A stretch of DNA of 64,000 bases, from the NCBI GenBank assembly GCA_016194305.1, contig JACQBW010000011.1:1-64000 (forward strand), read 5' to 3'. Shown one piece after another: positions 1-64,000 of this stretch (positions within the stretch are counted from its first letter, which is position 1; each line of letters starts with the position of its first letter). The notes under the pieces are model-generated. The model saw nothing but the letters and a program-made list of their open reading frames with translations. It searched no databases and was not told where the DNA came from. The stretch comes from Nitrospirota bacterium (GTDB lineage: Bacteria > Nitrospirota > Nitrospiria > JACQBW01). A program made the position numbers and the translations under genes.

Positions 1-335
1 ACATTAGAATTAAACTGCATATATTTACCGGATTCATGAATTAAGGCGAGCGTATCCCGGTATCCCGCTATTTCCTGTTCAGATCTGTTTTTAGGGGTTG
101 TGGTTTTCAAGACCAAAGCTTCAATCCGATCGTGAGGGGCGTTAATTCCCTCCAATCGATTGGAGGATTCATTGGATTCAATGATCGCAGTCTGTTTTAG
201 ACTTTCCAAAATTTCGGGGGACTGTCGAGTGTAAAGCTCCTGTTTTCCACGGCACTCTCCAATGGCGCGGAGTGTTGCCAGTTGATTGGAATCAAATGTG
301 AGCGCAATTAAATAGTTAGAATCGAGTGAATGCAT
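1..335 (-). CDS. Fic family protein, N-terminal part (cut by window edge)
   Basis: About 111 residues are readable from an ATG at 335; the rest lies beyond the left edge. Residues 58-63 read SNRLEG, which fits the Fic inhibitory-helix motif [S/T]xxxE[G/N], and the flanking sequence resembles the N-terminal domain of Fic proteins that regulate themselves in cis. Fic enzymes usually transfer AMP to target proteins; the catalytic HxFx(D/E)GNGR loop would be outside the window, so activity cannot be judged. The gene lies downstream of the type I restriction subunit R on the same strand, an arrangement often seen where a Fic gene is embedded in an hsd locus. An ATG at 340 is out of frame, which favours 335. 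Confidence 0.8.
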   Translation of the reverse strand, partial: MHSLDSNYLIALTFDSNQLATLRAIGECRGKQELYTRQSPEILESLKQTAIIESNESSNRLEGINAPHDRIEALVLKTTTPKNRSEQEIAGYRDTLALIHESGKYMQFNSN

Positions 336-354
336 ATCATTTTTCCAACAATAA

Positions 355-425
355 GGTAATTTACCATATAAATAGGGTAACATCAATATAATTTTACCCC
401 ATTTATACTCTGGTTTACCCTATTT
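355..425. promoter_or_regulatory. cluster of GGTAA/TTACC repeats upstream of the Fic gene
   Basis: The 79-bp gap between hsdR and fic is full of one motif. GGTAATTTACC at 355-365 is a palindrome. AAATAGGGTAA at 370-380 is repeated inverted as TTACCCTATTT at 415-425, overlapping the hsdR stop codon, with a further related inverted copy (TTTTACCCCATTT) near 392-404. The repeats could be operators for a shared regulator or form a stem-loop at the end of hsdR. The spacing and number fit multiple binding sites better than a terminator, because the arms are AT-rich and no T-run follows. Confidence 0.5.
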
Positions 426-3156
426 TAGACACAAACTCCAAGATTTCATCAATTTGGGTGAGCTGAAAAACACCCCGAATTCCCTGAGGATGGAAATTGG
501 TAAAAGGACGATTAATGAGATTCTCTTTTTCGACTTTCCCTTGATTGAGAATAAAGGTCTTGATGATCTGAAGAAATTCCACCTGGTTCGCGGAATAGTC
601 ATTATGATGAGCGATAAAGTCGTCAAAAGCTTGCGCAATGACTTCGGAGCGGGATTGAAGTTTTTGGATTCCTAAAATATAACGGATAAAGTCGATAAAA
701 TGAGCGTTTTTGTTATCATAGACACGTTGCAAGACCTCCTCAGTGACATACGGATCTTCACTCCTGAGAAGTTCGGCCAGGCGCGAAATATCGTAGTCAT
801 CAACCGGCTCTCCTCTTTTAAGTTTTTGCAAAACCTCATTTCCAATTAAAAGGCTATTGATTTTCTCTTCGACTTTGTGACGATACTCTAATACTGTAGC
901 TCGTTCCATTTCCGGACCGAATTCGACCCACTCTCTGACCAGAATAATATCTTCCAGATTGAGCTTTTCCATTTCGTTTATCTTTTTTTGCCGGTGTTTC
1001 ATTAAACCACGCAAACGGACACGAACCTCTTCGAGACATTCTTCAGAAAGCGCTGCCCAAAACCTTTCTTCTTTAATTTTTCTGATCGTCTCTTCTTCTG
1101 CACGAATCTGATTAAGGGTCAAAGGGAGTGCGTCTATTTTCTCGCGAATGGTCTCTTTCATCCTATTTAGAGTTTCATCATCTCTATCCAATAACGCAGT
1201 TTGGGTCACGATGATATCGATATCAAAGCGGAGGGCATCGAAATCCTCCGCAGAACGGGTCCGCATTAAGGGGAGTATATTCTTTCGGAGATTCTCGATT
1301 TCATGGAGTCCGAACCCATACCAAGCAGTCTCTTCAGCAACAACAGACAATTCCTGGGTTTTTTCTTTTACCCGAACCGTCCCTTTGGGCAGGGAGGCAA
1401 TATCCGCCCGGATCCCTGAAATGGTCTTTTCAAGTACAAGTTGGTCTCCCACCGTCAGGGCCGAAGTCGCCTTATCAAGCCGAACTCCAAAAAGCCTCTC
1501 CGGTACAGAAAGAGTGGGAGAGGGTTCTTTGCCAGGTGGATTCATTTGGAAATAGGCAAAGTTTTTCCAGTGATCGATAATGAGAAAATAAGCTTTATTC
1601 TCACCCTGGCCGAAAAGGTTTGGGCAAAGCCGCGTTCCCCTCCCTATCATTTGCCAAAACTTGGCGCGCGAGAAGACGGGCTTGGCAAAAACCAGGTTCA
1701 CCACTTCCGGAATATCGATTCCAGTATCGAGCATATCGACCGAGATGGCGACTTTTAGCGGATCCTTTGGGTCTTTAAATTGATCGATCAATCCCCCTTC
1801 TGTTCCGGCACGGGGATCATGTGAGTCAATCACTCTGGCCAGCCTCCCTTTATATTCGGGATAGAGCTGGTTAAAATGTTCTTCCAAACGCAACGCGTGC
1901 TGATGGGAAATCGCAAAGATAATTGATTTTCCTGGACGGGTCCCGGTCTCATCTTTGATGCACTGTTCCATAAACTCACGAACAATCAGTTCATTGGTGC
2001 CGGAATTGGTGACCTGTTTTTCGAGGTCTGTTCCTTCAAAATCAATATCTTCCAGGTCTTTTCCCTCTTCGATCAGCTTTTTCTGGATTTGAACCGGAAG
2101 TTGTCCCGCTTTAATCCCTTCAAGTTGAAACCGGGATTGAATTGATAACACTTTAAATGGAACCAGGTAAGGAGGAGAGTTGTTTACCGCTTCTTCAAGT
2201 GTATAGTTGAAAGTTGGATCTTCGTTAGGAGTTTCAAAAAGCTGAAAAGTGTTACGGTCGATATATTCAACGGGAGTAGCAGTGAGGCCCAACTGATAAG
2301 CATCAAAATGGTCCAGAATTTCTTTATAGCGATTATAGATACTTCGATGGGATTCATCCGCCACAACCATATCAAAATAACCTGGAGAAATCGTCGGGTA
2401 AAGGCTGTGCATTGTCGGATAGGTGGAGAGATAAACTCTTTTTTCTGGCAACGGCTCTTTTGAAGAGATACGCGCCCAGGTTGCGTTGGGAAGATGTTCC
2501 TTGAAGGCATTGCGAGCCTGTTTGAGGAGTTCATTCCGATCGGCCAGAAAAAGAATCCGTTTCACCCAATTGCATCGCATTAAAACATCGATCAATGCAA
2601 TGGCGACACGAGTTTTGCCGGTGCCAGTGGCCATCACCAGCAAAGCTTTTCGATGTCCTTGAGTGAGTGTTTCTAAAACCCTCCGGATTGCTTCAATTTG
2701 ATAGGGCCGCCCGACGATCTTTGTATCGATTAGAGTGGTTGAAAGGGGTTTACGTTCTAGATTTTGGAATCGGACCCGTTCCAGGTCGGCTTGGGTATAG
2801 AACCCATAGATCTTTCTGGGCGGGTAACGGGAATCATCCCAGAAAAAGAGGTTATTCCCGTTAGTGTAAAAAATAAAGGGACGAGGATGTCCCATTTTTT
2901 CGAGGCCATCCGCATACTGTTTAGCCTGTTCCCTCCCAATTTCAGCATCGACGGTTGACCGTTTGGCTTCGACCACTGCCAGCGGTGAACCATCCCGGGC
3001 AAAAAGGAGGTAGTCACAAAACCCGGTTTTCGACAATGAACCGAATTGATGAAGAATCGGATGTTCGGAAGTGACCAGAGCAGGATCTTTTACATTCCAT
3101 CCAGAAGCTTTTAATCGCTTGTCGATGATCTCCTGCCGGGTTTGCGCTTCGGACAT
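415..3156 (-). CDS. hsdR: Type I restriction endonuclease subunit R (EcoEI-like)
   Basis: Motor and nuclease subunit of a type I restriction system, which translocates DNA with ATP and cleaves unmodified DNA away from the recognition site. The N-terminal nuclease shows D48 and E63-A-K65 of a PD-(D/E)xK site. The superfamily 2 helicase follows: Walker A MATGTGKT at 175-182, DESH at 267-270, LTATP at 291-295 and a later GRGTR motif. The C-terminal roughly 250 residues fit the EcoEI R C-terminal domain. At 913 residues it is of normal length and intact. Neither the methylase (M) nor the specificity (S) subunit is in the window; they would be expected past the left edge, beyond fic. It lies inside the putative integrated element. 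Confidence 0.9.
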   Translation of the reverse strand: MSEAQTRQEIIDKRLKASGWNVKDPALVTSEHPILHQFGSLSKTGFCDYLLFARDGSPLAVVEAKRSTVDAEIGREQAKQYADGLEKMGHPRPFIFYTNGNNLFFWDDSRYPPRKIYGFYTQADLERVRFQNLERKPLSTTLIDTKIVGRPYQIEAIRRVLETLTQGHRKALLVMATGTGKTRVAIALIDVLMRCNWVKRILFLADRNELLKQARNAFKEHLPNATWARISSKEPLPEKRVYLSTYPTMHSLYPTISPGYFDMVVADESHRSIYNRYKEILDHFDAYQLGLTATPVEYIDRNTFQLFETPNEDPTFNYTLEEAVNNSPPYLVPFKVLSIQSRFQLEGIKAGQLPVQIQKKLIEEGKDLEDIDFEGTDLEKQVTNSGTNELIVREFMEQCIKDETGTRPGKSIIFAISHQHALRLEEHFNQLYPEYKGRLARVIDSHDPRAGTEGGLIDQFKDPKDPLKVAISVDMLDTGIDIPEVVNLVFAKPVFSRAKFWQMIGRGTRLCPNLFGQGENKAYFLIIDHWKNFAYFQMNPPGKEPSPTLSVPERLFGVRLDKATSALTVGDQLVLEKTISGIRADIASLPKGTVRVKEKTQELSVVAEETAWYGFGLHEIENLRKNILPLMRTRSAEDFDALRFDIDIIVTQTALLDRDDETLNRMKETIREKIDALPLTLNQIRAEEETIRKIKEERFWAALSEECLEEVRVRLRGLMKHRQKKINEMEKLNLEDIILVREWVEFGPEMERATVLEYRHKVEEKINSLLIGNEVLQKLKRGEPVDDYDISRLAELLRSEDPYVTEEVLQRVYDNKNAHFIDFIRYILGIQKLQSRSEVIAQAFDDFIAHHNDYSANQVEFLQIIKTFILNQGKVEKENLINRPFTNFHPQGIRGVFQLTQIDEILEFVSKIG

Positions 3157-3191
3157 CGGGCCCCTTTAAATTTACAAATAAAACTCTTTTC

Positions 3192-3220
3192 ATTATAAAT
3201 AGTTAGAACCTATTTGCAAA
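3192..3220 (-). promoter_or_regulatory. sigma70-like promoter of hsdR
   Basis: On the minus strand a -35 TTTGCA (3220-3215) is followed by a 17-bp spacer and a perfect -10 TATAAT (3197-3192), about 35 bp before the hsdR ATG at 3156. Confidence 0.55.
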
Positions 3221-3306
3221 CGGGATTTTTGTTAACGGCAGGCCTAAAGAACTCATGATTCCAGATTCAACGTTTACAGGTAACCCTGGACGGGCTCCTA
3301 GGAATT

Positions 3307-3323
3307 TCCACGCGGCGCGTGGA
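3307..3323. repeat. 17-bp GC-rich palindrome
   Basis: TCCACGCG and CGCGTGGA are exact inverted copies separated by one base, lying between the toxin-antitoxin pair and hsdR. No T-run follows, so it looks more like a protein site than a terminator. Function unknown. Confidence 0.35.
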
Positions 3324-3383
3324 GAATTTCTGTGATCTTCAACAGCAGAGGAAAAGAAAGATCAAATTGTCTCATATAAATGG

Positions 3384-3674
3384 TTACACCAATTCAAGCC
3401 GAACTTTCCGGCCGACAATGGCAGCAGCACGTGTTAACGTTGCCAAGGTCACGCTTTCATTATCTGGGTCTAACAACCGGTCAAGCTGAGCCCGGCTTGT
3501 TTCCATGCGGCGTGCCATTTCTATTTTTGTAATTTTCCGTTGCTTCATGGCTTGTTCAAGTTGCCATGCCAAGACACGCTTGATTGCCGTAGCCTGCACT
3601 TCCTCGTAAATACCCTCTTCTTTGAGAAAATCATCGAACAAGCTACCGATATGTTTTTTCCCCTTCATGGTCAT
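3384..3674 (-). CDS. HigA-type antitoxin, XRE helix-turn-helix protein
   Basis: A 96-residue protein with a Cro/C1-type helix-turn-helix around residues 45-75 (KITKIEMARRMETSRAQLDR) and no other domain. It follows the toxin gene by 9 bp, with the Shine-Dalgarno AAAAGGAG just before the ATG. In HigBA modules the toxin gene comes first and the antitoxin binds both the toxin and the operon promoter, which matches this order. It would neutralise the RelE-like product of 3684-4031 and repress its own operon. The module lies in the integrated element and may stabilise it. Confidence 0.75.
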   Translation of the reverse strand: MTMKGKKHIGSLFDDFLKEEGIYEEVQATAIKRVLAWQLEQAMKQRKITKIEMARRMETSRAQLDRLLDPDNESVTLATLTRAAAIVGRKVRLELV

Positions 3675-3683
3675 ATACTCCTT

Positions 3684-4031
3684 TTATTGCTCTATTTCTC
3701 TCTGCCGTTGTCGCGCCAAAGCGAGAACATCCGGTGGAGTCTTTTGGGTCTTTTTTATAAATCCATGTAACAACATCATTCGACCAGTGTGAAGGGAGAA
3801 AACCACTCGCGCAATCCGTCGGCCTGTCAGATTGCTACGCACCTCCCACAGGCCATCACCCAAAGGGCGACAGGTTGGCATTCCAACGGGCCACCCATAT
3901 TCAACAGTCGCTATGTCGTTTCCGATGATCCGTCGATCATTTCTCGGCAACTCTTTGAGCCACTCACGTACTGGTTCTTTGCCGTGTGCATTCCGGTAAA
4001 AGGTGGCATAAATCTTTTTAATCGGAACCAA
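3684..4031 (-). CDS. HigB/Gp49-like RelE/ParE toxin
   Basis: A 115-residue protein with the layout of phage-derived Gp49-like HigB toxins: an N-terminal strand KKIYATFYRNAHGKEPVREWL, then a helix, then EVRSNLTGRRIARVVFSL and a C-terminal LLHGFIKKTQKTPPDVLALAR. The last block (HGFxKKxxKTPxxEI) is typical of the family, whose members are usually ribosome-dependent mRNA nucleases. The start is a TTG with a GAAAGG Shine-Dalgarno 7 nt upstream; no ATG suits. It precedes the antitoxin gene by 9 bp, so they form one operon. Confidence 0.75.
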   Translation of the reverse strand: MVPIKKIYATFYRNAHGKEPVREWLKELPRNDRRIIGNDIATVEYGWPVGMPTCRPLGDGLWEVRSNLTGRRIARVVFSLHTGRMMLLHGFIKKTQKTPPDVLALARQRQREIEQ

Positions 4032-4068
4032 GCCAATACCTTTCTCAAAGGGATAAAATAATTATGTA

Positions 4069-4218
4069 TCAAAAAAGATACTTTGTCAAGTTGATTAGAT
4101 ACCGGGCAATAGTTGCATTGACTTCTTCCGCAAACGTCAACCCTAGTCCCCGCTGGCATTGCTCATAATACTCCACCACCCATTGCAACACTGCCTTGGC
4201 CTCATCGAGTGAAAAGTC
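4069..4218 (-). pseudogene. Remnant of a ParE-type toxin
   Basis: Read on the minus strand from 4218 the frame gives DFSLDEAKAVLQWVVEYYEQ followed by CQRGLGLTFAEEVNATIARY, then stops at 4069. This is the helical hairpin of ParE/RelE toxins (EAVEYYExxxPGLGxxFxxEVxxTIxRI). A TAG stop sits directly before the recognisable part, and the C-terminal beta sheet that carries toxin function is missing. Between this and 4391 I see only a short ORF starting at 4304 (24 codons, MKHPAFKTLL...), which may be the end of a lost partner gene. Confidence 0.55.
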
Positions 4219-4320
4219 CTATCGCTCATTTATTTGCTTAACAGCCACTTCGGATCGGTGAAGGAAAGTTTTTTAAGAAGAGTTTTGAAAGCCGGATGTT
4301 TCATATCATTACTTTACCAA

Positions 4321-4349
4321 AAGTACCCACTTTTATAAACTGGGTACTT
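4321..4349. promoter_or_regulatory. 9-bp inverted repeat, possible TA operator
   Basis: AAGTACCCA (4321-4329) and TGGGTACTT (4341-4349) are exact inverted copies 11 bp apart. They lie just upstream of the decayed toxin region and downstream of the 4392-4910 gene. The spacing suits a dimeric repressor; a weak hairpin after the upstream gene is the alternative. Confidence 0.4.
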
Positions 4350-4391
4350 ATTGAAAAGTAGGATTATTTTATAGAACCATGCTGTAAAATA

Positions 4392-4910
4392 TTAATGCAA
4401 ACTAGATATCACTTCCCTCAGCCTTTCTATGGGATAAAAAGCATTTTTCGTGGCACTCATAGGTGTTCGGTTAATTTCGGCATTCATCTCCATCAACTGC
4501 TGTCCCTCGGCTCCTTGGGCTTGAAGGATACGGAACTCGTACTGCTTGGCGAAATCAATCATAAAACCAAGAACTTTTCTGTTCTGAGTTTTTGTAAACC
4601 CAATCTCTTGATACTCCTGCACAAGTTGGTTTATTAGCTCGGAACGAAAGCCCTCGTGTTGAAGATTGTCTGACAGATGATCGAGGAACAGATTCTTGAT
4701 GTTTCTCAGATCTTTCTTGAGAATTCCCGGCACCAGAAACGTATAGAGGGTTTCCTCGTTTGTAAAGAGAAGATGTTTCTTTCTCTCAAACCTGAGCAAA
4801 TTAGCATACCAGTTTCCGAGACCTTCGGTTGTGGGTGGAACATGACATGGTTCAGTAACAGGGCATTCAAGCGCTTTAAGAAGGTTCAAGGTGCAGTGCA
4901 TCCATCTCAT
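4392..4910 (-). CDS. DUF6933-like hypothetical protein
   Basis: A 172-residue cytoplasmic protein with no membrane segment. The opening MHCTLNLLKAL, followed by LGNWYANLLRFERKKHLLFTNEETLYTFLVPGI, fits my recollection of the DUF6933 family, whose function is unknown. The ATG at 4910 has AAAGG 9 nt upstream; the ATG at 4901 (residue 4) would give a start closer to the family norm. It is divergent from the DNA-binding gene at 5070. No role can be assigned from context beyond being cargo of the element. Confidence 0.55.
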   Translation of the reverse strand: MRWMHCTLNLLKALECPVTEPCHVPPTTEGLGNWYANLLRFERKKHLLFTNEETLYTFLVPGILKKDLRNIKNLFLDHLSDNLQHEGFRSELINQLVQEYQEIGFTKTQNRKVLGFMIDFAKQYEFRILQAQGAEGQQLMEMNAEINRTPMSATKNAFYPIERLREVISSLH

Positions 4911-5069
4911 GCCGTCAACCTTTGAAAGATTTTCCCTAATTGAGGATTTTTCCTGTCTTTTAAAAATGTGCCGGCTTCTGATATCTTGATTACCAACTCC
5001 GATTCTCGGTAGTTTTTGAGATCGCTATATTTTAATACAAGGTTGATACAAACTAAAGGACAGATAAAA

Positions 5070-5840
5070 ATGATGCCAACCATTCAGATAAGCCAGTCCA
5101 AGATTGATCGTATTATCCGTCCTATTTTGGGTCAATACTATGGGTCAGAAGATTCTTATCAGGATGTCCATGTAAAAATTCTCGAGCTTAGTCCTCAATC
5201 AGAAGAAGAGATCAAAGCAATTGCCTTAGAAGTCAAAAAGAAACATATAAGAGATTTTCTACATAAAAAGTTCTCGGAAAAAAGCCTCTATGAGCCTATC
5301 GAATCTCAAGGAGATGAAAAATTTACTTTCGAAAGCATACTGGCTGATAAAGAAACGGAGGTAGAACCAGAATCCCTTAGCATGGAGCCTGCTGCAAAAT
5401 CAATTTTAAATTTCCTTATAAAAGAAATGGTCGATGGTAAATCATTGAACTGGTCCATTCTCTCGTTATTGAGAAAATCGTCAGAATTACTCAAACGACA
5501 TCATCGCAGATGGGAAAAATGGGAAGAGGACATTCTACGAGAAAATTATATCCGCGGAGGCAGTTTGGCAGTTGCATTGTTTTTGAACAGAACTGTAAAT
5601 GCCATCACTTCAAGAGTGTTTTATTTAGGAATAAGAAGGTATCCGCAACAATTCCAAATCACTAAAGAATATTCAAACGTTCAAGGGGAAAATGTTATTA
5701 AGAGAGAACAGTTAAAGAAACGTTCCACTAGAAATAGTGACCACAAGCGGCTTGAAAGTCTACGTGTAAAAAAAGAAAAGCTCCGTTTAGAAGAAAAAGA
5801 AGGATTAAAAAGGAAACGAAAACTGAAACATACTCGGTAA
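5070..5840 (+). CDS. Sigma-like / Myb-like DNA-binding protein
   Basis: About 256 residues from ATG 5070, which has AAAGGA 8 nt upstream; a TTG at 5016 in frame lacks a ribosome site. The first 70 residues (SEDSYQDVHVKIL ... IRDFLHKK) resemble a short sigma-70 region 2: acidic start, aromatic-rich helix, basic end. A tryptophan-containing helix-turn-helix follows (RRWEKWEEDILRENY ... LNRTVNAITSRVFYLGIRR), like Myb/SANT or GcrA-type domains that read out pairs of helices. The C-terminal 60 residues are Lys/Arg/Glu-rich and probably a basic coiled coil. No family is recognised with confidence. It may be the element's own transcription factor. The gene becomes very purine-rich toward its 3' end. 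Confidence 0.5.
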   Translation: MMPTIQISQSKIDRIIRPILGQYYGSEDSYQDVHVKILELSPQSEEEIKAIALEVKKKHIRDFLHKKFSEKSLYEPIESQGDEKFTFESILADKETEVEPESLSMEPAAKSILNFLIKEMVDGKSLNWSILSLLRKSSELLKRHHRRWEKWEEDILRENYIRGGSLAVALFLNRTVNAITSRVFYLGIRRYPQQFQITKEYSNVQGENVIKREQLKKRSTRNSDHKRLESLRVKKEKLRLEEKEGLKRKRKLKHTR

Positions 5841-5869
5841 ATGTTAAAAGCAAAAACTTCCGAGCAACT

Positions 5870-6040
5870 ATCCGGAAAAAAGATTGGAAAAGGAAATGGA
5901 AATCGGAAAGGAAGTCGCAATGCCACCTTCCGAAAGGAAAATCGGAAAAGGCTTTCAATTGAAATTTCCGGAAAGAGGAAAGTGGAAAACACCGCTACGG
6001 GAAAAGCTGGAAATGGAAATGAAAAGAGGAATCGTATTTC
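5870..6040 (+). repeat. purine-rich GGAAA-repeat tract in a gene-poor gap
   Basis: The plus strand between the DNA-binding gene and the replication-relaxation-like gene (5841-6393) is dominated by imperfect repeats of CGGAAA/GGAAAT/GGAAAGG. Two overlapping short frames (5841-6047 and 5884-6096) translate to Lys/Gly/Glu/Arg-rich low-complexity peptides and show no family; I do not call them genes. From 6100 to 6393 I see nothing. Confidence 0.5.
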
Positions 6041-6393
6041 CGCTTGATGATTCCCTTTTGTATCGGTCCTGTGGAGTGAAGGTGAAATATGGATAATATT
6101 CATTTTGAAAATACCCGAAAAACAGGAGAAAGATCTTCTATTATATGTCGGCAAAAAAGACTTCATTTAAACCCTTAAAACATTTACGCTTTTTCCTTTT
6201 TATGATTTTCGGAATTCAATAGCCTCTTCAATAGATCATTCAATAGAACTTTCAACGTCTGTTTCTGGGTTGAACTGCCCCCGGTTATTTGAGGAAAAAG
6301 TCGACTGTTAATTATTTAACCGGAAGAATAAAAGATGGGCTTGCAACGGGGTGAGACAAATTGACAAGGACTATGTCATCTCTGTTATCGAAG

Positions 6394-7170
6394 TTATTTT
6401 GGTGGGGCTTCAAAACTCAATTGAACGACCTGTCCTGTAGCAAAGGATAGCCAGTTTGAATCTGTTAACCCTCCTTTCAAAACCTCTTCAATATGGGAAA
6501 AGTAAATTCTCTTGGGCTTTCTTAATGTCTGAGCCGTATACTTTCGAAGGGAATCAATTCGCTCTTTTTGCGAGGTGATCACAAACAGAGTGCTATCTTC
6601 AGGCAAAGAGGAGAGCTTTTTCACAAATCTGCTCCGGATCAGGTTTAGCCCGTCCATTTCAATTAAAAGATCTTTACGGCCGGTCTGGCTTTGAATCTTT
6701 AATTCCAGGTCAGCATAATGGGTGCCTTTTACATGAAATTGATTCTTCATCTTCATCTGACCATCATCCAGGATAGACAATATTTCGTACCTCTTTGTCT
6801 CCCTTTCTTCCCGAAAAATTCTTCGAATGATCAGGGTCAACCAATACTCGTGTTGGAACAGGTGATCCGGAGGAACTTGAATCTTTAAATATATCGGATC
6901 ATACCCGTGACTCAATAATATTGAAGCTCCCACAGGCGTTAAAAAGCAGAAAAGTTTAGAGGGCATGAAGGGGTAGTAAACCTTCCTGATTATTTTTCTT
7001 CTCGCCATAGTGCCAAGCTTGGCGTAAATCTGCTGGAAATGGAGAGAACGCCGCCCGGTATCGAGACCCCGATAAAACTCAAAGGCTTCTTTAATTGTAC
7101 TTGGACCGAAGGAGAGATGCCGGAGCCATTCGAGGTCTCTCTGTTTGAATCCTGAATACACAAGCGTCAT
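6394..7170 (-). CDS. Replication-relaxation-like protein
   Basis: A 258-residue protein. Residues 1-75 form a probable winged helix (DLEWLRHLSFGPSTIKEAFEF ... SLHFQQIYAKLGTMARRKIIRK), and LFCFLTPVGASILLSHGYDP is the kind of wing-and-linker seen in the replication-relaxation family of plasmids and integrative elements. The C-terminal half (YADLELKIQ ... DLLIEMDG ... LFVITSQKERIDSLRKY) looks like a nuclease-fold domain, with an E-x-D in the place where these proteins carry acidic residues. Family members are encoded on conjugative and mobilisable elements. The gene lies 200 bp from the tRNA-fragment junction. Assignment is by pattern and moderate. Confidence 0.45.
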   Translation of the reverse strand: MTLVYSGFKQRDLEWLRHLSFGPSTIKEAFEFYRGLDTGRRSLHFQQIYAKLGTMARRKIIRKVYYPFMPSKLFCFLTPVGASILLSHGYDPIYLKIQVPPDHLFQHEYWLTLIIRRIFREERETKRYEILSILDDGQMKMKNQFHVKGTHYADLELKIQSQTGRKDLLIEMDGLNLIRSRFVKKLSSLPEDSTLFVITSQKERIDSLRKYTAQTLRKPKRIYFSHIEEVLKGGLTDSNWLSFATGQVVQLSFEAPPK

Positions 7171-7235
7171 AGAAATTTTTCCTAATTAAAATGCCAGTTC
7201 CGATATGTTTTCTCTTTCAAATATATCCCAGTCAG

Positions 7236-7255
7236 GTATGACCAAAGTATGACCA
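7236..7255. repeat. two direct copies of GTATGACCA near the element end
   Basis: GTATGACCA occurs at 7236-7244 and 7247-7255, 11 bp apart (one helical turn), about 125 bp inside the tRNA-fragment junction. Directly repeated 9-mers in helical phase near an attachment site could be integrase arm-type or excisionase sites. The gap 7171-7379 holds no gene. Confidence 0.35.
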
Positions 7256-7379
7256 GACCCCTGGTTATCCACAGAATTGGTGGTAACAGAAAGAAACGTC
7301 TGGAAATCTTTAACTGATTGATTTATATTATGAAAACTAATTCCAGTTAGAAATCAGGCCCTTGTGAAAAATGGTTAAA

Positions 7380-7426
7380 TTGCTTTCACACGGCAGAGGT
7401 CGCAGGTTCGAGACCTGCATCGCCTA
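7380..7426 (+). mobile_element. tRNA-Val(CAC) 3' fragment: attachment-site scar of an integrated element
   Basis: The sequence folds as the 3' half of a tRNA. The anticodon stem TTGCT/GGCAG closes a 7-nt loop TTCACAC with anticodon CAC at 7387-7389. The short variable loop AGGTC is next, then a T-arm GCAGG-TTCGAGA-CCTGC at 7402-7418, the acceptor 3' strand ATCGCCT and discriminator A at 7426. No D-arm or matching 5' acceptor strand (AGGCGAT) is upstream. Elements that insert into tRNA 3' ends leave exactly such a fragment at their far end, so the intact tRNA-Val and probably the integrase should lie left of the window. This marks the right border of the island. Confidence 0.75.
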
Positions 7427-7919
7427 TATCTTTTCAATCTCGGAGCCCGAAAGATCCCATTCCTGAAAATTCCTGTCGCTCTCAAAACCATCCGTAATCG
7501 CTTCCTTAACAGGGTTCAAGGCCTGATTGCATTTCCCTCCCGATAACTATTTTCTCTTCACTTTCTACTCTGTCAAACCTTTCTATCTCTGATCACTGTC
7601 CAAAATAAACAGTTAGTTCGTTGCAGTGTCCAGACAGATAGACGAACTGGAACGCACCCAAATTTCAATGAAAATCACACGTTTCGAAATAGTCAAGTCA
7701 AATAGATTAGACAATTCGTCTAAAATAAGCACGGCGCTCCAACCCAATGTCTTCAGATTTAACCTCGTAATAGATTGTTTTTATAAGATAAAATTCGTTC
7801 TTGCCAGGTCATCGTTTTGGCCAAAATTCATTGGTACAGGAATTGCTATTTTATCTTAATACCAGGAAGAGAAAGATGACCCATTAAATAGAAAGTGGGC
7901 TGACTGGGATAATAAGATA
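7427..7919. other. gap without a convincing gene
   Basis: Between the tRNA scar and the zinc-ribbon gene I see no gene. Short open frames lack family features and ribosome sites. Confidence 0.5.
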
Positions 7920-8123
7920 ATGCAATGTTCAAGATGTAAAGGTCATGTGGTTATGGAACTATATCAAGATCTGAGAAGTGAAACCGGTAAATGCGGATTT
8001 TATGGATGGCGTTGCTTGAATTGTGGGGAGGCTGCGGATTCAAATACTCAGTCTCACCGTTATCAACCGTTTTCTCCCCGGATGCCAAGAATTAGAAAAT
8101 GGGGACACCGGTTGCTTAAATAG
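7920..8123 (+). CDS. Small zinc-ribbon protein
   Basis: A 67-residue protein with two CxxC knuckles: C3-x2-C6 at the very start and CLNC near residues 33-36, preceded by GFYGWRC. This would bind one zinc. It resembles small proteins of the form MxCPRC...GWRCLNCGE that are common in Nitrospirota-like genomes and have no assigned function. It lies 47 bp upstream of the hsp20 gene on the same strand and could be cotranscribed. The ribosome site is weak (GGGATAATAAG). Confidence 0.65.
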   Translation: MQCSRCKGHVVMELYQDLRSETGKCGFYGWRCLNCGEAADSNTQSHRYQPFSPRMPRIRKWGHRLLK

Positions 8124-8170
8124 GACTTTAGGCAGGCATGCCTTGAATTAAATATAAAGGAGACTTTAAA

Positions 8171-8677
8171 ATGTTAAATTTACCTAAAAAAGAAGCTGAA
8201 GTCAAAACAAGTGCACCCTGGAGATCTTTTTGGAATCGGAGCGCGAAAGAGAGGGAAATGGACCGACTGTATCGGGAAATTTTTGAAGGGCCCTGGTTTA
8301 GTTTTGGCTGGCCCAAAGAATTAAGAGCGCTCGAAACCGAAAAGGGCGCTCTCGTCCCGAGGATTGAGGTTTATGAGGATCAAAATGACGTGGTGGTCAA
8401 AGCCGAGCTTCCCGGAATGAAAAAGGAGGATCTGGAAATCAAACTTCGAGGGGATATTTTAACCATCAAAGGAGAAAAAACCGTCGAGGAGAAAACAGAA
8501 AAGAAAGAATATTTCTATTCTGAATGCAGCTATGGCGCTTTTGAACGATCCATTGAGATTCCAATCAGTGTCTTGGCTGACAAAATTACCGCGAATTTCA
8601 AGGATGGGTTATTAGAAATCCGTCTTAGAAAAAATGAAGACGTCAAGGGAAAAGAGATCAATATAAAAGTGGCCTGA
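8171..8677 (+). CDS. Small heat-shock protein, Hsp20/alpha-crystallin family
   Basis: A 168-residue ATP-independent holdase chaperone. Residues about 60-158 are the alpha-crystallin domain: VPRIEVYEDQNDVVVKAELPGMKKEDLEI, then GDILTIKGEK, then the family's GAFERSIEIP and DGLLEIRL. The Arg/aromatic-rich N-terminus (residues 18-45) is the usual variable oligomerisation arm. The final KGKEINIKV carries the I-x-I/V tail motif that caps neighbouring subunits. The start has a strong AAGGAG. It sits with a universal stress protein gene downstream, which points to a stress cluster. Confidence 0.92.
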   Translation: MLNLPKKEAEVKTSAPWRSFWNRSAKEREMDRLYREIFEGPWFSFGWPKELRALETEKGALVPRIEVYEDQNDVVVKAELPGMKKEDLEIKLRGDILTIKGEKTVEEKTEKKEYFYSECSYGAFERSIEIPISVLADKITANFKDGLLEIRLRKNEDVKGKEINIKVA

Positions 8678-8749
8678 CGTTTGGCCGGGTCAAATCGACC
8701 AGTTCGATCATGCTCGAACTTAAGCAATAACCGGATGTGAGAATCTAAA

Positions 8750-9439
8750 ATGCTGGTTTCCTCTGTGGAAAAAATAGGCCAGACTATCCGGATCAAAAAA
8801 ATAGTGCTTCCTTTTGACTTTTCGGACTGTTCACGTCAGGCTCTGAATTATGCGGTCTCCTTTGCCAGAGTTTTTGAGGCCAAGATTTTCCTCCTGCATG
8901 TCGTGGCCTTATCTCCCTATGTACCTGAAATATCCATTTCGCTTGAAGGAGATCAACTCGGATTGAAAAAAAAACTGAGTGAAATGGTAAACCGGGAAGT
9001 GTCCCTGATTAAGGAAATGGGAATTGAGAGTGAAGGATACTGTGTTATTGGAGAACCAACTCTTGAAATTGTCAACTTTGCAGAGGAGCAATTTGCGGAT
9101 CTGATCATGATGGGTACACATGGACGGACCGGTTTTACCCATATTTTGTTGGGAAGCACCACTGAGCGGGTTATTGAACGCGCACCTTGCCCCGTGTTGA
9201 CCCTAAAGGTCAAGAGAGAGGCGCCTTTGAAATCTGAAATGCAAACGACAAGCCTAAGCGGGAACGAAAAAAGTCACATCCCTCCTGCAGAAAATAGGAA
9301 TTCCGGATCTTGTCGGGTCTGTTCCGAGCCTGCACAGGATATAATTTGCGATAAATGCAAGGTTCGCATCCAGGCTGAAGCCTTTGAGCAGAAATCAAAA
9401 GTTGAAAGGGCGGGGAAGGTCGAAACAGCCCGGAAATAG
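8750..9439 (+). CDS. Universal stress protein with C-terminal zinc ribbon
   Basis: A 229-residue protein. Residues 15-160 are a UspA fold with IVLPFDFSDCS at the first strand and GTHGRTG...LLGSTTE, which fits the ATP-binding G-x2-G-x9-G-S motif. A roughly 30-residue linker follows, then CRVC...CDKC (CxxC, 8 residues, CxxC), a probable zinc ribbon, and a charged tail. UspA alone is about 145 residues; the ribbon extension is unusual and might recruit a partner or nucleic acid. It lies directly after hsp20 on the same strand. Confidence 0.85.
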   Translation: MLVSSVEKIGQTIRIKKIVLPFDFSDCSRQALNYAVSFARVFEAKIFLLHVVALSPYVPEISISLEGDQLGLKKKLSEMVNREVSLIKEMGIESEGYCVIGEPTLEIVNFAEEQFADLIMMGTHGRTGFTHILLGSTTERVIERAPCPVLTLKVKREAPLKSEMQTTSLSGNEKSHIPPAENRNSGSCRVCSEPAQDIICDKCKVRIQAEAFEQKSKVERAGKVETARK

Positions 9440-9461
9440 CGGATGACACGTTCCGTATCTC

Positions 9462-10823
9462 CTATCCATTCAAGTTAACAGTTTCCATATAGTCTGCTAC
9501 CCGGCATCGCCATTTCATTTCTTCTTCGATTCGGTGTCTTAATGCGTCCGCAGGTGCTGGCTCTCCATGCGTAATAAAAGTCTCCTTCGGTGAGCTCTCA
9601 AATTGTTTTAACCAGTTCAAAATTTCACGGTAGTCGGCATGGGAAGAAAGCTGGTCAATGGCGACCACCTCCGCATTGACCGGAATATAGTGCCCATGAA
9701 TTTTTATACTTTTGGCTCCATTCACCATATCCGCTCCCCTAGTTCCCCCTGCTTGAAATCCGACAAATAATATGGTGTTCCTCCCATCGGGAGCAAAAGC
9801 TTCGAGATGATGAAGAATTCGACCGCCGGAGGCCATACCACTCGCTGAAATAATGATCATGGGATCCCTCAGGCTGTTCAGTTTCTTTGATTCCTCCAAA
9901 CTATTGACAAAACGGGCGGCCGATCCCAGATCCCGGCATTGTGCCAAAGTCAATCGATGTTCCTTTTGATGTTCCAAATAGATTTCGGTCGCTTCAACTG
10001 CCATCGGACTGTTCAGGTAGACTGGGATATCCGGAATGGCATTTGTAGATTTTAGGCGATGGATGTAATAAAGAATCGTTTGGGCCCGACCCACGGCAAA
10101 TGATGGAATCAAAAGAACTCCTCCCCGTTTTACCGTGCGATTGATGACTTCTGACAAAACGATGCCAGGGTCTGCCGGATCGTGAAGCCGGTCTCCGTAG
10201 GTCGACTCGAGTACCAGATAATCGGTTCGACGGACTACGACGGGGGGATTCATGATCAGATCTTGAGGCCGGCCCAAATCTCCAGTAAATAAAACAGAGG
10301 TCCGGGGGCCCGTCAGCTTGACGAGGGAAGAACCGACAATATGGCCCGCCGGCTGGAATCGACAATGAATACTATTTCCAAGGTCTATCTCCTGGTCAAA
10401 GTCGACAGGAACTAACCGAAGGAGCGACCGCTCTGCATCCTGACGGGTATATAACGGCCGGGGCGGGACATGTTTTGAATAGCGATGCGCATCAGCAAAC
10501 TTTGCTTCTTCCTCCTGAAGGTGTCCGCTGTCCGGTAGAAGGATTGAACAGAGATCCCTTGTTCCCTTACTGCAATAAACCTTTCCCGTAAATCCATTTT
10601 TCACGAGTAGGGGAAGATATCCGGTGTGATCGATGTGGGCATGCGTTAATACCACAGTATCTATTTCTTCAGCGCGAATGGGTAACGGGGCCCAATTTCT
10701 TAATCTGAGTTGTTTGAAACCCTGAAAAAGTCCGCAGTCTACAAGAATTTTTCGTTTACCTTCTACTATTAAGTATTTGGAGCCTGTCACGGTGCCGGCG
10801 GCGCCTAGAAATGTAATTTCCAT
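9462..10823 (-). CDS. MBL-fold beta-CASP ribonuclease-like protein
   Basis: A 453-residue metallo-beta-lactamase protein of the beta-CASP group, the family of CPSF73 and bacterial RNA exonucleases. HAHIDH at residues 61-66 is the zinc-binding motif 2, AGHIVGSS and FTGDLG supply motifs 3 and 4, ESTYGDR is beta-CASP motif A region, and ASGMASGGRILHHL contains motif C. The C-terminal LSSHADYREIL and THGEP complete the metal site. All metal ligands are present, so it should be active, most likely on RNA. It is convergent with the USP gene and stands alone. Confidence 0.88.
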   Translation of the reverse strand: MEITFLGAAGTVTGSKYLIVEGKRKILVDCGLFQGFKQLRLRNWAPLPIRAEEIDTVVLTHAHIDHTGYLPLLVKNGFTGKVYCSKGTRDLCSILLPDSGHLQEEEAKFADAHRYSKHVPPRPLYTRQDAERSLLRLVPVDFDQEIDLGNSIHCRFQPAGHIVGSSLVKLTGPRTSVLFTGDLGRPQDLIMNPPVVVRRTDYLVLESTYGDRLHDPADPGIVLSEVINRTVKRGGVLLIPSFAVGRAQTILYYIHRLKSTNAIPDIPVYLNSPMAVEATEIYLEHQKEHRLTLAQCRDLGSAARFVNSLEESKKLNSLRDPMIIISASGMASGGRILHHLEAFAPDGRNTILFVGFQAGGTRGADMVNGAKSIKIHGHYIPVNAEVVAIDQLSSHADYREILNWLKQFESSPKETFITHGEPAPADALRHRIEEEMKWRCRVADYMETVNLNG

Positions 10824-11037
10824 ATCTCTATCCCTGGTCCAGTTTTATCCTTGCGTTGATCATGCCTCGCCTTCGGGTTCTAACCTGAGTTGAGCGATTC
10901 GCCAGGGAATGTACTTCCATTGCGAACGATTCCCGAAAGGTGTATAAAAAAGGATAACTCAATCTTCAAAAGTGTCCCCCGGTGAGGAAGTACATCATTA
11001 AAATCATTTAGAAGTCAAGCTTCCAGTCCGAGCCCAA

Positions 11038-11613
11038 ATGAAACAAGATCGAGATAATTATTTCAAGAATGCCATGAAACTGAAAATAGGTGTTATGGGG
11101 TCTGCAACGGGTAAGCTTTCCAAGGAGCAGAGATTGATTTCCTACAAACTCGGCCAAGCGATCGCCGAAAATGGCTGTGTCACGATAACAGGCGCATGTC
11201 CCGGATTGCCCTTCGAAGCGGCAAAGGGGGCAGCAGAGGTGGGCGGCCTCGTTGTCGGAATTTCGCCGGCACTCAGCAGATCGGAACATATCATGAGGTA
11301 TCGTTCTCCAGTAAAGTACCACCATATTTTGATTTACACAGGAAGCGGTCTGATGGGACGAGAAGTGGTCAACATACGAAGCTCTGATATCATCATTATT
11401 GTTGGTGGCCGATCGGGAACATTGGGGGAATTTTCGATCGCGTATGATGAAGGAAAGCTCATCGGTATTCTTGAAGGAAGTGGCGGAATCACTTCTGAAA
11501 TAAAAGATATCGTCAGAATCATCAAAAAGAAAACCGGATCAAAGATGATATACGACAGCAATCCAAATACCCTCGTTCAAAAACTGATCGAATATTTCGC
11601 TCAAAAAACATAA
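11038..11613 (+). CDS. LOG/SLOG-family protein (TIGR00725-like)
   Basis: A 191-residue Rossmann-like protein of the LOG family (nucleotide phosphoribohydrolases, often mis-named lysine decarboxylases). IGVMGSATG is the first nucleotide-binding turn, TGACPGLPFEAAKGA the second, and VGGRSGTLGEFSIAYDEGK matches the PGGxGTxxE catalytic signature with Gly replacing Pro. Substrate is unknown; the TIGR00725 branch is not proven to make cytokinin-like bases. The first 12 residues are poorly conserved and the true start may be ATG 11074. Neither has a clear ribosome site. Confidence 0.75.
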   Translation: MKQDRDNYFKNAMKLKIGVMGSATGKLSKEQRLISYKLGQAIAENGCVTITGACPGLPFEAAKGAAEVGGLVVGISPALSRSEHIMRYRSPVKYHHILIYTGSGLMGREVVNIRSSDIIIIVGGRSGTLGEFSIAYDEGKLIGILEGSGGITSEIKDIVRIIKKKTGSKMIYDSNPNTLVQKLIEYFAQKT

Positions 11614-11728
11614 ATCCTTGAATGGATAAACACCACGTGGAGTCCGTGAGAAGTCCTTAAATATTTGATTGATTTATTCCTTACCAAACGCTAAATTAAC
11701 ATGAGTCTCGCATCATTGTTCATACTAA

Positions 11729-12706
<978 letters not shown>

Positions 12707-12765
12707 CAATATTGAATGCCAAACTTTTGCCTTCAATGTGACAACCTTAAATGACAAGGAGTCTA

Positions 12766-13566
12766 ATGATTAAGAAAAGCCTGGCCTGTTTAATTCTTTT
12801 GATGTCCATTCAACCCGCATTTGCAATTGACGATGTCAATGACTATCCAATCACCACGAACGTCAGAGGGTTATCCGGTTATTATTATGTCGATTCCGTT
12901 CAAACCCTTCAGCCGGGAAAATTTCAGGCCTCTCTTTTTGGAATTGGATTTTCAAATGATGCGGCTGACTATAAAAAGGGGACCGGTGAAGCGGTTTTGT
13001 CTGTCGGATTGCTTGACGGATTTGAAGGCGCTCTGGTTATTCCCTATATTGTACAAAGCGGAAGCATGAATGGGCTGGGAGATATCAAACTTGCAGGCAA
13101 AATTCATTTATTGGATCAGCTTGACGAAGACATTCCTGCTCTGGCTCTTGCCGCTTCTATTGAATTTCCCACCGGAGATAATAATAAAGGTCTTCGGATC
13201 GTCAACAGTTACGGAGCCGATCTGATGCTGGTCGCCCAGTCTAAAATCGATCTTCCCGATTATTCATTTAATCTGGTCGCCGAAGGGGGCATTTATGCCC
13301 AGGATATCAGTCAAACAACAGAGGAAAGGCATGCTCTGTTTGGAGCCGCCGGTCATTTTCCACTCGATGATATATGGGTCATCATTGTTGAAGGAGTGGG
13401 TACCAGCGGATATGGAAACAGTCTGGACTATACCACCTTTTCCGGTTCGTTGCGCCTCTTTATGAAAAAGTTTACTCTGACTGCGGGCATTGCGAGAACT
13501 CTGGCTACTGGACAAAATGCTTCAACCGGCAACAGCGTGCAAGGTTCTCTCAACTTTCCGTTCTAG
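12766..13566 (+). CDS. Outer-membrane beta-barrel protein
   Basis: From ATG 12766 (AAGGAG four bases upstream; an in-frame ATG at 12751 actually contains the ribosome site) the protein has 266 residues. A signal peptide ends near AFA at about residue 20. The rest is made of alternating short strands such as GKFQASLFGIGF, LALAASIEFPTG and FTLTAGIARTLATG, ending in Phe, typical of a 10-12 stranded outer-membrane barrel. It resembles the loosely defined porin or DUF3187/MetA-type barrels; substrate unknown. Confidence 0.7.
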   Translation: MIKKSLACLILLMSIQPAFAIDDVNDYPITTNVRGLSGYYYVDSVQTLQPGKFQASLFGIGFSNDAADYKKGTGEAVLSVGLLDGFEGALVIPYIVQSGSMNGLGDIKLAGKIHLLDQLDEDIPALALAASIEFPTGDNNKGLRIVNSYGADLMLVAQSKIDLPDYSFNLVAEGGIYAQDISQTTEERHALFGAAGHFPLDDIWVIIVEGVGTSGYGNSLDYTTFSGSLRLFMKKFTLTAGIARTLATGQNASTGNSVQGSLNFPF

Positions 13567-13624
13567 AGACAACAGAGCAACAACCATTCTGCAGTAGCCG
13601 GTTTTTAAAAACGGTGCGATCTGC

Positions 13625-13747
13625 AGGTTGTTCAAAAACCTCCAGATACTAGGCCGCAGTTTTAAGGGCGATTGAGGCGTACATTACAAAGTACGCTGAA
13701 AACGGCCGAAAAACGAGAATGCAGCAGATGGACTTTTTCAACAACCT
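13625..13747. repeat. MITE-like intergenic repeat, copy 1
   Basis: A 123-bp element bounded by inverted ends: AGGTTGTTCAAAAA at the left and the complement of AGGTTGTTGAAAAA at the right. Inside is a second hairpin (GCGTAC ... GTACGC). On the minus strand the inner part begins CATCTGCTGCATTCTC, shared almost exactly with the element at 58508-58670. It fills the space between the convergent barrel and helicase genes and ends one base before the helicase stop codon. Confidence 0.6.
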
Positions 13748-13748
13748 A

Positions 13749-15380
13749 CTAGTTTCCCGGTTTGGGTCTTCTCGCTCTGGTCATAACCGGCATCATATAG
13801 ACCTCTTTGCCTCGAAGCGCCTCTTTTTTCTCACCGAACTTTTTTTCTCCGGCTTTTTCTCTTTTTTCGGACTCTGATCCCCGATGTTTGCGCTGAAATC
13901 CCCGGTCCGCCCGCCCATCCCGGTCGCGATATCGAGAATCGGTTCGAGATTCGGAGCGGAAGCCTCTTTTGAATTCATCCTTATCGTTGTTTTCGACAGG
14001 TTCAACATGGTCAAACAGGTAAAGAAGCGCCGAAGCGACATCCTCCGGTGTATAAACCGAATAAAGCTCTTTTAACCAGGGGGTATATTTTTTGACGGCT
14101 CCTTTATTTAATACCTCAGCGATCTTGTTTTGAACGCCCTTGATTCGAGCATTTTTCACCTCGTGGTCTGAAGGAAGCTCTTTCTTGTCGATTCGAGTTT
14201 TCGACTGCGCCTGGATCGTTTTAAGGTCCCTGAATTCATGAGGCGAGATCAATGTGATTGCCACCCCTTCCATACCCGCACGGCCGGTGCGGCCAATCCG
14301 GTGAATATAGGTTTCAGTATTCTTGGGAAGATTGTAATTAATGACGTGAGAAACCGCCGACACATTGAGCCCACGGGCAGCGACATCTGTTGCCACCAGA
14401 ATTTTCACCGTACCATCCCGGAATTTTTTCATCACCTTGTCCCGTTGCGCCTGACTCAGATCCCCGTGGATCGCTTCACTGACATGGCCGGCTTTGTTTA
14501 AGCGGGCTGTCAGTGTATCCACGTTTTGCTTGGTTTCACAGAAGATAAGCGTCAGAAGAGGCTGATGGACATCGAGAATCCTACAGAGGGCGTCAAACCG
14601 GTGGTGTCCGGAAGTTTCATAATAGAATTGCGTGACGCTTTCAACCGTAACATTTTTCTTGCTGATTCGAATTTCATGCGGGTTTCGCATATATTTACGT
14701 CCAATCTGTAAAATTGGATCAGAGAGAGTGGCTGAAAATAAAAGAGTCTGCCGTTCTTTTGGCGTCTCATTTAAAAGGGTCTTGATATCGTCTATAAAAC
14801 CCATGTCCAGCATAATATCGGCTTCGTCCAAAACAACAGTCTGGACATTTTGAAGGCGAAGGGTTTTGCGATTCAGGTGATCGATTAATCTCCCGGGCGT
14901 TCCCACAACGATGTGAGCCCCCCTTCTCAAACCGTCCAGCTGGACAACGATAGACTGGCCTCCGTAAACGGGCAATGAATGGATTCCTTTGTCTCTGCCG
15001 ATCCGGTTGATCTCTTCAGAAACCTGGATTGCCAGTTCCCGGGTCGGCGCCATAATAAGCGCCTGGACTTTTCGGTCCGATGGGTCAATTTTTTCGATAA
15101 TGGGAATGCCAAATGCGGCTGTTTTTCCTGTACCAGTTTGAGCCTGTCCAATGACATCGGCACCGTTTAATGCATATTCAAGCGTGCTGACCTGGATGGG
15201 AGAGGGCTCTTTAAAGCCCATTCGCGCCAAGGCTTTCAATACGAGCGGGCTTATTTTAAAATCCTCAAATAAAATCTTCTTTTCGGAAGAAAAAGCCGGA
15301 CTGGGGATTTCGGGGGGCATGGGTGTAGAATGAGATGGGCGCATCTCTCGCGTCAAACTATCCATTATTGTTTGTTCCAT
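13749..15380 (-). CDS. DEAD-box ATP-dependent RNA helicase
   Basis: A 543-residue RNA helicase. The Q motif FKEPSPIQ precedes AQTGTGKT (80-87), PTRELA, TPGR, LDEAD, SAT, the second-domain ATDVAARGL and HRIGRTGR, so both RecA domains are complete. A C-terminal extension of about 130 residues ends in an Arg/Asp/Gly/Lys-rich tail (SRTDSRYRDRDGRADRG), as in DeaD/RhlE-type enzymes that remodel rRNA or mRNA structure in the cold. The first 35 residues are a disordered Pro/Ser segment; a later start (for example the ATG encoding residue 6) is possible. Confidence 0.92.
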   Translation of the reverse strand: MEQTIMDSLTREMRPSHSTPMPPEIPSPAFSSEKKILFEDFKISPLVLKALARMGFKEPSPIQVSTLEYALNGADVIGQAQTGTGKTAAFGIPIIEKIDPSDRKVQALIMAPTRELAIQVSEEINRIGRDKGIHSLPVYGGQSIVVQLDGLRRGAHIVVGTPGRLIDHLNRKTLRLQNVQTVVLDEADIMLDMGFIDDIKTLLNETPKERQTLLFSATLSDPILQIGRKYMRNPHEIRISKKNVTVESVTQFYYETSGHHRFDALCRILDVHQPLLTLIFCETKQNVDTLTARLNKAGHVSEAIHGDLSQAQRDKVMKKFRDGTVKILVATDVAARGLNVSAVSHVINYNLPKNTETYIHRIGRTGRAGMEGVAITLISPHEFRDLKTIQAQSKTRIDKKELPSDHEVKNARIKGVQNKIAEVLNKGAVKKYTPWLKELYSVYTPEDVASALLYLFDHVEPVENNDKDEFKRGFRSESRTDSRYRDRDGRADRGFQRKHRGSESEKREKAGEKKFGEKKEALRGKEVYMMPVMTRARRPKPGN

Positions 15381-15667
15381 TCCTGGTAAAAGATTAGTTT
15401 ATGTTGAAAGGAGTGACTCAGACAGATCAAACAAGATTTGAGAGGACATTTCAGCAGAAACTAACGTGATTGCCTGGCGCAATCATCTGTTTATTAAATT
15501 ATGACTTGTGACTATATCTCATGCGGTGGTGAAATTGCAAGTAAATTATTTTTATGTCAGGCCGATTTTGAAAAAAGCTTTTTTGTTGTTCTCCTGTTTC
15601 AAAACTTGTATGATGCCGACAAGGTATTTGAGGATAAGATAGATAGGGTGTACCAGGCGTAACCTTC

Positions 15668-15748
15668 TATCAAGGCAAACTGCCGGCGACGGCAGGACGC
15701 AAAGCCATCGGGTCTCACCTTTCTGTTTGAGATAGCCGGGTTGCCGAG
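15668..15748 (+). ncRNA. cyclic di-GMP-I riboswitch (GEMM) aptamer
   Basis: The sequence carries the GEMM-I hallmarks in order: AGGCAAACTG (from 15673), a GC hairpin CTGCCGGCGACGGCAG, GACGCAAAGCCATCGGG and TAGCCGGGTTGCC (15734-15744). GGCAA and TTGCC pair as stem P1. This aptamer binds the second messenger c-di-GMP. It lies 75 bp upstream of a PilZ-domain gene on the same strand. The 3' strand of P1 is also the 5' arm of the following terminator, so ligand binding should prevent termination (an ON switch); that is inferred from pairing only. Confidence 0.9.
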
Positions 15749-15790
15749 GTGACAAGATTGTCTTGTCGTTTCGGCAATCCGGCTTTTTTT
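15735..15790 (+). terminator. riboswitch-controlled intrinsic terminator
   Basis: GCCGGGTTGCCGA (15735-15747) pairs with TCGGCAATCCGGC (15771-15783) with one G-U pair, followed by seven T residues. The 5' arm overlaps the end of the c-di-GMP aptamer. Confidence 0.88.
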
Positions 15791-15822
15791 ACGTTTAAAC
15801 GAAAATGAGCGAATGAGGGTAG

Positions 15823-16176
15823 ATGCCTACTAAAGTCTTCGAAACCAATCGCCGGAACTTCAGAAGAATAGAAGTTGAATTAAAGGGTTCCTTTAACATA
15901 CTCGGTCAGGAACAAAGTGAAGGATGTGCAGAAATTCAGAATGTGGGATTTGGTGGGGCCATGTTTATCGCCTCCGCTCCGTTAAACCGTGGGGAATTAA
16001 TCGAAATGACGATCTACTGTCGTGAAATCGAAATTCCTTTTCACGCTCAGGTAGTCTGGATTGAAACATTGACTCCTAGTTTACCCGTTGAATTTAAGTT
16101 TGGGGTCAAATACACAAAGATTTCCGCGTTAGAACAAAATTACCTGTCTTTGATTATCGGTTCGATTAAAAAATAG
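15823..16176 (+). CDS. PilZ-domain protein under riboswitch control
   Basis: A 117-residue single-domain PilZ protein. Near the N-terminus RRNFRR contains the RxxxR c-di-GMP motif (R10/R14 or R11/R15). The second motif [D/N]xSxxG appears as N40-VGFG-G45, with Gly where Ser is usual, so binding may be altered. It lies 32 nt after the riboswitch terminator, with GAGGGT before the ATG. The same messenger would therefore control both its synthesis and its activity. It converges with a second PilZ gene at 16199-16552. Confidence 0.82.
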   Translation: MPTKVFETNRRNFRRIEVELKGSFNILGQEQSEGCAEIQNVGFGGAMFIASAPLNRGELIEMTIYCREIEIPFHAQVVWIETLTPSLPVEFKFGVKYTKISALEQNYLSLIIGSIKK

Positions 16177-16198
16177 TTCAAAGAAGAGAACTCAGGTG

Positions 16199-16552
16199 TC
16201 AGGAATTCATACTGTTCGATTCTCTCGAAACGAGGTATTGGTAAAGATCCTGATGCTCAGTCGCATTGATTTCATTTTCAAATTCTATGCCGATGCTGCC
16301 AAATTCTTTTTTCTTTTCTTCCGTTCGGATCTTTCCGGAAAACTGATAGTCGACCGGTCCTTTTCCCACGTCACAGAATAATTTGATTTTGACTCGCGAT
16401 CCTTTGATCACCTTCTCTTTTGTGTAAACTCCGATGCCCCGTCTCGAGATTTCTTCTATCGGACCGGATATTCGGGTCTCTGATTCAAGCATTTCAATTA
16501 GCGCCAGTCCGGATAATGGAATTCGAGGATATTTTCGGTTGAATTCTGCCAT
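16199..16552 (-). CDS. PilZ-domain protein
   Basis: A 117-residue PilZ protein. RKYPR (residues 6-10) supplies RxxxR and E34-IS-RR-G39 supplies the [D/N]xSxxG motif with Glu for Asp/Asn. The C-terminal half continues the six-stranded barrel (KIRTEEKKKEFGSIGIEF). Its effector target is unknown. It is convergent with the riboswitch-controlled PilZ gene, with a gap of 22 bp, and the two are only weakly alike in sequence. Confidence 0.8.
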   Translation of the reverse strand: MAEFNRKYPRIPLSGLALIEMLESETRISGPIEEISRRGIGVYTKEKVIKGSRVKIKLFCDVGKGPVDYQFSGKIRTEEKKKEFGSIGIEFENEINATEHQDLYQYLVSRESNSMNS

Positions 16553-16625
16553 TCATGACTCCTGTCTAATTGGGGGATTCTTTAAAGATATCGTATCGTC
16601 TGGACCTGTCAAACCGAGGAAGGAG

Positions 16626-17405
16626 TTACTTCTTTTTTTCTTCCAACTTTTTTAAACGGGTTTCCACAATAAAGCGGTTCGGATAACTAGGCAATATTTC
16701 CCGGAAAGCCTGAATAGCCTCCTCCTTTCGCCCGATCTCTTCGAGACAAACACCACGCTCGTATTTTGCTTCAATCCAGTATGGGGAATCTGAAAAAGTC
16801 TTGATAAACGCCTCCATTCCCTTCAATCCTTCTTCGTACTTTTGCTCAATGAGCGATGTCATGGCGACCTGAAATGAGGCCCGGTCGACCCATTTTCCCT
16901 TCGGATATTTCTTGATCAGTTCTTCCCATTCTATTTTGCTCTGTGCCAAATCACCCTGGTTGAAGTAAATGTCCCCGATCTTATAAAGATATTCATCTTC
17001 GTTGAGATGATCCGGGGTTTCTTCGATGAGCTTTTGATACTCTCCGATTGCCAGTCGCGGTTCGTTAAATTCCTTTTCATACATTTCGGCAAGATGCCCC
17101 CGCGTGGAAAGAACGAAATCTGACGCCGGATAGTCGACGATGATCTTGTGAAAGTAGTCGAGACCTCTCTGGGGCTCTTTGAGATATAAATAGGAAATCA
17201 TCCCGGCCCAGTAGTAGGCTTCTGGGGCCTGCCGGCTTTTAGGATAACTTTCTGCGATCTGGAGGTAAATCGAGCGGGAGGTCTGGTAGTTCCCAGACCG
17301 GAATGCTTTTTCGGCCTCTTTGAGCTGAGTTTGGACTTGGTGCGAACAGGTAGATAAGGAAAGGACTATAAAGATCAGGATTCCGGCCGCAGAGACGTAG
17401 GTCAC
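16626..17405 (-). CDS. TPR lipoprotein, BamD/YbgF-like
   Basis: About 259 residues from a GTG at 17405, which has GAGGAGA five bases upstream; an upstream TTG at 17423 overlapping the gyrA stop is the other option. A signal peptide ends at LSLSTC, a probable lipobox with lipidated Cys. Tetratricopeptide repeats fill the rest: KAFRSGNYQTSRSIYLQIAESYPKS, then DYFHKIIVDYPAS and others to the C-terminal EAIQAFREILPSYPN. This layout fits outer-membrane scaffold lipoproteins such as BamD or CpoB; the exact role is open. It directly follows gyrA and is probably cotranscribed. Confidence 0.72.
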   Translation of the reverse strand: MTYVSAAGILIFIVLSLSTCSHQVQTQLKEAEKAFRSGNYQTSRSIYLQIAESYPKSRQAPEAYYWAGMISYLYLKEPQRGLDYFHKIIVDYPASDFVLSTRGHLAEMYEKEFNEPRLAIGEYQKLIEETPDHLNEDEYLYKIGDIYFNQGDLAQSKIEWEELIKKYPKGKWVDRASFQVAMTSLIEQKYEEGLKGMEAFIKTFSDSPYWIEAKYERGVCLEEIGRKEEAIQAFREILPSYPNRFIVETRLKKLEEKKK

Positions 17406-17419
17406 TACGTCTCCTCTTT

Positions 17420-19900
17420 TCAAGATTCCTGCTCCGGGTCATTCTCATCTTCTTCCTTCTCTTTCTCAACCAACATAGCCGTGGCGACAACCCGGTCCTT
17501 TTCCCCGACATCGATCAACTTGACCCCTTGAGTGTTGCGGCCGATTTCTCTGAGAGTATTGATCTTAAGCCGAATGATCTTCCCTTCCGCAGTAATCAAC
17601 ATCACATCTTCATTGTTAGAAACTTGAAGGATGCCCACAACATTGCCGTTTTTATCGCTCGTCTTTACCGTGATAATCCCTTTTCCCGCACGTCCTTGAA
17701 CCCGGTATTCCTTCAGCGCGGTCTTTTTTCCAAATCCTCTGTCCGTGACAGCAAGAATCGAAGCGCCTTCTCGTTCATCAATAATCTCCATCCCGACAAG
17801 CTCATCTCCCTGATCCAGGTTCATTCCACGGACGCCACCCGCCGTTCGACCGGTCGGACGTACCGAATCTTCCTTGAACCGGATTCCGATTCCAGAGCGG
17901 CTCCCGAGAAAGATTTCCTCATGCCCGTTGGTAAGTTTTGCAGAAATCAGACTATCCCCCTCATCCAGTGAGAGCGCGATGATCCCGCCTGCACGTACAT
18001 TGCTATAAGAATCCAGTGTGGTCTTCTTAATAGTCCCTTTCCGGGTCGCAAACACGACAAAACGATCTTCCCGAAATTCTTTCACAGGAAGAATCGCCGT
18101 AGGTAGCTCATCCGGACCCAGCGACAAGAGGTTGACCAGCGCCTTACCTTTCGAGATGCGGCTTGCCTCTGGAATTTGATAAACTTTCTGCCAGTAAAGC
18201 CTCCCCTTGTTCGTAAAAAAGAGGATATAATCATGCGTATTTCCCACGAAGAGTTGGCTGACAAAATCCTCTTCTTTTGTTCCCATGCCGATTTTTCCCT
18301 TGCCCCCTCTTCTTTGGGAACGGTAGATTGAAACGGGATGCCGCTTGATATAACCGGTATGGCTGATCGTAATAACCATCTCCTCGTCGGCAATCGTATC
18401 TTCGAGATTGATCTCGGCACTCTCCGCGATAATTTCAGTTCGCCTCGGGTCGCCGTATTTCTCTTTCACCGCCAGAAGCTCCTCCTTGATGATCTTCTTG
18501 ACCAATGCTTTGCTGGCCAGGATCGATTTCAGATATTCAATTGTTTTCAGCAGCTCCTGATACTCTTCGATCAATTTCTGACGTTCCATCGAAGTGAGTC
18601 TCTGGAGACGCATATCGAGAATCGCCTGGGCTTGAAGGGTAGAAAGTTCAAATTGGCGCATCAACCCTACCCGCGCCTCCTCCGGAGTCGGAGAGCGTCG
18701 GATTAAGCTGATCACCTCGTCAAGATGATCAAGGGCGATCTTGAGTCCTTCAAGAATGTGTGCCCGATCTTCCGCTTTACGAAGTTCAAAGCGCGTCCTG
18801 CGAATGACGACATCCTGGCGATGATTGAGAAATACCGTGAGGATTTCTTTAAGATTCAGGACTTTGGGTTGATTGTCCACCAGGGCAAGCATAATGACAC
18901 CAAATGTCGATTGCATCGCGGTATGTTTATAAATCTGGTTTAGGACGACGATCGAGTTTTCTCCCCGCTTGGTTTCAACAACGATCCGCATACCATCTCG
19001 GTCCGATTCGTCGCGCAAGTCGGAAATACCTTCAAGTTTTTTATCGCGGACCAACTCAGCGATTTTCTCAATCAGTCGTGCTTTGTTAACCTGGTAAGGA
19101 AGCTCGGTAATGATAATCGCCTCACGATCAGATTTTCCGATCTGTTCCGTCCGGGCTCGTCCCCGCATCTGAATAATTCCTCTGCCAGTACGGTAAGCGC
19201 TTTGAATGCCGCTAAATCCATGGATAAATCCTCCCGTTGGAAAATCTGGACCTTTGATGGCTTCGCAAAGCTCATCGATTGTCGTATCTGAGTTTTCCAA
19301 AAGGAGCGTGGCACCATCGATAACTTCTCCGAGATTATGCGGAGGAATATTCGTTGCCATTCCCACCGCAATCCCCGCTGACCCATTGATGAGAAGATTA
19401 GGAATTCTTGACGGTAAAACCAGCGGCTCGATCGTGGATTCATCATAGTTTGGACCAAAATCTACAGTCTCTTTATCAATATCGGCTAACATCTCTTCAG
19501 CCAGCGCCGCCAGTCTCGCTTCGGTATAGCGCATCGCCGCTGGCGGATCTCCGTCAATAGAACCAAAATTGCCCTGGCCATCTACGAGCATATAGCGCAT
19601 GTTAAAATCCTGTGCCATTCGGACCATCGTATCGTAAATGGCCGTATCGCCATGAGGATGAAAGTTACCCATGATCTCTCCGACGATTTTCGCCGATTTC
19701 CGATACGAGCGGTTATGAAGGAGACCCATTTCATTCATGCCATGAAGGATTCTTCGATGAACCGGCTTTAGCCCGTCACGGGCGTCGGGAAGTGCCCGCC
19801 CCACAATGACTGACATCGAGTAGTCAAGGTAGGATGTTTTCATCTCCTCATCGATGGGGATATCAATTTCCTGATTCTGACGCTCCTGGGGATCTGGCAA
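17420..19900 (-). CDS. gyrA: DNA gyrase subunit A
   Basis: An 826-residue DNA-cleaving subunit of gyrase, which introduces negative supercoils. The catalytic Tyr is Y125 (AAMRYTEARL) and the quinolone region reads HPHGDTAIYD, with Thr86 at the position of E. coli Ser83. The GyrA box is present as QRRGGKG, which marks gyrase rather than topoisomerase IV, and beta-propeller blades follow. The tail is acidic (EKEEDENDPEQES). The start is TTG with GGAAGGAAG upstream. It lies 14 bp after gyrB. Confidence 0.97.
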   Translation of the reverse strand: MPDPQERQNQEIDIPIDEEMKTSYLDYSMSVIVGRALPDARDGLKPVHRRILHGMNEMGLLHNRSYRKSAKIVGEIMGNFHPHGDTAIYDTMVRMAQDFNMRYMLVDGQGNFGSIDGDPPAAMRYTEARLAALAEEMLADIDKETVDFGPNYDESTIEPLVLPSRIPNLLINGSAGIAVGMATNIPPHNLGEVIDGATLLLENSDTTIDELCEAIKGPDFPTGGFIHGFSGIQSAYRTGRGIIQMRGRARTEQIGKSDREAIIITELPYQVNKARLIEKIAELVRDKKLEGISDLRDESDRDGMRIVVETKRGENSIVVLNQIYKHTAMQSTFGVIMLALVDNQPKVLNLKEILTVFLNHRQDVVIRRTRFELRKAEDRAHILEGLKIALDHLDEVISLIRRSPTPEEARVGLMRQFELSTLQAQAILDMRLQRLTSMERQKLIEEYQELLKTIEYLKSILASKALVKKIIKEELLAVKEKYGDPRRTEIIAESAEINLEDTIADEEMVITISHTGYIKRHPVSIYRSQRRGGKGKIGMGTKEEDFVSQLFVGNTHDYILFFTNKGRLYWQKVYQIPEASRISKGKALVNLLSLGPDELPTAILPVKEFREDRFVVFATRKGTIKKTTLDSYSNVRAGGIIALSLDEGDSLISAKLTNGHEEIFLGSRSGIGIRFKEDSVRPTGRTAGGVRGMNLDQGDELVGMEIIDEREGASILAVTDRGFGKKTALKEYRVQGRAGKGIITVKTSDKNGNVVGILQVSNNEDVMLITAEGKIIRLKINTLREIGRNTQGVKLIDVGEKDRVVATAMLVEKEKEEDENDPEQES

Positions 19901-19914
19901 GTTTTTCTTCCTTC

Positions 19915-22377
<2,463 letters not shown>

Positions 22378-22401
22378 TCAGTCGACCTGACAGATTGTGG
22401 T

Positions 22402-23538
22402 TCAGACTCTCATCGGCATGACGACACTGAGATATTTCTTGTCTCCCGGATCTTTAAAGAGCGTTGGACTTAATGGATCTTTGAGTTCTATCAGAATATC
22501 TTCATTGTCGATGACTGAGAGGATATCGAGCACATATCTTGCGTTAAAACCCGTTCCTATTTTCTCCCCTTTATAAACAATCGCGATTTCGTCTTCCGCC
22601 TCCCCTAATTCGGAAGATTGGGAGTTTAGGATAAGCTTGTCTCCGTCGAATATAAAATGTACGGCATGGGTCTTTTCTTTCGATAATATCGCCACCCGGC
22701 GAATCGCCCGTTCCAATTCCCACTTTTTAACTAATACCGATTTGTCGTTCCCTTTCGGAATGACCTGGGTATAATTGGGATAGTTTCCTTCCATCAGCCT
22801 GGAATAAAGGGTCAAATCTCCTTTTTTGAACAGAATCTGGTTTTTAGAAAGACTTAGGATGATATCCTCTTCTCCCTCCTCGATCAATTTTTTCATTTCA
22901 AAAATCGCCTTTTTGGGAACGACGACCTGAAAATCCTTTTCTGATTTTTCTTTTGGAATGAGCCGCTCCATCTCTTCACGTTCTATTGCCGCCAGACGAT
23001 GTCCGTCTGTTCCGACAAAACGCACGATCTCTTTACCTCCCTGACTCTGAATGTTGATCAGGAGGCCATTCAAGATATAACGTGAATCGTTCTCCCCTAC
23101 AGAAAAAATGGTCTTTCTAAAGAGCTCGGACAAGATTTTAGCCGGCACCCGAAGCGATATTTCTTCTTTGACCTGTGGGACGAGCGGAAAATCATCTGCT
23201 CCAAGGGCGGCGACTTTGAATTTTGATTTTCCCGATTCAATCTGTACCCACATATTTTCTTCCTGCCGAAGCGTCACGGGCGGTCCATCCGGAAGCTCTT
23301 TGACAATTTCATATATTTTTCTGGCCGAAAAGGTTGTTTTCCCTTTACGAATCACGTCTGCGGGATAGCTCCCGAGAATCGAGATCTCCATATCCGTCGC
23401 AAACATCGTCACGCGGTTATCCTGATCGGCTTCCATGAGGATATTGGAAAGAATCGGCATTGTATTTCTTCTTTCGACGACCCCTTGTACACGCTGGAGA
23501 CCTTTTAAGAGCTCTCTCCTCTCAATGCTAATTTTCAT
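22402..23538 (-). CDS. dnaN: DNA polymerase III sliding clamp (beta subunit)
   Basis: A 378-residue clamp that encircles DNA and tethers the polymerase. The start is the ATG at 23538 (MKISIERRELLKGLQRVQG), which aligns with known DnaN starts and has GGGGGA just upstream; an in-frame ATG at 23592 would add 18 unlikely residues. Three clamp domains are seen, with TMPILSNILMEA in the first, FVGTDGHRLA in the second and the C-terminal YLSVVMPMRV. It lies 80 bp after dnaA in the same direction. Confidence 0.96.
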   Translation of the reverse strand: MKISIERRELLKGLQRVQGVVERRNTMPILSNILMEADQDNRVTMFATDMEISILGSYPADVIRKGKTTFSARKIYEIVKELPDGPPVTLRQEENMWVQIESGKSKFKVAALGADDFPLVPQVKEEISLRVPAKILSELFRKTIFSVGENDSRYILNGLLINIQSQGGKEIVRFVGTDGHRLAAIEREEMERLIPKEKSEKDFQVVVPKKAIFEMKKLIEEGEEDIILSLSKNQILFKKGDLTLYSRLMEGNYPNYTQVIPKGNDKSVLVKKWELERAIRRVAILSKEKTHAVHFIFDGDKLILNSQSSELGEAEDEIAIVYKGEKIGTGFNARYVLDILSVIDNEDILIELKDPLSPTLFKDPGDKKYLSVVMPMRV

Positions 23539-23618
23539 AGGATCCCCCGAATTGCAGTCTTGCCCTGAGATTAATGACTCTAGAAACTTCATTGATATTC
23601 ATCTTTTTTTCTGTCCGA

Positions 23619-24947
23619 CTATAATTCCTTGATCTGGCGCCTGATCCGGTCAATCAAGATCTTTCCTTCCCCATCTGCCTGGTGAAGCCTTTCCATGCGA
23701 CGGCAGGCATGGATCACAGTAGAGTGATCTTTTCCGCCAAAATGTTTTCCGATCTCCGGAAACGAAAGATCGGTCAACTCCCTGCACAGGTACATCGCAA
23801 TCTGCCTGGGGTAAACCAGGTTCTTGGTTCTTTTTTTAGATTTGAGTTCGCTTGTTTTGACATGGAGCTTTTCAGAAACAATCTTCTGAATGTCTTCTGG
23901 TGTAATAATCTTCTTCTTTTCGACGATGATATCCTGTAATCCCCTTTTTGCCAACTCAATGGATAACGGCTCTCCCGTCAGAGATGAGAGCGCCCCGACC
24001 CTGTTTAAAGAACCTTCCAGAACTCGAATATTGTTTTTGATATGTGTGGCCAGAAAAAGGGCAAGATCATCGGGAAGATCGATCTTGTCTACGTCTGCTT
24101 TTTTTCTGAGAATCGCAATTCGGGTTTCAAGGTCAGGCGGCTGAATGTCCGCAATCAATCCCATTTCAAATCGCGACCGGAGCCGCTCTTCAATATCTGA
24201 CATTTCCTTCGTCGACCGGTCGCTTGAGAGAACAATCTGTTTGTTTTCCTCATAAAGGGTATTAAAAGTGTGAAAAAACTCTTCCTGGGTTCTTTCTTTT
24301 CCCTGAATAAACTGAATGTCATCAATCAGGAGCAGATCGGTATTGCGATATTTCCCGCGAAATTCCTGCATTTTATCGTATCGTATCGAATTAATTAGCT
24401 CGTTGGTAAACTTTTCAGACGGAAGATAGACAATATTTAATTGGGGATTTTTGATATGCATTCTATTCCCAATGGCATTGAGCAGATGTGTTTTTCCTAA
24501 TCCCGCTCCCCCGTAAATAAAAAGTGGATTATAGGATTTTCCTGGTCCCTCGGCAACCTTCAGCGAAGCGGCATGTGCAAACTGATTAGAGGAGCCGACC
24601 ACAAAGGAACTAAAGACATGTTTTGGATTCAATCCTATTTTTCTTTTCTCTTTATCCACTCTTCGTTCAGGAACGGCCACTGACTCTTCTTCTGTTTTTC
24701 CTTTTGTTTCGTCAATGATAAAGATTATTTTTATGTCCTTTTGCTGAGTCAGTTTCTTTAAATTTTGATCCAATTGTTCTTTATAATGGGTATAAATATA
24801 TTCTCCAAAGAATTTATTCGGAGCGAAAATAATAAAAGCATTTTCTTCAAAATTCTTATACCGGAGCGGTTTGAACCACATATCAAAGCTCTGTTTATTG
24901 ATCTGGTTCTCAATAAGGTTTAGGTTTTGGTCCCAGATTTCTTTCAT
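23619..24947 (-). CDS. dnaA: Chromosomal replication initiator DnaA
   Basis: A 442-residue initiator. Domain I occupies residues 1-80. The AAA+ domain has Walker A GGAGLGKT (146-153), LLIDDIQFI as Walker B and the sensor region RLRSRFEMGL. The C-terminal domain IV carries the DnaA-box reading signature GGKDHSTVIHACRRM. It faces away from the AT-rich origin at 24948-25458 and is followed by dnaN, gyrB and gyrA. Confidence 0.98.
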   Translation of the reverse strand: MKEIWDQNLNLIENQINKQSFDMWFKPLRYKNFEENAFIIFAPNKFFGEYIYTHYKEQLDQNLKKLTQQKDIKIIFIIDETKGKTEEESVAVPERRVDKEKRKIGLNPKHVFSSFVVGSSNQFAHAASLKVAEGPGKSYNPLFIYGGAGLGKTHLLNAIGNRMHIKNPQLNIVYLPSEKFTNELINSIRYDKMQEFRGKYRNTDLLLIDDIQFIQGKERTQEEFFHTFNTLYEENKQIVLSSDRSTKEMSDIEERLRSRFEMGLIADIQPPDLETRIAILRKKADVDKIDLPDDLALFLATHIKNNIRVLEGSLNRVGALSSLTGEPLSIELAKRGLQDIIVEKKKIITPEDIQKIVSEKLHVKTSELKSKKRTKNLVYPRQIAMYLCRELTDLSFPEIGKHFGGKDHSTVIHACRRMERLHQADGEGKILIDRIRRQIKEL

Positions 24948-25458
24948 AGTCCGACCAAAAATCTTGGCTGTAGATGGTTAAAAGAGAGGTTTTTTGATCG
25001 ATTTTGACGCTGGATTCGGCATTTGAGACGACATCTTTGTCTAAATTTTATGTTCATCCTTTTTTCAAGTTACCAACAGAGTTATTCACAATTGTTAATA
25101 ACTTTTTTTAGTCCATTATTTCAACAGGTTCCATTAATTTTTTTGATTGTCTTCCAGAAATTAGATAAAGTTATTTATCAAATAAATCAATAACTTGCGT
25201 ATTTACAGGGTTGTTTTGTGATAAAACTATAACAAACTTGATTTTTAAATACAAGGTAATTTAATATTCCTTTTTACCTATGAACAGTTGATAAGTATTT
25301 TATTAAAAAAATCACCAGATTTATGAGAACAAAATCATTTCAATTTAAATGAGTTACGAACTTTTCCACATTTTTTCAGTCTCTACTAAGACTACTATTA
25401 TTTAATAATAATTTATAAAGATAAAAGAATACAAATTTAAAAAACTTAAAATTAGACC
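24948..25458. other. Chromosomal replication origin, oriC
   Basis: A non-coding, strongly AT-rich segment of about 510 bp between dnaA and rpmH. Two matches to the DnaA box TTWTNCACA are present: TTATTCACA at 25082-25090 and TTTTCCACA at 25372-25380. A one-mismatch copy (TGTGATAAA, minus strand) lies near 25215. Long A/T runs between about 25200 and 25450, for example around TTTAATAATAATTTATAAAG, are candidates for the unwinding element. Confidence 0.8.
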
Positions 25459-25487
25459 TTGACTTAAGACCAAAATGATCATAAATT
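25459..25487 (+). promoter_or_regulatory. rpmH promoter
   Basis: TTGACT at 25459-25464, a 17-bp spacer and TAAATT at 25482-25487, 42 bp before the rpmH ATG. Confidence 0.6.
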
Positions 25488-25529
25488 ATCGAGTTTGGAT
25501 CACTCTCAATTTTTTTGAAAGGTTAATTC

Positions 25530-25679
25530 ATGTCGCAGCTATCGGATACATACGGACAACCAAGCAAGTTAAAGAGAAAAAGAACCCATGGATTTAGGAA
25601 AAGAATGTCTACTGCGGATGGGAGAAAAGTTCTTAAGAGACGAAGAGATAAAGGGAGAAAGAGATTAAGTGTTGAATAA
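25530..25679 (+). CDS. rpmH: Ribosomal protein L34
   Basis: A 49-residue basic protein of the large ribosomal subunit. The core [20 protein letters not shown] and [16 protein letters not shown] is the L34 signature. The N-terminus is longer than usual and altered: [12 protein letters not shown] where most bacteria have MKRTYQPS. GAAAGG precedes the ATG. It starts the rightward operon with rnpA, yidD and yidC. Confidence 0.95.
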
Positions 25680-25721
25680 TTTTTTTCAGAAAACTCGTAA
25701 AAAGGAAGGAATAAAACTGAA

Positions 25722-26081
25722 CTGAAAGAGAGTTCAAACGAGATCAAGATAAAGAAAAGCAGGGAAATACAGTCTATTTTTGAAAAAGGTCAAAAAGTCA
25801 GAGGAAAACATTTTGACCTTATTTTTTTGGAAAACAGGCTCTCATTCTTCAGAATAGGCCTCATCGTCGGTAAGAAATGCGGTCGGGCCGTTGAGCGAAA
25901 CTATATCAAAAGAATTTTCAGAGAAATTATATACCGGAGAAAATGGGAGAATTGTTTTTCGGTAGATATGCTGGTTGTTCCTAAAGGAGAGTCCAAAACC
26001 ATTTTGTTTTCTAATCTGAAAGAAGAGTTTTTTTCTTCGGTGCAAAAAATTCTCCGTCAGGGCCCCCATCTTAAAAATTAA
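25722..26081 (+). CDS. rnpA: Ribonuclease P protein component, probable CTG start
   Basis: Protein subunit of RNase P, which helps the catalytic RNA cut tRNA 5' leaders. The family signature is seen as RIGLIVGKKCGRAVERNYIKRIFREI, and IKKSREIQSIFEKGQKVRGK gives the conserved N-terminal helix. The open frame runs from 25701 with no ATG, GTG or TTG before the conserved part; the first TTG (25827) would delete about 35 essential residues. CTG at 25722, 11 nt after AAGGAAGGA, gives 119 residues, the normal length. ATC 25743 and ATA 25749 are less likely alternatives. Confidence 0.88.
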   Translation: MKESSNEIKIKKSREIQSIFEKGQKVRGKHFDLIFLENRLSFFRIGLIVGKKCGRAVERNYIKRIFREIIYRRKWENCFSVDMLVVPKGESKTILFSNLKEEFFSSVQKILRQGPHLKN

Positions 26082-26108
26082 ACACGCCTCATTAAAAAAA
26101 ACAAAAAA

Positions 26109-26318
26109 ATGACAAGAGCGGTGGTTTCAATTATTCTTTTTTATCAAAAATGGATTTCGCCTCTTTTTCCGCCCGTTTGTCGCTTTTATCCTTCCTGTTC
26201 TCACTATCAGATAGAGGCTTTAAAGAAACATGGTTTCTTAAAGGGTGTCTATTTGGGAATCTGCCGCATAATAAAATGTCATCCCTTTCATCCCGGCGGA
26301 TATGACCCTGTGAGATAG
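26109..26318 (+). CDS. yidD: Membrane protein insertion efficiency factor YidD
   Basis: A 69-residue protein with the YidD core: an amphipathic N-terminal helix ([17 protein letters not shown]), then [19 protein letters not shown] and [12 protein letters not shown]. It is thought to help membrane protein insertion with YidC at the inner membrane. It sits between rnpA and yidC in the usual order. Confidence 0.93.
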
Positions 26319-26360
26319 CGCTTAGTATTTTTTCCGATCTGAGAAATGGATTTATTTTAA

Positions 26361-27983
26361 ATGGATTCAAACGAAAAAAGGCTTATATTATTTATCATTA
26401 TTTCCGTTGTTATCTTATTCGGAAGCGCCTATCTTTTTCCTGCCAAGACGCCTCGCCAGGATAAAATAGTTCAGCAGACCCCGGTGCCTCCCGCAAGAGA
26501 CTCAAAAAACGTCCTATCACTCCCGAGCCCAGCTTCTGACCCGATTATCGCGGCAGTTTCATCGGACGAGAAAGAAGTCCTTGTGGAAACGTCTCTTTAT
26601 AAGGCCATTTTGACCAATAGGGGAGGTGGTATAAAACAGTGGGAATTGAAGAGCTATTTTGAAAGCGATCGGACGACCTCGGTCAAACTTCTCCAGAGCG
26701 GCATATCGCTTCTTCCTCTTTCAATAGAAGTCGGAGAGGGAAGAGATCTTTTTTTAAACGGCATCTATTCCGTGGAAGGAAAAAACCTTCATTTATCCGG
26801 GGACCAAAAAGAGGGAACAATCACTTTTTCATTACGGGACTCAGTCACAGGGAAAGCCATTCAGAAAAAACTAACCTTTCACAAGGATACGTATACGGTT
26901 GATGTGGAGATCAGAACCGAGAACATTTCAAACTATGCGTTCTTGCTCGGTTCTAATTTTGGAATTCACCAGTGGGGAGACAAATCCTTTGTCGGATTTA
27001 TCGGACCGACCAGCCTCGTGAACAACAAGGTTATAAAAGAAAACACCGCGAAGTTAAACCAGGACGTTCTCTATGATGGAAAGGTGGGCTGGACCGCCTT
27101 ACAAGACAAATACTTTCTCTCCGCGTTGATTCCGGGTGATGAAACAGACCGGGGTCTGGTCAAAAAAGTCAAGGAAGGGGAGTATACCGCGGGAAACCAG
27201 GTTGCTCTGAAAGAACCCGCGGCATCCCTTCGAAAGTACACACTTTTTGCCGGTCCAAAGAAGCTGTCTGTACTGGAATCGCTGAATGTCTATCTCGAGG
27301 AAACCATCGATTTTGGCTGGTTTATAGCGGGGAGTTGGGCCATTGTCAGAATGATCGCCAAGCCGCTCTTTTTATTTTTAAACTTCTTTTATGCCTTTAC
27401 TCATAATTACGGAATAGCGATCATTCTGCTCACAGTATCGATTAAAATTCTCTTCATTCCCTTAACGCATAAGAGCTATAAGTCGATGAAAGGGATGCAG
27501 ACCGTTCAGCCACTGCTTGCGGAGATTCAGAAGAAGTTTAAAAACGACAAGGTTCGTCTTAACCGTGAGATTATGGAACTTTACAAAACCCATAAGATTA
27601 ACCCATTAGGCGGATGCTTGCCCATGGTTCTTCAAATTCCTGTATTCGTAGCCCTTTTTAACGTTTTTTATACAACGATCGAGTTACGACAGGCTCCTTT
27701 TTTTCTCTGGATTACGGATCTCTCAGATTATGATCATAAATATGTTCTACCTGTAATCATGGGAATTACCATGTTTATCCAGCAAAAGATCCAGCCGACC
27801 AACATGGATCCGAAGCAGGCAAAAATCATGTTGATTCTTCCCGTCATTTTCACTTTTTTCTTTTTGAACTTCTCTTCGGGTCTGGTGTTATACTGGATCC
27901 TGAATAATATACTCAGTGTTTCCCAGCAGGTCATTACGGCAAGATATTTTTCCGGTCAAAAGGCAAAAGCTCTGACGGCATAA
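26361..27983 (+). CDS. yidC: Membrane protein insertase YidC
   Basis: A 540-residue inner-membrane insertase. An N-terminal membrane segment (LILFIIISVVILFGSAYLF) is followed by a large periplasmic domain of roughly 300 residues as in Gram-negative YidC. The Oxa1 core has five membrane helices including NYGIAIILLTVSIKILFIPLT, NPLGGCLPMVLQIPVFVALF and IMLILPVIFTFFFLNFSSGLVLYW. The stop codon is one base before the mnmE ATG. No jag/khpB gene intervenes. Confidence 0.96.
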   Translation: MDSNEKRLILFIIISVVILFGSAYLFPAKTPRQDKIVQQTPVPPARDSKNVLSLPSPASDPIIAAVSSDEKEVLVETSLYKAILTNRGGGIKQWELKSYFESDRTTSVKLLQSGISLLPLSIEVGEGRDLFLNGIYSVEGKNLHLSGDQKEGTITFSLRDSVTGKAIQKKLTFHKDTYTVDVEIRTENISNYAFLLGSNFGIHQWGDKSFVGFIGPTSLVNNKVIKENTAKLNQDVLYDGKVGWTALQDKYFLSALIPGDETDRGLVKKVKEGEYTAGNQVALKEPAASLRKYTLFAGPKKLSVLESLNVYLEETIDFGWFIAGSWAIVRMIAKPLFLFLNFFYAFTHNYGIAIILLTVSIKILFIPLTHKSYKSMKGMQTVQPLLAEIQKKFKNDKVRLNREIMELYKTHKINPLGGCLPMVLQIPVFVALFNVFYTTIELRQAPFFLWITDLSDYDHKYVLPVIMGITMFIQQKIQPTNMDPKQAKIMLILPVIFTFFFLNFSSGLVLYWILNNILSVSQQVITARYFSGQKAKALTA

Positions 27984-27984
27984 A

Positions 27985-29379
27985 ATGGCACACCCTTCAG
28001 ACGAAGAGACGATTTGTGCGATATCAACTCCCTTGGGGAACGGGGGTATCGGCGTCATCCGTCTAAGCGGCACGAAAGCCATTACGATCGGGGATCGCGT
28101 CTTCCAATCATCCCAAAACATATTCCTGCAAGATGCGCCGACGCATCGAATCTTCTATGGCAAGATCCTTGACCCGCGATCAAAAGTCATTCTTGACGAA
28201 GTCATCGTTTCTCTCATGCGCGCACCGAAATCCTATACTGCTGAAGATGTTTTGGAATTCAGCTGTCACGGGAACCTCCGCTCCTTGAGGAAAATATTGA
28301 CCCTTTTGATTCAGGAAGGGGCCCGGGAGGCGCTGCCGGGCGAATTTACAAAAAGGGCTTTTTTAAACGGCCGGATAGACCTCGTTCAGGCTGAAGCGGT
28401 CATGGACCTGATTTCAGCGGAATCCGAAGCGGGGAGACGACAGGCACTTAAGAACCTAAGCGGAAAATTTTCAAAAATCATTTCAGAACTTCGTGATGAA
28501 CTCATTGCCCTTCTGGTTAAAGTCGAGGCCAATATTGATTTTTCGGAAGAAGAGATTGAAGTGGTGTCAGCCGAAGAAGGGGAGCGGGCAGTCCAAAACT
28601 TGATTGATAAGGTTGAAACCCTTTTGAAGACTGTTCCAGATGGACGTATCGCTCGTGATGGCTATCAGGTCGCTCTCGCGGGACGGCCCAATGTGGGGAA
28701 ATCGTCCCTCTTGAACCGATTGCTCGAAAAGGACAGAGCGATCGTCACTCCGTTCGCAGGAACGACGCGTGACATGTTGGAAGAGTCGATCATGCTTCGG
28801 GGATTAATGATTCGACTGGTGGACACTGCCGGAATCCGGTCGACTCTGGATCAAGCGGAAAAAGAAGGTATTCGGAGGACGGAAGAACTTCTTCATCAGG
28901 CCGATTTGGTCCTATGGGTTATCGATGCAAGTATGGGTTGGACCGAAGAAGATGACAAAGAGATTGATAAAATTAGAAAGAAAAACTATCTTATACTGAT
29001 AAATAAGATCGACCTGATTTCTGACACGCCCTGTATTGATAAGAGGGGGATTCCGAAAGAAAAGGTGTTGATGATATCGACCTTGGCGAATCGGGGCATC
29101 AAAGAACTGGAAGAGAGAATGGTTGAAGAGGCTCGACGCACGGAGAGGCCCCTTTCAGAGGAAGAATCAGTCGTATTCAAGGGAAGGCACGAGAATCAAC
29201 TCAAGGAGGCAAAAAGATCGCTTCTCCAGGCCCTGGATTCAATAAATCGGCAGATGTCCCATGAATTTGTAGCACTTGATTTAAAGGGGGCGGCAGACGC
29301 ACTGGCGGAGATTCTCGGCATTTCGGCCCCGGAGGAACTTTTAGACCGGATTTTTAAAGAGTTTTGTATTGGAAAATAA
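27985..29379 (+). CDS. mnmE: tRNA uridine-5-carboxymethylaminomethyl modification GTPase
   Basis: A 464-residue GTPase which, with MnmG, modifies the wobble uridine of several tRNAs. The N-terminal formyl-THF-binding domain opens with [20 protein letters not shown]. The G domain carries GRPNVGKSS (233-241), the G3 motif DTAG (280-283) and NKID. The C-terminal CIGK supplies the catalytic Cys461. The stop lies 26 bp before the mnmG start. Confidence 0.97.
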
Positions 29380-29405
29380 ATGACCCGAAGCGTAGAGCCA
29401 GGAAA

Positions 29406-31295
29406 ATGACGTGGATTAAGTCGTACAAAGAAATCTATGACCTGATTGTGATCGGGGCGGGACATGCTGGCTGTGAGGCAGCGCTTGCGTCGTCCCGAAT
29501 GGGAGCCAAAACTCTCCTTTGCACGATCAGTCTTGACAGGATTGCTCAAATGTCATGCAATCCTGCTGTCGGCGGGATTGCCAAGGGACATATGGTACGC
29601 GAAATTGACGCCTTAGGCGGAGAGATGGGGAAAAATACCGATAAAACTGGAATCCAGTTCAAAATGCTCAATACCCGGAAAGGTCCTTCTGTCCGAGCAC
29701 TTCGGGCGCAGGCGGACAAGATTCTTTACCGAGAGGAGATGACCCGGACGATTTTGAACCAGGAGAACCTGGAGATTCTGGGGGAGATGATCGATCGGAT
29801 TACGGTTGGAGATGGCCGTGTTGATGGCGTTGAAACGTTTAGCGGTAAAAAATTTTTCGCCCGTTCGGTTATCATTACGACAGGAACATTTTTGCGCGGA
29901 CTGATTCATATCGGTCAGACCCATTTTCCTGCGGGGAGAGCAGGAGAGAAAGCCTCTGAAAATCTTTCAGATTCTTTTTTGGAACTTGGATTTCCGTTGG
30001 GACGGCTTAAAACCGGTACGCCTCCAAGAATTGACGGCCGCACAATCGATTTTGTAAAAATGACTCCGCAGTTTGGGGATTTGTCGCCTCAACCCTTTTC
30101 ATTTGACACGAAACAGATTCCCCTTCGACAGGTTCCCTGTTATCTCACCTACACCAATGCTAGAACCCACCAGGTGATTAAAGACAATCTAGACCGTTCC
30201 CCGCTGTTTAACGGAGCCATTGAAGGTGTCGGGCCCCGGTACTGTCCATCCATAGAAGACAAGATCTTTCGTTTTGCAGACAAAGAGCGTCATCAGGTCT
30301 TTCTGGAGCCAGAGGGACTGGAGACAGATTCTTGGTATCCTAACGGCGTTTCGACCTCGCTCCCCATCGATGTCCAGCTTGCTTTCATACGAACTATCCC
30401 AGGCTTGGAAAAAGCAGAATTCCTTCAGCCGGGATATGCCATTGAGTATGATTTTGTTCCTCCGACGGAATTAAAACCGACGCTCGAAACCAAGAGAGTT
30501 GAGGGACTTTATCACGCCGGCCAGATTAACGGCACTTCGGGCTATGAAGAGGCGGCTGCCCAGGGATTGATGGCAGGTATTAACGCGGTTTTGAAAGTCA
30601 GGGGAGAAGAGCCATTTATATTGAAGAGATCGGAAGCGTATATCGGCGTTTTAATCGACGATCTGGTGACCAAGGGGACAAATGAACCTTACCGAATGTT
30701 TACCTCCCGGGCCGAGTACCGCCTTCTGCTTCGGCACGACAATGCTGATTTGAGGGTGACTGAAAAAGGGTACGCGATTGGTCTGATTAGAGAGGACCGG
30801 ATTAGGCGCTTCCGGGAAAAAGAAGCGAGGATTCAGAATCGGATCGAACAACTGGATTTGACGCGAGTGGGGGATGTGGACGAACTCTCCACAAAACTGG
30901 AGGCACTGGGACAGTTCGCGGCCGCTGATTTGACACTGAGGCAGCTCTTAAAAAGACCGGAGGTCGATTACCGAATGTTATCCAAATGGTTGGACGAACT
31001 GGAAGAAGAGGATGCCATATCGGATCAAATCGAAATTCAGGTCAAATATGAAGGATATATCCAACGACAAAATCAGCAGATTGATCAGTTTCATCAAATG
31101 GAAAATAGAAAAATCACCGCAGAATTCGATTATGCTTCCATCCATGGTCTGTCCAAAGAGGTTTACCAAAAATTATCCGCCATTCGTCCGCTATCCGTAG
31201 GGCAGGCTTCACGAATTTCGGGTGTCACTCCGGCCGCTGTCTCCCTTCTTTTAATCGCGTTGGAACGGAACCGTCGAAAAACAAATCAAAACTAA
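29406..31295 (+). CDS. mnmG: tRNA uridine-5-carboxymethylaminomethyl modification enzyme MnmG
   Basis: About 629 residues from ATG 29406, which has AGGAAA just upstream; an in-frame TTG at 29364 overlapping mnmE lacks a ribosome site. The FAD-binding turn [19 protein letters not shown], the [14 protein letters not shown] block, and [12 protein letters not shown] are the MnmG signatures, and [16 protein letters not shown] marks the conserved C-terminal part. It partners MnmE for wobble-uridine modification. Confidence 0.97.
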
Positions 31296-31305
31296 ATTCC
31301 TTTTC

Positions 31306-33477
31306 GTGGACCTCCCATTCTTTTGCAAACACTTTTCACGAATTTTCCTGAAATTGAGTCTTGTTTTCTTTTCACTTTCTTTTTTTCCATATCCGTCATT
31401 CGCAGGAGAGTCGGAAAAAATCTCAGTCATGGCTCACCCTATTGAAGATCAGCAGATTCAGATTGACGGACGTCTGGATGAAGAGATTTGGAAAAAATAT
31501 CGCCCGATATCCGGATTTTTTCAACAGGAACCTAAAGTGGGGGAGAAAGAGCTTGCCGTGACAGAGGTATGGGTACTTTATGATTCAAAGTATCTTTATA
31601 TTGGAGCACGTTTGATCGATCCGGAACCGAATGCCGTCCAGGGGGACGAAAGGCACCGAGACTCTGATTTCAGCCGAAGTGATACCTTTGGATTTGTCGT
31701 CGACACTTTTCACGACCATCAAAACGGATTTTATTTTGAGACCAATCCGTTGGGAGGAAAAGCCGACGGCCTGATTCATCAGGAGGGAGCGTTTATTAAC
31801 ACCGATTGGGACGGACTCTGGGATATTGGCGCAATCAGAACAGATTACGGCTGGTCAGCTGAATTTAGAATTCCGTTCGAAACGATACGGTTTCAACCGG
31901 GCGAGGCGGAGGTCTGGGGGATTCAGTTCCGGCGGAAAATCCCTCATTTGAAGGAGGTCGCATTTTGGAGCCCCCTGACATCCGATCAGAATTTCTATAT
32001 GCTCTCAAAAGGAGGACATCTTACCGGAATACAACCCATTTCACAGGCTGGAGAAATCTGGATCAAGCCCTATGTGAAAGGGGGTGGGCTATTGAAAGAG
32101 GGGCTCGATTCTGGCTGGGAATTGAATCAGGATTCTGGTTTGGATCTCAGATATAAACTGAAGTCCAATTTAACGTTTGATTTGACCTTCCGGACCGATT
32201 TTGCAGAAACTGAAATTGACCGGATTCAGATCAATTTAACCCGATTTCCTCTTTTTTATCCTGAAAAAAGAGAGTTTTTTTTGGAGGGATCTGACTATTT
32301 TGATTTTGGGATTTCAGGCCGGGCGCAGCCTTTCTTTAGTCGGACGATCGGATTGCAGAATCAACAACCGGTTCCTCTTTTCGGAGGGATGAAACTTACT
32401 GGGAAGATCGATGGTTATGGACTTGGCCTTCTGTCAATTGGCAGCCGTTCACACAATGGGATTGAAAGGGAAGAGATGTCGGCTGTTCGGTTTACCCGGG
32501 ATATGGGGTTGAGATCGAGGGCAGGAGTTCTGTTTACGGATCGAACAGGTGATGGAGGTTCCGATCAGAGTGGCGGCGCAGACCTGACGTGGGGACCCCT
32601 TCCACAGCTCGACCTTCAGGGATTCTGGGTCCGGTCAGGGTGGCCGAATCATTCACTTTACGGAGAGGGAACCGCAAGCTTTTCCGAAGCCTATTGGCAT
32701 GATCCCTTTTGGAGGATTAGGATTAATCATTTGAGAATCTCCGATGGATTTGACCCTGCTCTTGGATTTGCCCAACAGACCGACCTCGATGAAACTTATG
32801 GATATGTCGATATACACCCTCAGCCGAACAACGGCCCGGTTCGGGAATTCGGATTCAAAGGGGAACTTACTTATCAGAACGATAGCAGGGGAGATTTTCT
32901 TTACCGGAGCAATTATTGGCGGGCCCAGGCCGTTTTCAGGAGCGGAGAGTTTATTCTTTTAAGCTGGGATCCCCAGATCGAACATCTTCCTGTGGATTTT
33001 ATGATACGGCCTGGAATAACCCTACCAGCCGGAGACTACACGTATCAGCAATATAGCGAAATATTCCAAAGCGATTCACGGAGAGCTTTTTCAGTGACTC
33101 AAACCTGGTACGGGGGCCAATTTTATAACGGTAATAAGAACACCTTAACGTTCGGTTTCGCCTGGGGAGCAGTAGACACCTTTAAGATTGGCTTCTCGCT
33201 CGAACAGGATTGGGTGAATTTGCCCCAGGGGAATTTCGTCGCCGAAATTATCGAGCAGGATTTTCGTTGGGATCTCGATAACCAGATGACGGTTCAGGCC
33301 CTCAATCAATGGGATAAGGAATTGGGGGAGTTTTCAACCAATTTTCGTTATTCCTGGGAGTACAAGCCAGGAAGTTTCTTTTATCTGGTGATCAATCCCA
33401 TTCAGACCGATTCCCAAACGAACTTTCTTTTCCAGGCTAAGGTCACGTACTTGTTTCAACCGTTTAAGAAAGAATGA
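31306..33477 (+). CDS. DUF5916-like outer-membrane protein with CBM9-like domain
   Basis: A 723-residue exported protein. The signal peptide runs to about PSFAGES. Residues 45-220 form a CBM9-like beta-sandwich: IDGRLDEEIWKKYRPISGF, then EVWVLYDSKYLYIGARLIDP, HDHQNGFYFETNPLG and WSAEFRIPFETIRF. The remaining 500 residues are strand-rich with aromatic girdles and FYPEKREFFLEG, as in DUF5916 proteins, consistent with a large outer-membrane barrel. Function is unknown. The start appears to be GTG at 31306, ten bases after mnmG, with no clear ribosome site. Confidence 0.75.
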   Translation: MDLPFFCKHFSRIFLKLSLVFFSLSFFPYPSFAGESEKISVMAHPIEDQQIQIDGRLDEEIWKKYRPISGFFQQEPKVGEKELAVTEVWVLYDSKYLYIGARLIDPEPNAVQGDERHRDSDFSRSDTFGFVVDTFHDHQNGFYFETNPLGGKADGLIHQEGAFINTDWDGLWDIGAIRTDYGWSAEFRIPFETIRFQPGEAEVWGIQFRRKIPHLKEVAFWSPLTSDQNFYMLSKGGHLTGIQPISQAGEIWIKPYVKGGGLLKEGLDSGWELNQDSGLDLRYKLKSNLTFDLTFRTDFAETEIDRIQINLTRFPLFYPEKREFFLEGSDYFDFGISGRAQPFFSRTIGLQNQQPVPLFGGMKLTGKIDGYGLGLLSIGSRSHNGIEREEMSAVRFTRDMGLRSRAGVLFTDRTGDGGSDQSGGADLTWGPLPQLDLQGFWVRSGWPNHSLYGEGTASFSEAYWHDPFWRIRINHLRISDGFDPALGFAQQTDLDETYGYVDIHPQPNNGPVREFGFKGELTYQNDSRGDFLYRSNYWRAQAVFRSGEFILLSWDPQIEHLPVDFMIRPGITLPAGDYTYQQYSEIFQSDSRRAFSVTQTWYGGQFYNGNKNTLTFGFAWGAVDTFKIGFSLEQDWVNLPQGNFVAEIIEQDFRWDLDNQMTVQALNQWDKELGEFSTNFRYSWEYKPGSFFYLVINPIQTDSQTNFLFQAKVTYLFQPFKKE

Positions 33478-33494
33478 CCCCTTAATTTGAAGGC

Positions 33495-33534
33495 ATCCTG
33501 GATTTCCGTCAGATTCGAATAGGAATTCCAGGAT
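33495..33534. terminator. stem-loop between convergent genes
   Basis: ATCCTGGATTTCC (33495-33507) pairs with GGAATTCCAGGAT (33522-33534) with one mismatch, between the convergent 31306-33477 and 33616-34092 genes. No T-run, so it may be a weak bidirectional terminator or mRNA end protector. Confidence 0.4.
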
Positions 33535-33615
33535 ATTCCTGCAAGGGGCAGAGGTCTTATCCAATGGTATTTTCATCATGTCAGTCTCTCTTTGCTTTTC
33601 TCATTTGATCCTCCA

Positions 33616-34092
33616 TCAGGGATGGGTCGACACATTCTTGCCATGTAAGTCAATCACGATGATTTTGCCCGTCATGAACGAATGGATAAAACAGGAGTAG
33701 TAATAGGTTCCTTCTTTATTAAAGGTGTAACTAAACACATTTTGTTCTTTGGTCAAAATGGGCGAAGCAGTAAACACCTTATCGCTTGAATCCGCAATCT
33801 TAATGCCATGCGGCATGAGGCCCTGTTCCCCATTTACCGTGACCAGGGGATCGTCATTGATCCATCTCATTTGTATTCCCGACGGAATAATCATGATTTG
33901 ATTGTTCATGATCTGAGGGGTTCCCTTATTTGTAAATTCCAGATTCTTAATTCTAATTTCTATGGCATTCCCCACGATTCCCGGGACGATCGGTTCCCAT
34001 TCACCGGAATAAGCGATCTGATATGAAATCAGAAGAAGTGTGATCATGAGAATTTGAACACGGGTTGTCGAAATATGGCTTAATGTTTTCAT
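33616..34092 (-). CDS. Periplasmic cupredoxin-like protein 1
   Basis: A 158-residue exported protein with a signal peptide ending near AYS (residue 29). The cupredoxin fold is seen in IEIRIKNLEFTNKG and the C-terminal YSCFIHSFMTGKIIV. Likely copper ligands are H95 (MPHGIKI) and C134-x2-H137-x2-M140, the type 1 blue-copper set. It probably carries electrons or binds copper in the periplasm. It is a tandem paralogue of the next gene, with both on the minus strand about 100 bp apart. Confidence 0.75.
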   Translation of the reverse strand: MKTLSHISTTRVQILMITLLLISYQIAYSGEWEPIVPGIVGNAIEIRIKNLEFTNKGTPQIMNNQIMIIPSGIQMRWINDDPLVTVNGEQGLMPHGIKIADSSDKVFTASPILTKEQNVFSYTFNKEGTYYYSCFIHSFMTGKIIVIDLHGKNVSTHP

Positions 34093-34190
34093 TTCCCAGC
34101 CTCCTTTTTTTTATTTGCATTGGTTTGTTTTTTACGCCGTTCTGGAACCGATAAAACCTTTTGTCCTTCGATTAAACAGATCCAAGATCT

Positions 34191-34643
34191 TTATCTCTCT
34201 GCTGTCTGGCTCACTTTCTGAAAGTCAAAAGCAAAGACCTTTCCTCTCATTGAGAAATGAATCAGACACCCATAGGTGTAAACTCCAGGTCGATCAAACT
34301 TGAAATGAAAAGTGGACTCGTCTGCCTTATTCATTATTTTTGACCGTGCAATTTCTTTACCGTTCGGATCATTCATAAACAAAAAATGGGCGACGAGTCC
34401 TTCCAGTCCGGTAGAGGTAATGTTCGGATCCACATTGATAAAGTTCAATTCCGTCCCGACGGGCAATACGAGCACTTCGTTTTTTAACGAGGCATTGTCA
34501 AGCTTGAAGTCCATGTTGAGGATCTGAATATCCAGGACATTGGGGTCATCCTCTGCCCAACCTGGAGAAATGAACCCAAGTAGCAAACTGGCAATAAAGG
34601 CCAGGAGAGAAAACAAATTTTTTGTTGAGAGCCGTTTATCCAT
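34191..34643 (-). CDS. Periplasmic cupredoxin-like protein 2
   Basis: A 150-residue exported protein with a signal peptide ending at GWA (residue 30). Predicted copper ligands are H86 (VAHFLF), C126, H129 and M132 in YGCLIHFSMRGKV, so the Cx2Hx2M loop is kept. The sequence is clearly related to the neighbouring cupredoxin but the surface loops differ, suggesting an old duplication with different partners. No multicopper oxidase or cytochrome is adjacent. Confidence 0.75.
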   Translation of the reverse strand: MDKRLSTKNLFSLLAFIASLLLGFISPGWAEDDPNVLDIQILNMDFKLDNASLKNEVLVLPVGTELNFINVDPNITSTGLEGLVAHFLFMNDPNGKEIARSKIMNKADESTFHFKFDRPGVYTYGCLIHFSMRGKVFAFDFQKVSQTAER

Positions 34644-34868
34644 TTTCGTTCCTCCTTTTTTAATATTGTATGAGCTAGAGTGTAGACGAGGAATCTTAAG
34701 ACTTAATTAGAAAATGGTAAAAAAATCTTTTGGTCGCGTTAAGATTTGCTAAGGAGATGACCCAATTCGCTTTTTTCTTGACGCCTCGGCTCTTTCCCCG
34801 CTAAATTACTGGAATATCTGCAATCTATCTTGAATCTTTCCTTTCAAAAGGAAGTAAAAGGAGCGCTT

Positions 34869-35717
34869 ATGACCCCTATTCAAATTCGTTTTTCGACCGT
34901 ATTCATCCTGGGATTTTGGGTGGCTTTTGCCTTTGGATGTGTCTCACAGGCGAAGTATCGAGCTCTCGAAACCAGTTCAAATCAGGAGTTGGCCAAATTG
35001 AGAGAAGATATCGCTGCTCTGAACAGTCAGAAGATCTCACAGGAGGCTGCTCTGAATTTGGAAAAGAAACGATTGCAGGACGAGATATCAGGACTCAAGT
35101 CGCAAAAGACAGACCTGGAAGGAAAAAAGGAAGTTCTGGAACATGATTTGACATCGCTTAATGACCGGCTTTCTGTAACGGAAAAACAGACCGCAGAGAT
35201 TAAGGCGCAGAAGGATGAAGAGATTAACCGTCTCAAGGGAACGTACGATAACCTGGTGAAGGATCTGAAGGGCGAAATTGAAAAAGGAGATATCAAAGTA
35301 ACTCAGATTCGAAACAGGCTTTCAGTCAATTTGGTTGAAAAGGTACTATTCAATTCAGGCCAGGCCGAACTCAAATCGAAGGGCAAGGAGGTTTTGAAGA
35401 GAGTAGGAAAGAGTCTCAGGGATATCAAGGATAAAGAAATTCGAATAGAAGGGTACACGGATAACGTTCCGATTGGTGAATCGCTTCGGGATAAGTTCCC
35501 CTCCAATTGGGAACTTTCAACCCAGAGAGCGACGAATGTCCTCCGATTCCTGGAAGAAGAGGCAGATGTGGAAGGATCCCGACTTTCGGCCATCGGGTAC
35601 GGGCCGTTTCATCCGGTGGCCAGTAACGAGACTTCCCAGGGTCGCTCCGAAAACCGTCGGATCGAGATCTTGCTAGCTCCTCTCGATACGCAAGACGTGC
35701 TCAAGAGTATCCAATGA
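34869..35717 (+). CDS. OmpA-family peptidoglycan-binding lipoprotein
   Basis: A 282-residue protein from ATG 34869 (AAAGGAG 5 nt upstream). A lipoprotein signal ends at FAFGC. Residues 30-145 are a Lys/Glu/Gln-rich coiled coil. The C-terminal third is an OmpA-type domain: VLFNSGQAELKSKGKEVLK, IRIEGYTDNVPIG, NWELSTQRATNVLRFL and GRSENRRIEILL, which binds peptidoglycan through the Asp and Arg of the DN...R signature. It would tie the outer membrane to the cell wall. Confidence 0.87.
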   Translation: MTPIQIRFSTVFILGFWVAFAFGCVSQAKYRALETSSNQELAKLREDIAALNSQKISQEAALNLEKKRLQDEISGLKSQKTDLEGKKEVLEHDLTSLNDRLSVTEKQTAEIKAQKDEEINRLKGTYDNLVKDLKGEIEKGDIKVTQIRNRLSVNLVEKVLFNSGQAELKSKGKEVLKRVGKSLRDIKDKEIRIEGYTDNVPIGESLRDKFPSNWELSTQRATNVLRFLEEEADVEGSRLSAIGYGPFHPVASNETSQGRSENRRIEILLAPLDTQDVLKSIQ

Positions 35718-35825
35718 TTTCCCGCATTGGCCCGGCAGAATAGGGATTTTTCCCGGGTGAGATCCAACGTTCCGTGAATGCCAGAGTGCCATGGAAATGC
35801 CCATGACGAGAGAGGACGCCTCGAA

Positions 35826-36179
35826 TTACATTTCTTTTTTTGTTTGCCAAAGACCTAAAGTCGCTCCGGTCGGATCCATGATGATACTCAACCAGCCCAT
35901 GCCCGGAATCTCTGTGATCTCTTTGCAAATCTTGGCTCCAAGCAATTTCGCCTTTTTCGTGGAATCCTGGATGTCGTCAACCAAAACATAGGCGAGCCAC
36001 TGCGACGAATCGTTGGGACTCTTCATGATGCCTCCACCAGTTCCTTCTCCTACCTGTATTATTGTGTAATCCATTCCGGGAAATTCTTCAAGTTTCCAGT
36101 CAAAGAGCTTCTTATAAAAGGTCTTTGCTTTTGCTAAATCTTGCGTTTGCAATTCGACGTGTACAAACGGATTGGCCAT
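35826..36179 (-). CDS. VOC-family protein (glyoxalase-like)
   Basis: A 117-residue vicinal-oxygen-chelate protein. FVHVELQTQDLAKAKTFYKKLFDWKLE and IMDPTGATLGLWQ give the two beta-alpha-beta-beta-beta modules. The expected metal His and Glu positions are only partly kept (H7 is present; the C-terminal Glu is replaced), so it may bind rather than transform its ligand. Family members of this form are often annotated as glyoxalase or bleomycin-resistance proteins without proof. Confidence 0.75.
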   Translation of the reverse strand: MANPFVHVELQTQDLAKAKTFYKKLFDWKLEEFPGMDYTIIQVGEGTGGGIMKSPNDSSQWLAYVLVDDIQDSTKKAKLLGAKICKEITEIPGMGWLSIIMDPTGATLGLWQTKKEM

Positions 36180-36266
36180 GGTCGCCTCCTTTTAATTTTA
36201 AAATGTTTTAGAAATACCGGACTTGAATTGAACCCATTTTGTTATATGACGAAATGAGGTCTCATT

Positions 36267-36968
36267 TCAATCCATCTTTCGGCGATCGTGACCATTTTGC
36301 GGTGACTTGCTCAGGAGCGGATCGAGCCAGCGAAACAACAGGACTGCGGCGGTGGCACCTAAAAGCTGGCCTGCCATCAATGCGCCGGTATCTTCAGGAC
36401 GTATACCTGCAAAAGAGTTGGTTGCTGATCGAGCCAATGTCACTGCGGGATTTGCAAAAGAAGTTGACGCGGTAAACCAGTAGGCGGCCATGATGTAGCA
36501 CCCCACTGCAAAGGCGATTATTTCTGTCCGGCGGCGAGAACAGCCTAAAATGACAGAAATCAGTCCGAATGTGGCAAGACATTCGCTCCCTGCTTGAGCA
36601 AATCCACTCCGGATATGTTGCGAAACTGAAAAAAGAGCCTCTCCAAACATCAGGTGAGCCGCCGCGACACCCAAGAAGGCAGCTGAGACCTGGACCGCAA
36701 TAAAGGCCGGAACGTGACGCCAGGGGAGAGTTCTGTGAATTGCGCCTGCGAGGGTGACTAAAGGATTGAAATGTGCGCCGGAAATGGGACCAAATGTCAG
36801 AATGAGCGCGATGAGCCCGGCGCCTGTGGCCAGTGAATTGGCGAGCAGGGCAATCGCAGTATTAACCCCTGAAAGCCGTTCACCCATGATACCCGAGCCG
36901 ACGATTGTGGCGAGTAAAAGGGCTGTTCCGATACCTTCTGCGGCGAGGCGGCGTGCAAGCATCGTCAT
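36267..36968 (-). CDS. aqpS: Aquaporin/MIP channel of the arsenic operon (AqpS-like)
   Basis: A 233-residue channel with six membrane segments and two half-helices. The first selectivity motif is N68-P-L (HFNPLVT) and the second is N173-P-A (FANPAVT). Aquaglyceroporins in arsenic operons let arsenite flow out of the cell after ArsC reduces arsenate. The start overlaps the arsC stop by four bases (ATGA), so translation is coupled. No ArsB or Acr3 pump is seen in this window; this channel may be the exit route. Confidence 0.85.
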   Translation of the reverse strand: MTMLARRLAAEGIGTALLLATIVGSGIMGERLSGVNTAIALLANSLATGAGLIALILTFGPISGAHFNPLVTLAGAIHRTLPWRHVPAFIAVQVSAAFLGVAAAHLMFGEALFSVSQHIRSGFAQAGSECLATFGLISVILGCSRRRTEIIAFAVGCYIMAAYWFTASTSFANPAVTLARSATNSFAGIRPEDTGALMAGQLLGATAAVLLFRWLDPLLSKSPQNGHDRRKMD

Positions 36969-37459
36969 TCAATTTTCAATTTATTTAATTTATTTTGAAG
37001 AGAAATGCGATCCAGTTTTTCGATGGGTAAACTAATTATTGCTTGGAGTCGACGGGAAATATCGTGATAGGTATTTAGAAATGCCTTTTCTCTTGCTTCA
37101 ATATTTCCAGGAACCGTTGAGGGATCTGCCATTCCCCAATGGACCTTAATCGGTTGGCCGGGCCAGTTGGGGCAAACCTCACCCGCGGCGTTGTGACAGA
37201 CTGTGACCACGATATCCATCTTAGGAGCTGCTGGACCTGCGAATTCATTCCAGCTCTTGCTTCTTAAGCTTCGGACGTCATGTCCCAATTTCTGCAAAAG
37301 TTTAATAGCAAGGGGATTAACGCTACCCGAGGGAGCGCTCCCGGCGCTAAAGGCCTTGAATCTTTCTTGGGAGAGACGATTGAGAATGGCTTCGGCCAGA
37401 ATGCTTCGAGCCGAGTTATGGGTGCAAAGAAAAAGGATATGTATCAGACGATCCGACAC
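36965..37459 (-). CDS. arsC: Arsenate reductase, thioredoxin-linked LMW-phosphatase type
   Basis: A 164-residue enzyme that reduces arsenate to arsenite. LCTHNSARS places the catalytic C12-x5-R18 loop, and VCHNAAGEVCPNWPG supplies the redox cysteines C88 and C96, the S. aureus-type arrangement. An extra 20-residue tail is present. It is the third gene of an operon with arsR and arsI upstream and aqpS downstream, with end-to-end or overlapping junctions. Confidence 0.93.
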   Translation of the reverse strand: MSDRLIHILFLCTHNSARSILAEAILNRLSQERFKAFSAGSAPSGSVNPLAIKLLQKLGHDVRSLRSKSWNEFAGPAAPKMDIVVTVCHNAAGEVCPNWPGQPIKVHWGMADPSTVPGNIEAREKAFLNTYHDISRRLQAIISLPIEKLDRISLQNKLNKLKIE

Positions 37460-37924
37460 TTAGCAACAGGCCTTCGAAACAGGTTGAATAAGTTGAGTCT
37501 GGTTGGTTGGCGCACAGCAGGCGGAGTCTGTATTCACCTGCTGGAAATCGTTTCCGTAAACCGGAGCGGTTTCTAAATTGTGAAAGGCTTCCCAAGCGAT
37601 CCCTTGTGGATCAAGGGTCCAGTATTTGTCCGATTTGGCATAGCAACAAGTTGTCGCCAATTGTTCTGAGACAGGCAATGCGGCTGTTTTCATCTGTTGA
37701 TTGATTTCATGAAGCTCTTCATTACTTTCAACTTGAATGCCGAGATGATCGAGGCCGGGTTCGGCCCCTCGCTGGGAAATTGCAAAATTGATTCGAGGAT
37801 CGTCGATCATCCATTTGGCGTAATCAGGTTTTTCGATCGTCGGTCTTTGATTAAAGAGACCTGAATAAAAACGGATACTCTCGCTAAGATTTTCAACGGA
37901 TATATGGGCATGGAATCGTTTCAT
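37460..37924 (-). CDS. arsI: ArsI/CadI-family C-As lyase-like protein
   Basis: A 154-residue VOC protein of the ArsI/CadI group. HAHISVENL and the H60 region (LDHLGIQV) plus E112 (WEAF) form the Fe(II) site, and the vicinal pair C93-C94 (TTCCYAKSDKYW) would hold the trivalent organoarsenical, as in ArsI, which removes methyl or phenyl groups from methylarsenite. The C-terminus carries two further CC pairs (ACCAPT and KACC). It overlaps arsR by four bases. CadI-like cadmium binding is the alternative. Confidence 0.85.
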   Translation of the reverse strand: MKRFHAHISVENLSESIRFYSGLFNQRPTIEKPDYAKWMIDDPRINFAISQRGAEPGLDHLGIQVESNEELHEINQQMKTAALPVSEQLATTCCYAKSDKYWTLDPQGIAWEAFHNLETAPVYGNDFQQVNTDSACCAPTNQTQLIQPVSKACC

Positions 37925-38286
37925 GGGTTCTCCTTTTCTAAAAGTGGCGGTTTCTCAGAAATCTCCGGGTAACAAATTTCCGGGGATGCTGTCTCGCAGG
38001 GTGCCCCGGCGCAGCAATTTTCAGTGAGGAAGGAAATCAGCCTGTTCATGGTTTGATAGTCAGCGGAATAATGGATAAATCGACTTTGCGGACGGGATAG
38101 AACGAGGCCGGCCCGGCTCAATTCTTTCAAATGAAAGGAGAGAGTCGTATGAGGAACAGCCAGTTGCTCGGCCATTTTACCCGGTGTGATGCCTTCTGGA
38201 CCTGTCGTAATCAAATATCGGAAAATGCCAAGTCGCGTCTCCTGTGCCAAGGCGGATAAGGCTCTTATTGCTGACTTTATATCCAT
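37921..38286 (-). CDS. arsR: Arsenic-type ArsR repressor
   Basis: A 121-residue winged-helix repressor. LSALAQETRLGIFRYLI opens the domain and TTLSFHLKELSRAGLV is the recognition helix. Cysteines near the C-terminus (ENCCAGAPCE, plus C at ICYPE) may form the arsenite site, as in ArsR forms with C-terminal sensors. The start is the ATG at 38286; a further ATG at 38316 would run through the operator. ATG 38286 lies 6 nt after the -10 box, so the mRNA is predicted to be leaderless. First gene of arsR-arsI-arsC-aqpS. Confidence 0.88.
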   Translation of the reverse strand: MDIKSAIRALSALAQETRLGIFRYLITTGPEGITPGKMAEQLAVPHTTLSFHLKELSRAGLVLSRPQSRFIHYSADYQTMNRLISFLTENCCAGAPCETASPEICYPEISEKPPLLEKENP

Positions 38287-38287
38287 G

Positions 38288-38321
38288 TTTCTATAATAAT
38301 AGAAATATGGAACCATGTCAA
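38288..38321 (-). promoter_or_regulatory. ars promoter and operator
   Basis: On the minus strand a perfect -35 TTGACA (38321-38316), a 17-bp spacer and -10 TATTAT (38298-38293) lie directly before the arsR ATG at 38286. A palindrome TTTCTAT-AATA-ATAGAAA (38288-38305) covers the -10 box and the probable start site, the expected place for ArsR to bind and block transcription. Confidence 0.75.
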
Positions 38322-38346
38322 GTTTAAAGAAGTTTGGGACTGGGTC

Positions 38347-39204
38347 TTATTTTCGATCATTCGGTTTCCAGCCGGATAAGACACATCGCTGAGCAATGAG
38401 TGGGATCAATGAGGACAGATCTTCAGATACGACCCGCATTACATCATCTGCAAGTTGTGGATTTTCAAAACATTCATAGGCGTCATCTAGAAAACCTCCA
38501 CGAAGAAGAGGATGATACAAAAACTCCGGACCCGGACCGCTTTCAATCTCCAGAGGAGATTCGGTCACTTTGATTTGTTCAAGACCGAGAGAAGATAACC
38601 AGTTATTTCCGTCTTTTGCAGAAGGTCGTTCTGAAACATACGATTTCAGCTTTTCCTGTTCATTCAGTAGCCCGCGTTTTGCCATTTCCTGATTAATCCT
38701 TTGCCAAATTGAATCGAATGTGCCGAGAGATGGAAACGTCAGAACGATTTGCCCGCCCGGATTGAGGTGGTCTACCAAACCACGAAGAACTTCAAATCGG
38801 TTTGGACGAAAGAACATGACCGAGAGGTTGCCCGTAATTCGATCAAAGGAGGGAAAAGCGGGAGGGATTGTCCGCATGTCGAGACAAAGGAATTGAAGCC
38901 AGGGGAGTTTTCTCCCTTGGATCGCCCGAGCTCGGGCGATTTGATTCTCGCGAATGTCAATCGCCAGAATCTGACCCGTCGGACCCATTTGCTCAGCCAG
39001 GTAGAATGCGGGAATGCCGGGGCCGCAGGCGATATCCAGTAGGGTCAACCCCGCCGGCGTCAGGACGAGGTGTTTTAACAACGATTCGGCGAAGGGCGTG
39101 GACCAATAATCCTGTTTCGGCAGAGGCCACTCTAATTTCAAGTCACTCATAGCTTGTACCACCGGATCTGAACGGGTTATTCCTCTGGGAATATTTTGAC
39201 ACAA
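38347..39204 (-). CDS. Class I SAM-dependent methyltransferase
   Basis: A 285-residue methyltransferase. LLDIACGPGIPAFYLAEQMGP is SAM motif I and ILAIDIRENQIARARA motif II; FDRITGNLSVMFFRPNRF follows the usual order. The N-terminus (MCQNIPRGITRSDP) and C-terminal third have no family I recognise. It ends 25 bp before the ars promoter on the same strand. It lacks the spaced cysteines of arsenite methyltransferase ArsM, so I do not link it to arsenic. Confidence 0.75.
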   Translation of the reverse strand: MCQNIPRGITRSDPVVQAMSDLKLEWPLPKQDYWSTPFAESLLKHLVLTPAGLTLLDIACGPGIPAFYLAEQMGPTGQILAIDIRENQIARARAIQGRKLPWLQFLCLDMRTIPPAFPSFDRITGNLSVMFFRPNRFEVLRGLVDHLNPGGQIVLTFPSLGTFDSIWQRINQEMAKRGLLNEQEKLKSYVSERPSAKDGNNWLSSLGLEQIKVTESPLEIESGPGPEFLYHPLLRGGFLDDAYECFENPQLADDVMRVVSEDLSSLIPLIAQRCVLSGWKPNDRK

Positions 39205-39437
39205 TTTTGACCGACAGGGGAGAAATATATGGGCGAATCCTGTTAGCCTATTCCAGGAACTGCCTGCCGGAAGAAGTTTGCTTAGCTTCAGGATTCTGAA
39301 TTTGGGAGAGAAATGAGCATGGCTGAAACCCTCAACGAACGTTGGCCTGAATGTGAGTGGAGAACTGGAACTCCTGAGATCCGAAACGAATTTTGCCTCA
39401 CGACAAAACGGTCAATGTTTTTACTGATTAAGAATTG

Positions 39438-40373
39438 TTACTTCGTAAGAAGCTGGGCTGAAATCCCGCTGACCAATAGGGTTCCCAACAGTACCAGAGC
39501 CGTACCTGCTAACTGTAAGATCGATACCGATTCGCCGAGAAAAAGATAGGCGAGCCCAATGGTTATGACAGGTCCCGTTGAGCCGATGATCGAAGTTCGA
39601 CTGGCACCTATCCGGTGAATCCCCTTTGAAATCAGAAAAGTCGGCAAAACCGTTGAAAAGAGAGCCATGGCGAGACTGAGTTCGTAGACTTTCAATGGGA
39701 GCCTTAACGTCGAGAACGGACGCGTCATGAGAAACTGAAAAATAACGGCGACGCTCGAGATCGTCATCGCGAAAGAGGTAAACCGGGTGGCCCCCATTTT
39801 CTCGATCAGTCGGGTACTTCCAACAAGGTAAACCGCGTAGGAAAGTGCACTGACAAAAACAAGCCCCGACCCGAGGATGACATCTTTTTGATTAAAAGAG
39901 AGGTCGTGAAAAACAACCAGCATGATTCCCGTGTAGCTGAGAAGAATCGCAAGGAGTTCCTTTTTTAAAACGGGCTGTTTCAGAAAAAAGGCGGTGAGCA
40001 GGACCACAAAGGTTGGATAGATAAAAAGAATTAATCTTTCCAGTCCGGCCGAAATGTACTGCAGACCCAGAAAATCAAAATAACTGGCGAGATAATACCC
40101 GATTGATCCCAACGCCACGATAGCGATCCAATCTGTCTGATTGAGCAGCGTCCCGTTACTTTGACGGATCTTCCAGAGCGCGATGATGAGGAAAAACGGG
40201 AGAGAAAACCCCATTCTCAAACTCAAAAGAGTGATGGGATCGACGGAATCATAATAGGCCAGCTTGATCAATATGGCCTTCGCGGAAAAGCCAATCGCTC
40301 CCAAAAAGACGAGACCGGCTCCAGTCATCGAACCTATCTTATCTGGATTGTTTCGATTAGATTCAGTGGGCAA
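39438..40373 (-). CDS. EamA/DMT-family transporter
   Basis: A 311-residue membrane protein with ten predicted helices in two EamA repeats: GLVFLGAIGFSAKAILIKLAYY...LRMGFSLPFFLIIAL for the first and VILGSGLVFVSALSYAVYLVGSTR for the second. FLFLGESVSIL near the end is the typical EamA E-motif (here YLFLGES). Such drug/metabolite carriers export amino acids or nucleotide-like compounds; the substrate is unknown. Between it and the methyltransferase (39205-39437) I see only an unconvincing short frame. Confidence 0.87.
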   Translation of the reverse strand: MPTESNRNNPDKIGSMTGAGLVFLGAIGFSAKAILIKLAYYDSVDPITLLSLRMGFSLPFFLIIALWKIRQSNGTLLNQTDWIAIVALGSIGYYLASYFDFLGLQYISAGLERLILFIYPTFVVLLTAFFLKQPVLKKELLAILLSYTGIMLVVFHDLSFNQKDVILGSGLVFVSALSYAVYLVGSTRLIEKMGATRFTSFAMTISSVAVIFQFLMTRPFSTLRLPLKVYELSLAMALFSTVLPTFLISKGIHRIGASRTSIIGSTGPVITIGLAYLFLGESVSILQLAGTALVLLGTLLVSGISAQLLTK

Positions 40374-40385
40374 CTTAAAGATGCT

Positions 40386-40838
40386 TTACAGGTTCAGGGG
40401 TTTAGTCGGTGAGAGGACCGCTTCCGGCCGGTTCTGCCATATCGAGGGGTTGGCGTCAACATAGACTTCAACTTCGTTTCCGTCTGGATCGAGAATATAA
40501 ATGCTTTGGGACACCGTGTGGTCCGACATTCCTTTAATCGAAACTTTTGCAGCCTCGAGTTCATTTTTGGCTGCACGCAGGGCATCCAGGTCATCACCAA
40601 TTTTGATTCCGATATGGTAGAGTCCGGTCCTCTTTCCCGGGGAGGGACCCCTGGCATCTTCTCCGACTTCGATTAAGAGGATTTCATGGTGGTTACGGCC
40701 CGAAGTGAGTGCCGCTGCAGGAAAATCGAGCTGGCCATTTTCGATCCGTTTAAATCCAAGAAGGTCCTGGTAAAAAGCAAGAGACCGTTTCAAATTCCTG
40801 ACGTAAAAAACGACATGACCTAAATGATGTGCCTTCAT
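40386..40838 (-). CDS. VOC-family dioxygenase-like protein
   Basis: About 150 residues from ATG 40838 (MKAHHLGHVVFYVRN), the usual start for this family; an earlier in-frame start at 40877 adds 13 odd residues. The metal site appears complete: His in HLGHVVFYV, His in LYHIGIKI and Glu in GNEVEVYVD, which suggests an active glyoxalase or extradiol-dioxygenase-like enzyme. It ends 12 bp before the EamA gene start on the same strand and may be cotranscribed. Confidence 0.8.
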   Translation of the reverse strand: MKAHHLGHVVFYVRNLKRSLAFYQDLLGFKRIENGQLDFPAAALTSGRNHHEILLIEVGEDARGPSPGKRTGLYHIGIKIGDDLDALRAAKNELEAAKVSIKGMSDHTVSQSIYILDPDGNEVEVYVDANPSIWQNRPEAVLSPTKPLNL

Positions 40839-41015
40839 GTTAGGGAAATTATAGGCTCCGTTCACTTTTAATGTCAATGGAATCGGAATGCTTCATTTAG
40901 TTATCGTCCGAATGTTGCGGACGTATTGAGTGAAAAGGAAATGAGATTGATCGTATCTTGAAATTCTGTTAAAAATATCAGATAAATTTTATTTAATCGG
41001 ACGGTTAGGAGTCGT

Positions 41016-42314
41016 ATGAAGATATGTATGATCGGTTCGGGCTATGTGGGGTTGGTTACGGGAGCCTGTTTCGCTGAGTTTGGAGTTCAGACTGTTTGCA
41101 TTGATAAAGATCTTTCGAAGATCAAAAAACTTGAAAATGGAGAAATCCCTTTTTATGAGCCCGGATTAAAGGAGTTGGTTGCAAAAAATGTTGCGCAGAA
41201 CAGGCTCTCCTTTTCGACCGATCTCAGCCGGTCAATTGAGAAATGCGAGGTGATCTTTATTGCTGCGGGAACACCTCAAGGTCATAACCGGGAAGCAGAT
41301 CTGACAGCCGTGAAAGAGGTGGCCAAGATGATCGGTCGCAATTTGAGAGGATATAAGGTCGTTGTGACGAAAAGCACAGTACCGGTCGGAACGAGTGAAA
41401 TTGTCAAGGCGATCATCACCCGGAACGCGAAGAAACCAACTTTTGACATGGTTTCCAATCCGGAATTCTTGAGAGAAGGCTCGGCAATTGAAGATTTTAT
41501 GCGTCCCAACCGGATTGTGATCGGATCGGATAGTCAAAAGGCGCTTGAAATCATGAAAGATCTTTATCGAGTCCTCTATTTAATTGAAACGCCGTTCGTC
41601 TTGACGGACCTGAGAACCGCGGAACTGATCAAATATGCTTCGAACTCTTTTTTGGCGACCAAAATTTCGTTTATTAATGAAATGGCCAATTTGTGCGAGG
41701 AGATCGGGGCCGATATTCAAATGGTGGCCAAGGGGATGGGCCTGGATCAGCGAATCGGGAGAAAGTTCCTCCATGCCGGGCCAGGATTTGGAGGATCCTG
41801 TTTTCCAAAAGATACTCAAGCGCTTGTTAAAATAGCCGAAAAAGCTGGCTATTCCTTTCAAATCGTTAAGGCAGCGATTCAAATAAACGAAAAACAGCGT
41901 TTTCGGATGGTTCAAAAAATCCAGACGGCCCTGGGAAGTTTCAAAAACAAGACGGTAGGCGTGCTTGGGCTGTCCTTTAAGCCGAACACGGATGATCTGA
42001 GAGAATCTCCTTCAATGGCCATTATTGAGCAACTGCAGGTTAAAGGGGTCGCTGTCAGGGCATTTGATCCTGTAGCCATGCCGGGGGCCAAACTCATGAA
42101 TAAGAAACTGAACTGTTGCGAAGATCCGTATCAAACAGCGAAAGAGGCCGATGCCTTGATACTTATGACGGAATGGAACGAATTCAGAAGTCTCGATCTG
42201 GTCCGAATCAGGGAATTACTCAGAAAGCCGCTATTAATTGACCTCCGGAACGTATACGAACCACAAAAAGTTCGCGACGCGGGATTGACCTATGTCTCTG
42301 TCGGTCGTAAATAA
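41016..42314 (+). CDS. ugd: UDP-glucose 6-dehydrogenase
   Basis: A 432-residue enzyme oxidising UDP-glucose to UDP-glucuronate with NAD. ICMIGSGYVGLVTGACFAE is the NAD-binding turn; the catalytic Cys is C262 in GPGFGGSCFPKDTQAL; the C-terminal domain has GLSFKPNTDDLRESPS. AGGAG precedes the ATG. Its TAA overlaps the next gene's ATG (TAATG), so the two are coupled and together make UDP-galacturonate-type sugars for surface polysaccharides. Confidence 0.95.
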   Translation: MKICMIGSGYVGLVTGACFAEFGVQTVCIDKDLSKIKKLENGEIPFYEPGLKELVAKNVAQNRLSFSTDLSRSIEKCEVIFIAAGTPQGHNREADLTAVKEVAKMIGRNLRGYKVVVTKSTVPVGTSEIVKAIITRNAKKPTFDMVSNPEFLREGSAIEDFMRPNRIVIGSDSQKALEIMKDLYRVLYLIETPFVLTDLRTAELIKYASNSFLATKISFINEMANLCEEIGADIQMVAKGMGLDQRIGRKFLHAGPGFGGSCFPKDTQALVKIAEKAGYSFQIVKAAIQINEKQRFRMVQKIQTALGSFKNKTVGVLGLSFKPNTDDLRESPSMAIIEQLQVKGVAVRAFDPVAMPGAKLMNKKLNCCEDPYQTAKEADALILMTEWNEFRSLDLVRIRELLRKPLLIDLRNVYEPQKVRDAGLTYVSVGRK

Positions 42315-43267
42315 TGGAAAATATTCTCGTGACAGGTGCGGCTGGTTTTATCGGATCTCACCTTACTGAACGGCTCCTCGCCCATGGATATCGGATCCTG
42401 GGACTCGACAATTTCGATCCCTTTTATGATCCTGCAACTAAAAGAAACAACGTAGAAATTTTTAAGAATCATCCCCAATTTTCCATGCTGGAAGGAGATA
42501 TCCGGGATATTTCGTTTTTAAAAGAGATTTTTTCACGTTACCCGATCGACAAGATCATTCATCTGGCCGCACGCGCCGGTGTCAGGCCATCGATCCAGGA
42601 CCCATCACTCTATGAAGAGGTGAATGTCCGGGGGACTTTGAACCTTCTTGAATTATCAAAAGAAAAACAGATCCGACAATTTGTTTTTGCCTCATCCTCC
42701 TCCGTTTACGGTGGAAACAAGAAGATACCTTTTTCAGAAGGTGATCCCGTGGATTCACCGGTCTCCCCTTATGCCGTGACAAAAAAGGCGGGAGAGCTTC
42801 TTTGTTATAACTATCATCATCTTTTTAATATTCCAATGACCTGCTTGCGTTTTTTTACCGTTTATGGTCCAAGACAAAGGCCGGAAATGGCAATTCATTT
42901 ATTTGCGCGCGCTATTCTTGAAGGAAAAAATCTCCCCCTTTACGGAGATGGAACTACCCGACGTGATTTTACCTATATCGAAGATATTATTGACGGGATT
43001 GTACTCGCTTTAGAAAAGACCTTTGACTATGAAATATTTAATTTGGGGGAATCGGTCTCTTACCCCATCATGGAAGTCATACAACTCCTCTCAAAACTGA
43101 TTGGAAAACCAGCTCACATTCAGCATCTACCCTTCCAACCTGGCGATATGCTCGTTACCTACGCAGACATCTCGAAAGCACGCGATAGGTTAAAATATGA
43201 GCCAAGAACTCCCCTTGAAAAAGGACTGGAAATTTTTGTAAAACAGCTCAAAATAAATCATAAATAA
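42314..43267 (+). CDS. UDP-glucuronate 4-epimerase-like protein
   Basis: A 317-residue extended SDR. VTGAAGFIGSHLTERLL is the NAD turn, ASSSSVYG supplies the Ser, and Y153-xxx-K157 (SPYAVTKK) the catalytic pair. FDPFYDPATKRNNV and the coupling to ugd indicate UDP-glucuronate as substrate, converted to UDP-galacturonate. Without the dehydrogenase neighbour the sequence alone would also allow UDP-glucose epimerase. Confidence 0.88.
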   Translation: MENILVTGAAGFIGSHLTERLLAHGYRILGLDNFDPFYDPATKRNNVEIFKNHPQFSMLEGDIRDISFLKEIFSRYPIDKIIHLAARAGVRPSIQDPSLYEEVNVRGTLNLLELSKEKQIRQFVFASSSSVYGGNKKIPFSEGDPVDSPVSPYAVTKKAGELLCYNYHHLFNIPMTCLRFFTVYGPRQRPEMAIHLFARAILEGKNLPLYGDGTTRRDFTYIEDIIDGIVLALEKTFDYEIFNLGESVSYPIMEVIQLLSKLIGKPAHIQHLPFQPGDMLVTYADISKARDRLKYEPRTPLEKGLEIFVKQLKINHK

Positions 43268-43285
43268 TTGAAATTATTATATTTT

Positions 43286-43317
43286 AATAATAATGTTCCA
43301 CGTGGAACATTATTATT
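43286..43317. promoter_or_regulatory. parS site 1 inside a 32-bp perfect palindrome
   Basis: TGTTCCACGTGGAACA (43294-43309) is a ParB centromere site. The symmetry extends to 16 bp on each side (AATAATAATGTTCCAC and its complement), longer than the other two parS copies. It lies just before rsmG. Confidence 0.88.
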
Positions 43318-43333
43318 TGGCAGGAAAAAACTT

Positions 43334-43957
43334 TTGAATGAGCTGTTAATAAGGGGTTCAAACGCATTAGGAATTCCGCTTTCTGACCATCAGCTCTTGC
43401 AGTTCATGGAATATTATGCGTTTCTCCTTTTTTGGAACAAATCGGTCAATTTGACCACCATTACGGGGGAAGAAGAGGTGGCTCAGAAGCACTTTATTGA
43501 TTCCCTTGCATATACCAAAGCTTTTCCTTTGGGCTATTTAAACCTAAAATTTCTCGATATCGGGAGTGGAGCGGGATTCCCTGGTGTTCCTCTCAAAATA
43601 GCTTTTCCATATCTTGATATCAGTCTTATGGAACCTTCCTTTAAGAGGACCTCTTTTTTGCATCTGCTCAATAGTAAACTTAATCTCAATGTGAGAATTA
43701 TTGAGAAAAAGGCGGAAGTGTGGCTTGAGGAAGAGAGGGAAACTTTTGATATAATGATGATGCGAGCGGTTGGGCATATCGATAGTTTTGTCAATAAGAT
43801 ATTAGGTTATTTGAACAGGAACGGAAGAATGATTATCTCGAGTGGTCCCAGACCCTTTGATTTTAAGAACAATGGTCAGCGAAGAATTGAGACTTTTTCG
43901 TATACCCTTCCTTTTACTACAATTCAGAGAAGTTTATTGATTATTCATAGGGATTAA
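43334..43957 (+). CDS. rsmG: 16S rRNA (guanine527-N7)-methyltransferase
   Basis: About 207 residues from a TTG at 43334, with AGGA 8 nt upstream; an in-frame TTG at 43268 would run through the parS palindrome. RsmG methylates G527 of 16S rRNA. LKFLDIGSGAGFPGVPLKIAFP is the SAM-binding motif and SLMEPSFKRTSFLHLL the next; FIDSLAYTKAFPL and the C-terminal region fit the family. It is the first gene of the usual rsmG-parA-parB cluster. Confidence 0.92.
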   Translation: MNELLIRGSNALGIPLSDHQLLQFMEYYAFLLFWNKSVNLTTITGEEEVAQKHFIDSLAYTKAFPLGYLNLKFLDIGSGAGFPGVPLKIAFPYLDISLMEPSFKRTSFLHLLNSKLNLNVRIIEKKAEVWLEEERETFDIMMMRAVGHIDSFVNKILGYLNRNGRMIISSGPRPFDFKNNGQRRIETFSYTLPFTTIQRSLLIIHRD

Positions 43958-44016
43958 ATTAAAAAAACATGACCCATGTAATCGTAAATAATTGAATTTA
44001 TAGATGAATTAGAAAT

Positions 44017-44077
44017 TGTTCCACGTGGAACAATTTCTTTGCACAAGAAATGACGTTAAAATGTTCCACGTGGAACA
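44017..44077. promoter_or_regulatory. parS sites 2 and 3
   Basis: TGTTCCACGTGGAACA occurs exactly at 44017-44032 and 44062-44077, 29 bp apart, in the gap between rsmG and parA. They are identical to site 1 and are the loading sites for ParB. Confidence 0.9.
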
Positions 44078-44178
44078 TTTTAATCAAAGAATTATTGAAT
44101 TTTTTATTATATGTGTTATTATCCCACTTTCTTTACATGATATTATTTTCATTTTTTCAAATCGGTTAATTTCTATCT

Positions 44179-44946
44179 ATGAGTCGAATTATTGCAATCG
44201 CTAATCAAAAAGGGGGTGTGGGAAAAACGACAACCGCGATTAATCTTTCCGCCTCCCTGGCTGTTCTCGAGAAGAAAGTCTTATTAATTGATTCAGATCC
44301 TCAGGGAAACGCCACCAGTGGCTGCGGAATAGATAAAGGAGGTGATCATTTAACACTTTATAATATCTATTCGCAACAGAACGCCATGAAAGAAGTTCGG
44401 CTTGAGACGGAAATAAAAAACCTTCATGTGATTCCATCCACGGGGGATTTGGTTGCGGCTGAAATTGAATTGATCCAATACCCAAATCGCGAATTTGTTC
44501 TCAAAAATGCTGTTGACATCATAAAGGGAGAGTACGATTACATCATTATTGATTGTCCTCCCTCCCTCGGGTTATTAACAGTGAATTCCCTTGTAGCAGC
44601 TCAGGCTGTACTCATCCCGGTGCAGTGCGAATATTATGCGATGGAGGGTTTGACTCAACTCTTGAAAACCATCCAGCTTATTCAAAAGTCGCTCAATCCA
44701 GACTTGGAACTGGAAGGGCTTCTCATGACGATGTTTGACAGCAGAAATTCTCTTTGCAACCAGGTCGTCGAAGAGGTTAGAAAACATTTTAACGAGAAAG
44801 TTTTTGATATTGCGATTCCGCGCAATGTGGCACTTGCTGAGGCGCCCAGCCATGGGAAACCCGTTATCTTGTATAATATTTTATCCAAAGGAGCTCAAAC
44901 TTATTTGGAAGCAGCAAAAGAATTAATCGTGAATTCCGTTACCTAA
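44179..44946 (+). CDS. parA: Chromosome-partitioning ATPase ParA/Soj
   Basis: A 255-residue ATPase that moves replicated origins apart with ParB. The deviant Walker A is QKGGVGKTTTA (residues 10-20), with SDPQGNATSG and IIDCPPSLGLLTVNSL as the other ATPase motifs. Chromosomal type: no N-terminal helix-turn-helix. Followed by parB 65 bp downstream. Confidence 0.96.
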   Translation: MSRIIAIANQKGGVGKTTTAINLSASLAVLEKKVLLIDSDPQGNATSGCGIDKGGDHLTLYNIYSQQNAMKEVRLETEIKNLHVIPSTGDLVAAEIELIQYPNREFVLKNAVDIIKGEYDYIIIDCPPSLGLLTVNSLVAAQAVLIPVQCEYYAMEGLTQLLKTIQLIQKSLNPDLELEGLLMTMFDSRNSLCNQVVEEVRKHFNEKVFDIAIPRNVALAEAPSHGKPVILYNILSKGAQTYLEAAKELIVNSVT

Positions 44947-45011
44947 TGGGAATGTCGTATATCCATTGACAAGAATGAGTTAAATGGTTCATAAATTAAC
45001 ATAATTTATAA

Positions 45012-45887
45012 ATGGAGCAAAAAATGATTGATCGGCAAAAGTTGGGGAAAGGTCTGAGCGTTCTGATTAGACAGAATACCTTGGAAAATGAGGAAAGAAA
45101 CCGAGATTTTATAGAGTTGGACCTTTCCAGGATCGTTCCGAACAAATACCAGCCAAGAATCGAGTTTGATTCGTCGGAGCTGGAAGAGCTTGCCGCGTCC
45201 ATACAAGTCAATGGGGTGATACAACCTGTCATGGTCAGGAGTAAAGGACTCAATCAATATGAGCTCGTGGCTGGAGAAAGGCGGTTTCGCGCATCACAAA
45301 TGGCTGGATTAAAAAAGATACCGGCCTATATTAGAAACATTTCAGATCGGGAGATGCTTGAGTTTGCACTGATTGAAAACATCCAGAGGGCAGATCTTAA
45401 TCCGCTTGAAGAGGCGCGCGCCTATGAACGTCTCATCAAAGAATTTGGTTTGACTCAGGAGGGGATTGCAAAGCAGGTCGGAAAAGAGCGATCAAGCATC
45501 GCAAATAGCTTACGTCTTCTCGAACTTCCGAAAGAGATTAGAGATTTAATTTCTGACGGAAAGCTTTCGGTTGGACATGCTAAGATTTTGATGACGATAC
45601 AGATGAGGGATCATCAAATGGAGCTCGTACATCAAATCCTGGAAAAAGGGATCTCTGTTAGACAGGCAGACCTTCTGGCAAAAAAAATTGCGCAACCAAG
45701 ACACACTCGAAATAAAAGAAAAGAAGCCGTATGGGTTGATCTGGAAGACCGTCTGAAGAGATCATTAGGAACAAAGGTTTCTATTGAAACCGGCCGCAAG
45801 GGTGGAAAAATTATGATAGAATATTATGGTCCAGAAGATCTGGAACGATTGATGGAAATCATGCTCGGCTGGAACCAGCAGGGATAA
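45012..45887 (+). CDS. parB: Chromosome-partitioning protein ParB
   Basis: A 291-residue CTP-dependent clamp that loads at parS. The N-terminal domain shows the CTP motifs GVIQPVMVR and VAGERRFRASQMAG, and a helix-turn-helix follows (LTQEGIAKQVGKERSSIANSLRLL). The C-terminal dimerisation domain ends near GKIMIEYYGPEDLERL. Targets are the three parS sites at 43294, 44017 and 44062. Confidence 0.96.
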   Translation: MEQKMIDRQKLGKGLSVLIRQNTLENEERNRDFIELDLSRIVPNKYQPRIEFDSSELEELAASIQVNGVIQPVMVRSKGLNQYELVAGERRFRASQMAGLKKIPAYIRNISDREMLEFALIENIQRADLNPLEEARAYERLIKEFGLTQEGIAKQVGKERSSIANSLRLLELPKEIRDLISDGKLSVGHAKILMTIQMRDHQMELVHQILEKGISVRQADLLAKKIAQPRHTRNKRKEAVWVDLEDRLKRSLGTKVSIETGRKGGKIMIEYYGPEDLERLMEIMLGWNQQG

Positions 45888-45949
45888 ACTATTAATAATC
45901 GGGCGAAAGAAACAGCGCCCTAAAATCTTAAATTATAGGAGCCGGCTCT

Positions 45950-46357
45950 ATGCTGACAAAAGAAAAAGAACGGAAAGATTCGTCGACGACAAATTCCGGA
46001 GAGATTATCGCTTTTCTCGGAAAGGGAACTTCGTTTAAAGGGGTTATTACTTACGAAGGGACTGTCCGGATTGATGGCAACGTCGAAGGAGAGATTATTA
46101 CCAAAGGCGCTCTCGTTATTGGGGAATCGGCAGAAATCAAGGCGGAAATTGAAGTCGGAACGCTGGTCTGCGGTGGAGCGATCAACGGAAATATCGTTGC
46201 ATTTGAAAAAGTTCAACTCATTGCCCCGGCGATTGTCACCGGGACGATTAAAACTCCGATTCTGATCATAGAAGAAGGGGTCCGCTTCAATGGTTCGGTC
46301 GACATGGGAAAGTCCGCATCTCATCAATCGGTTGCCGAACTTCGTAAAGGTGAGTAA
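45950..46357 (+). CDS. Bactofilin
   Basis: A 135-residue bactofilin, a filament-forming beta-helix cytoskeletal protein. The core repeats hexapeptide-like turns: TSFKGVITYEGTVRIDGNVEGEI, GALVIGESAEIKAEI and TVCGGAINGNIV to FNGSVDMG. N- and C-termini are short and disordered. It follows parB in the same direction with AGGAG 9-10 nt before the ATG; bactofilins in some bacteria position the partition machinery. Confidence 0.9.
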   Translation: MLTKEKERKDSSTTNSGEIIAFLGKGTSFKGVITYEGTVRIDGNVEGEIITKGALVIGESAEIKAEIEVGTLVCGGAINGNIVAFEKVQLIAPAIVTGTIKTPILIIEEGVRFNGSVDMGKSASHQSVAELRKGE

Positions 46358-46405
46358 AGCACACACGCCATTCTATTAATCACCCATCCATTCTGGTTTT
46401 AACTG

Positions 46406-47470
46406 ATGAAAATTGCAGTTGGAATGAGCGGTGGGGTCGACAGTGCAGTGACCGCAGCGCTTTTAAAAAAAGAGGGCCATGATGTAGTTGGAATCCATCT
46501 CCGTCTCTACAAGGATGAGGGGGATGACGCGAAACATTGGCTAGACCGCTCTTGTTGTAAGATAGGTTTGGCGAGGCATGTGGTCAATCAACTCAAAATA
46601 CCCTTGGAGGTCTTTGATGTTCAGGAAGCTTTTCAGTCCGTGGTCATTGACAATTTTGCTGAAGAGTATCATAGAGGGAGGACTCCGAATCCCTGTGTGC
46701 GATGTAATGAAACGATTAAATTTGGCACTTTAATCGAAAAAGCGAAATCGCTTGGAGCGGATTCCATCGCGACAGGGCACTATGCGAAAATAAAATTTAA
46801 TGATTTAAGAGAATCTTTTCAATTACTTAGGCCAAAGGATCTTCTAAAGGATCAGACTTATTTTCTCTACCGTTTGAAGCAAGATCAGCTCAAATCAGTC
46901 TATTTTCCTCTTGCAGAGATGGAAAAAAAAGAAATTTATCGTATTGCGGAAGAGCTCGACTTTCCTTATGAAGATGTTCAGGAAAGTCAGGAAGTCTGTT
47001 TTGTGAATCAAGGTGACTATCGGACGTTTTTGAGAGAAGAGCGGGGAATCTCTGGCTCAAAAGGAAGTTTTGTTTCAGGGGAGGGGAAAATCCTCGGAGA
47101 ACATGAAGGAGTTCCTTTTTATACAGTTGGACAGCGAAAAGGTCTGGGAGTGGCTTTCGGAAAGCGACAATTTGTGATCGAGATTAAACCAAGAGAAAAT
47201 CAAATTGTCTTGGGAAGTGAACCCGATCTCATGAAGAATGAGATGCGGGTAAGTGATTTAAACTGGATTTCGGGCGAGGCTCCAGTCAAGGCGGTTCAAG
47301 CCACAGTGAAGATTCGATATCGATCAAGGGAGGCGAAAGGAGAAATCCAACCGTTGGGACAAGACCGCGTCCGTGTCACTTTTGACGAGCCGCAAAAGGG
47401 AATTTCACCTGGGCAGTCGGCTGTATTTTACCAGAAAGAGGAAGTCCTGGGAGGCGGGGTAATCGATTGA
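46406..47470 (+). CDS. mnmA: tRNA-specific 2-thiouridylase MnmA
   Basis: A 354-residue enzyme adding sulfur to wobble uridine of tRNA. The PP-loop is GMSGGVDSAVT (residues 6-16); the catalytic Cys97 lies in NPCVRCN and Cys198 in SQEVCFV. FYTVGQRKGLGVA and the C-terminal beta-barrel complete it. Its TGA overlaps the TTG start of the next gene (TTGA). Confidence 0.96.
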   Translation: MKIAVGMSGGVDSAVTAALLKKEGHDVVGIHLRLYKDEGDDAKHWLDRSCCKIGLARHVVNQLKIPLEVFDVQEAFQSVVIDNFAEEYHRGRTPNPCVRCNETIKFGTLIEKAKSLGADSIATGHYAKIKFNDLRESFQLLRPKDLLKDQTYFLYRLKQDQLKSVYFPLAEMEKKEIYRIAEELDFPYEDVQESQEVCFVNQGDYRTFLREERGISGSKGSFVSGEGKILGEHEGVPFYTVGQRKGLGVAFGKRQFVIEIKPRENQIVLGSEPDLMKNEMRVSDLNWISGEAPVKAVQATVKIRYRSREAKGEIQPLGQDRVRVTFDEPQKGISPGQSAVFYQKEEVLGGGVID

Positions 47471-48117
47471 GTCTCGAATATTATGAGATCAATCCCGAGA
47501 AAGGAATCCCGCTTGGCTGTCTGGTGTTTATTCATGGGCTGGGAGTCAATGGGAAGGATCTCATGCCCCTTGCCGCACAGTTAAACCTTCCGCAAACGAA
47601 GTTCGTATTTCCAAATGCCCCTTTTCCGGTTGATTATTCCTACGAAGGGAGAGCCTGGTATCAGCTACCTCGGGAAAACGGAAAAGGAATTTCGATTAGT
47701 CGAAAAGGGATTATCGAACTCCTCCAAAAAATAGAATTATCCGGAATTCCCGCGAATCAGATTATTATCGGAGGATTTTCACAAGGAGCAGTCATGAGTC
47801 TGGAAGCTGGCCTCCGATATCCTAACAAGATTTGCGGGATTATCGCGTTAAGTGGTTATCTCCATGCTCCAGAACAAATTTCGATTGAAAAAAATCAAGC
47901 CAATCAGGGGATTCCGGTTCTGGTCTGCCACGGAGAAGAAGATGATGTTCTTCCTATCGAAGGGAGCCGCGAAGCCGTTCGATATCTGGAAAAAGAGGGA
48001 TACTCTGTTTCGTTTCACGAATATCCGATCGGGCACCAGGTGATTCCCGAAGAGCTGATTGTCATCCGGCAGTTTATCTTGGATTCCCTCCAGCAAGCTT
48101 TGTTTCCAGCGAAATAA
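47467..48117 (+). CDS. Carboxylesterase-like alpha/beta hydrolase
   Basis: A 216-residue serine hydrolase of the phospholipase/carboxylesterase type. The nucleophile Ser is in GGFSQGAVMSLEAG, Asp in GEEDDVLP and His in YPIGHQV, completing the triad; FIHGLGVNGKDL gives the oxyanion loop. The start is TTG, overlapping the mnmA stop. Substrate unknown; relatives hydrolyse short acyl esters or thioesters. Confidence 0.87.
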   Translation: MSLEYYEINPEKGIPLGCLVFIHGLGVNGKDLMPLAAQLNLPQTKFVFPNAPFPVDYSYEGRAWYQLPRENGKGISISRKGIIELLQKIELSGIPANQIIIGGFSQGAVMSLEAGLRYPNKICGIIALSGYLHAPEQISIEKNQANQGIPVLVCHGEEDDVLPIEGSREAVRYLEKEGYSVSFHEYPIGHQVIPEELIVIRQFILDSLQQALFPAK

Positions 48118-48128
48118 AAAAGCCTTAC

Positions 48129-48245
48129 CTAAATCGTCTTGCTCCCGGATTGGAAAGGGTCATTTTGGCTGGTCCATACCTCAAATATTGTTTGAAGCGA
48201 AGCCCTAATAAAATTTTTAACCCGAAGAATTATATTTTCATTCAT
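48129..48245 (-). pseudogene. AHSA1/SRPBCC protein, N-terminal stub
   Basis: Starting at ATG 48245, which overlaps the regulator's TGA (ATGA), the frame reads NENIILRVKNFIRASLQTIF then EVWTSQNDP and stops after 38 residues. This is the first strand and helix of an AHSA1-type SRPBCC domain (xxVxRxIxAPxxxVFexWT). The normal protein is about 150 residues, so the gene is truncated. ArsR/SdpR-type regulators are usually followed by an AHSA1 gene in just this overlapping way. Confidence 0.6.
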
Positions 48246-48574
48246 ATTTTTCCTTTCTCTAAAAGGTTTTTGAGTGCGGTGGGCCGTTGATACCAGAATT
48301 TTTCATAATATCTGATCCATTCTTCGGCGGACTTCAATGTTTCGGCATTGAGTGAAATCCGGTGAAAACTTCCTTCCCTTCTCCGTTCAATCAAATGTGC
48401 TCCTTCCAAAACCTTCAGGTGTTTTGAGACCGCGGCCAGCGACATTTTGAAGGGTTTGGCTATTTCAGAAATGGTCCGTTCTTTTACGGATACATTTCTC
48501 AAGATTGCCCTCCGGGTTGGATCTGAAACAGCGTGAAAGATAAGATCTAAATTAAGAGCCAATGATTTAACCAT
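48242..48574 (-). CDS. SdpR/ArsR-family winged-helix regulator 1
   Basis: A 110-residue regulator. FHAVSDPTRRAILRNV opens the winged helix and SLAAVSKHLKVLEGAHLIERRREGSFHRI contains the recognition helix and wing. No metal-binding cysteines are seen, as in the SdpR subgroup. The ATG at 48574 lies 7 nt after a -10 box, so the transcript is probably leaderless. Its usual AHSA1 partner survives only as a stub downstream. Confidence 0.8.
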   Translation of the reverse strand: MVKSLALNLDLIFHAVSDPTRRAILRNVSVKERTISEIAKPFKMSLAAVSKHLKVLEGAHLIERRREGSFHRISLNAETLKSAEEWIRYYEKFWYQRPTALKNLLEKGKI

Positions 48575-48621
48575 ATGGTTGAATATAAATCAAAACCGGA
48601 AAAGGAGTCAACCCAATGGTT
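48569..48621 (-). promoter_or_regulatory. promoter and twin operators of regulator 1
   Basis: Minus strand: -35 TTGACT (48611-48606), an 18-bp spacer and -10 TATATT (48587-48582), then 7 nt to the ATG. The palindrome AACCATATGGTT (48569-48580) covers the start codon and a near copy AACCCAATGGTT (48610-48621) overlaps the -35 box. Autorepression by two dimers is the simple reading. Confidence 0.65.
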
Positions 48622-48715
48622 AAATCTTGAAATGACGGATCGCAATTCGGGAGTTCTTGGGATTTTTCTAAAGTCTTCCGGAGTTTTTGGCAGCTGTGCA
48701 GTTTTAGTTAAAGGC

Positions 48716-49048
48716 TTATTTCAAAATGTGATGCAGCGCAAAATCGGCGCCAATTGCAAGGAGCGCGGATAGATTCAGCCAGGCAATCCGAGTTTTTCCA
48801 ACATTAAAAAAATAGAGGATATTAAACAGAATAAAAACCTCGGCAATATGGGAGATCGGCGCATGGAGCCAGCGCCACCTTCCGACTGCGAAGGTGAGAA
48901 AGTAAAATAGGAGTGCTCCCTGGAGACCGATCCATTCAATTCGATTCCCATGGCCTGAACGGTAGAGCCGGATGAGGGCCGCGATCAGGCAGAGCAAAAC
49001 AATTAAAAAAAGAAGCGGAAAAAGGGGCCACCAGTCTTTTACATACAT
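48716..49048 (-). CDS. Small membrane protein, unknown
   Basis: A 110-residue protein with about three to four hydrophobic segments: WWPLFPLLFLIVLLCLIAALI, LQGALLFYFLTFAVG and IAEVFILFNILYFFNV plus a C-terminal hydrophobic stretch. WLHAPISHIAEVFI and ADFALHHILK carry histidines that may matter, but I recognise no family. It is followed on the same strand by a UspA gene. Confidence 0.5.
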   Translation of the reverse strand: MYVKDWWPLFPLLFLIVLLCLIAALIRLYRSGHGNRIEWIGLQGALLFYFLTFAVGRWRWLHAPISHIAEVFILFNILYFFNVGKTRIAWLNLSALLAIGADFALHHILK

Positions 49049-49106
49049 GGTTAGAAACTCGTCATATTAAAAAGCCCCGGCAAGTTTAAACAAGAACACT
49101 TATCGA

Positions 49107-49556
49107 CTATCTGATCGTCAGGACCGGGCACTTGGCCATCCGGACTACTTTTTCGGCCACACTGCCCAGCAAAACATGTTCCACGCCGGTCCGACCATGG
49201 GTTCCCATGATAATCAGGTCGACTTTTTCCTGAACGGCTTTCATGACAATTTCCCGGGCAGGGGATCCTACAGACATGGACGCTTTGACCGGAATACCCT
49301 GCTTCCTGAGAAGGGAGGTGAAGTTCTTGATTAGAGAATCGGCAATACTTTTTAGCGCTTCACTGTTATCCACGACCATAAATGCATCGGTGGTCGTGTA
49401 AGGAAACGGTTCAATTGCATGAAAGAGATGAATTCTGGCCCCAAAACTTTTTGCGGTCATTACGGCGTATTTTAATAATCTTTCAGATTCCGGCGAAAAA
49501 TCAGTGGGCACCAGTATTTTTTTTATCTTTGCGGCAACTCTTTTTCTTCTTGCCAT
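49107..49556 (-). CDS. Universal stress protein UspA
   Basis: A 149-residue UspA domain from ATG 49556, with AAGGAG upstream; an in-frame earlier ATG at 49580 is less likely. ILVPTDFSPESERLLKYA is the first strand and helix; GTHGRTGVEHVLLGSVAEKV carries the ATP-binding G-x2-G-x9-G-S motif. It lacks the zinc ribbon of the paralogue at 8750. Confidence 0.9.
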   Translation of the reverse strand: MARRKRVAAKIKKILVPTDFSPESERLLKYAVMTAKSFGARIHLFHAIEPFPYTTTDAFMVVDNSEALKSIADSLIKNFTSLLRKQGIPVKASMSVGSPAREIVMKAVQEKVDLIIMGTHGRTGVEHVLLGSVAEKVVRMAKCPVLTIR

Positions 49557-49677
49557 TTTTTTCTCCTTGATTAAACGCATCAGTCATCATTGACTATAGA
49601 ATAATTTGTTTCCACTATGCAAACTTGGAGACAAAAGAAATGTCATGTCTGTTTTTGATGAAAACAGCCAGGGCGAA

Positions 49678-50295
49678 TCAAGCGACATAGTAAAGAATCG
49701 TGAAATAATGGCTGGCGCTTCCGGCCATTACAAAAAGGTGCCATATTCCATGACCATTTCGAATCCGGCCTTCCAATGCATAAAAAATGACTCCGATTGT
49801 ATAAAACAGTCCGCCGATAACAATCCATATTAGACCTGTTGCAGGGAGCGCACGAGAGAGCGGTTTGATTAAAAAAATGACAGTCCAGCCCATGAATATA
49901 TAAATAATGACCGGGAGAATCCGAGGCTCTTTTTTCCAGATCATCTCTTGTATCATGCCGAGGACAGCCAATAGCCAGATAATCCAAAATAATGTCCATC
50001 CGAGCGATCCCCTTAAGGTGACAAGCGTAATGGGCGTATAAGTCCCGGCTATTAAAAGATAAATAGTCAAATGTTCAAGTTTCTGAAAAATAATTTTAGT
50101 TTTCCCGCGAAAGAGATGATAAAGAGATGAAAATAAATAAAGGAGCAACAATATGGTGCCGTAAACCGTGACGCTTATGGTTTTGAGCGCATCGTCCCCT
50201 CTGAAAGAGACTGCGATCAGAACAAATAACCCTGTTGTTGAGAGGAGGAATCCAATTAGATGGGTTACAAAATTAAATCGCTCTCCTCGATCCAT
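49678..50295 (-). CDS. Hemolysin III / YqfA-family membrane protein
   Basis: A 205-residue seven-helix protein of the PAQR-related hemolysin III family. The family motifs appear as ERFNFVTHLIG, SSLYHLF, HLTIYLLIAGTYTPI and GRIRNGHGIWHLFVMAGSASHYF, which carry the Ser and His residues thought to bind zinc. Bacterial members are linked to membrane lipid balance; haemolysis is not established for most. Confidence 0.87.
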   Translation of the reverse strand: MDRGERFNFVTHLIGFLLSTTGLFVLIAVSFRGDDALKTISVTVYGTILLLLYLFSSLYHLFRGKTKIIFQKLEHLTIYLLIAGTYTPITLVTLRGSLGWTLFWIIWLLAVLGMIQEMIWKKEPRILPVIIYIFMGWTVIFLIKPLSRALPATGLIWIVIGGLFYTIGVIFYALEGRIRNGHGIWHLFVMAGSASHYFTILYYVA

Positions 50296-50599
50296 ATCTC
50301 CGGCCAGCCAATAGAGTTTGTGATCAAATGAACTTAATCAAGAGTTATTTTGGAATCATTCAAGCCAATAAAGATCTTGTAGACACAAATCGAACTGACC
50401 TATGATAACAAAAATGAATTACATTTCGATAGGGATTGACCAAATTATTTCCAGGCCGCTTCACCGACCGTAACAACCGATTATTTTAGTGGTATCATCC
50501 ATTCTTGTTAAAATCGGGGGATTTATCGTGCCATTAAACTAAGAATTCTGAGATTTCACTGAACCAGAGTTTATTCAAGGGCAGAAGGAGGATTATATT
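50296..50599. other. gap without a gene
   Basis: About 300 bp between divergent genes. I see no coding frame or stable hairpin. A possible -10 (GGTATCAT near 50490) could serve the downstream gene but lacks a good -35. Confidence 0.4.
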
Positions 50600-50956
50600 A
50601 TGGCATGGATCACAAATATGGTTATTGCCATTGTGGCGTTCTTCCATTTTTACTTTCTTATCCTCGAAATATTTTTTTGGGATACTTCTTTTGGTCGGAA
50701 AGTTTTTGCGATGACTCCTGATTACGCGAAAACCACGAAGGTGCTTGCCTCTAACCAGGGTGTTTACAACGGATTTTTGTCTGCAGGTTTGGTTTGGGGC
50801 CTGACGCTTGGTGCGGCCGGAAATTCGGTTAAGATCTTCTTCCTGGGATGTGTCATTGTTGCGGGTATATTTGGTGGATTGACCGCCAATCGCAAAATAC
50901 TCTGGATCCAGGCTCTTCCTGCCGTCATAGCCCTTGTGTTAAAATTGCTGGAGTGA
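50600..50956 (+). CDS. DUF1304-family membrane protein
   Basis: A 118-residue protein with four membrane helices, starting with MVIAIVAFFHFYFLILEIFFW and followed by KVLASNQGVYNGFLSAGLVWG, which is typical of DUF1304. Function is unknown. A strong AGAAGGAGG precedes the ATG. Confidence 0.87.
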   Translation: MAWITNMVIAIVAFFHFYFLILEIFFWDTSFGRKVFAMTPDYAKTTKVLASNQGVYNGFLSAGLVWGLTLGAAGNSVKIFFLGCVIVAGIFGGLTANRKILWIQALPAVIALVLKLLE

Positions 50957-51106
50957 CATTCATGAATCATTGATATTCTTTGAATCAGACCTTTCCTTTC
51001 CAGAAATCTACAATATCTTTAAGCAGAACTAAAAAAATGCCAAAGGCTTTATCCAAATTCTCCCAATGGTATTCTTGGCTAAAATAGAATGGAGGAAATT
51101 CACAAG

Positions 51107-52141
51107 TTGCGTTATTATCGGGTTCACAACCTGAAGGTATGGATTTTCATCTGGATTCTGGCGATAATCCATTTCAATCGCTGTGCATGGGCGGAACAGG
51201 CATTTGAAGGAACAGGACCGTTTCCTGTGCGAAACTACAGCCCGATTCAATTATTGTTTCTATCCATGCCTGCGGAAAATGCCACAACGCTTCCCCGAGG
51301 TTTATATGAGGTCAGATTTGAAGCGGTAGAAAGTAATATTCTCCTGGTCGAATCTACTCCCAAGATCAATCTCCTTCTCAAGTTTGAAACCTTTCGCTCC
51401 GAATTACAGCTTAAATATGGATTCAAAAAATCGATCGAATTGGGATTGGAAATTCCGTTTCTTGACCGCATGTGCGGTTTTCTAGATCCTTTCATCATGA
51501 GCGTGGAAGAAGGTTTCTCGAATTTAAACGCGAATCGCGTCAAGTTAGGCATAAGTTCGTTTGGAGGGTATCTGATCACTCAGAATGGAAAAACGATTCT
51601 ATCGGGTGCAGACAATGAGACGGGAATGGGCGATATTGTCTTAAGCGGAAAATGGGGACTCGTTGCCGAAGGTCTATGGCAACCTGCTTTTGCCGTTCGC
51701 GGAGCGGTCAAATTTCCAACCGGCGATTTTAGCCGGGCATTTGGTAGCGGAAGGTCAGATACGGGAATCGGTCTGGCGCTTCATAAACAGATTTATGGCC
51801 GCTGGTTTCTCTATTTTAATCAGAATGTTGTATTTCCTGGAGGTCATTTTGGATCCACTGATATCACATTGAATCCTATTTACTCGACTTCAATTGCCTG
51901 TGAATATTTATTATCGTCCCGGTTTTCTTTTACCGCTCAATTTGATTACTATTCATCTCCTTTCCATGATACGGAGTCTCACATTTTGGATAACGGCACA
52001 GCTGAATGGGTTCTGGGATTCAATTATAAGACCAGGCATCAAATAGTTTGGCAATTTTATGCGATTGAAAATTTTGAAAATCCTGAAGGCTCGGCGGCTG
52101 ATTTTTCGCTGGTCACCGATTTGACCTATCGGTTTAATTAA
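51107..52141 (+). CDS. DUF3187-like outer-membrane protein
   Basis: About 344 residues from TTG 51107, which has GGAGGAA 9 nt upstream; ATG 51089 in frame is the alternative but encloses that ribosome site and has none of its own. The signal peptide ends at CAWA. GTGPFPVRNYSPIQLLFLSM is the DUF3187 opening, followed by a strand-rich barrel, for example GDIVLSGKWGLV and AVRGAVKFPTGDF. Family function is unknown; it is probably an outer-membrane channel. Confidence 0.75.
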   Translation: MRYYRVHNLKVWIFIWILAIIHFNRCAWAEQAFEGTGPFPVRNYSPIQLLFLSMPAENATTLPRGLYEVRFEAVESNILLVESTPKINLLLKFETFRSELQLKYGFKKSIELGLEIPFLDRMCGFLDPFIMSVEEGFSNLNANRVKLGISSFGGYLITQNGKTILSGADNETGMGDIVLSGKWGLVAEGLWQPAFAVRGAVKFPTGDFSRAFGSGRSDTGIGLALHKQIYGRWFLYFNQNVVFPGGHFGSTDITLNPIYSTSIACEYLLSSRFSFTAQFDYYSSPFHDTESHILDNGTAEWVLGFNYKTRHQIVWQFYAIENFENPEGSAADFSLVTDLTYRFN

Positions 52142-52313
52142 TATTGAGTGTTTGGATATCCTGCTTTCATTTCTGAGCATACAGGGCATTCACTGAATGT
52201 CCGGATTTTCCTGATTTCAAATTACCTTGACACGATTAAGCGTCCTGGCCGATCCTGTATGGGAAGCAAGTGCTTTGGATTTTCTCTGAATATCTATCCA
52301 AACGGAGAATCGC

Positions 52314-52952
52314 ATGAAAGTGGGAGTTATAGGTTCGGGAGTGGTTGCACAGGTTTTGGGAAGTGGTTTTCTTAAACATGGTCATGATGTGATAATGGGG
52401 ACCCGAACACTGGCTCATCTGGGGGATTGGGCGAGACAACATCCAGGCACCCAAGTGGGAAGCTTTGCCGAAGCAGCGAAGTCATCCGACTTGATTGTAT
52501 TGGCGGTCAAGGGAACGGCGGCAGCGGATGCGCTAAGGGCTGCTCAGGCAGAGAATTTAAAGGGAAAAATTGTCATGGATGCGACGAATCCCATTGCAGA
52601 AACTCCGCCCGTAAATGGCGTATTGAGTCTCTTTACCACTACGAATGACTCTCTCATGGAGCGTTTGCAAAGAGAGTTTGGAAATGCACGTTTTGTTAAA
52701 GCCTTTAATTCAGTTGGGAACGCGTGTATGGTGAATCCAACGTTCAATGCGGGCAAGCCCACCATGTTCATCTGTGGGAACGATGAGGTTGCAAAAGAAA
52801 CCGTAAGTGGTATTCTTGACCAATTCGGCTGGGAAACGGCAGATATGGGTCAGGCTGAGGCTGCACGAGCGATCGAACCACTTTGTATCCTATGGTGTAT
52901 CCCCGGATTTCTTCATAATGAATGGTTTCATGCCTTTAAGCTCCTTACTTGA
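52314..52952 (+). CDS. F420-type NADP oxidoreductase-like protein
   Basis: A 212-residue Rossmann protein. MKVGVIGSGVVAQVLGSGFLKHGHDVIMGTR is the NADP-binding unit, followed by DLIVLAVKGTAAADAL, VMDATNPI and VKAFNSVGNACM, as in the NADPH:F420 reductase family. Many bacteria without F420 carry such proteins, so the real electron acceptor is unknown. No F420 genes are in this window. Confidence 0.8.
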   Translation: MKVGVIGSGVVAQVLGSGFLKHGHDVIMGTRTLAHLGDWARQHPGTQVGSFAEAAKSSDLIVLAVKGTAAADALRAAQAENLKGKIVMDATNPIAETPPVNGVLSLFTTTNDSLMERLQREFGNARFVKAFNSVGNACMVNPTFNAGKPTMFICGNDEVAKETVSGILDQFGWETADMGQAEAARAIEPLCILWCIPGFLHNEWFHAFKLLT

Positions 52953-52977
52953 TTCATCATCAATTGTTTCATCCACG

Positions 52978-53424
52978 CTATCTGATCTCCCGTCCATGTC
53001 TATCGTGATGTTCTTCAGCCTGAAAATGCCTTTCTCTGAAACGCAATTTCTGTTCACGATGATCTTCCCGGGCATGTCTTTTGATTTCTCTGATTTCTTC
53101 CATTCGATAGCGATTCAGTCCAGGGGGAATGCCAGGTCCTTCTGTGTGGACCCAGGGCCCTTTATAATACGGCGACCGGTACCAGTCTCCGCCATGGTGA
53201 TAGAAATAGACGTGTTCAAAATAAAATAAATCTTGAGGGATGCCGACAGCAATATAGGCTCTCAGGCCATCGCTGTAAACCATTCTCGGAGGGGCTTCTA
53301 AAACAATCGGCGGGGGAGCGGGCCGATTGCCAATATGAAAATCAAAGTCCACCGATTGAGCGAAAGCCGGCAATGGAAGAAATCCGCTTATGATCCATCC
53401 GAGCAGCAAAAATAAGGTTTTCAT
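52978..53424 (-). CDS. Secreted His/Arg-rich protein, unknown
   Basis: About 148 residues from ATG 53424 (AAAGG upstream). A signal peptide ends at AFAQ. The middle shows aromatic YFYHHGGDWYRSPYYKGPW, a WxxGxW-like pattern found in small envelope proteins. The last 40 residues are His/Arg/Glu-rich (HAREDHREQKLRFRERHFQ) and could bind metal or acidic polymers. It precedes another exported charged protein on the same strand. Confidence 0.55.
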   Translation of the reverse strand: MKTLFLLLGWIISGFLPLPAFAQSVDFDFHIGNRPAPPPIVLEAPPRMVYSDGLRAYIAVGIPQDLFYFEHVYFYHHGGDWYRSPYYKGPWVHTEGPGIPPGLNRYRMEEIREIKRHAREDHREQKLRFRERHFQAEEHHDRHGREIR

Positions 53425-53514
53425 AGATGAACCTTTCACAGTTCCATGAGTTTGAGGAGTCATGCCCGGATTGATGGGGAACATGACTCCTCATCCTTCT
53501 CTTGTTAAAGCAAT

Positions 53515-53982
53515 TTATTTTTCTTTATTTTCGGCTTTAACATGTCGGTCATGACGTAAATCTTTCCGATCTGCTTTTCGATCATGGCGATCTTTATGGA
53601 GAGACTTCCGGTCTTGATGAAGATCTTTTTTGTCAACTCGCAAATCTCTGCGATCTTGGTGAACATCGCGATTATCTTTTGCCAATTCGGCCTTTTCCTT
53701 TGCTACCCCCGAAGTGTTACCACTTTTCAAATCTGCAGCCAGTTCATGTCGGTCCTCGGACCGCTGTTTTAAATCGCCGATTACTTCCCGGCGATCGGCT
53801 CGGATATTTTGCTTGTCATTCGTGATATCCTGTCTGTCCCGGCGCACATCTCCATTGTCCTGACGGAGTTCCTTTTTATCCTGGTTGATATCCTGCTGAA
53901 CGGTCTGTGCGAATACCTTCGTTGAAACGGAGGCAATCATCACTCCGAGTGCGATTCCCAAAAAAAGCGTGAGTCTATTCAT
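53515..53982 (-). CDS. Exported heptad-repeat charged protein
   Basis: A 155-residue protein with a signal peptide ending near VFAQ. The mature part is almost entirely D/K/R/H/L in seven-residue units of the form xDrxxLx: QDKKELR, QDNGDVR, RDRQDIT, NDKQNIR, then later HQDRRDL, RVDKKDL, HQDRKSL, KADRKDL. About 13 units are seen with a short break at SGNTSG. It should form one long charged helix or coiled coil in the periplasm. I recognise no family. Confidence 0.55.
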   Translation of the reverse strand: MNRLTLFLGIALGVMIASVSTKVFAQTVQQDINQDKKELRQDNGDVRRDRQDITNDKQNIRADRREVIGDLKQRSEDRHELAADLKSGNTSGVAKEKAELAKDNRDVHQDRRDLRVDKKDLHQDRKSLHKDRHDRKADRKDLRHDRHVKAENKEK

Positions 53983-54141
53983 TTGAAACTCCTTTACATG
54001 CGGTTTTTAATCATGTTTCCACCTCCCGTATAGAGCAAGGTCTATGCCACGAAACCCGTTCCCCTAAACCTTGAAAATTCAATTATTTTTGTACGAGGAT
54101 GTTTCTAACCTCTGTTAACACTGACTCAAATCAGTTGTCAC

Positions 54142-54159
54142 ATGCCTCAATTGAGGCAT
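54142..54159. repeat. 18-bp perfect palindrome
   Basis: ATGCCTCAATTGAGGCAT is its own reverse complement, in the gap between the heptad-repeat gene and regulator 2. Possibly a second operator. Confidence 0.4.
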
Positions 54160-54219
54160 CTTCCCAGGAATGTCAATCAATTCATCTTTGAATGCGCTGT
54201 TGATTTTCCCTGAGATTTT

Positions 54220-54263
54220 TTGTATTATACCATTTAGTTAATTAACTAAATGGTATAATACAA
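54220..54263. promoter_or_regulatory. 44-bp perfect palindrome over the promoter of regulator 2
   Basis: Two 22-bp arms (TTGTATTATACCATTTAGTT plus AA, and the exact complement) meet at 54241/54242. The right arm contains TATAAT at 54254-54259, 5 nt before the ATG at 54265, and the left arm gives the same box on the other strand. The regulator should bind here and switch off its own leaderless transcript; divergent transcription toward the left is also possible. Confidence 0.75.
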
Positions 54264-54264
54264 T

Positions 54265-54657
54265 ATGGCAAATGATATCCTTAGCTCGACCTTTTCGGCT
54301 TTAGCCGATCCGACGCGGCGGGCAATTCTTGCGCGACTTGCTTCCGGTGCCGCTTCTGTGACAGAACTGGCAGAGCCGTTCGAGATGACTCTGCCCGCCA
54401 TATCGAAGCACCTGAAAGTCCTTGAACGGGCGGGACTGATTGCTCGCGGGCGCGAAGCGCAAAGGAGACCCTGCCGGATCGAAGGTAAACCGCTTAAAGA
54501 AGTAGCGCGTTGGGTGGAAGATTTTCGTACCTGTTGGGAGCAGAGCTTGGATCAACTGGATGCCTATATGCGAAAATTAGGAACCTCTCAAAAGAAAGAT
54601 AAGAAAAACAAACTCGGCCGCAAAAAGGAAATAAAGCCGCTCAAACGGTGGCAGTGA
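54265..54657 (+). CDS. SdpR/ArsR-family winged-helix regulator 2
   Basis: A 130-residue regulator. FSALADPTRRAILARL and MTLPAISKHLKVLERAGLIARGREAQRRP give the winged helix; no metal-site cysteine pair is present. A Lys/Arg-rich tail of 30 residues follows. The ATG is 1 nt from the 44-bp palindrome, with its -10 box 5 nt upstream, so the mRNA is likely leaderless. It overlaps the broken AHSA1 gene downstream, and then a VOC gene by context, as in many regulator-AHSA1-VOC sets. Confidence 0.83.
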   Translation: MANDILSSTFSALADPTRRAILARLASGAASVTELAEPFEMTLPAISKHLKVLERAGLIARGREAQRRPCRIEGKPLKEVARWVEDFRTCWEQSLDQLDAYMRKLGTSQKKDKKNKLGRKKEIKPLKRWQ

Positions 54658-54791
54658 AATGGCTTCCGATCAATGCATCGATAGAAGAGTGGAAGACCTT
54701 TGATGGGGGACGCGAAACCATGAAGCAGGGTTGGGACGGGAGTCTGGATCAGTTGGAAAAATACGTTGAACACCTGGAGAAATCGAAATGA
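54648..54791 (+). pseudogene. AHSA1/SRPBCC protein, C-terminal stub
   Basis: In this frame the only readable part is KWLPINASIEEWKTFDGGRE followed by TMKQGWDGSLDQLEKYVEHL. It matches the final helix of AHSA1-type SRPBCC proteins (eEw..Fe.gre.m..GW.g.LdqLe.yl). The first roughly 100 residues are lost. A GTG at 54648 in frame might still start a 47-residue peptide. Its TGA overlaps the next ATG (ATGA), so the ancestral coupling remains. Confidence 0.6.
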
Positions 54792-55210
54792 AGCCACGAA
54801 TTACTGTTATCACCCTGGGCGTCGACCATTTGGAAAGATCTCTACATTTCTATCGCGATGCGCTCGGATTTGAAACCAAAGGGATTGTCGGTCAGGAATT
54901 CGAACGTGGTGCTGTCGTCTTTTTTGATTTGCAACCCGGACTGAAACTCGCACTCTGGCCGCGTGATGAAATTGCCTATGATGCAGCCCTTTTAAAAACA
55001 CCGCGAAGTCCGACTGAACTCACCCTTGGCCACAACGTCAACAGTCGGGAAGAGGTCGACTCTGTGATGGAACTTGCGAAACGGGCGGGTGCGAAGATTA
55101 CGAAAGTGGCTCAAAAAACCTTTTGGGGCGGTTATGCTGGATATTTCCAGGATCCCGATGATCATCTCTGGGAAGTGGTCTGGAACCCCGAATGGACGAT
55201 TAAGGATTAG
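54788..55210 (+). CDS. VOC-family protein
   Basis: A 140-residue glyoxalase-like protein. ITVITLGVDHLERSLHFYRDALGFETKG and GGYAGYFQDPDDHLWEVVWNPEW mark the two halves; Glu in LWEVVW and His in LGHNV or GVDHLER could be metal ligands. The ATG overlaps the AHSA1 remnant. It probably belonged to a regulator-AHSA1-VOC operon. Confidence 0.82.
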   Translation: MKPRITVITLGVDHLERSLHFYRDALGFETKGIVGQEFERGAVVFFDLQPGLKLALWPRDEIAYDAALLKTPRSPTELTLGHNVNSREEVDSVMELAKRAGAKITKVAQKTFWGGYAGYFQDPDDHLWEVVWNPEWTIKD

Positions 55211-55312
55211 GCTCATAGTCGTTCTCAATTCTTGCCTTGAGACCAATTGACATCAAAAATGTTTGTGTGTATTCTCACCTAAAATCTCGGGATTTATCTG
55301 TGAGGAGCAAAA

Positions 55313-56443
55313 ATGTCTCGCTACAGTAATGACAAGAGAGCTTTTCTTGCCATGGGTTTTATTTTCTGTTTTCTCGCAGCGGTTCTGGCATGCCAGAAAA
55401 AAGAAAACACCATTAAAATAGGGATTGCTGGTCCCATGAGCGGTGATCAAAGCAAAATGGGCATCGACGAAAAGAATGGCGCAGAACTGGCCGTTGATGA
55501 ATGGAATGGCCGGGGGGGAGTCTTGGGCAAAAAAATAGAACTTTTGGTGGAAGATGATCAACACGATCCCAAACAGGCGGTTGCCGTTGCTAATAAATTG
55601 GTCAATTCGGGAGCTGTGGCTGTTGTCGGACACTGGAACAGCGGCTCCTCCATTCCCGCTTCGGACGTCTATCATCAAGCCGGCATTCCGATGATTACTC
55701 CGGCCTCCACCAATCCGGAACTGACTGAACGGGGATATGAAAATATTTTCCGGATTTGCGGAAGAGATGACCAGCAGGGAAAAGTCTCAGCGGCGTTTGT
55801 TATCCATCACCAGGAATTTAAAAGAATTGCGATTCTGCATGACAAAAGCACCTATGGACAGGGCCTTGCGGATGAGTTCAGAAAAAATCTGACAGACTCC
55901 GTTGAAGTGATCCACTATGGCGGATTAACCCAGGGGGACAAAGATTTTAGAGGAATTCTGACAACGCTAAAGGAAAAACGCCCCGATTTGCTCTTTTTCG
56001 GAGGGATCTATCCTGAAGCCGGACAGCTGGCAATGCAGGCAAAAGAAATCGGCATCAACGCGCCTTTGATAAGCGGTGATGGCACCTTCGACCCCACCTT
56101 CATCAAGATTGCCGGAAGTGCAGCGGATGGCTCTTATTTGACCTTTTCATCAGACCCTTCAAGAGAGAAAGATGCCGCTCGGGTATTAGACCGTTACCAT
56201 CAGAAATACGGTGAACATGGCCCCTATTCTCTTTATGCCTATGATGCAGCTAATGCGCTTTTGAAAACGATTTCGGAAATCAAATCGACAGATCCAAAGT
56301 CCCTCTCCAGGGGATTGCACCAGATCCAGTTGAAAGGGACGACTGGAAAGATAGAATTTGACGCTAAAGGGGATCTGCTGGTTTCTCCGTATGTCGTCTG
56401 GGTAGTCAAAGAAGGAAAATTTATTGAATTTTGGAAACCCTAG
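55313..56443 (+). CDS. livK: Branched-chain amino acid ABC transporter, substrate-binding lipoprotein
   Basis: A 376-residue periplasmic-binding protein. The lipobox LAAVLAC places the lipidated Cys at residue 27. IKIGIAGPMSGDQSKMGIDEKNGAELAVDE and VAVVGHWNSGSSIPASDVYHQAGIPMITPASTNP are the Leu/Ile/Val-binding family signatures. It starts the liv operon and ends 4 bp before livH. Real substrate could be any branched amino acid or a related amide. Confidence 0.9.
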   Translation: MSRYSNDKRAFLAMGFIFCFLAAVLACQKKENTIKIGIAGPMSGDQSKMGIDEKNGAELAVDEWNGRGGVLGKKIELLVEDDQHDPKQAVAVANKLVNSGAVAVVGHWNSGSSIPASDVYHQAGIPMITPASTNPELTERGYENIFRICGRDDQQGKVSAAFVIHHQEFKRIAILHDKSTYGQGLADEFRKNLTDSVEVIHYGGLTQGDKDFRGILTTLKEKRPDLLFFGGIYPEAGQLAMQAKEIGINAPLISGDGTFDPTFIKIAGSAADGSYLTFSSDPSREKDAARVLDRYHQKYGEHGPYSLYAYDAANALLKTISEIKSTDPKSLSRGLHQIQLKGTTGKIEFDAKGDLLVSPYVVWVVKEGKFIEFWKP

Positions 56444-56447
56444 CTAA

Positions 56448-57350
56448 ATGTTTTTACAGCAAGTCATCAATGGTTTGATACTGGGTTCGATCTATGCATT
56501 GATTGCTCTAGGTTACACGATGGTCTATGGCATTCTCGAGCTGATCAACTTTGCCCATGGTGAAATTTATATGATCGGAGCCTATCTTTCGATCATTTCC
56601 TTTGGTTTTTTTACGACGATGGGGATCACGCAGCATTATTTGATTCTCTCGCTGATTTTATCTTTTTTTTTCTCCGCGCTATTTTGCGCGGCCTATGGTT
56701 TTACCATGGAGAAATTGGCCTATCGGCCGTTGCGGCAGGCTCATCGGCTCTCTCCGCTGATCTCTGCAATCGGCGTCTCCATTTTTCTACAAAATTATGT
56801 TATGCTCACCCAGGGTTCCGGAGATCTTGTCTTCCCCCATCGTTTCACTGTCGGTGAACTTTACTTCTCAGGTATTCGGATCACCGTGCTTCAGCTTGTG
56901 ATATTGGGATCCGCGATTGTTTTGATGGGCTCCCTCTACTTTCTTGTTCAAAACACCTTAATCGGAAAAGCCATGAGGGCCACCGCGCAGGACAAGGTGA
57001 TGTCCAATCTCCTGGGGATTGACACCGATCTCATCATTTCTGTCACCTTTGTCCTCGGATCCCTGCTGGCTGCCGCGGCCGGAATGATGGTCGCCATGTA
57101 TTATGGAACCGTCAATTTCTTTATCGGATATATTGCCGGTATTAAGGCATTTACGGCCGCCGTTTTGGGTGGTATCGGGAGCATTCCCGGGGCGATGTTA
57201 GGCGGGCTCCTTCTGGGAATGGTTGAAAGCCTGGGAGCAGGTTATATTTCAAGCGAATATAAGGATCTTTTTGCATTTTTGATATTGATTCTGGTTCTCC
57301 TCTTCAGACCTTCCGGTTTATTGGGCTCTCCTCTTAAAGAAAAAGTGTAG
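56448..57350 (+). CDS. livH: Branched-chain amino acid ABC permease LivH
   Basis: A 300-residue inner-membrane permease. QQVINGLILGSIYALIALGYTMVYGIL is the LivH start, and GKAMRATAQDKVMSNLLGI is the cytoplasmic loop that contacts the ATPase (EAA-like). IKAFTAAVLGGIGSIPGAMLGG is repeated in LivM. Eight hydrophobic segments are seen. Confidence 0.95.
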   Translation: MFLQQVINGLILGSIYALIALGYTMVYGILELINFAHGEIYMIGAYLSIISFGFFTTMGITQHYLILSLILSFFFSALFCAAYGFTMEKLAYRPLRQAHRLSPLISAIGVSIFLQNYVMLTQGSGDLVFPHRFTVGELYFSGIRITVLQLVILGSAIVLMGSLYFLVQNTLIGKAMRATAQDKVMSNLLGIDTDLIISVTFVLGSLLAAAAGMMVAMYYGTVNFFIGYIAGIKAFTAAVLGGIGSIPGAMLGGLLLGMVESLGAGYISSEYKDLFAFLILILVLLFRPSGLLGSPLKEKV

Positions 57351-57361
57351 GAAAACGAGCG

Positions 57362-58492
57362 TTGAAAACAAATGCAGCCTACACTATTATCGGCATTCCT
57401 CTTTGGTTTGGCCTGCTGGGTCTCCCCTTCTTAGGCGTTTCAGGAGGGATAAAGCTCTCCCTCGGTGTTTTGTTGCTTTTGGTATCGATTCGCCTCATTC
57501 GAAAAATCCCTACCCGGAACTTTAAACGAACTGCGTTTTACGGTATCACCTCAAGTCAGAATATACCTTATTTATGGGAGAGGATAAAGTGGCTCCTTGC
57601 TCTTTCTCTGATTATCGTTCCCTTATTTCTCGACAACTATCAGCTTGACGTGATGACCATGGCCGGACTCTATATTGTTCTAGCTCTCGGACTCAATGTC
57701 GTGGTCGGCTTTGCAGGTCTCCTTGATCTGGGGTATGCCGCTTTTTATGCCGTAGGGGCGTATAGCTATGCGCTCATGTCGGTTCATTTTCACATCAATT
57801 TCTGGCTGGCCATTCCTCTGGCAGGCATATTAGCGGGAGCTTTCGGCTTTTTGCTCGGTGTGATCACGCTTCGGTTGAGAGGTGACTATCTTGCGATCGT
57901 GACTCTTGGATTTATTCAGATTCTCCATCTCGTGCTCAACAATTGGGACTCCGTGACACGAGGACCTAAAGGAATATCAGGAATTCCCCATCCTAAAATA
58001 GGAAAGTTCATCTTCTATCAGCCGATCGATTACTACTACCTTATATTGGCCATAGTCGTGGTTGCATTATTCTTCATTCAACGAATTAAATCTTCCAGAA
58101 TCGGTCGAGCCTGGGACGCGATCCGTGAAGACGAAATTGCCGCCGAAGCGATGGGAATCCATACGACGCAGATGAAAACTCTCGCGTTTGCCATTGGAGC
58201 GGCCTGGGCGGGCGTCTGCGGGACTTTTTTCTCGGCTAAATTCGGTTTTGTTTCGCCCGAAAGTTTTACTTTTTTTGAATCGATTTTGATTTTATCTATG
58301 GTAGTATTGGGTGGTATCGGGAGTATACCGGGGGTTATTTTGGGCGCGTTGGTCTTAATGATTCTGCCAGAAATGATGCGGGGATTTTCCAATTACCGAA
58401 TGCTCCTTTTCGGATTGGCCATGATACTCATGATGGTCCTTAGGCCGCAGGGAATTCTCGGCAATTTTCGAAGAAAAATAGAATTATCATAA
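57362..58492 (+). CDS. livM: Branched-chain amino acid ABC permease LivM
   Basis: A 376-residue permease. After two N-terminal hydrophobic helices it shows LDVMTMAGLYIVLALGLNVVVGFAGLLDLGYAAFYAVGAY, the LivM signature, then DWAIREDEIAAEAMGI-type loop (RAWDAIREDEIAAEAMGIH) and VVLGGIGSIPGVILGA. The start is a TTG 11 nt after the livH stop. It ends before a MITE-like repeat that separates it from a convergent gene. Confidence 0.93.
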   Translation: MKTNAAYTIIGIPLWFGLLGLPFLGVSGGIKLSLGVLLLLVSIRLIRKIPTRNFKRTAFYGITSSQNIPYLWERIKWLLALSLIIVPLFLDNYQLDVMTMAGLYIVLALGLNVVVGFAGLLDLGYAAFYAVGAYSYALMSVHFHINFWLAIPLAGILAGAFGFLLGVITLRLRGDYLAIVTLGFIQILHLVLNNWDSVTRGPKGISGIPHPKIGKFIFYQPIDYYYLILAIVVVALFFIQRIKSSRIGRAWDAIREDEIAAEAMGIHTTQMKTLAFAIGAAWAGVCGTFFSAKFGFVSPESFTFFESILILSMVVLGGIGSIPGVILGALVLMILPEMMRGFSNYRMLLFGLAMILMMVLRPQGILGNFRRKIELS

Positions 58493-58507
58493 GAGAAAGG
58501 TCAATTT

Positions 58508-58670
58508 GACAGGCGAGATGGGGTTAGCTGCCCCCTGCCGAGGACTTCCGATATTGGATTTTCGTTGTGGGTCGCAGAGCCACAGGAGCGAGGAAAATGG
58601 AGCGTACAGATTCGGTACGTGAATATTTCCGAGTGATGAGAACGTAGCAGATGATCCCATATCGCCTGTC
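58508..58670. repeat. MITE-like intergenic repeat, copy 2
   Basis: A 163-bp element with near-perfect 15-bp ends (GACAGGCGAGATGGG and the complement of GACAGGCGATATGGG). On the minus strand the inner sequence reads CATCTGCTACGTTCTC, matching CATCTGCTGCATTCTC in the element at 13625, and both then have a GTAC-centred hairpin. It fills the gap between the convergent livM and LEA genes and stops 4 bp before the LEA stop codon. Confidence 0.6.
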
Positions 58671-58674
58671 GGTG

Positions 58675-59139
58675 CTAATGATGGAATGTGGTGCGGTTGA
58701 GCGGGACCATCCCCTTGCTTTCAAAAGGGAATTCTCTTTTCGTCCAGAATTTCGATAAAACAACTTTCCCGGTTAGCTTATAATTCACGTCGCTTTCTCC
58801 CAAAATTGTTCTAAGAAGATGGGAAAGACCGTTAATCGAAGTTGAGAAGGGGAGTGTAACCACTTCGGACCCAGATTCCTTTAGAGAAATGGGGGTTATG
58901 AGTTCGCCGGCGCCGAGCGTCTCCTCATTTAATTCGAGACGATAATTCAATTTATCTACCGTGACCCCCACAGAATTGGGATTGGTCACTTTGATCAAAA
59001 AGGCAAGATCAATCGAAGAAAATGAGACGCCGGTCAGCTCAATTTCCTGGAGTGCCAGATCGGGCTTGATTAAATTCGGTGAGCAGCCGCCTGACGCAAG
59101 GGAAAGAAATAAAAGAGATAGGTAAAACCGTCGGACCAT
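58675..59139 (-). CDS. LEA/WHy-domain lipoprotein
   Basis: About 154 residues from ATG 59139, giving a short lipoprotein signal ending at LASGGC; ATG 59172 in frame is the other option and neither has a good ribosome site. The mature part is an LEA-2/WHy beta-sandwich: SFSSIDLAFLIKVTNPNSVGVTVDKLNYRL with NPNSVGV as the hallmark. Such proteins are thought to protect envelope components from stress. It is transcribed against the liv operon. Confidence 0.8.
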   Translation of the reverse strand: MVRRFYLSLLFLSLASGGCSPNLIKPDLALQEIELTGVSFSSIDLAFLIKVTNPNSVGVTVDKLNYRLELNEETLGAGELITPISLKESGSEVVTLPFSTSINGLSHLLRTILGESDVNYKLTGKVVLSKFWTKREFPFESKGMVPLNRTTFHH

Positions 59140-59193
59140 AAGGAGATACCCTATCAGATTTTTGCAAAACATTCAAAGCCGGATAGATAATTC

Positions 59194-59901
59194 ATGACCG
59201 ATCAAACGGATGATAAAATCAAAACGATTATGCAGCTCGCCATGGCAGAAAAGTGGGAAGAAGCCAGGTTCAGGGTTCGAGAATTGATCCAGAACGCGCC
59301 TCTGGATCCGGGAATCAAGGTCCTTCAGGCAGATATCGAAAATATATCCGGAAATGAAAAAGAAGCCTTGCGTCAGCTTAAGGAGATTTTGAGAGCCCAC
59401 CCGGAATACGGTCCCGCTCATTATAGTACTGGCGTCCTTCATGCACGCCAGGGGCGATGGGACCAGGCAAAATCTTTTTTTATCAAATCGATCGGCCTCT
59501 TCGACCCAGATCAGAGGGAAATGCTCTCGGATGCCTGGCTTCAGTTAGGGGTGGCGCATTGGGAACAGCGGAATCCCGGCGAAGCCATTGAAGCCTGGTA
59601 CCGCGCGCTTTCTTTTAATCCGGCTCAATGGAAAGCAAGAGAATACCTCGAAGAGTTTACTCCCGACTACAGTCAACCCAAAATGTTAGGAGCTCCGGAA
59701 TATTTTCGGAAATTTCAGGAGATTCAGGTCCAAAGCTATCTTGTCCAACACGGTAAAACCGAATTCGACTCATTGGAAGAGGCCGATATGCTTTTTCGAA
59801 AAATGACGGAAGCCTGGAATGCAATTCCGGAAAAATGGAAACTTGAAGATCTGGCCGAGATTGAAAGGACGCGATATTTCAGATCCGTGACTTTAATTTG
59901 A
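59194..59901 (+). CDS. TPR-repeat protein
   Basis: A 235-residue soluble protein with about four tetratricopeptide units: AEKWEEARFRVRELIQNAPLDPGIKVL, KEALRQLKEILRAHPEYGPAHYSTG, WDQAKSFFIKSIGL and GEAIEAWYRALSFNPAQWKAREYL. The last 70 residues have no repeat. It lies between livM and livG and is in the same direction as both, though a convergent gene sits just before it. Its role, possibly as an adaptor, is unknown. Confidence 0.7.
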   Translation: MTDQTDDKIKTIMQLAMAEKWEEARFRVRELIQNAPLDPGIKVLQADIENISGNEKEALRQLKEILRAHPEYGPAHYSTGVLHARQGRWDQAKSFFIKSIGLFDPDQREMLSDAWLQLGVAHWEQRNPGEAIEAWYRALSFNPAQWKAREYLEEFTPDYSQPKMLGAPEYFRKFQEIQVQSYLVQHGKTEFDSLEEADMLFRKMTEAWNAIPEKWKLEDLAEIERTRYFRSVTLI

Positions 59902-59923
59902 AGCAAGTACTCAGGAGTCTCTT

Positions 59924-60700
59924 CTGGACACTCTGCTCGAAATAAAAAATCTTTCCAAATCGTTCGGAGGCCTCACTGCGATTTCAGAAGTCGACGCGAG
60001 TCTGAAGAAGAAGGAAATTACCAGCCTGATTGGTCCAAACGGAGCAGGCAAGACCACCTTTTTTAACTGCGTGACCGGAATGGTTCCTTTTTCGGCTGGA
60101 GAGATCATTTTTCAAGAGAAGAATCTCAAAGGCCTGAAACCGTTTCAGGTGACGAGAGCAGGCATTGCGCGCACCTTTCAAAATATCCGGCTCTTTGGTG
60201 GCCTGTCTGTTTTGGAAAATGTCATGGTCGGGGGAGACATTCATAGCCGGTATGGTCTGATTGCCGCCTTATCCCGTTCGGCGGAATCCCGGAGATTAGA
60301 GAGGGAACGGGTTGAACAGAGCACAGACCTCCTCGAATTTGTCGGTCTGGAAAATCAAAAATCAAAAAGGGCGCGGGAACTTTCCTATGGAGACCAGCGT
60401 AGACTTGAAATTGCCCGGGCACTTGCGACCGGGCCATTACTCCTTCTACTGGATGAGCCCGCCGCAGGCATGAATCCGAGTGAATCGAGGCGCTTGATGG
60501 ATTTTATGCTCAAGATTCGAGAGAGGGAGATTACACTTCTTCTGATTGAACACGATATGAAAGTGGTCATGGGAATTTCAGATAAAATTATTGTTCTGGA
60601 TCATGGTGTCAAGATAGCGGAAGGAAAACCCCGGGATGTCCAGCATGATCCAAAAGTGATTGAAGCCTACCTGGGAGGAGGGCTCTCTTCGCCATGCTGA
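59924..60700 (+). CDS. livG: Branched-chain amino acid ABC ATPase LivG, probable CTG start
   Basis: An ATP-binding cassette of 258 residues. Walker A is GPNGAGKTT, the signature motif appears as LSYGDQRRLEIARAL, and Walker B as LLLLDEPAAGMNPSE. The open frame begins after a TAA at 59894, and CTG 59924 has AGGAG six bases upstream, giving the normal family length. No ATG, GTG or TTG lies in frame before Walker A; the first candidate (GTG 60071) would remove it. Confidence 0.9.
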   Translation: MDTLLEIKNLSKSFGGLTAISEVDASLKKKEITSLIGPNGAGKTTFFNCVTGMVPFSAGEIIFQEKNLKGLKPFQVTRAGIARTFQNIRLFGGLSVLENVMVGGDIHSRYGLIAALSRSAESRRLERERVEQSTDLLEFVGLENQKSKRARELSYGDQRRLEIARALATGPLLLLLDEPAAGMNPSESRRLMDFMLKIREREITLLLIEHDMKVVMGISDKIIVLDHGVKIAEGKPRDVQHDPKVIEAYLGGGLSSPC

Positions 60701-61398
60701 AAGTGGAAAATCTTCGAGGAGGATATGGCGCCATCGAAGTATTGAAGGGAATAGACCTGGAAGTTGCCGAAGGAGAGACAGTTTCAATCATTGGTGCGAA
60801 TGGCGCAGGCAAGTCAACCGCCTTAATGATGATCTCGGGAATATTACCATATCAATCCGGAAAAATTCTATTTAATGGAAAAGAAATTTCTGGGTTTTCG
60901 CCTTCTAAAATTGTATCATTAGGCATTTTGCAGGTTCCCGAAGGAAGAAGAATCTTCTCTCGACTGACCGTTCTCGAAAATCTTGAACTGGGAGGATTCG
61001 CTCTTAATAGAAAAAACGCATCCAAAAACCAATTTGAATATGTTTTTGCCCTGTTTCCACTTCTCTTTGAGAGAAAAAACCAGCTTGGGGGGACTTTGAG
61101 CGGAGGCGAGCAGCAGATGCTTGCGATCGGAAGAGCCCTTGTGGGACAACCGAAGTTACTGATTATCGATGAACCGTCTCTTGGATTAGCCCCCCTGATG
61201 GTGGAGAAGATTTTTAAAATGATCAAAATGCTGGGGGCGGAAGGATTGACCCTGCTCCTGGTTGAACAAAATGCGCGGCTCGCCCTTTCAATTTCCCAAA
61301 GAGCCTATGTCATGGAAACGGGACAAGTGACCCTGCAGGGAGAATCCGCCCAATTATTAAATGACCCAAGAATCAAGACAGCCTATTTAGGAGAATAA
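60694..61398 (+). CDS. livF: Branched-chain amino acid ABC ATPase LivF
   Basis: A 234-residue cassette ATPase. Walker A is GANGAGKST, the signature motif LSGGEQQMLAIGRAL and Walker B LLIIDEPSLGLAP. It pairs with LivG to drive LivHM. It starts inside the last codons of livG (7-bp overlap). The next gene, gcvT, begins 13 bp later. Confidence 0.95.
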   Translation: MLKVENLRGGYGAIEVLKGIDLEVAEGETVSIIGANGAGKSTALMMISGILPYQSGKILFNGKEISGFSPSKIVSLGILQVPEGRRIFSRLTVLENLELGGFALNRKNASKNQFEYVFALFPLLFERKNQLGGTLSGGEQQMLAIGRALVGQPKLLIIDEPSLGLAPLMVEKIFKMIKMLGAEGLTLLLVEQNARLALSISQRAYVMETGQVTLQGESAQLLNDPRIKTAYLGE

Positions 61399-61410
61399 AA
61401 AAGTCGATTC

Positions 61411-62493
61411 ATGAACCGGACGCCGCTTTTCGAAATTCATAAAAAATTGAATGGCAAATTAGTCGAGTTTGGAGGATGGGAAATGCCCCTCTTTTATTCC
61501 GGCGTCGTCGCGGAGCATAAAGGGGTCCGGACAGATGTGGGGCTCTTTGATATCTGCCATATGGGGAGATTGATCGTCCAAGGGGCTGACGCGGAATCTT
61601 TCCTGCAAAAAACGACGGTTAACAATGTCGCATTGCTTGTCCCGGGCAAAGCCCACTATTCGCTGGTCTGTAATCTTCAGGGAGGAGTGAAAGATGACAT
61701 CTTCATTTACAAAAAAGGGGACAGTGATTTTTTTATCTGCGTGAATGCGTCTAACCGGGAAAAGATCTTTCGCTGGTTCTTAGACCAGAAAGGGCAATCC
61801 CGGGTTTCAATCGAAGATGCAAGCCAAAGGCTGGGAATGCTGGCGCTCCAGGGGCCAAAGGCGCCGCGACTTCTTGAAAAAATTCTGGGGAAAAAATTCC
61901 GGCCGTTAAAACATGCCGAATTTTTCGAAGAGGAGATATCAGGCGTTTCCGCAATGATTGCAAGGACCGGTTATACGGGAGAACGGGGTTATGAATTTTA
62001 TTATCCGGCCTCCGAATCCGAAAAATTATGGGCCCTCTTTATGAAAATGGGCCAGGACGAAGGGATTATCCCGGTCGGCCTAGGGGCGAGAGATACGCTC
62101 AGGCTAGAGATGGGCTATGCCCTCTATGGGCATGAACTGGGAGAGGATATTTCTCCCCTGGAGGCCGATTTGGCAAAATTCGTCTATTTTGACAAGCCCT
62201 TTATTGGAAAAGAGTCTCTGCAGAAAATGCAGGAAAAAGAACTTTCGAGAATCTTAATCGGTTTCGAATTAAAGATAAAAAATGTTCCACGCCAGCATTG
62301 CCGGCTTTTTCAGGGTGACCAGGAGATCGGCGAGGTCACCAGTGGAAATTTAACTCCCTCTGTTCAGAAAGGAATAGGGATGGCCTTTATCCAGACCTCC
62401 TGGGCTCGCGAAGGGACCGAGTTTTCGGTTTTAATTCGAGACAAGAAGATTCCGGCGGTGGTAACCAAAAGGCCGTTTTACAAGAAGAAATAA
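61411..62493 (+). CDS. gcvT: Glycine cleavage system T protein (aminomethyltransferase)
   Basis: A 360-residue enzyme moving the methylene group of glycine to tetrahydrofolate. MPLFYSGVVAEHKGVRTDVGLFDICHMG is the folate-binding start and GYTGERGYEFY the middle signature. ARDTLRLEMGYALYGHEL follows. gcvH is not between gcvT and gcvPA, so the lipoyl carrier is elsewhere. Directly downstream of livF. Confidence 0.95.
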   Translation: MNRTPLFEIHKKLNGKLVEFGGWEMPLFYSGVVAEHKGVRTDVGLFDICHMGRLIVQGADAESFLQKTTVNNVALLVPGKAHYSLVCNLQGGVKDDIFIYKKGDSDFFICVNASNREKIFRWFLDQKGQSRVSIEDASQRLGMLALQGPKAPRLLEKILGKKFRPLKHAEFFEEEISGVSAMIARTGYTGERGYEFYYPASESEKLWALFMKMGQDEGIIPVGLGARDTLRLEMGYALYGHELGEDISPLEADLAKFVYFDKPFIGKESLQKMQEKELSRILIGFELKIKNVPRQHCRLFQGDQEIGEVTSGNLTPSVQKGIGMAFIQTSWAREGTEFSVLIRDKKIPAVVTKRPFYKKK

Positions 62494-62503
62494 AGGAAAA
62501 ATC

Positions 62504-63841
62504 ATGTATACACCTCATACAGAAGAAGAGATCCAGTCGATGCTCCAAATCATCGGGATTCCATCGATGGAAGGACTTTTTGCAGACATACCAAAATCGG
62601 TCCGATTAAACCGTATCCTTAAGACGGGCCGTCCCTTATCTGAACTTGAAATCCGTCAGGAGATGGGAGATTTGGTTCGGAAGAATTCACATTTGGAAGA
62701 ATATACGTCTTTTCTCGGAGCCGGGTCCTACGATCATTATATTCCCGCGCTCATAGGACCCATTCTATTCCGATCGGAATTTTATACAGCCTATACCCCC
62801 TATCAAGCGGAATTGAGCCAGGGAATGTTGCAGGCCATCTATGAGTATCAAACCGCGATCTGTGAGTTGACCGGAATGGAGGTAGCAAATGCCTCGCTTT
62901 ATGATGGCGCGTCTGCTCTGGCCGAAGCTGTTTTGATGATGGTTCGAATAGGTAAAAAAAGATCAGAGATTCTGATTTCAAAAACAATCCATCCCTTTTA
63001 CCAGGATGTCGTCAGGACTTATTGCAAAGGGTTGGATCTTAAATTTATTGAGGTGGAATATCAGAATGGACAGGTTTCCCTCGATCAGGTCAAGAAACAA
63101 ATCACGGATAATACTGCGGGCCTGCTTCTTCAATATCCCAATTTCTTCGGTTGTTTGGAGGAGATTCCGGAACTCATTCAGCTTGCGCATGATAAAGGAG
63201 CGAAGGTGGCTGTATCGGTTGATCCGATCGCATTGGGAATACTCAACTCCCCGGGAGAGCTTGGAGCCGATATTATCGTGGGAGAGGGACAAGGCATGGG
63301 GAACAGCATGAGTCTTGGCGGCCCCTATGTCGGTTTCTTTGCCACCCGGACAGAATTTATCCGACAGCTTCCCGGGAGAATTGTTGGGGTCGCCCATGAC
63401 AAGGAGGGGAGGAGAGGATATACGTTAACGCTTCAGACGCGGGAACAACATATCAAGCGCGAGAGAGCCACTTCGAATATTTGTACGAATGAATCGCTAA
63501 ATGCCCTTGCCTCTCTTTTCTACATGGTGACGTTGGGAAAAAAGGGGCTTGCGGAAGTTGCACGGCAATCGACTCTCAAGGCGCACTTTCTTCAAGATGC
63601 GTTGAGCCGTATCCCCGGCGTTGCTATTCCCTGGAGTGCCCCTTTCTTTAAAGAGTTTGCCGTGAAACTCGATCGCAGTCCGAAAGAGATCAACGAAGCA
63701 TTATTAAAAGAGAGAATCATAGGCGGACTTGATCTGGGGCGGTATTATCCCGAATTAAAACAGCATTACCTTCTCTGTGTGACTGAAAAGAGAACAAAAT
63801 CGGAATTGGAGAGACTTGTCGCTCTGATTTCCAGGAGATAA
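62504..63841 (+). CDS. gcvPA: Glycine dehydrogenase (decarboxylating) subunit 1
   Basis: A 445-residue first half of the split glycine decarboxylase (P protein), PLP-dependent with its partner subunit. YTPHTEEEIQSMLQIIG and SFLGAGSYDHYIPALIGPI are the family openings; GEGQGMGNSMSLGGPYVGFFA and TSNICTNESLNALASLFYM also match. It ends 12 bp before gcvPB. Confidence 0.95.
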   Translation: MYTPHTEEEIQSMLQIIGIPSMEGLFADIPKSVRLNRILKTGRPLSELEIRQEMGDLVRKNSHLEEYTSFLGAGSYDHYIPALIGPILFRSEFYTAYTPYQAELSQGMLQAIYEYQTAICELTGMEVANASLYDGASALAEAVLMMVRIGKKRSEILISKTIHPFYQDVVRTYCKGLDLKFIEVEYQNGQVSLDQVKKQITDNTAGLLLQYPNFFGCLEEIPELIQLAHDKGAKVAVSVDPIALGILNSPGELGADIIVGEGQGMGNSMSLGGPYVGFFATRTEFIRQLPGRIVGVAHDKEGRRGYTLTLQTREQHIKRERATSNICTNESLNALASLFYMVTLGKKGLAEVARQSTLKAHFLQDALSRIPGVAIPWSAPFFKEFAVKLDRSPKEINEALLKERIIGGLDLGRYYPELKQHYLLCVTEKRTKSELERLVALISRR

Positions 63842-63853
63842 GGAGTTTATTAT

Positions 63854-64000
63854 TTGGCAGAAGCAAAACGAGATAAATTAATTTTTGAAAAAAGTGTATC
63901 AGGACGAAAGGCTTATGCCCTTCCCCCCCTGGATGTACCGGAATCCTCCTTAGAATCGCTGTTTCCGTCAAAGTTCCTTAGAAAAGAGCCGCCCGGCCTT
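63854..64000 (+). CDS. gcvPB: Glycine dehydrogenase (decarboxylating) subunit 2, partial
   Basis: Only the first 49 residues are in the window. LIFEKSVSGRKAYALPPLDV and FLRKEPPGL match the start of the second glycine-dehydrogenase subunit, which carries the PLP lysine further on. The start is TTG at 63854 with AAGGAG 8 nt upstream. Confidence 0.85.
   Translation, partial: MAEAKRDKLIFEKSVSGRKAYALPPLDVPESSLESLFPSKFLRKEPPGL

Follow-up and report, generated by a model that had tools for sequence, protein, structure and literature searches.

What does the isolated 3′ part of a tRNA-Val(CAC) gene mark when it lies a few kilobases from the end of a contig in a Nitrospirota genome? The window analyzed here, bases 1–64000 of a 131,492-base contig (C11) of an assembly of 37 contigs and 2.27 Mb, contains such a fragment, and the left edge of the window is the contig end. 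A reading made earlier from the sequence alone had taken the fragment for the right border of an integrated element. It had placed an intact tRNA-Val(CAC) gene that repeats the fragment, with a tyrosine integrase beside it, beyond the left edge. Our results fit this proposal: the fragment very probably marks attR of a genomic island, which a lambda-type tyrosine integrase would have inserted into tRNA-Val(CAC) at the anticodon-loop region. The features on which this rests are collected in Table 1.

The fragment repeats an intact tRNA gene on a second contig

The fragment (TTGCTTTCACACGGCAGAGGTCGCAGGTTCGAGACCTGCATCGCCTA) comprises an anticodon stem-loop with CAC at positions 34–36, the T-arm, the acceptor 3′ strand and the discriminator. 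ARAGORN called no tRNA in the 64-kb window, and the fragment is not a gene. The Rfam tRNA model scored it at 27.9 bits, below the cut-off of 29, with several positions of the 5′ half unpaired. A search of the whole genome for the tRNA 3′ pattern returned exactly two places, namely the fragment itself and C37:88131. At the latter, a complete tRNA-Val(CAC) gene (C37:88099–88170, plus strand) directly follows pyrE, and 45 of the 47 bases of the fragment are identical to it, confirming that the window holds the 3′ part without the 5′ half.

The proposed repeat of 47 nucleotides is thus present, but exact identity covers 43 bases only, with mismatches at bases 7380 and 7384. Window bases 7385–7427 are identical to C37:88129–88171, a match for which the chance expectation is about 6e-15. 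The identical block ends one base beyond the tRNA, and to its left the two sequences diverge immediately. As judged from the alignment, such a sharp-edged block of 43 bases is the pattern that strand exchange in the anticodon-loop region would leave.

Table 1 Features of the right end of the putative element and of the complete element used for comparison (positions in the window unless a locus is named).
Feature	Position	Strand	Remarks
Assembled right part of the putative integrated element	1..7384		contig starts inside the element
HsdR, type I restriction subunit, 913 aa	415..3156	-	Pfam ResIII 5.9e-39, EcoEI_R_C 4.2e-26; PADLOC REase_I 8e-200
HTH antitoxin of HigBA-like pair	3384..3674	-	Pfam HTH_26 3.2e-6
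Gp49/HigB-like toxin	3684..4031	-	Pfam PF05973 1.2e-18
DUF6933 protein	4392..4910	-	Pfam 2.4e-42; PADLOC candidate PDC-S63, 7e-19
258-aa protein without assigned family	6394..7170	-	adjoins attR; Pfam: no match, E up to 1
24-base repeat TCAGGTATGACCAAAGTATGACCA, predicted pair of arm-type integrase sites	7232..7255	+	GTATGACCA at 7236 and 7247; second copy C37:88216-88239
Second IHF-like site, TAACTGATTGATT on the plus strand	7311..7323	-	matches reversed WATCARNNNNTTR; 41 bases from the first
19-base conserved motif AAATCAGGCCCTTGTGAAA	7351..7369	+	36 bases left of CACACGG; kept with its spacing in G035, G029, G083 and G001:C79
IHF consensus match AATCAGGCCCTTG	7352-7364		within the 19-base motif
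tRNA-Val(CAC) 3′ fragment, anticodon arm to discriminator	7380..7426	+	probable displaced end of the split gene
43-base exact direct repeat with the intact tRNA	7385..7427	+	probable attR core (identity block); starts in the anticodon loop
Intact tRNA-Glu(CTC) of the G083 element	L107 1763-1840		
Integrase of the G083 element	L107 1847-3007	-	

The integrase-side end and the predicted attachment sites

The intact tRNA and the fragment are both on the plus strand of their respective contigs, 148 bases and 7.4 kb from the contig ends. C37 stops at 88318, and the minus strand of the 148 bases past the tRNA encodes GHKDMRMTQRYAHHTVESLRHGVDVLGHTLVIPEGTRAGADRVSA followed by a stop codon. This is a tyrosine-integrase C-terminus that the end of the contig truncates, so that the proposed integrase is indeed found beside the intact tRNA. 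Over its first 26 residues, it shares 69% identity with integrases located at tRNA-Val(CAC) in Nitrospirota bacterium OFTM336 (G035) and OFTM308 (G029), which belong to the same class as the window genome. The integrase-side sequence on C37 reads TTGATTTCTCAAGC. The body of the integrase was found on no other contig, as the two PF00589 matches in the genome sit well inside other contigs, and HsdM, which the HsdR of the window would be expected to have as its partner, is absent from the assembly. The simplest reading of both gaps is that the middle of the element was left unassembled or unbinned. Since the integrase body and HsdM are absent from the assembly and no contig or read bridges C37 and C11, the length of the element and the join between the two contigs are inferred.

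The two ends share more than the tRNA sequence. When window bases 1–7384 were compared with the genome, the sole non-self match was the 24-base repeat on C37, which contains a 9-base sequence twice, 11 bases apart. On C37 this predicted arm pair starts 49 bases past the tRNA, within the 3′ end of the integrase gene; in the window it starts 151 bases left of the CACACGG of the fragment, with copies at 151 and 140 bases before the core. Allowing at most one mismatch, a search of 267 class genomes for an arm 20-mer found four places, all near tRNA-Val ends: in the window, on C37, and once each at the intact tRNA-Val of G001 and of G002. The shared repeat ties the ends on C37 and C11 together, and they are probably the two ends of one element. 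With the intact tRNA and the integrase C-terminus, it also supports the fragment as a right border.

Between the arm pair and the core lie two putative IHF sites in opposite orientation, which match the consensus WATCARNNNNTTR (PMC3897727). Both IHF alpha and IHF beta are encoded in the genome, with scores above the curated cut-offs, and IHF and the integrase would be expected to bind at the predicted IHF and arm sites, respectively. We also observed a DnaA box (TTATCCACA) at window bases 7265–7273, in the right arm of the element. It is the only perfect one in the 64-kb window and is part of a 14-base block (TTATCCACAGAATT) that also occurs at the aligned position in the tRNA-Glu element of G001 (L108).

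The right-end layout recurs in relatives

G035 and G029 carry tRNA-Val fragments as well, and both use tRNA-Val(CAC). In both, the core is preceded by a tandem TTGTGATA pair that starts 151–152 bases to its left, and by the 19-mer AAATCAAGCCCTTGTGAAA, or a variant close to it, that starts 36 bases to its left, as in the window. A search of 270 genomes with the 19-mer and a fixed spacer gave five sites, those in the window, G035, G029, G083 and contig C79 of G001. All five have a tandem repeat with 11-base spacing about 115–118 bases left of the 19-mer; four of the five have the IHF consensus inside the 19-mer, and four of the five a second, reversed IHF-like site 41–42 bases away. The right ends in G083 and G001:C79 finish in tRNA-Glu fragments, and the layout is therefore independent of which tRNA is hit.

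The one-contig genome of G083 provided a positive control, in the form of a complete element of about 12.9 kb (L107, G083:C1:3304000-3323000). Behind its intact tRNA-Glu(CTC) and integrase (Table 1) follow an HTH_17 excisionase-like gene, a Rep_trans gene, a transposase, and type III methylase and restriction genes, and its right end consists of the arm pair, the 19-mer and a tRNA-Glu 3′ fragment from 14707. This is the arrangement that we infer for the window element. Homologous integrase loci were located directly at a tRNA 3′ end in 26 of the 30 examined, the tRNAs being Val(CAC), Lys(CTT), Thr(CGT), Arg and Ala. In viral contigs, neither the att sequence nor the arm repeat nor the right-end pattern was matched.

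Two of the related loci have further features of their own. On G035:C65 (L051 10058-15995), the integrase at tRNA-Val(CAC) is followed by Zot-family and filamentous-phage-like genes, an inovirus-type prophage, and on G001:C79 (L108 1478-7658) a Wadjet-like cluster of JetD, a JetC-like gene and two further genes lies directly right of the tRNA-Glu fragment.

A far-reaching reading, which we regard as speculative and rather improbable, is that of a tRNA-targeting family spanning the Nitrospirota class. Such a family would keep a rigid attP (tandem arms, two opposed IHF sites 41–42 bases apart and an anticodon-loop core) across different tRNAs. In the bacterial family of the window genome, a DnaA box in the same arm would in addition link recombination to replication control.

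Cargo of the assembled right part

Of the mobile-type cargo that the sequence-only reading had described left of the fragment, the restriction subunit (HsdR) and the toxin-antitoxin pair (HigBA-like) were upheld, but its other two labels were not. The gene labelled Fic encodes a DUF6933 protein according to Pfam, and the replication-relaxation label for the gene next to attR found no family support at E values up to 1. Homologues of the 258-aa product of the latter gene were found neither in the 270 genomes of the class nor among genome_contigs and plasmids, and its structure model, with a pLDDT of 38, was too poor for use. A 274-aa protein encoded at window bases 5016–5840 (plus strand) appeared sigma-factor-like in its N-terminal half when read by eye, and gave weak PHROG matches (E values of 0.003 and 0.034). 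Two cargo proteins left of the fragment are without a firm family.

No phage structural, conjugation or relaxase genes were seen in the assembled 7.4 kb of the right end and the 148 bases of the left end. The element is presumably mobile. The GC content is 0.42 left of the fragment versus 0.45 right of it, a difference that proves nothing alone.

The right flank and alternative explanations

To the right of the fragment lie genes for an Hsp20 protein, a universal stress protein and a beta-CASP protein. Further right follow genes that, from reading their sequences, we take to be gyrA, gyrB, dnaN, dnaA, mnmE, mnmG and parAB. On this reading, the right flank is an origin-proximal chromosomal region.

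In the relatives G001 (C91, L050) and G002 (C9, L049), which belong to the same family, tRNA-Val(CAC) is directly followed by a truncated integrase 3′ end with the arm pair, and then by a GNAT-containing, TacAT-like toxin-antitoxin pair, the other member of which we assigned to DUF1778 from its sequence by eye. These are elements at the same tRNA that have been worn down or replaced, and for this reason neither genome serves as a clean empty site. The homologues of the right flank in G002 are on contigs other than the tRNA-Val contig. The tRNA-Val loci of G017, G033, G035, G038 and G029 have a conserved left flank and dissimilar right flanks, so that these five loci yield no clean occupied/empty pair.

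Just right of the fragment, the sequence TATCTTTTCAAT is similar to what relatives have at their integrase-side ends, e.g. ATCTTTTCAATGACTTACG. At window bases 7427–7438, the DNA there opens in the way that relatives do at their integrase-side end, TCTTTTCAAT. A fuller match to the integrase-side end, TTTTCAAAAACTTAC (L053 3562-3590), comes after the fragment of G035 and suggests that elements are stacked in one tRNA; older elements may underlie some of these tRNA sites.

Such stacking bears on the window itself. The integrase on C37 could come from one element and the fragment in the window could end a sibling element in the same tRNA, with a fragment between the two, or the DNA just right of the fragment could be the worn end of an older element. 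The resemblance just described, and the fuller match in G035, would be accounted for in this way, and an 11-mer within the resembling bases has, by window counts, a probability of about 2e-4 of falling there by chance, although it was noticed afterwards. A tandem array is nevertheless unlikely, as both the tRNA 3′ sequence and the arm repeat occur in only two copies in the genome assembly, homology searches with the integrase gave no integrase remnant right of the fragment, and the match there is short. A very improbable alternative is that the assembly is chimeric here, or that a tRNA pseudogene has decayed in place and there is no element at all: the 5′ half is missing and each of the two contigs stops inside the putative element or close to it, but the edge of identity is sharp and not decayed, the adjoining arm and IHF-like sites match four other elements at fixed spacing, and the shared arm repeat argues strongly against a simple pseudogene.

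Proposed course of integration

For a single island in tRNA-Val(CAC), the favored explanation, integration would have split the gene in its anticodon-loop region. The element's own 3′ half would have rebuilt a complete tRNA at the left end, on C37, with the integrase gene convergent with the restored tRNA, and the original 3′ half would have been displaced to the right end, in the window. During recombination, the integrase may grip the arms at the tandem 9-base pair past the restored tRNA and at the matching pair before the displaced core, and IHF may bend the DNA at the two sites between the right arm pair and the core. The putative island carries cargo for defence and stabilisation, consisting of the type I restriction subunit, the HigBA-like pair and a candidate defence gene.

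Comparison with known systems

At this locus, in a genome of the Nitrospirota class, the border of a mobile element is fixed to within a few bases, and tRNA-Val(CAC) is seen to be a recurrent insertion site in the class. In fragmented genomes, the conserved att layout can serve to find where elements have their far ends, as it did here with the tRNA-Glu elements in G083 and G001. Existing knowledge of how such elements work is unchanged. The structure itself is of an ordinary, known kind, namely a genomic island integrated in a tRNA gene and bearing an att site of the lambda type, and the recombination sites around the insertion are unusually clear.

In the Islander survey, the regenerated tRNA gene marks one end of an island and the displaced 3′ fragment the other; such fragments were present in 3760 of 3919 islands, and sites centred on the anticodon in 2083, about half (PMC4383910). 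The window element resembles these islands in its intact tDNA and cognate fragment in consistent orientation, in the tyrosine integrase at the tRNA end and in the anticodon-loop crossover, and differs from them in that its interval from tRNA to fragment is unassembled and its integrase is known from the C-terminus only. The defining anatomy of lambda att sites is that of arm-type sites, core sites and IHF sites between them (PMC4880445). Like the lambda attP intasome, the window element combines a core with distant arm-type sites in both arms and IHF sites between; unlike it, its arm and core sequences and its target are different, its sites are predicted from sequence patterns, and the body of its integrase is missing.

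Among the relatives, the G083 element has the same right-end layout, restriction cargo and the full order of tRNA, integrase, cargo and fragment, but targets tRNA-Glu and carries type III genes, and the G001:C79 element likewise shares the right-end layout but has tRNA-Glu as its target. G035 and G029 share with the window element both the layout and tRNA-Val(CAC), with the difference that the integrase-side contig of G035 bears filamentous-phage-like genes that include Zot.
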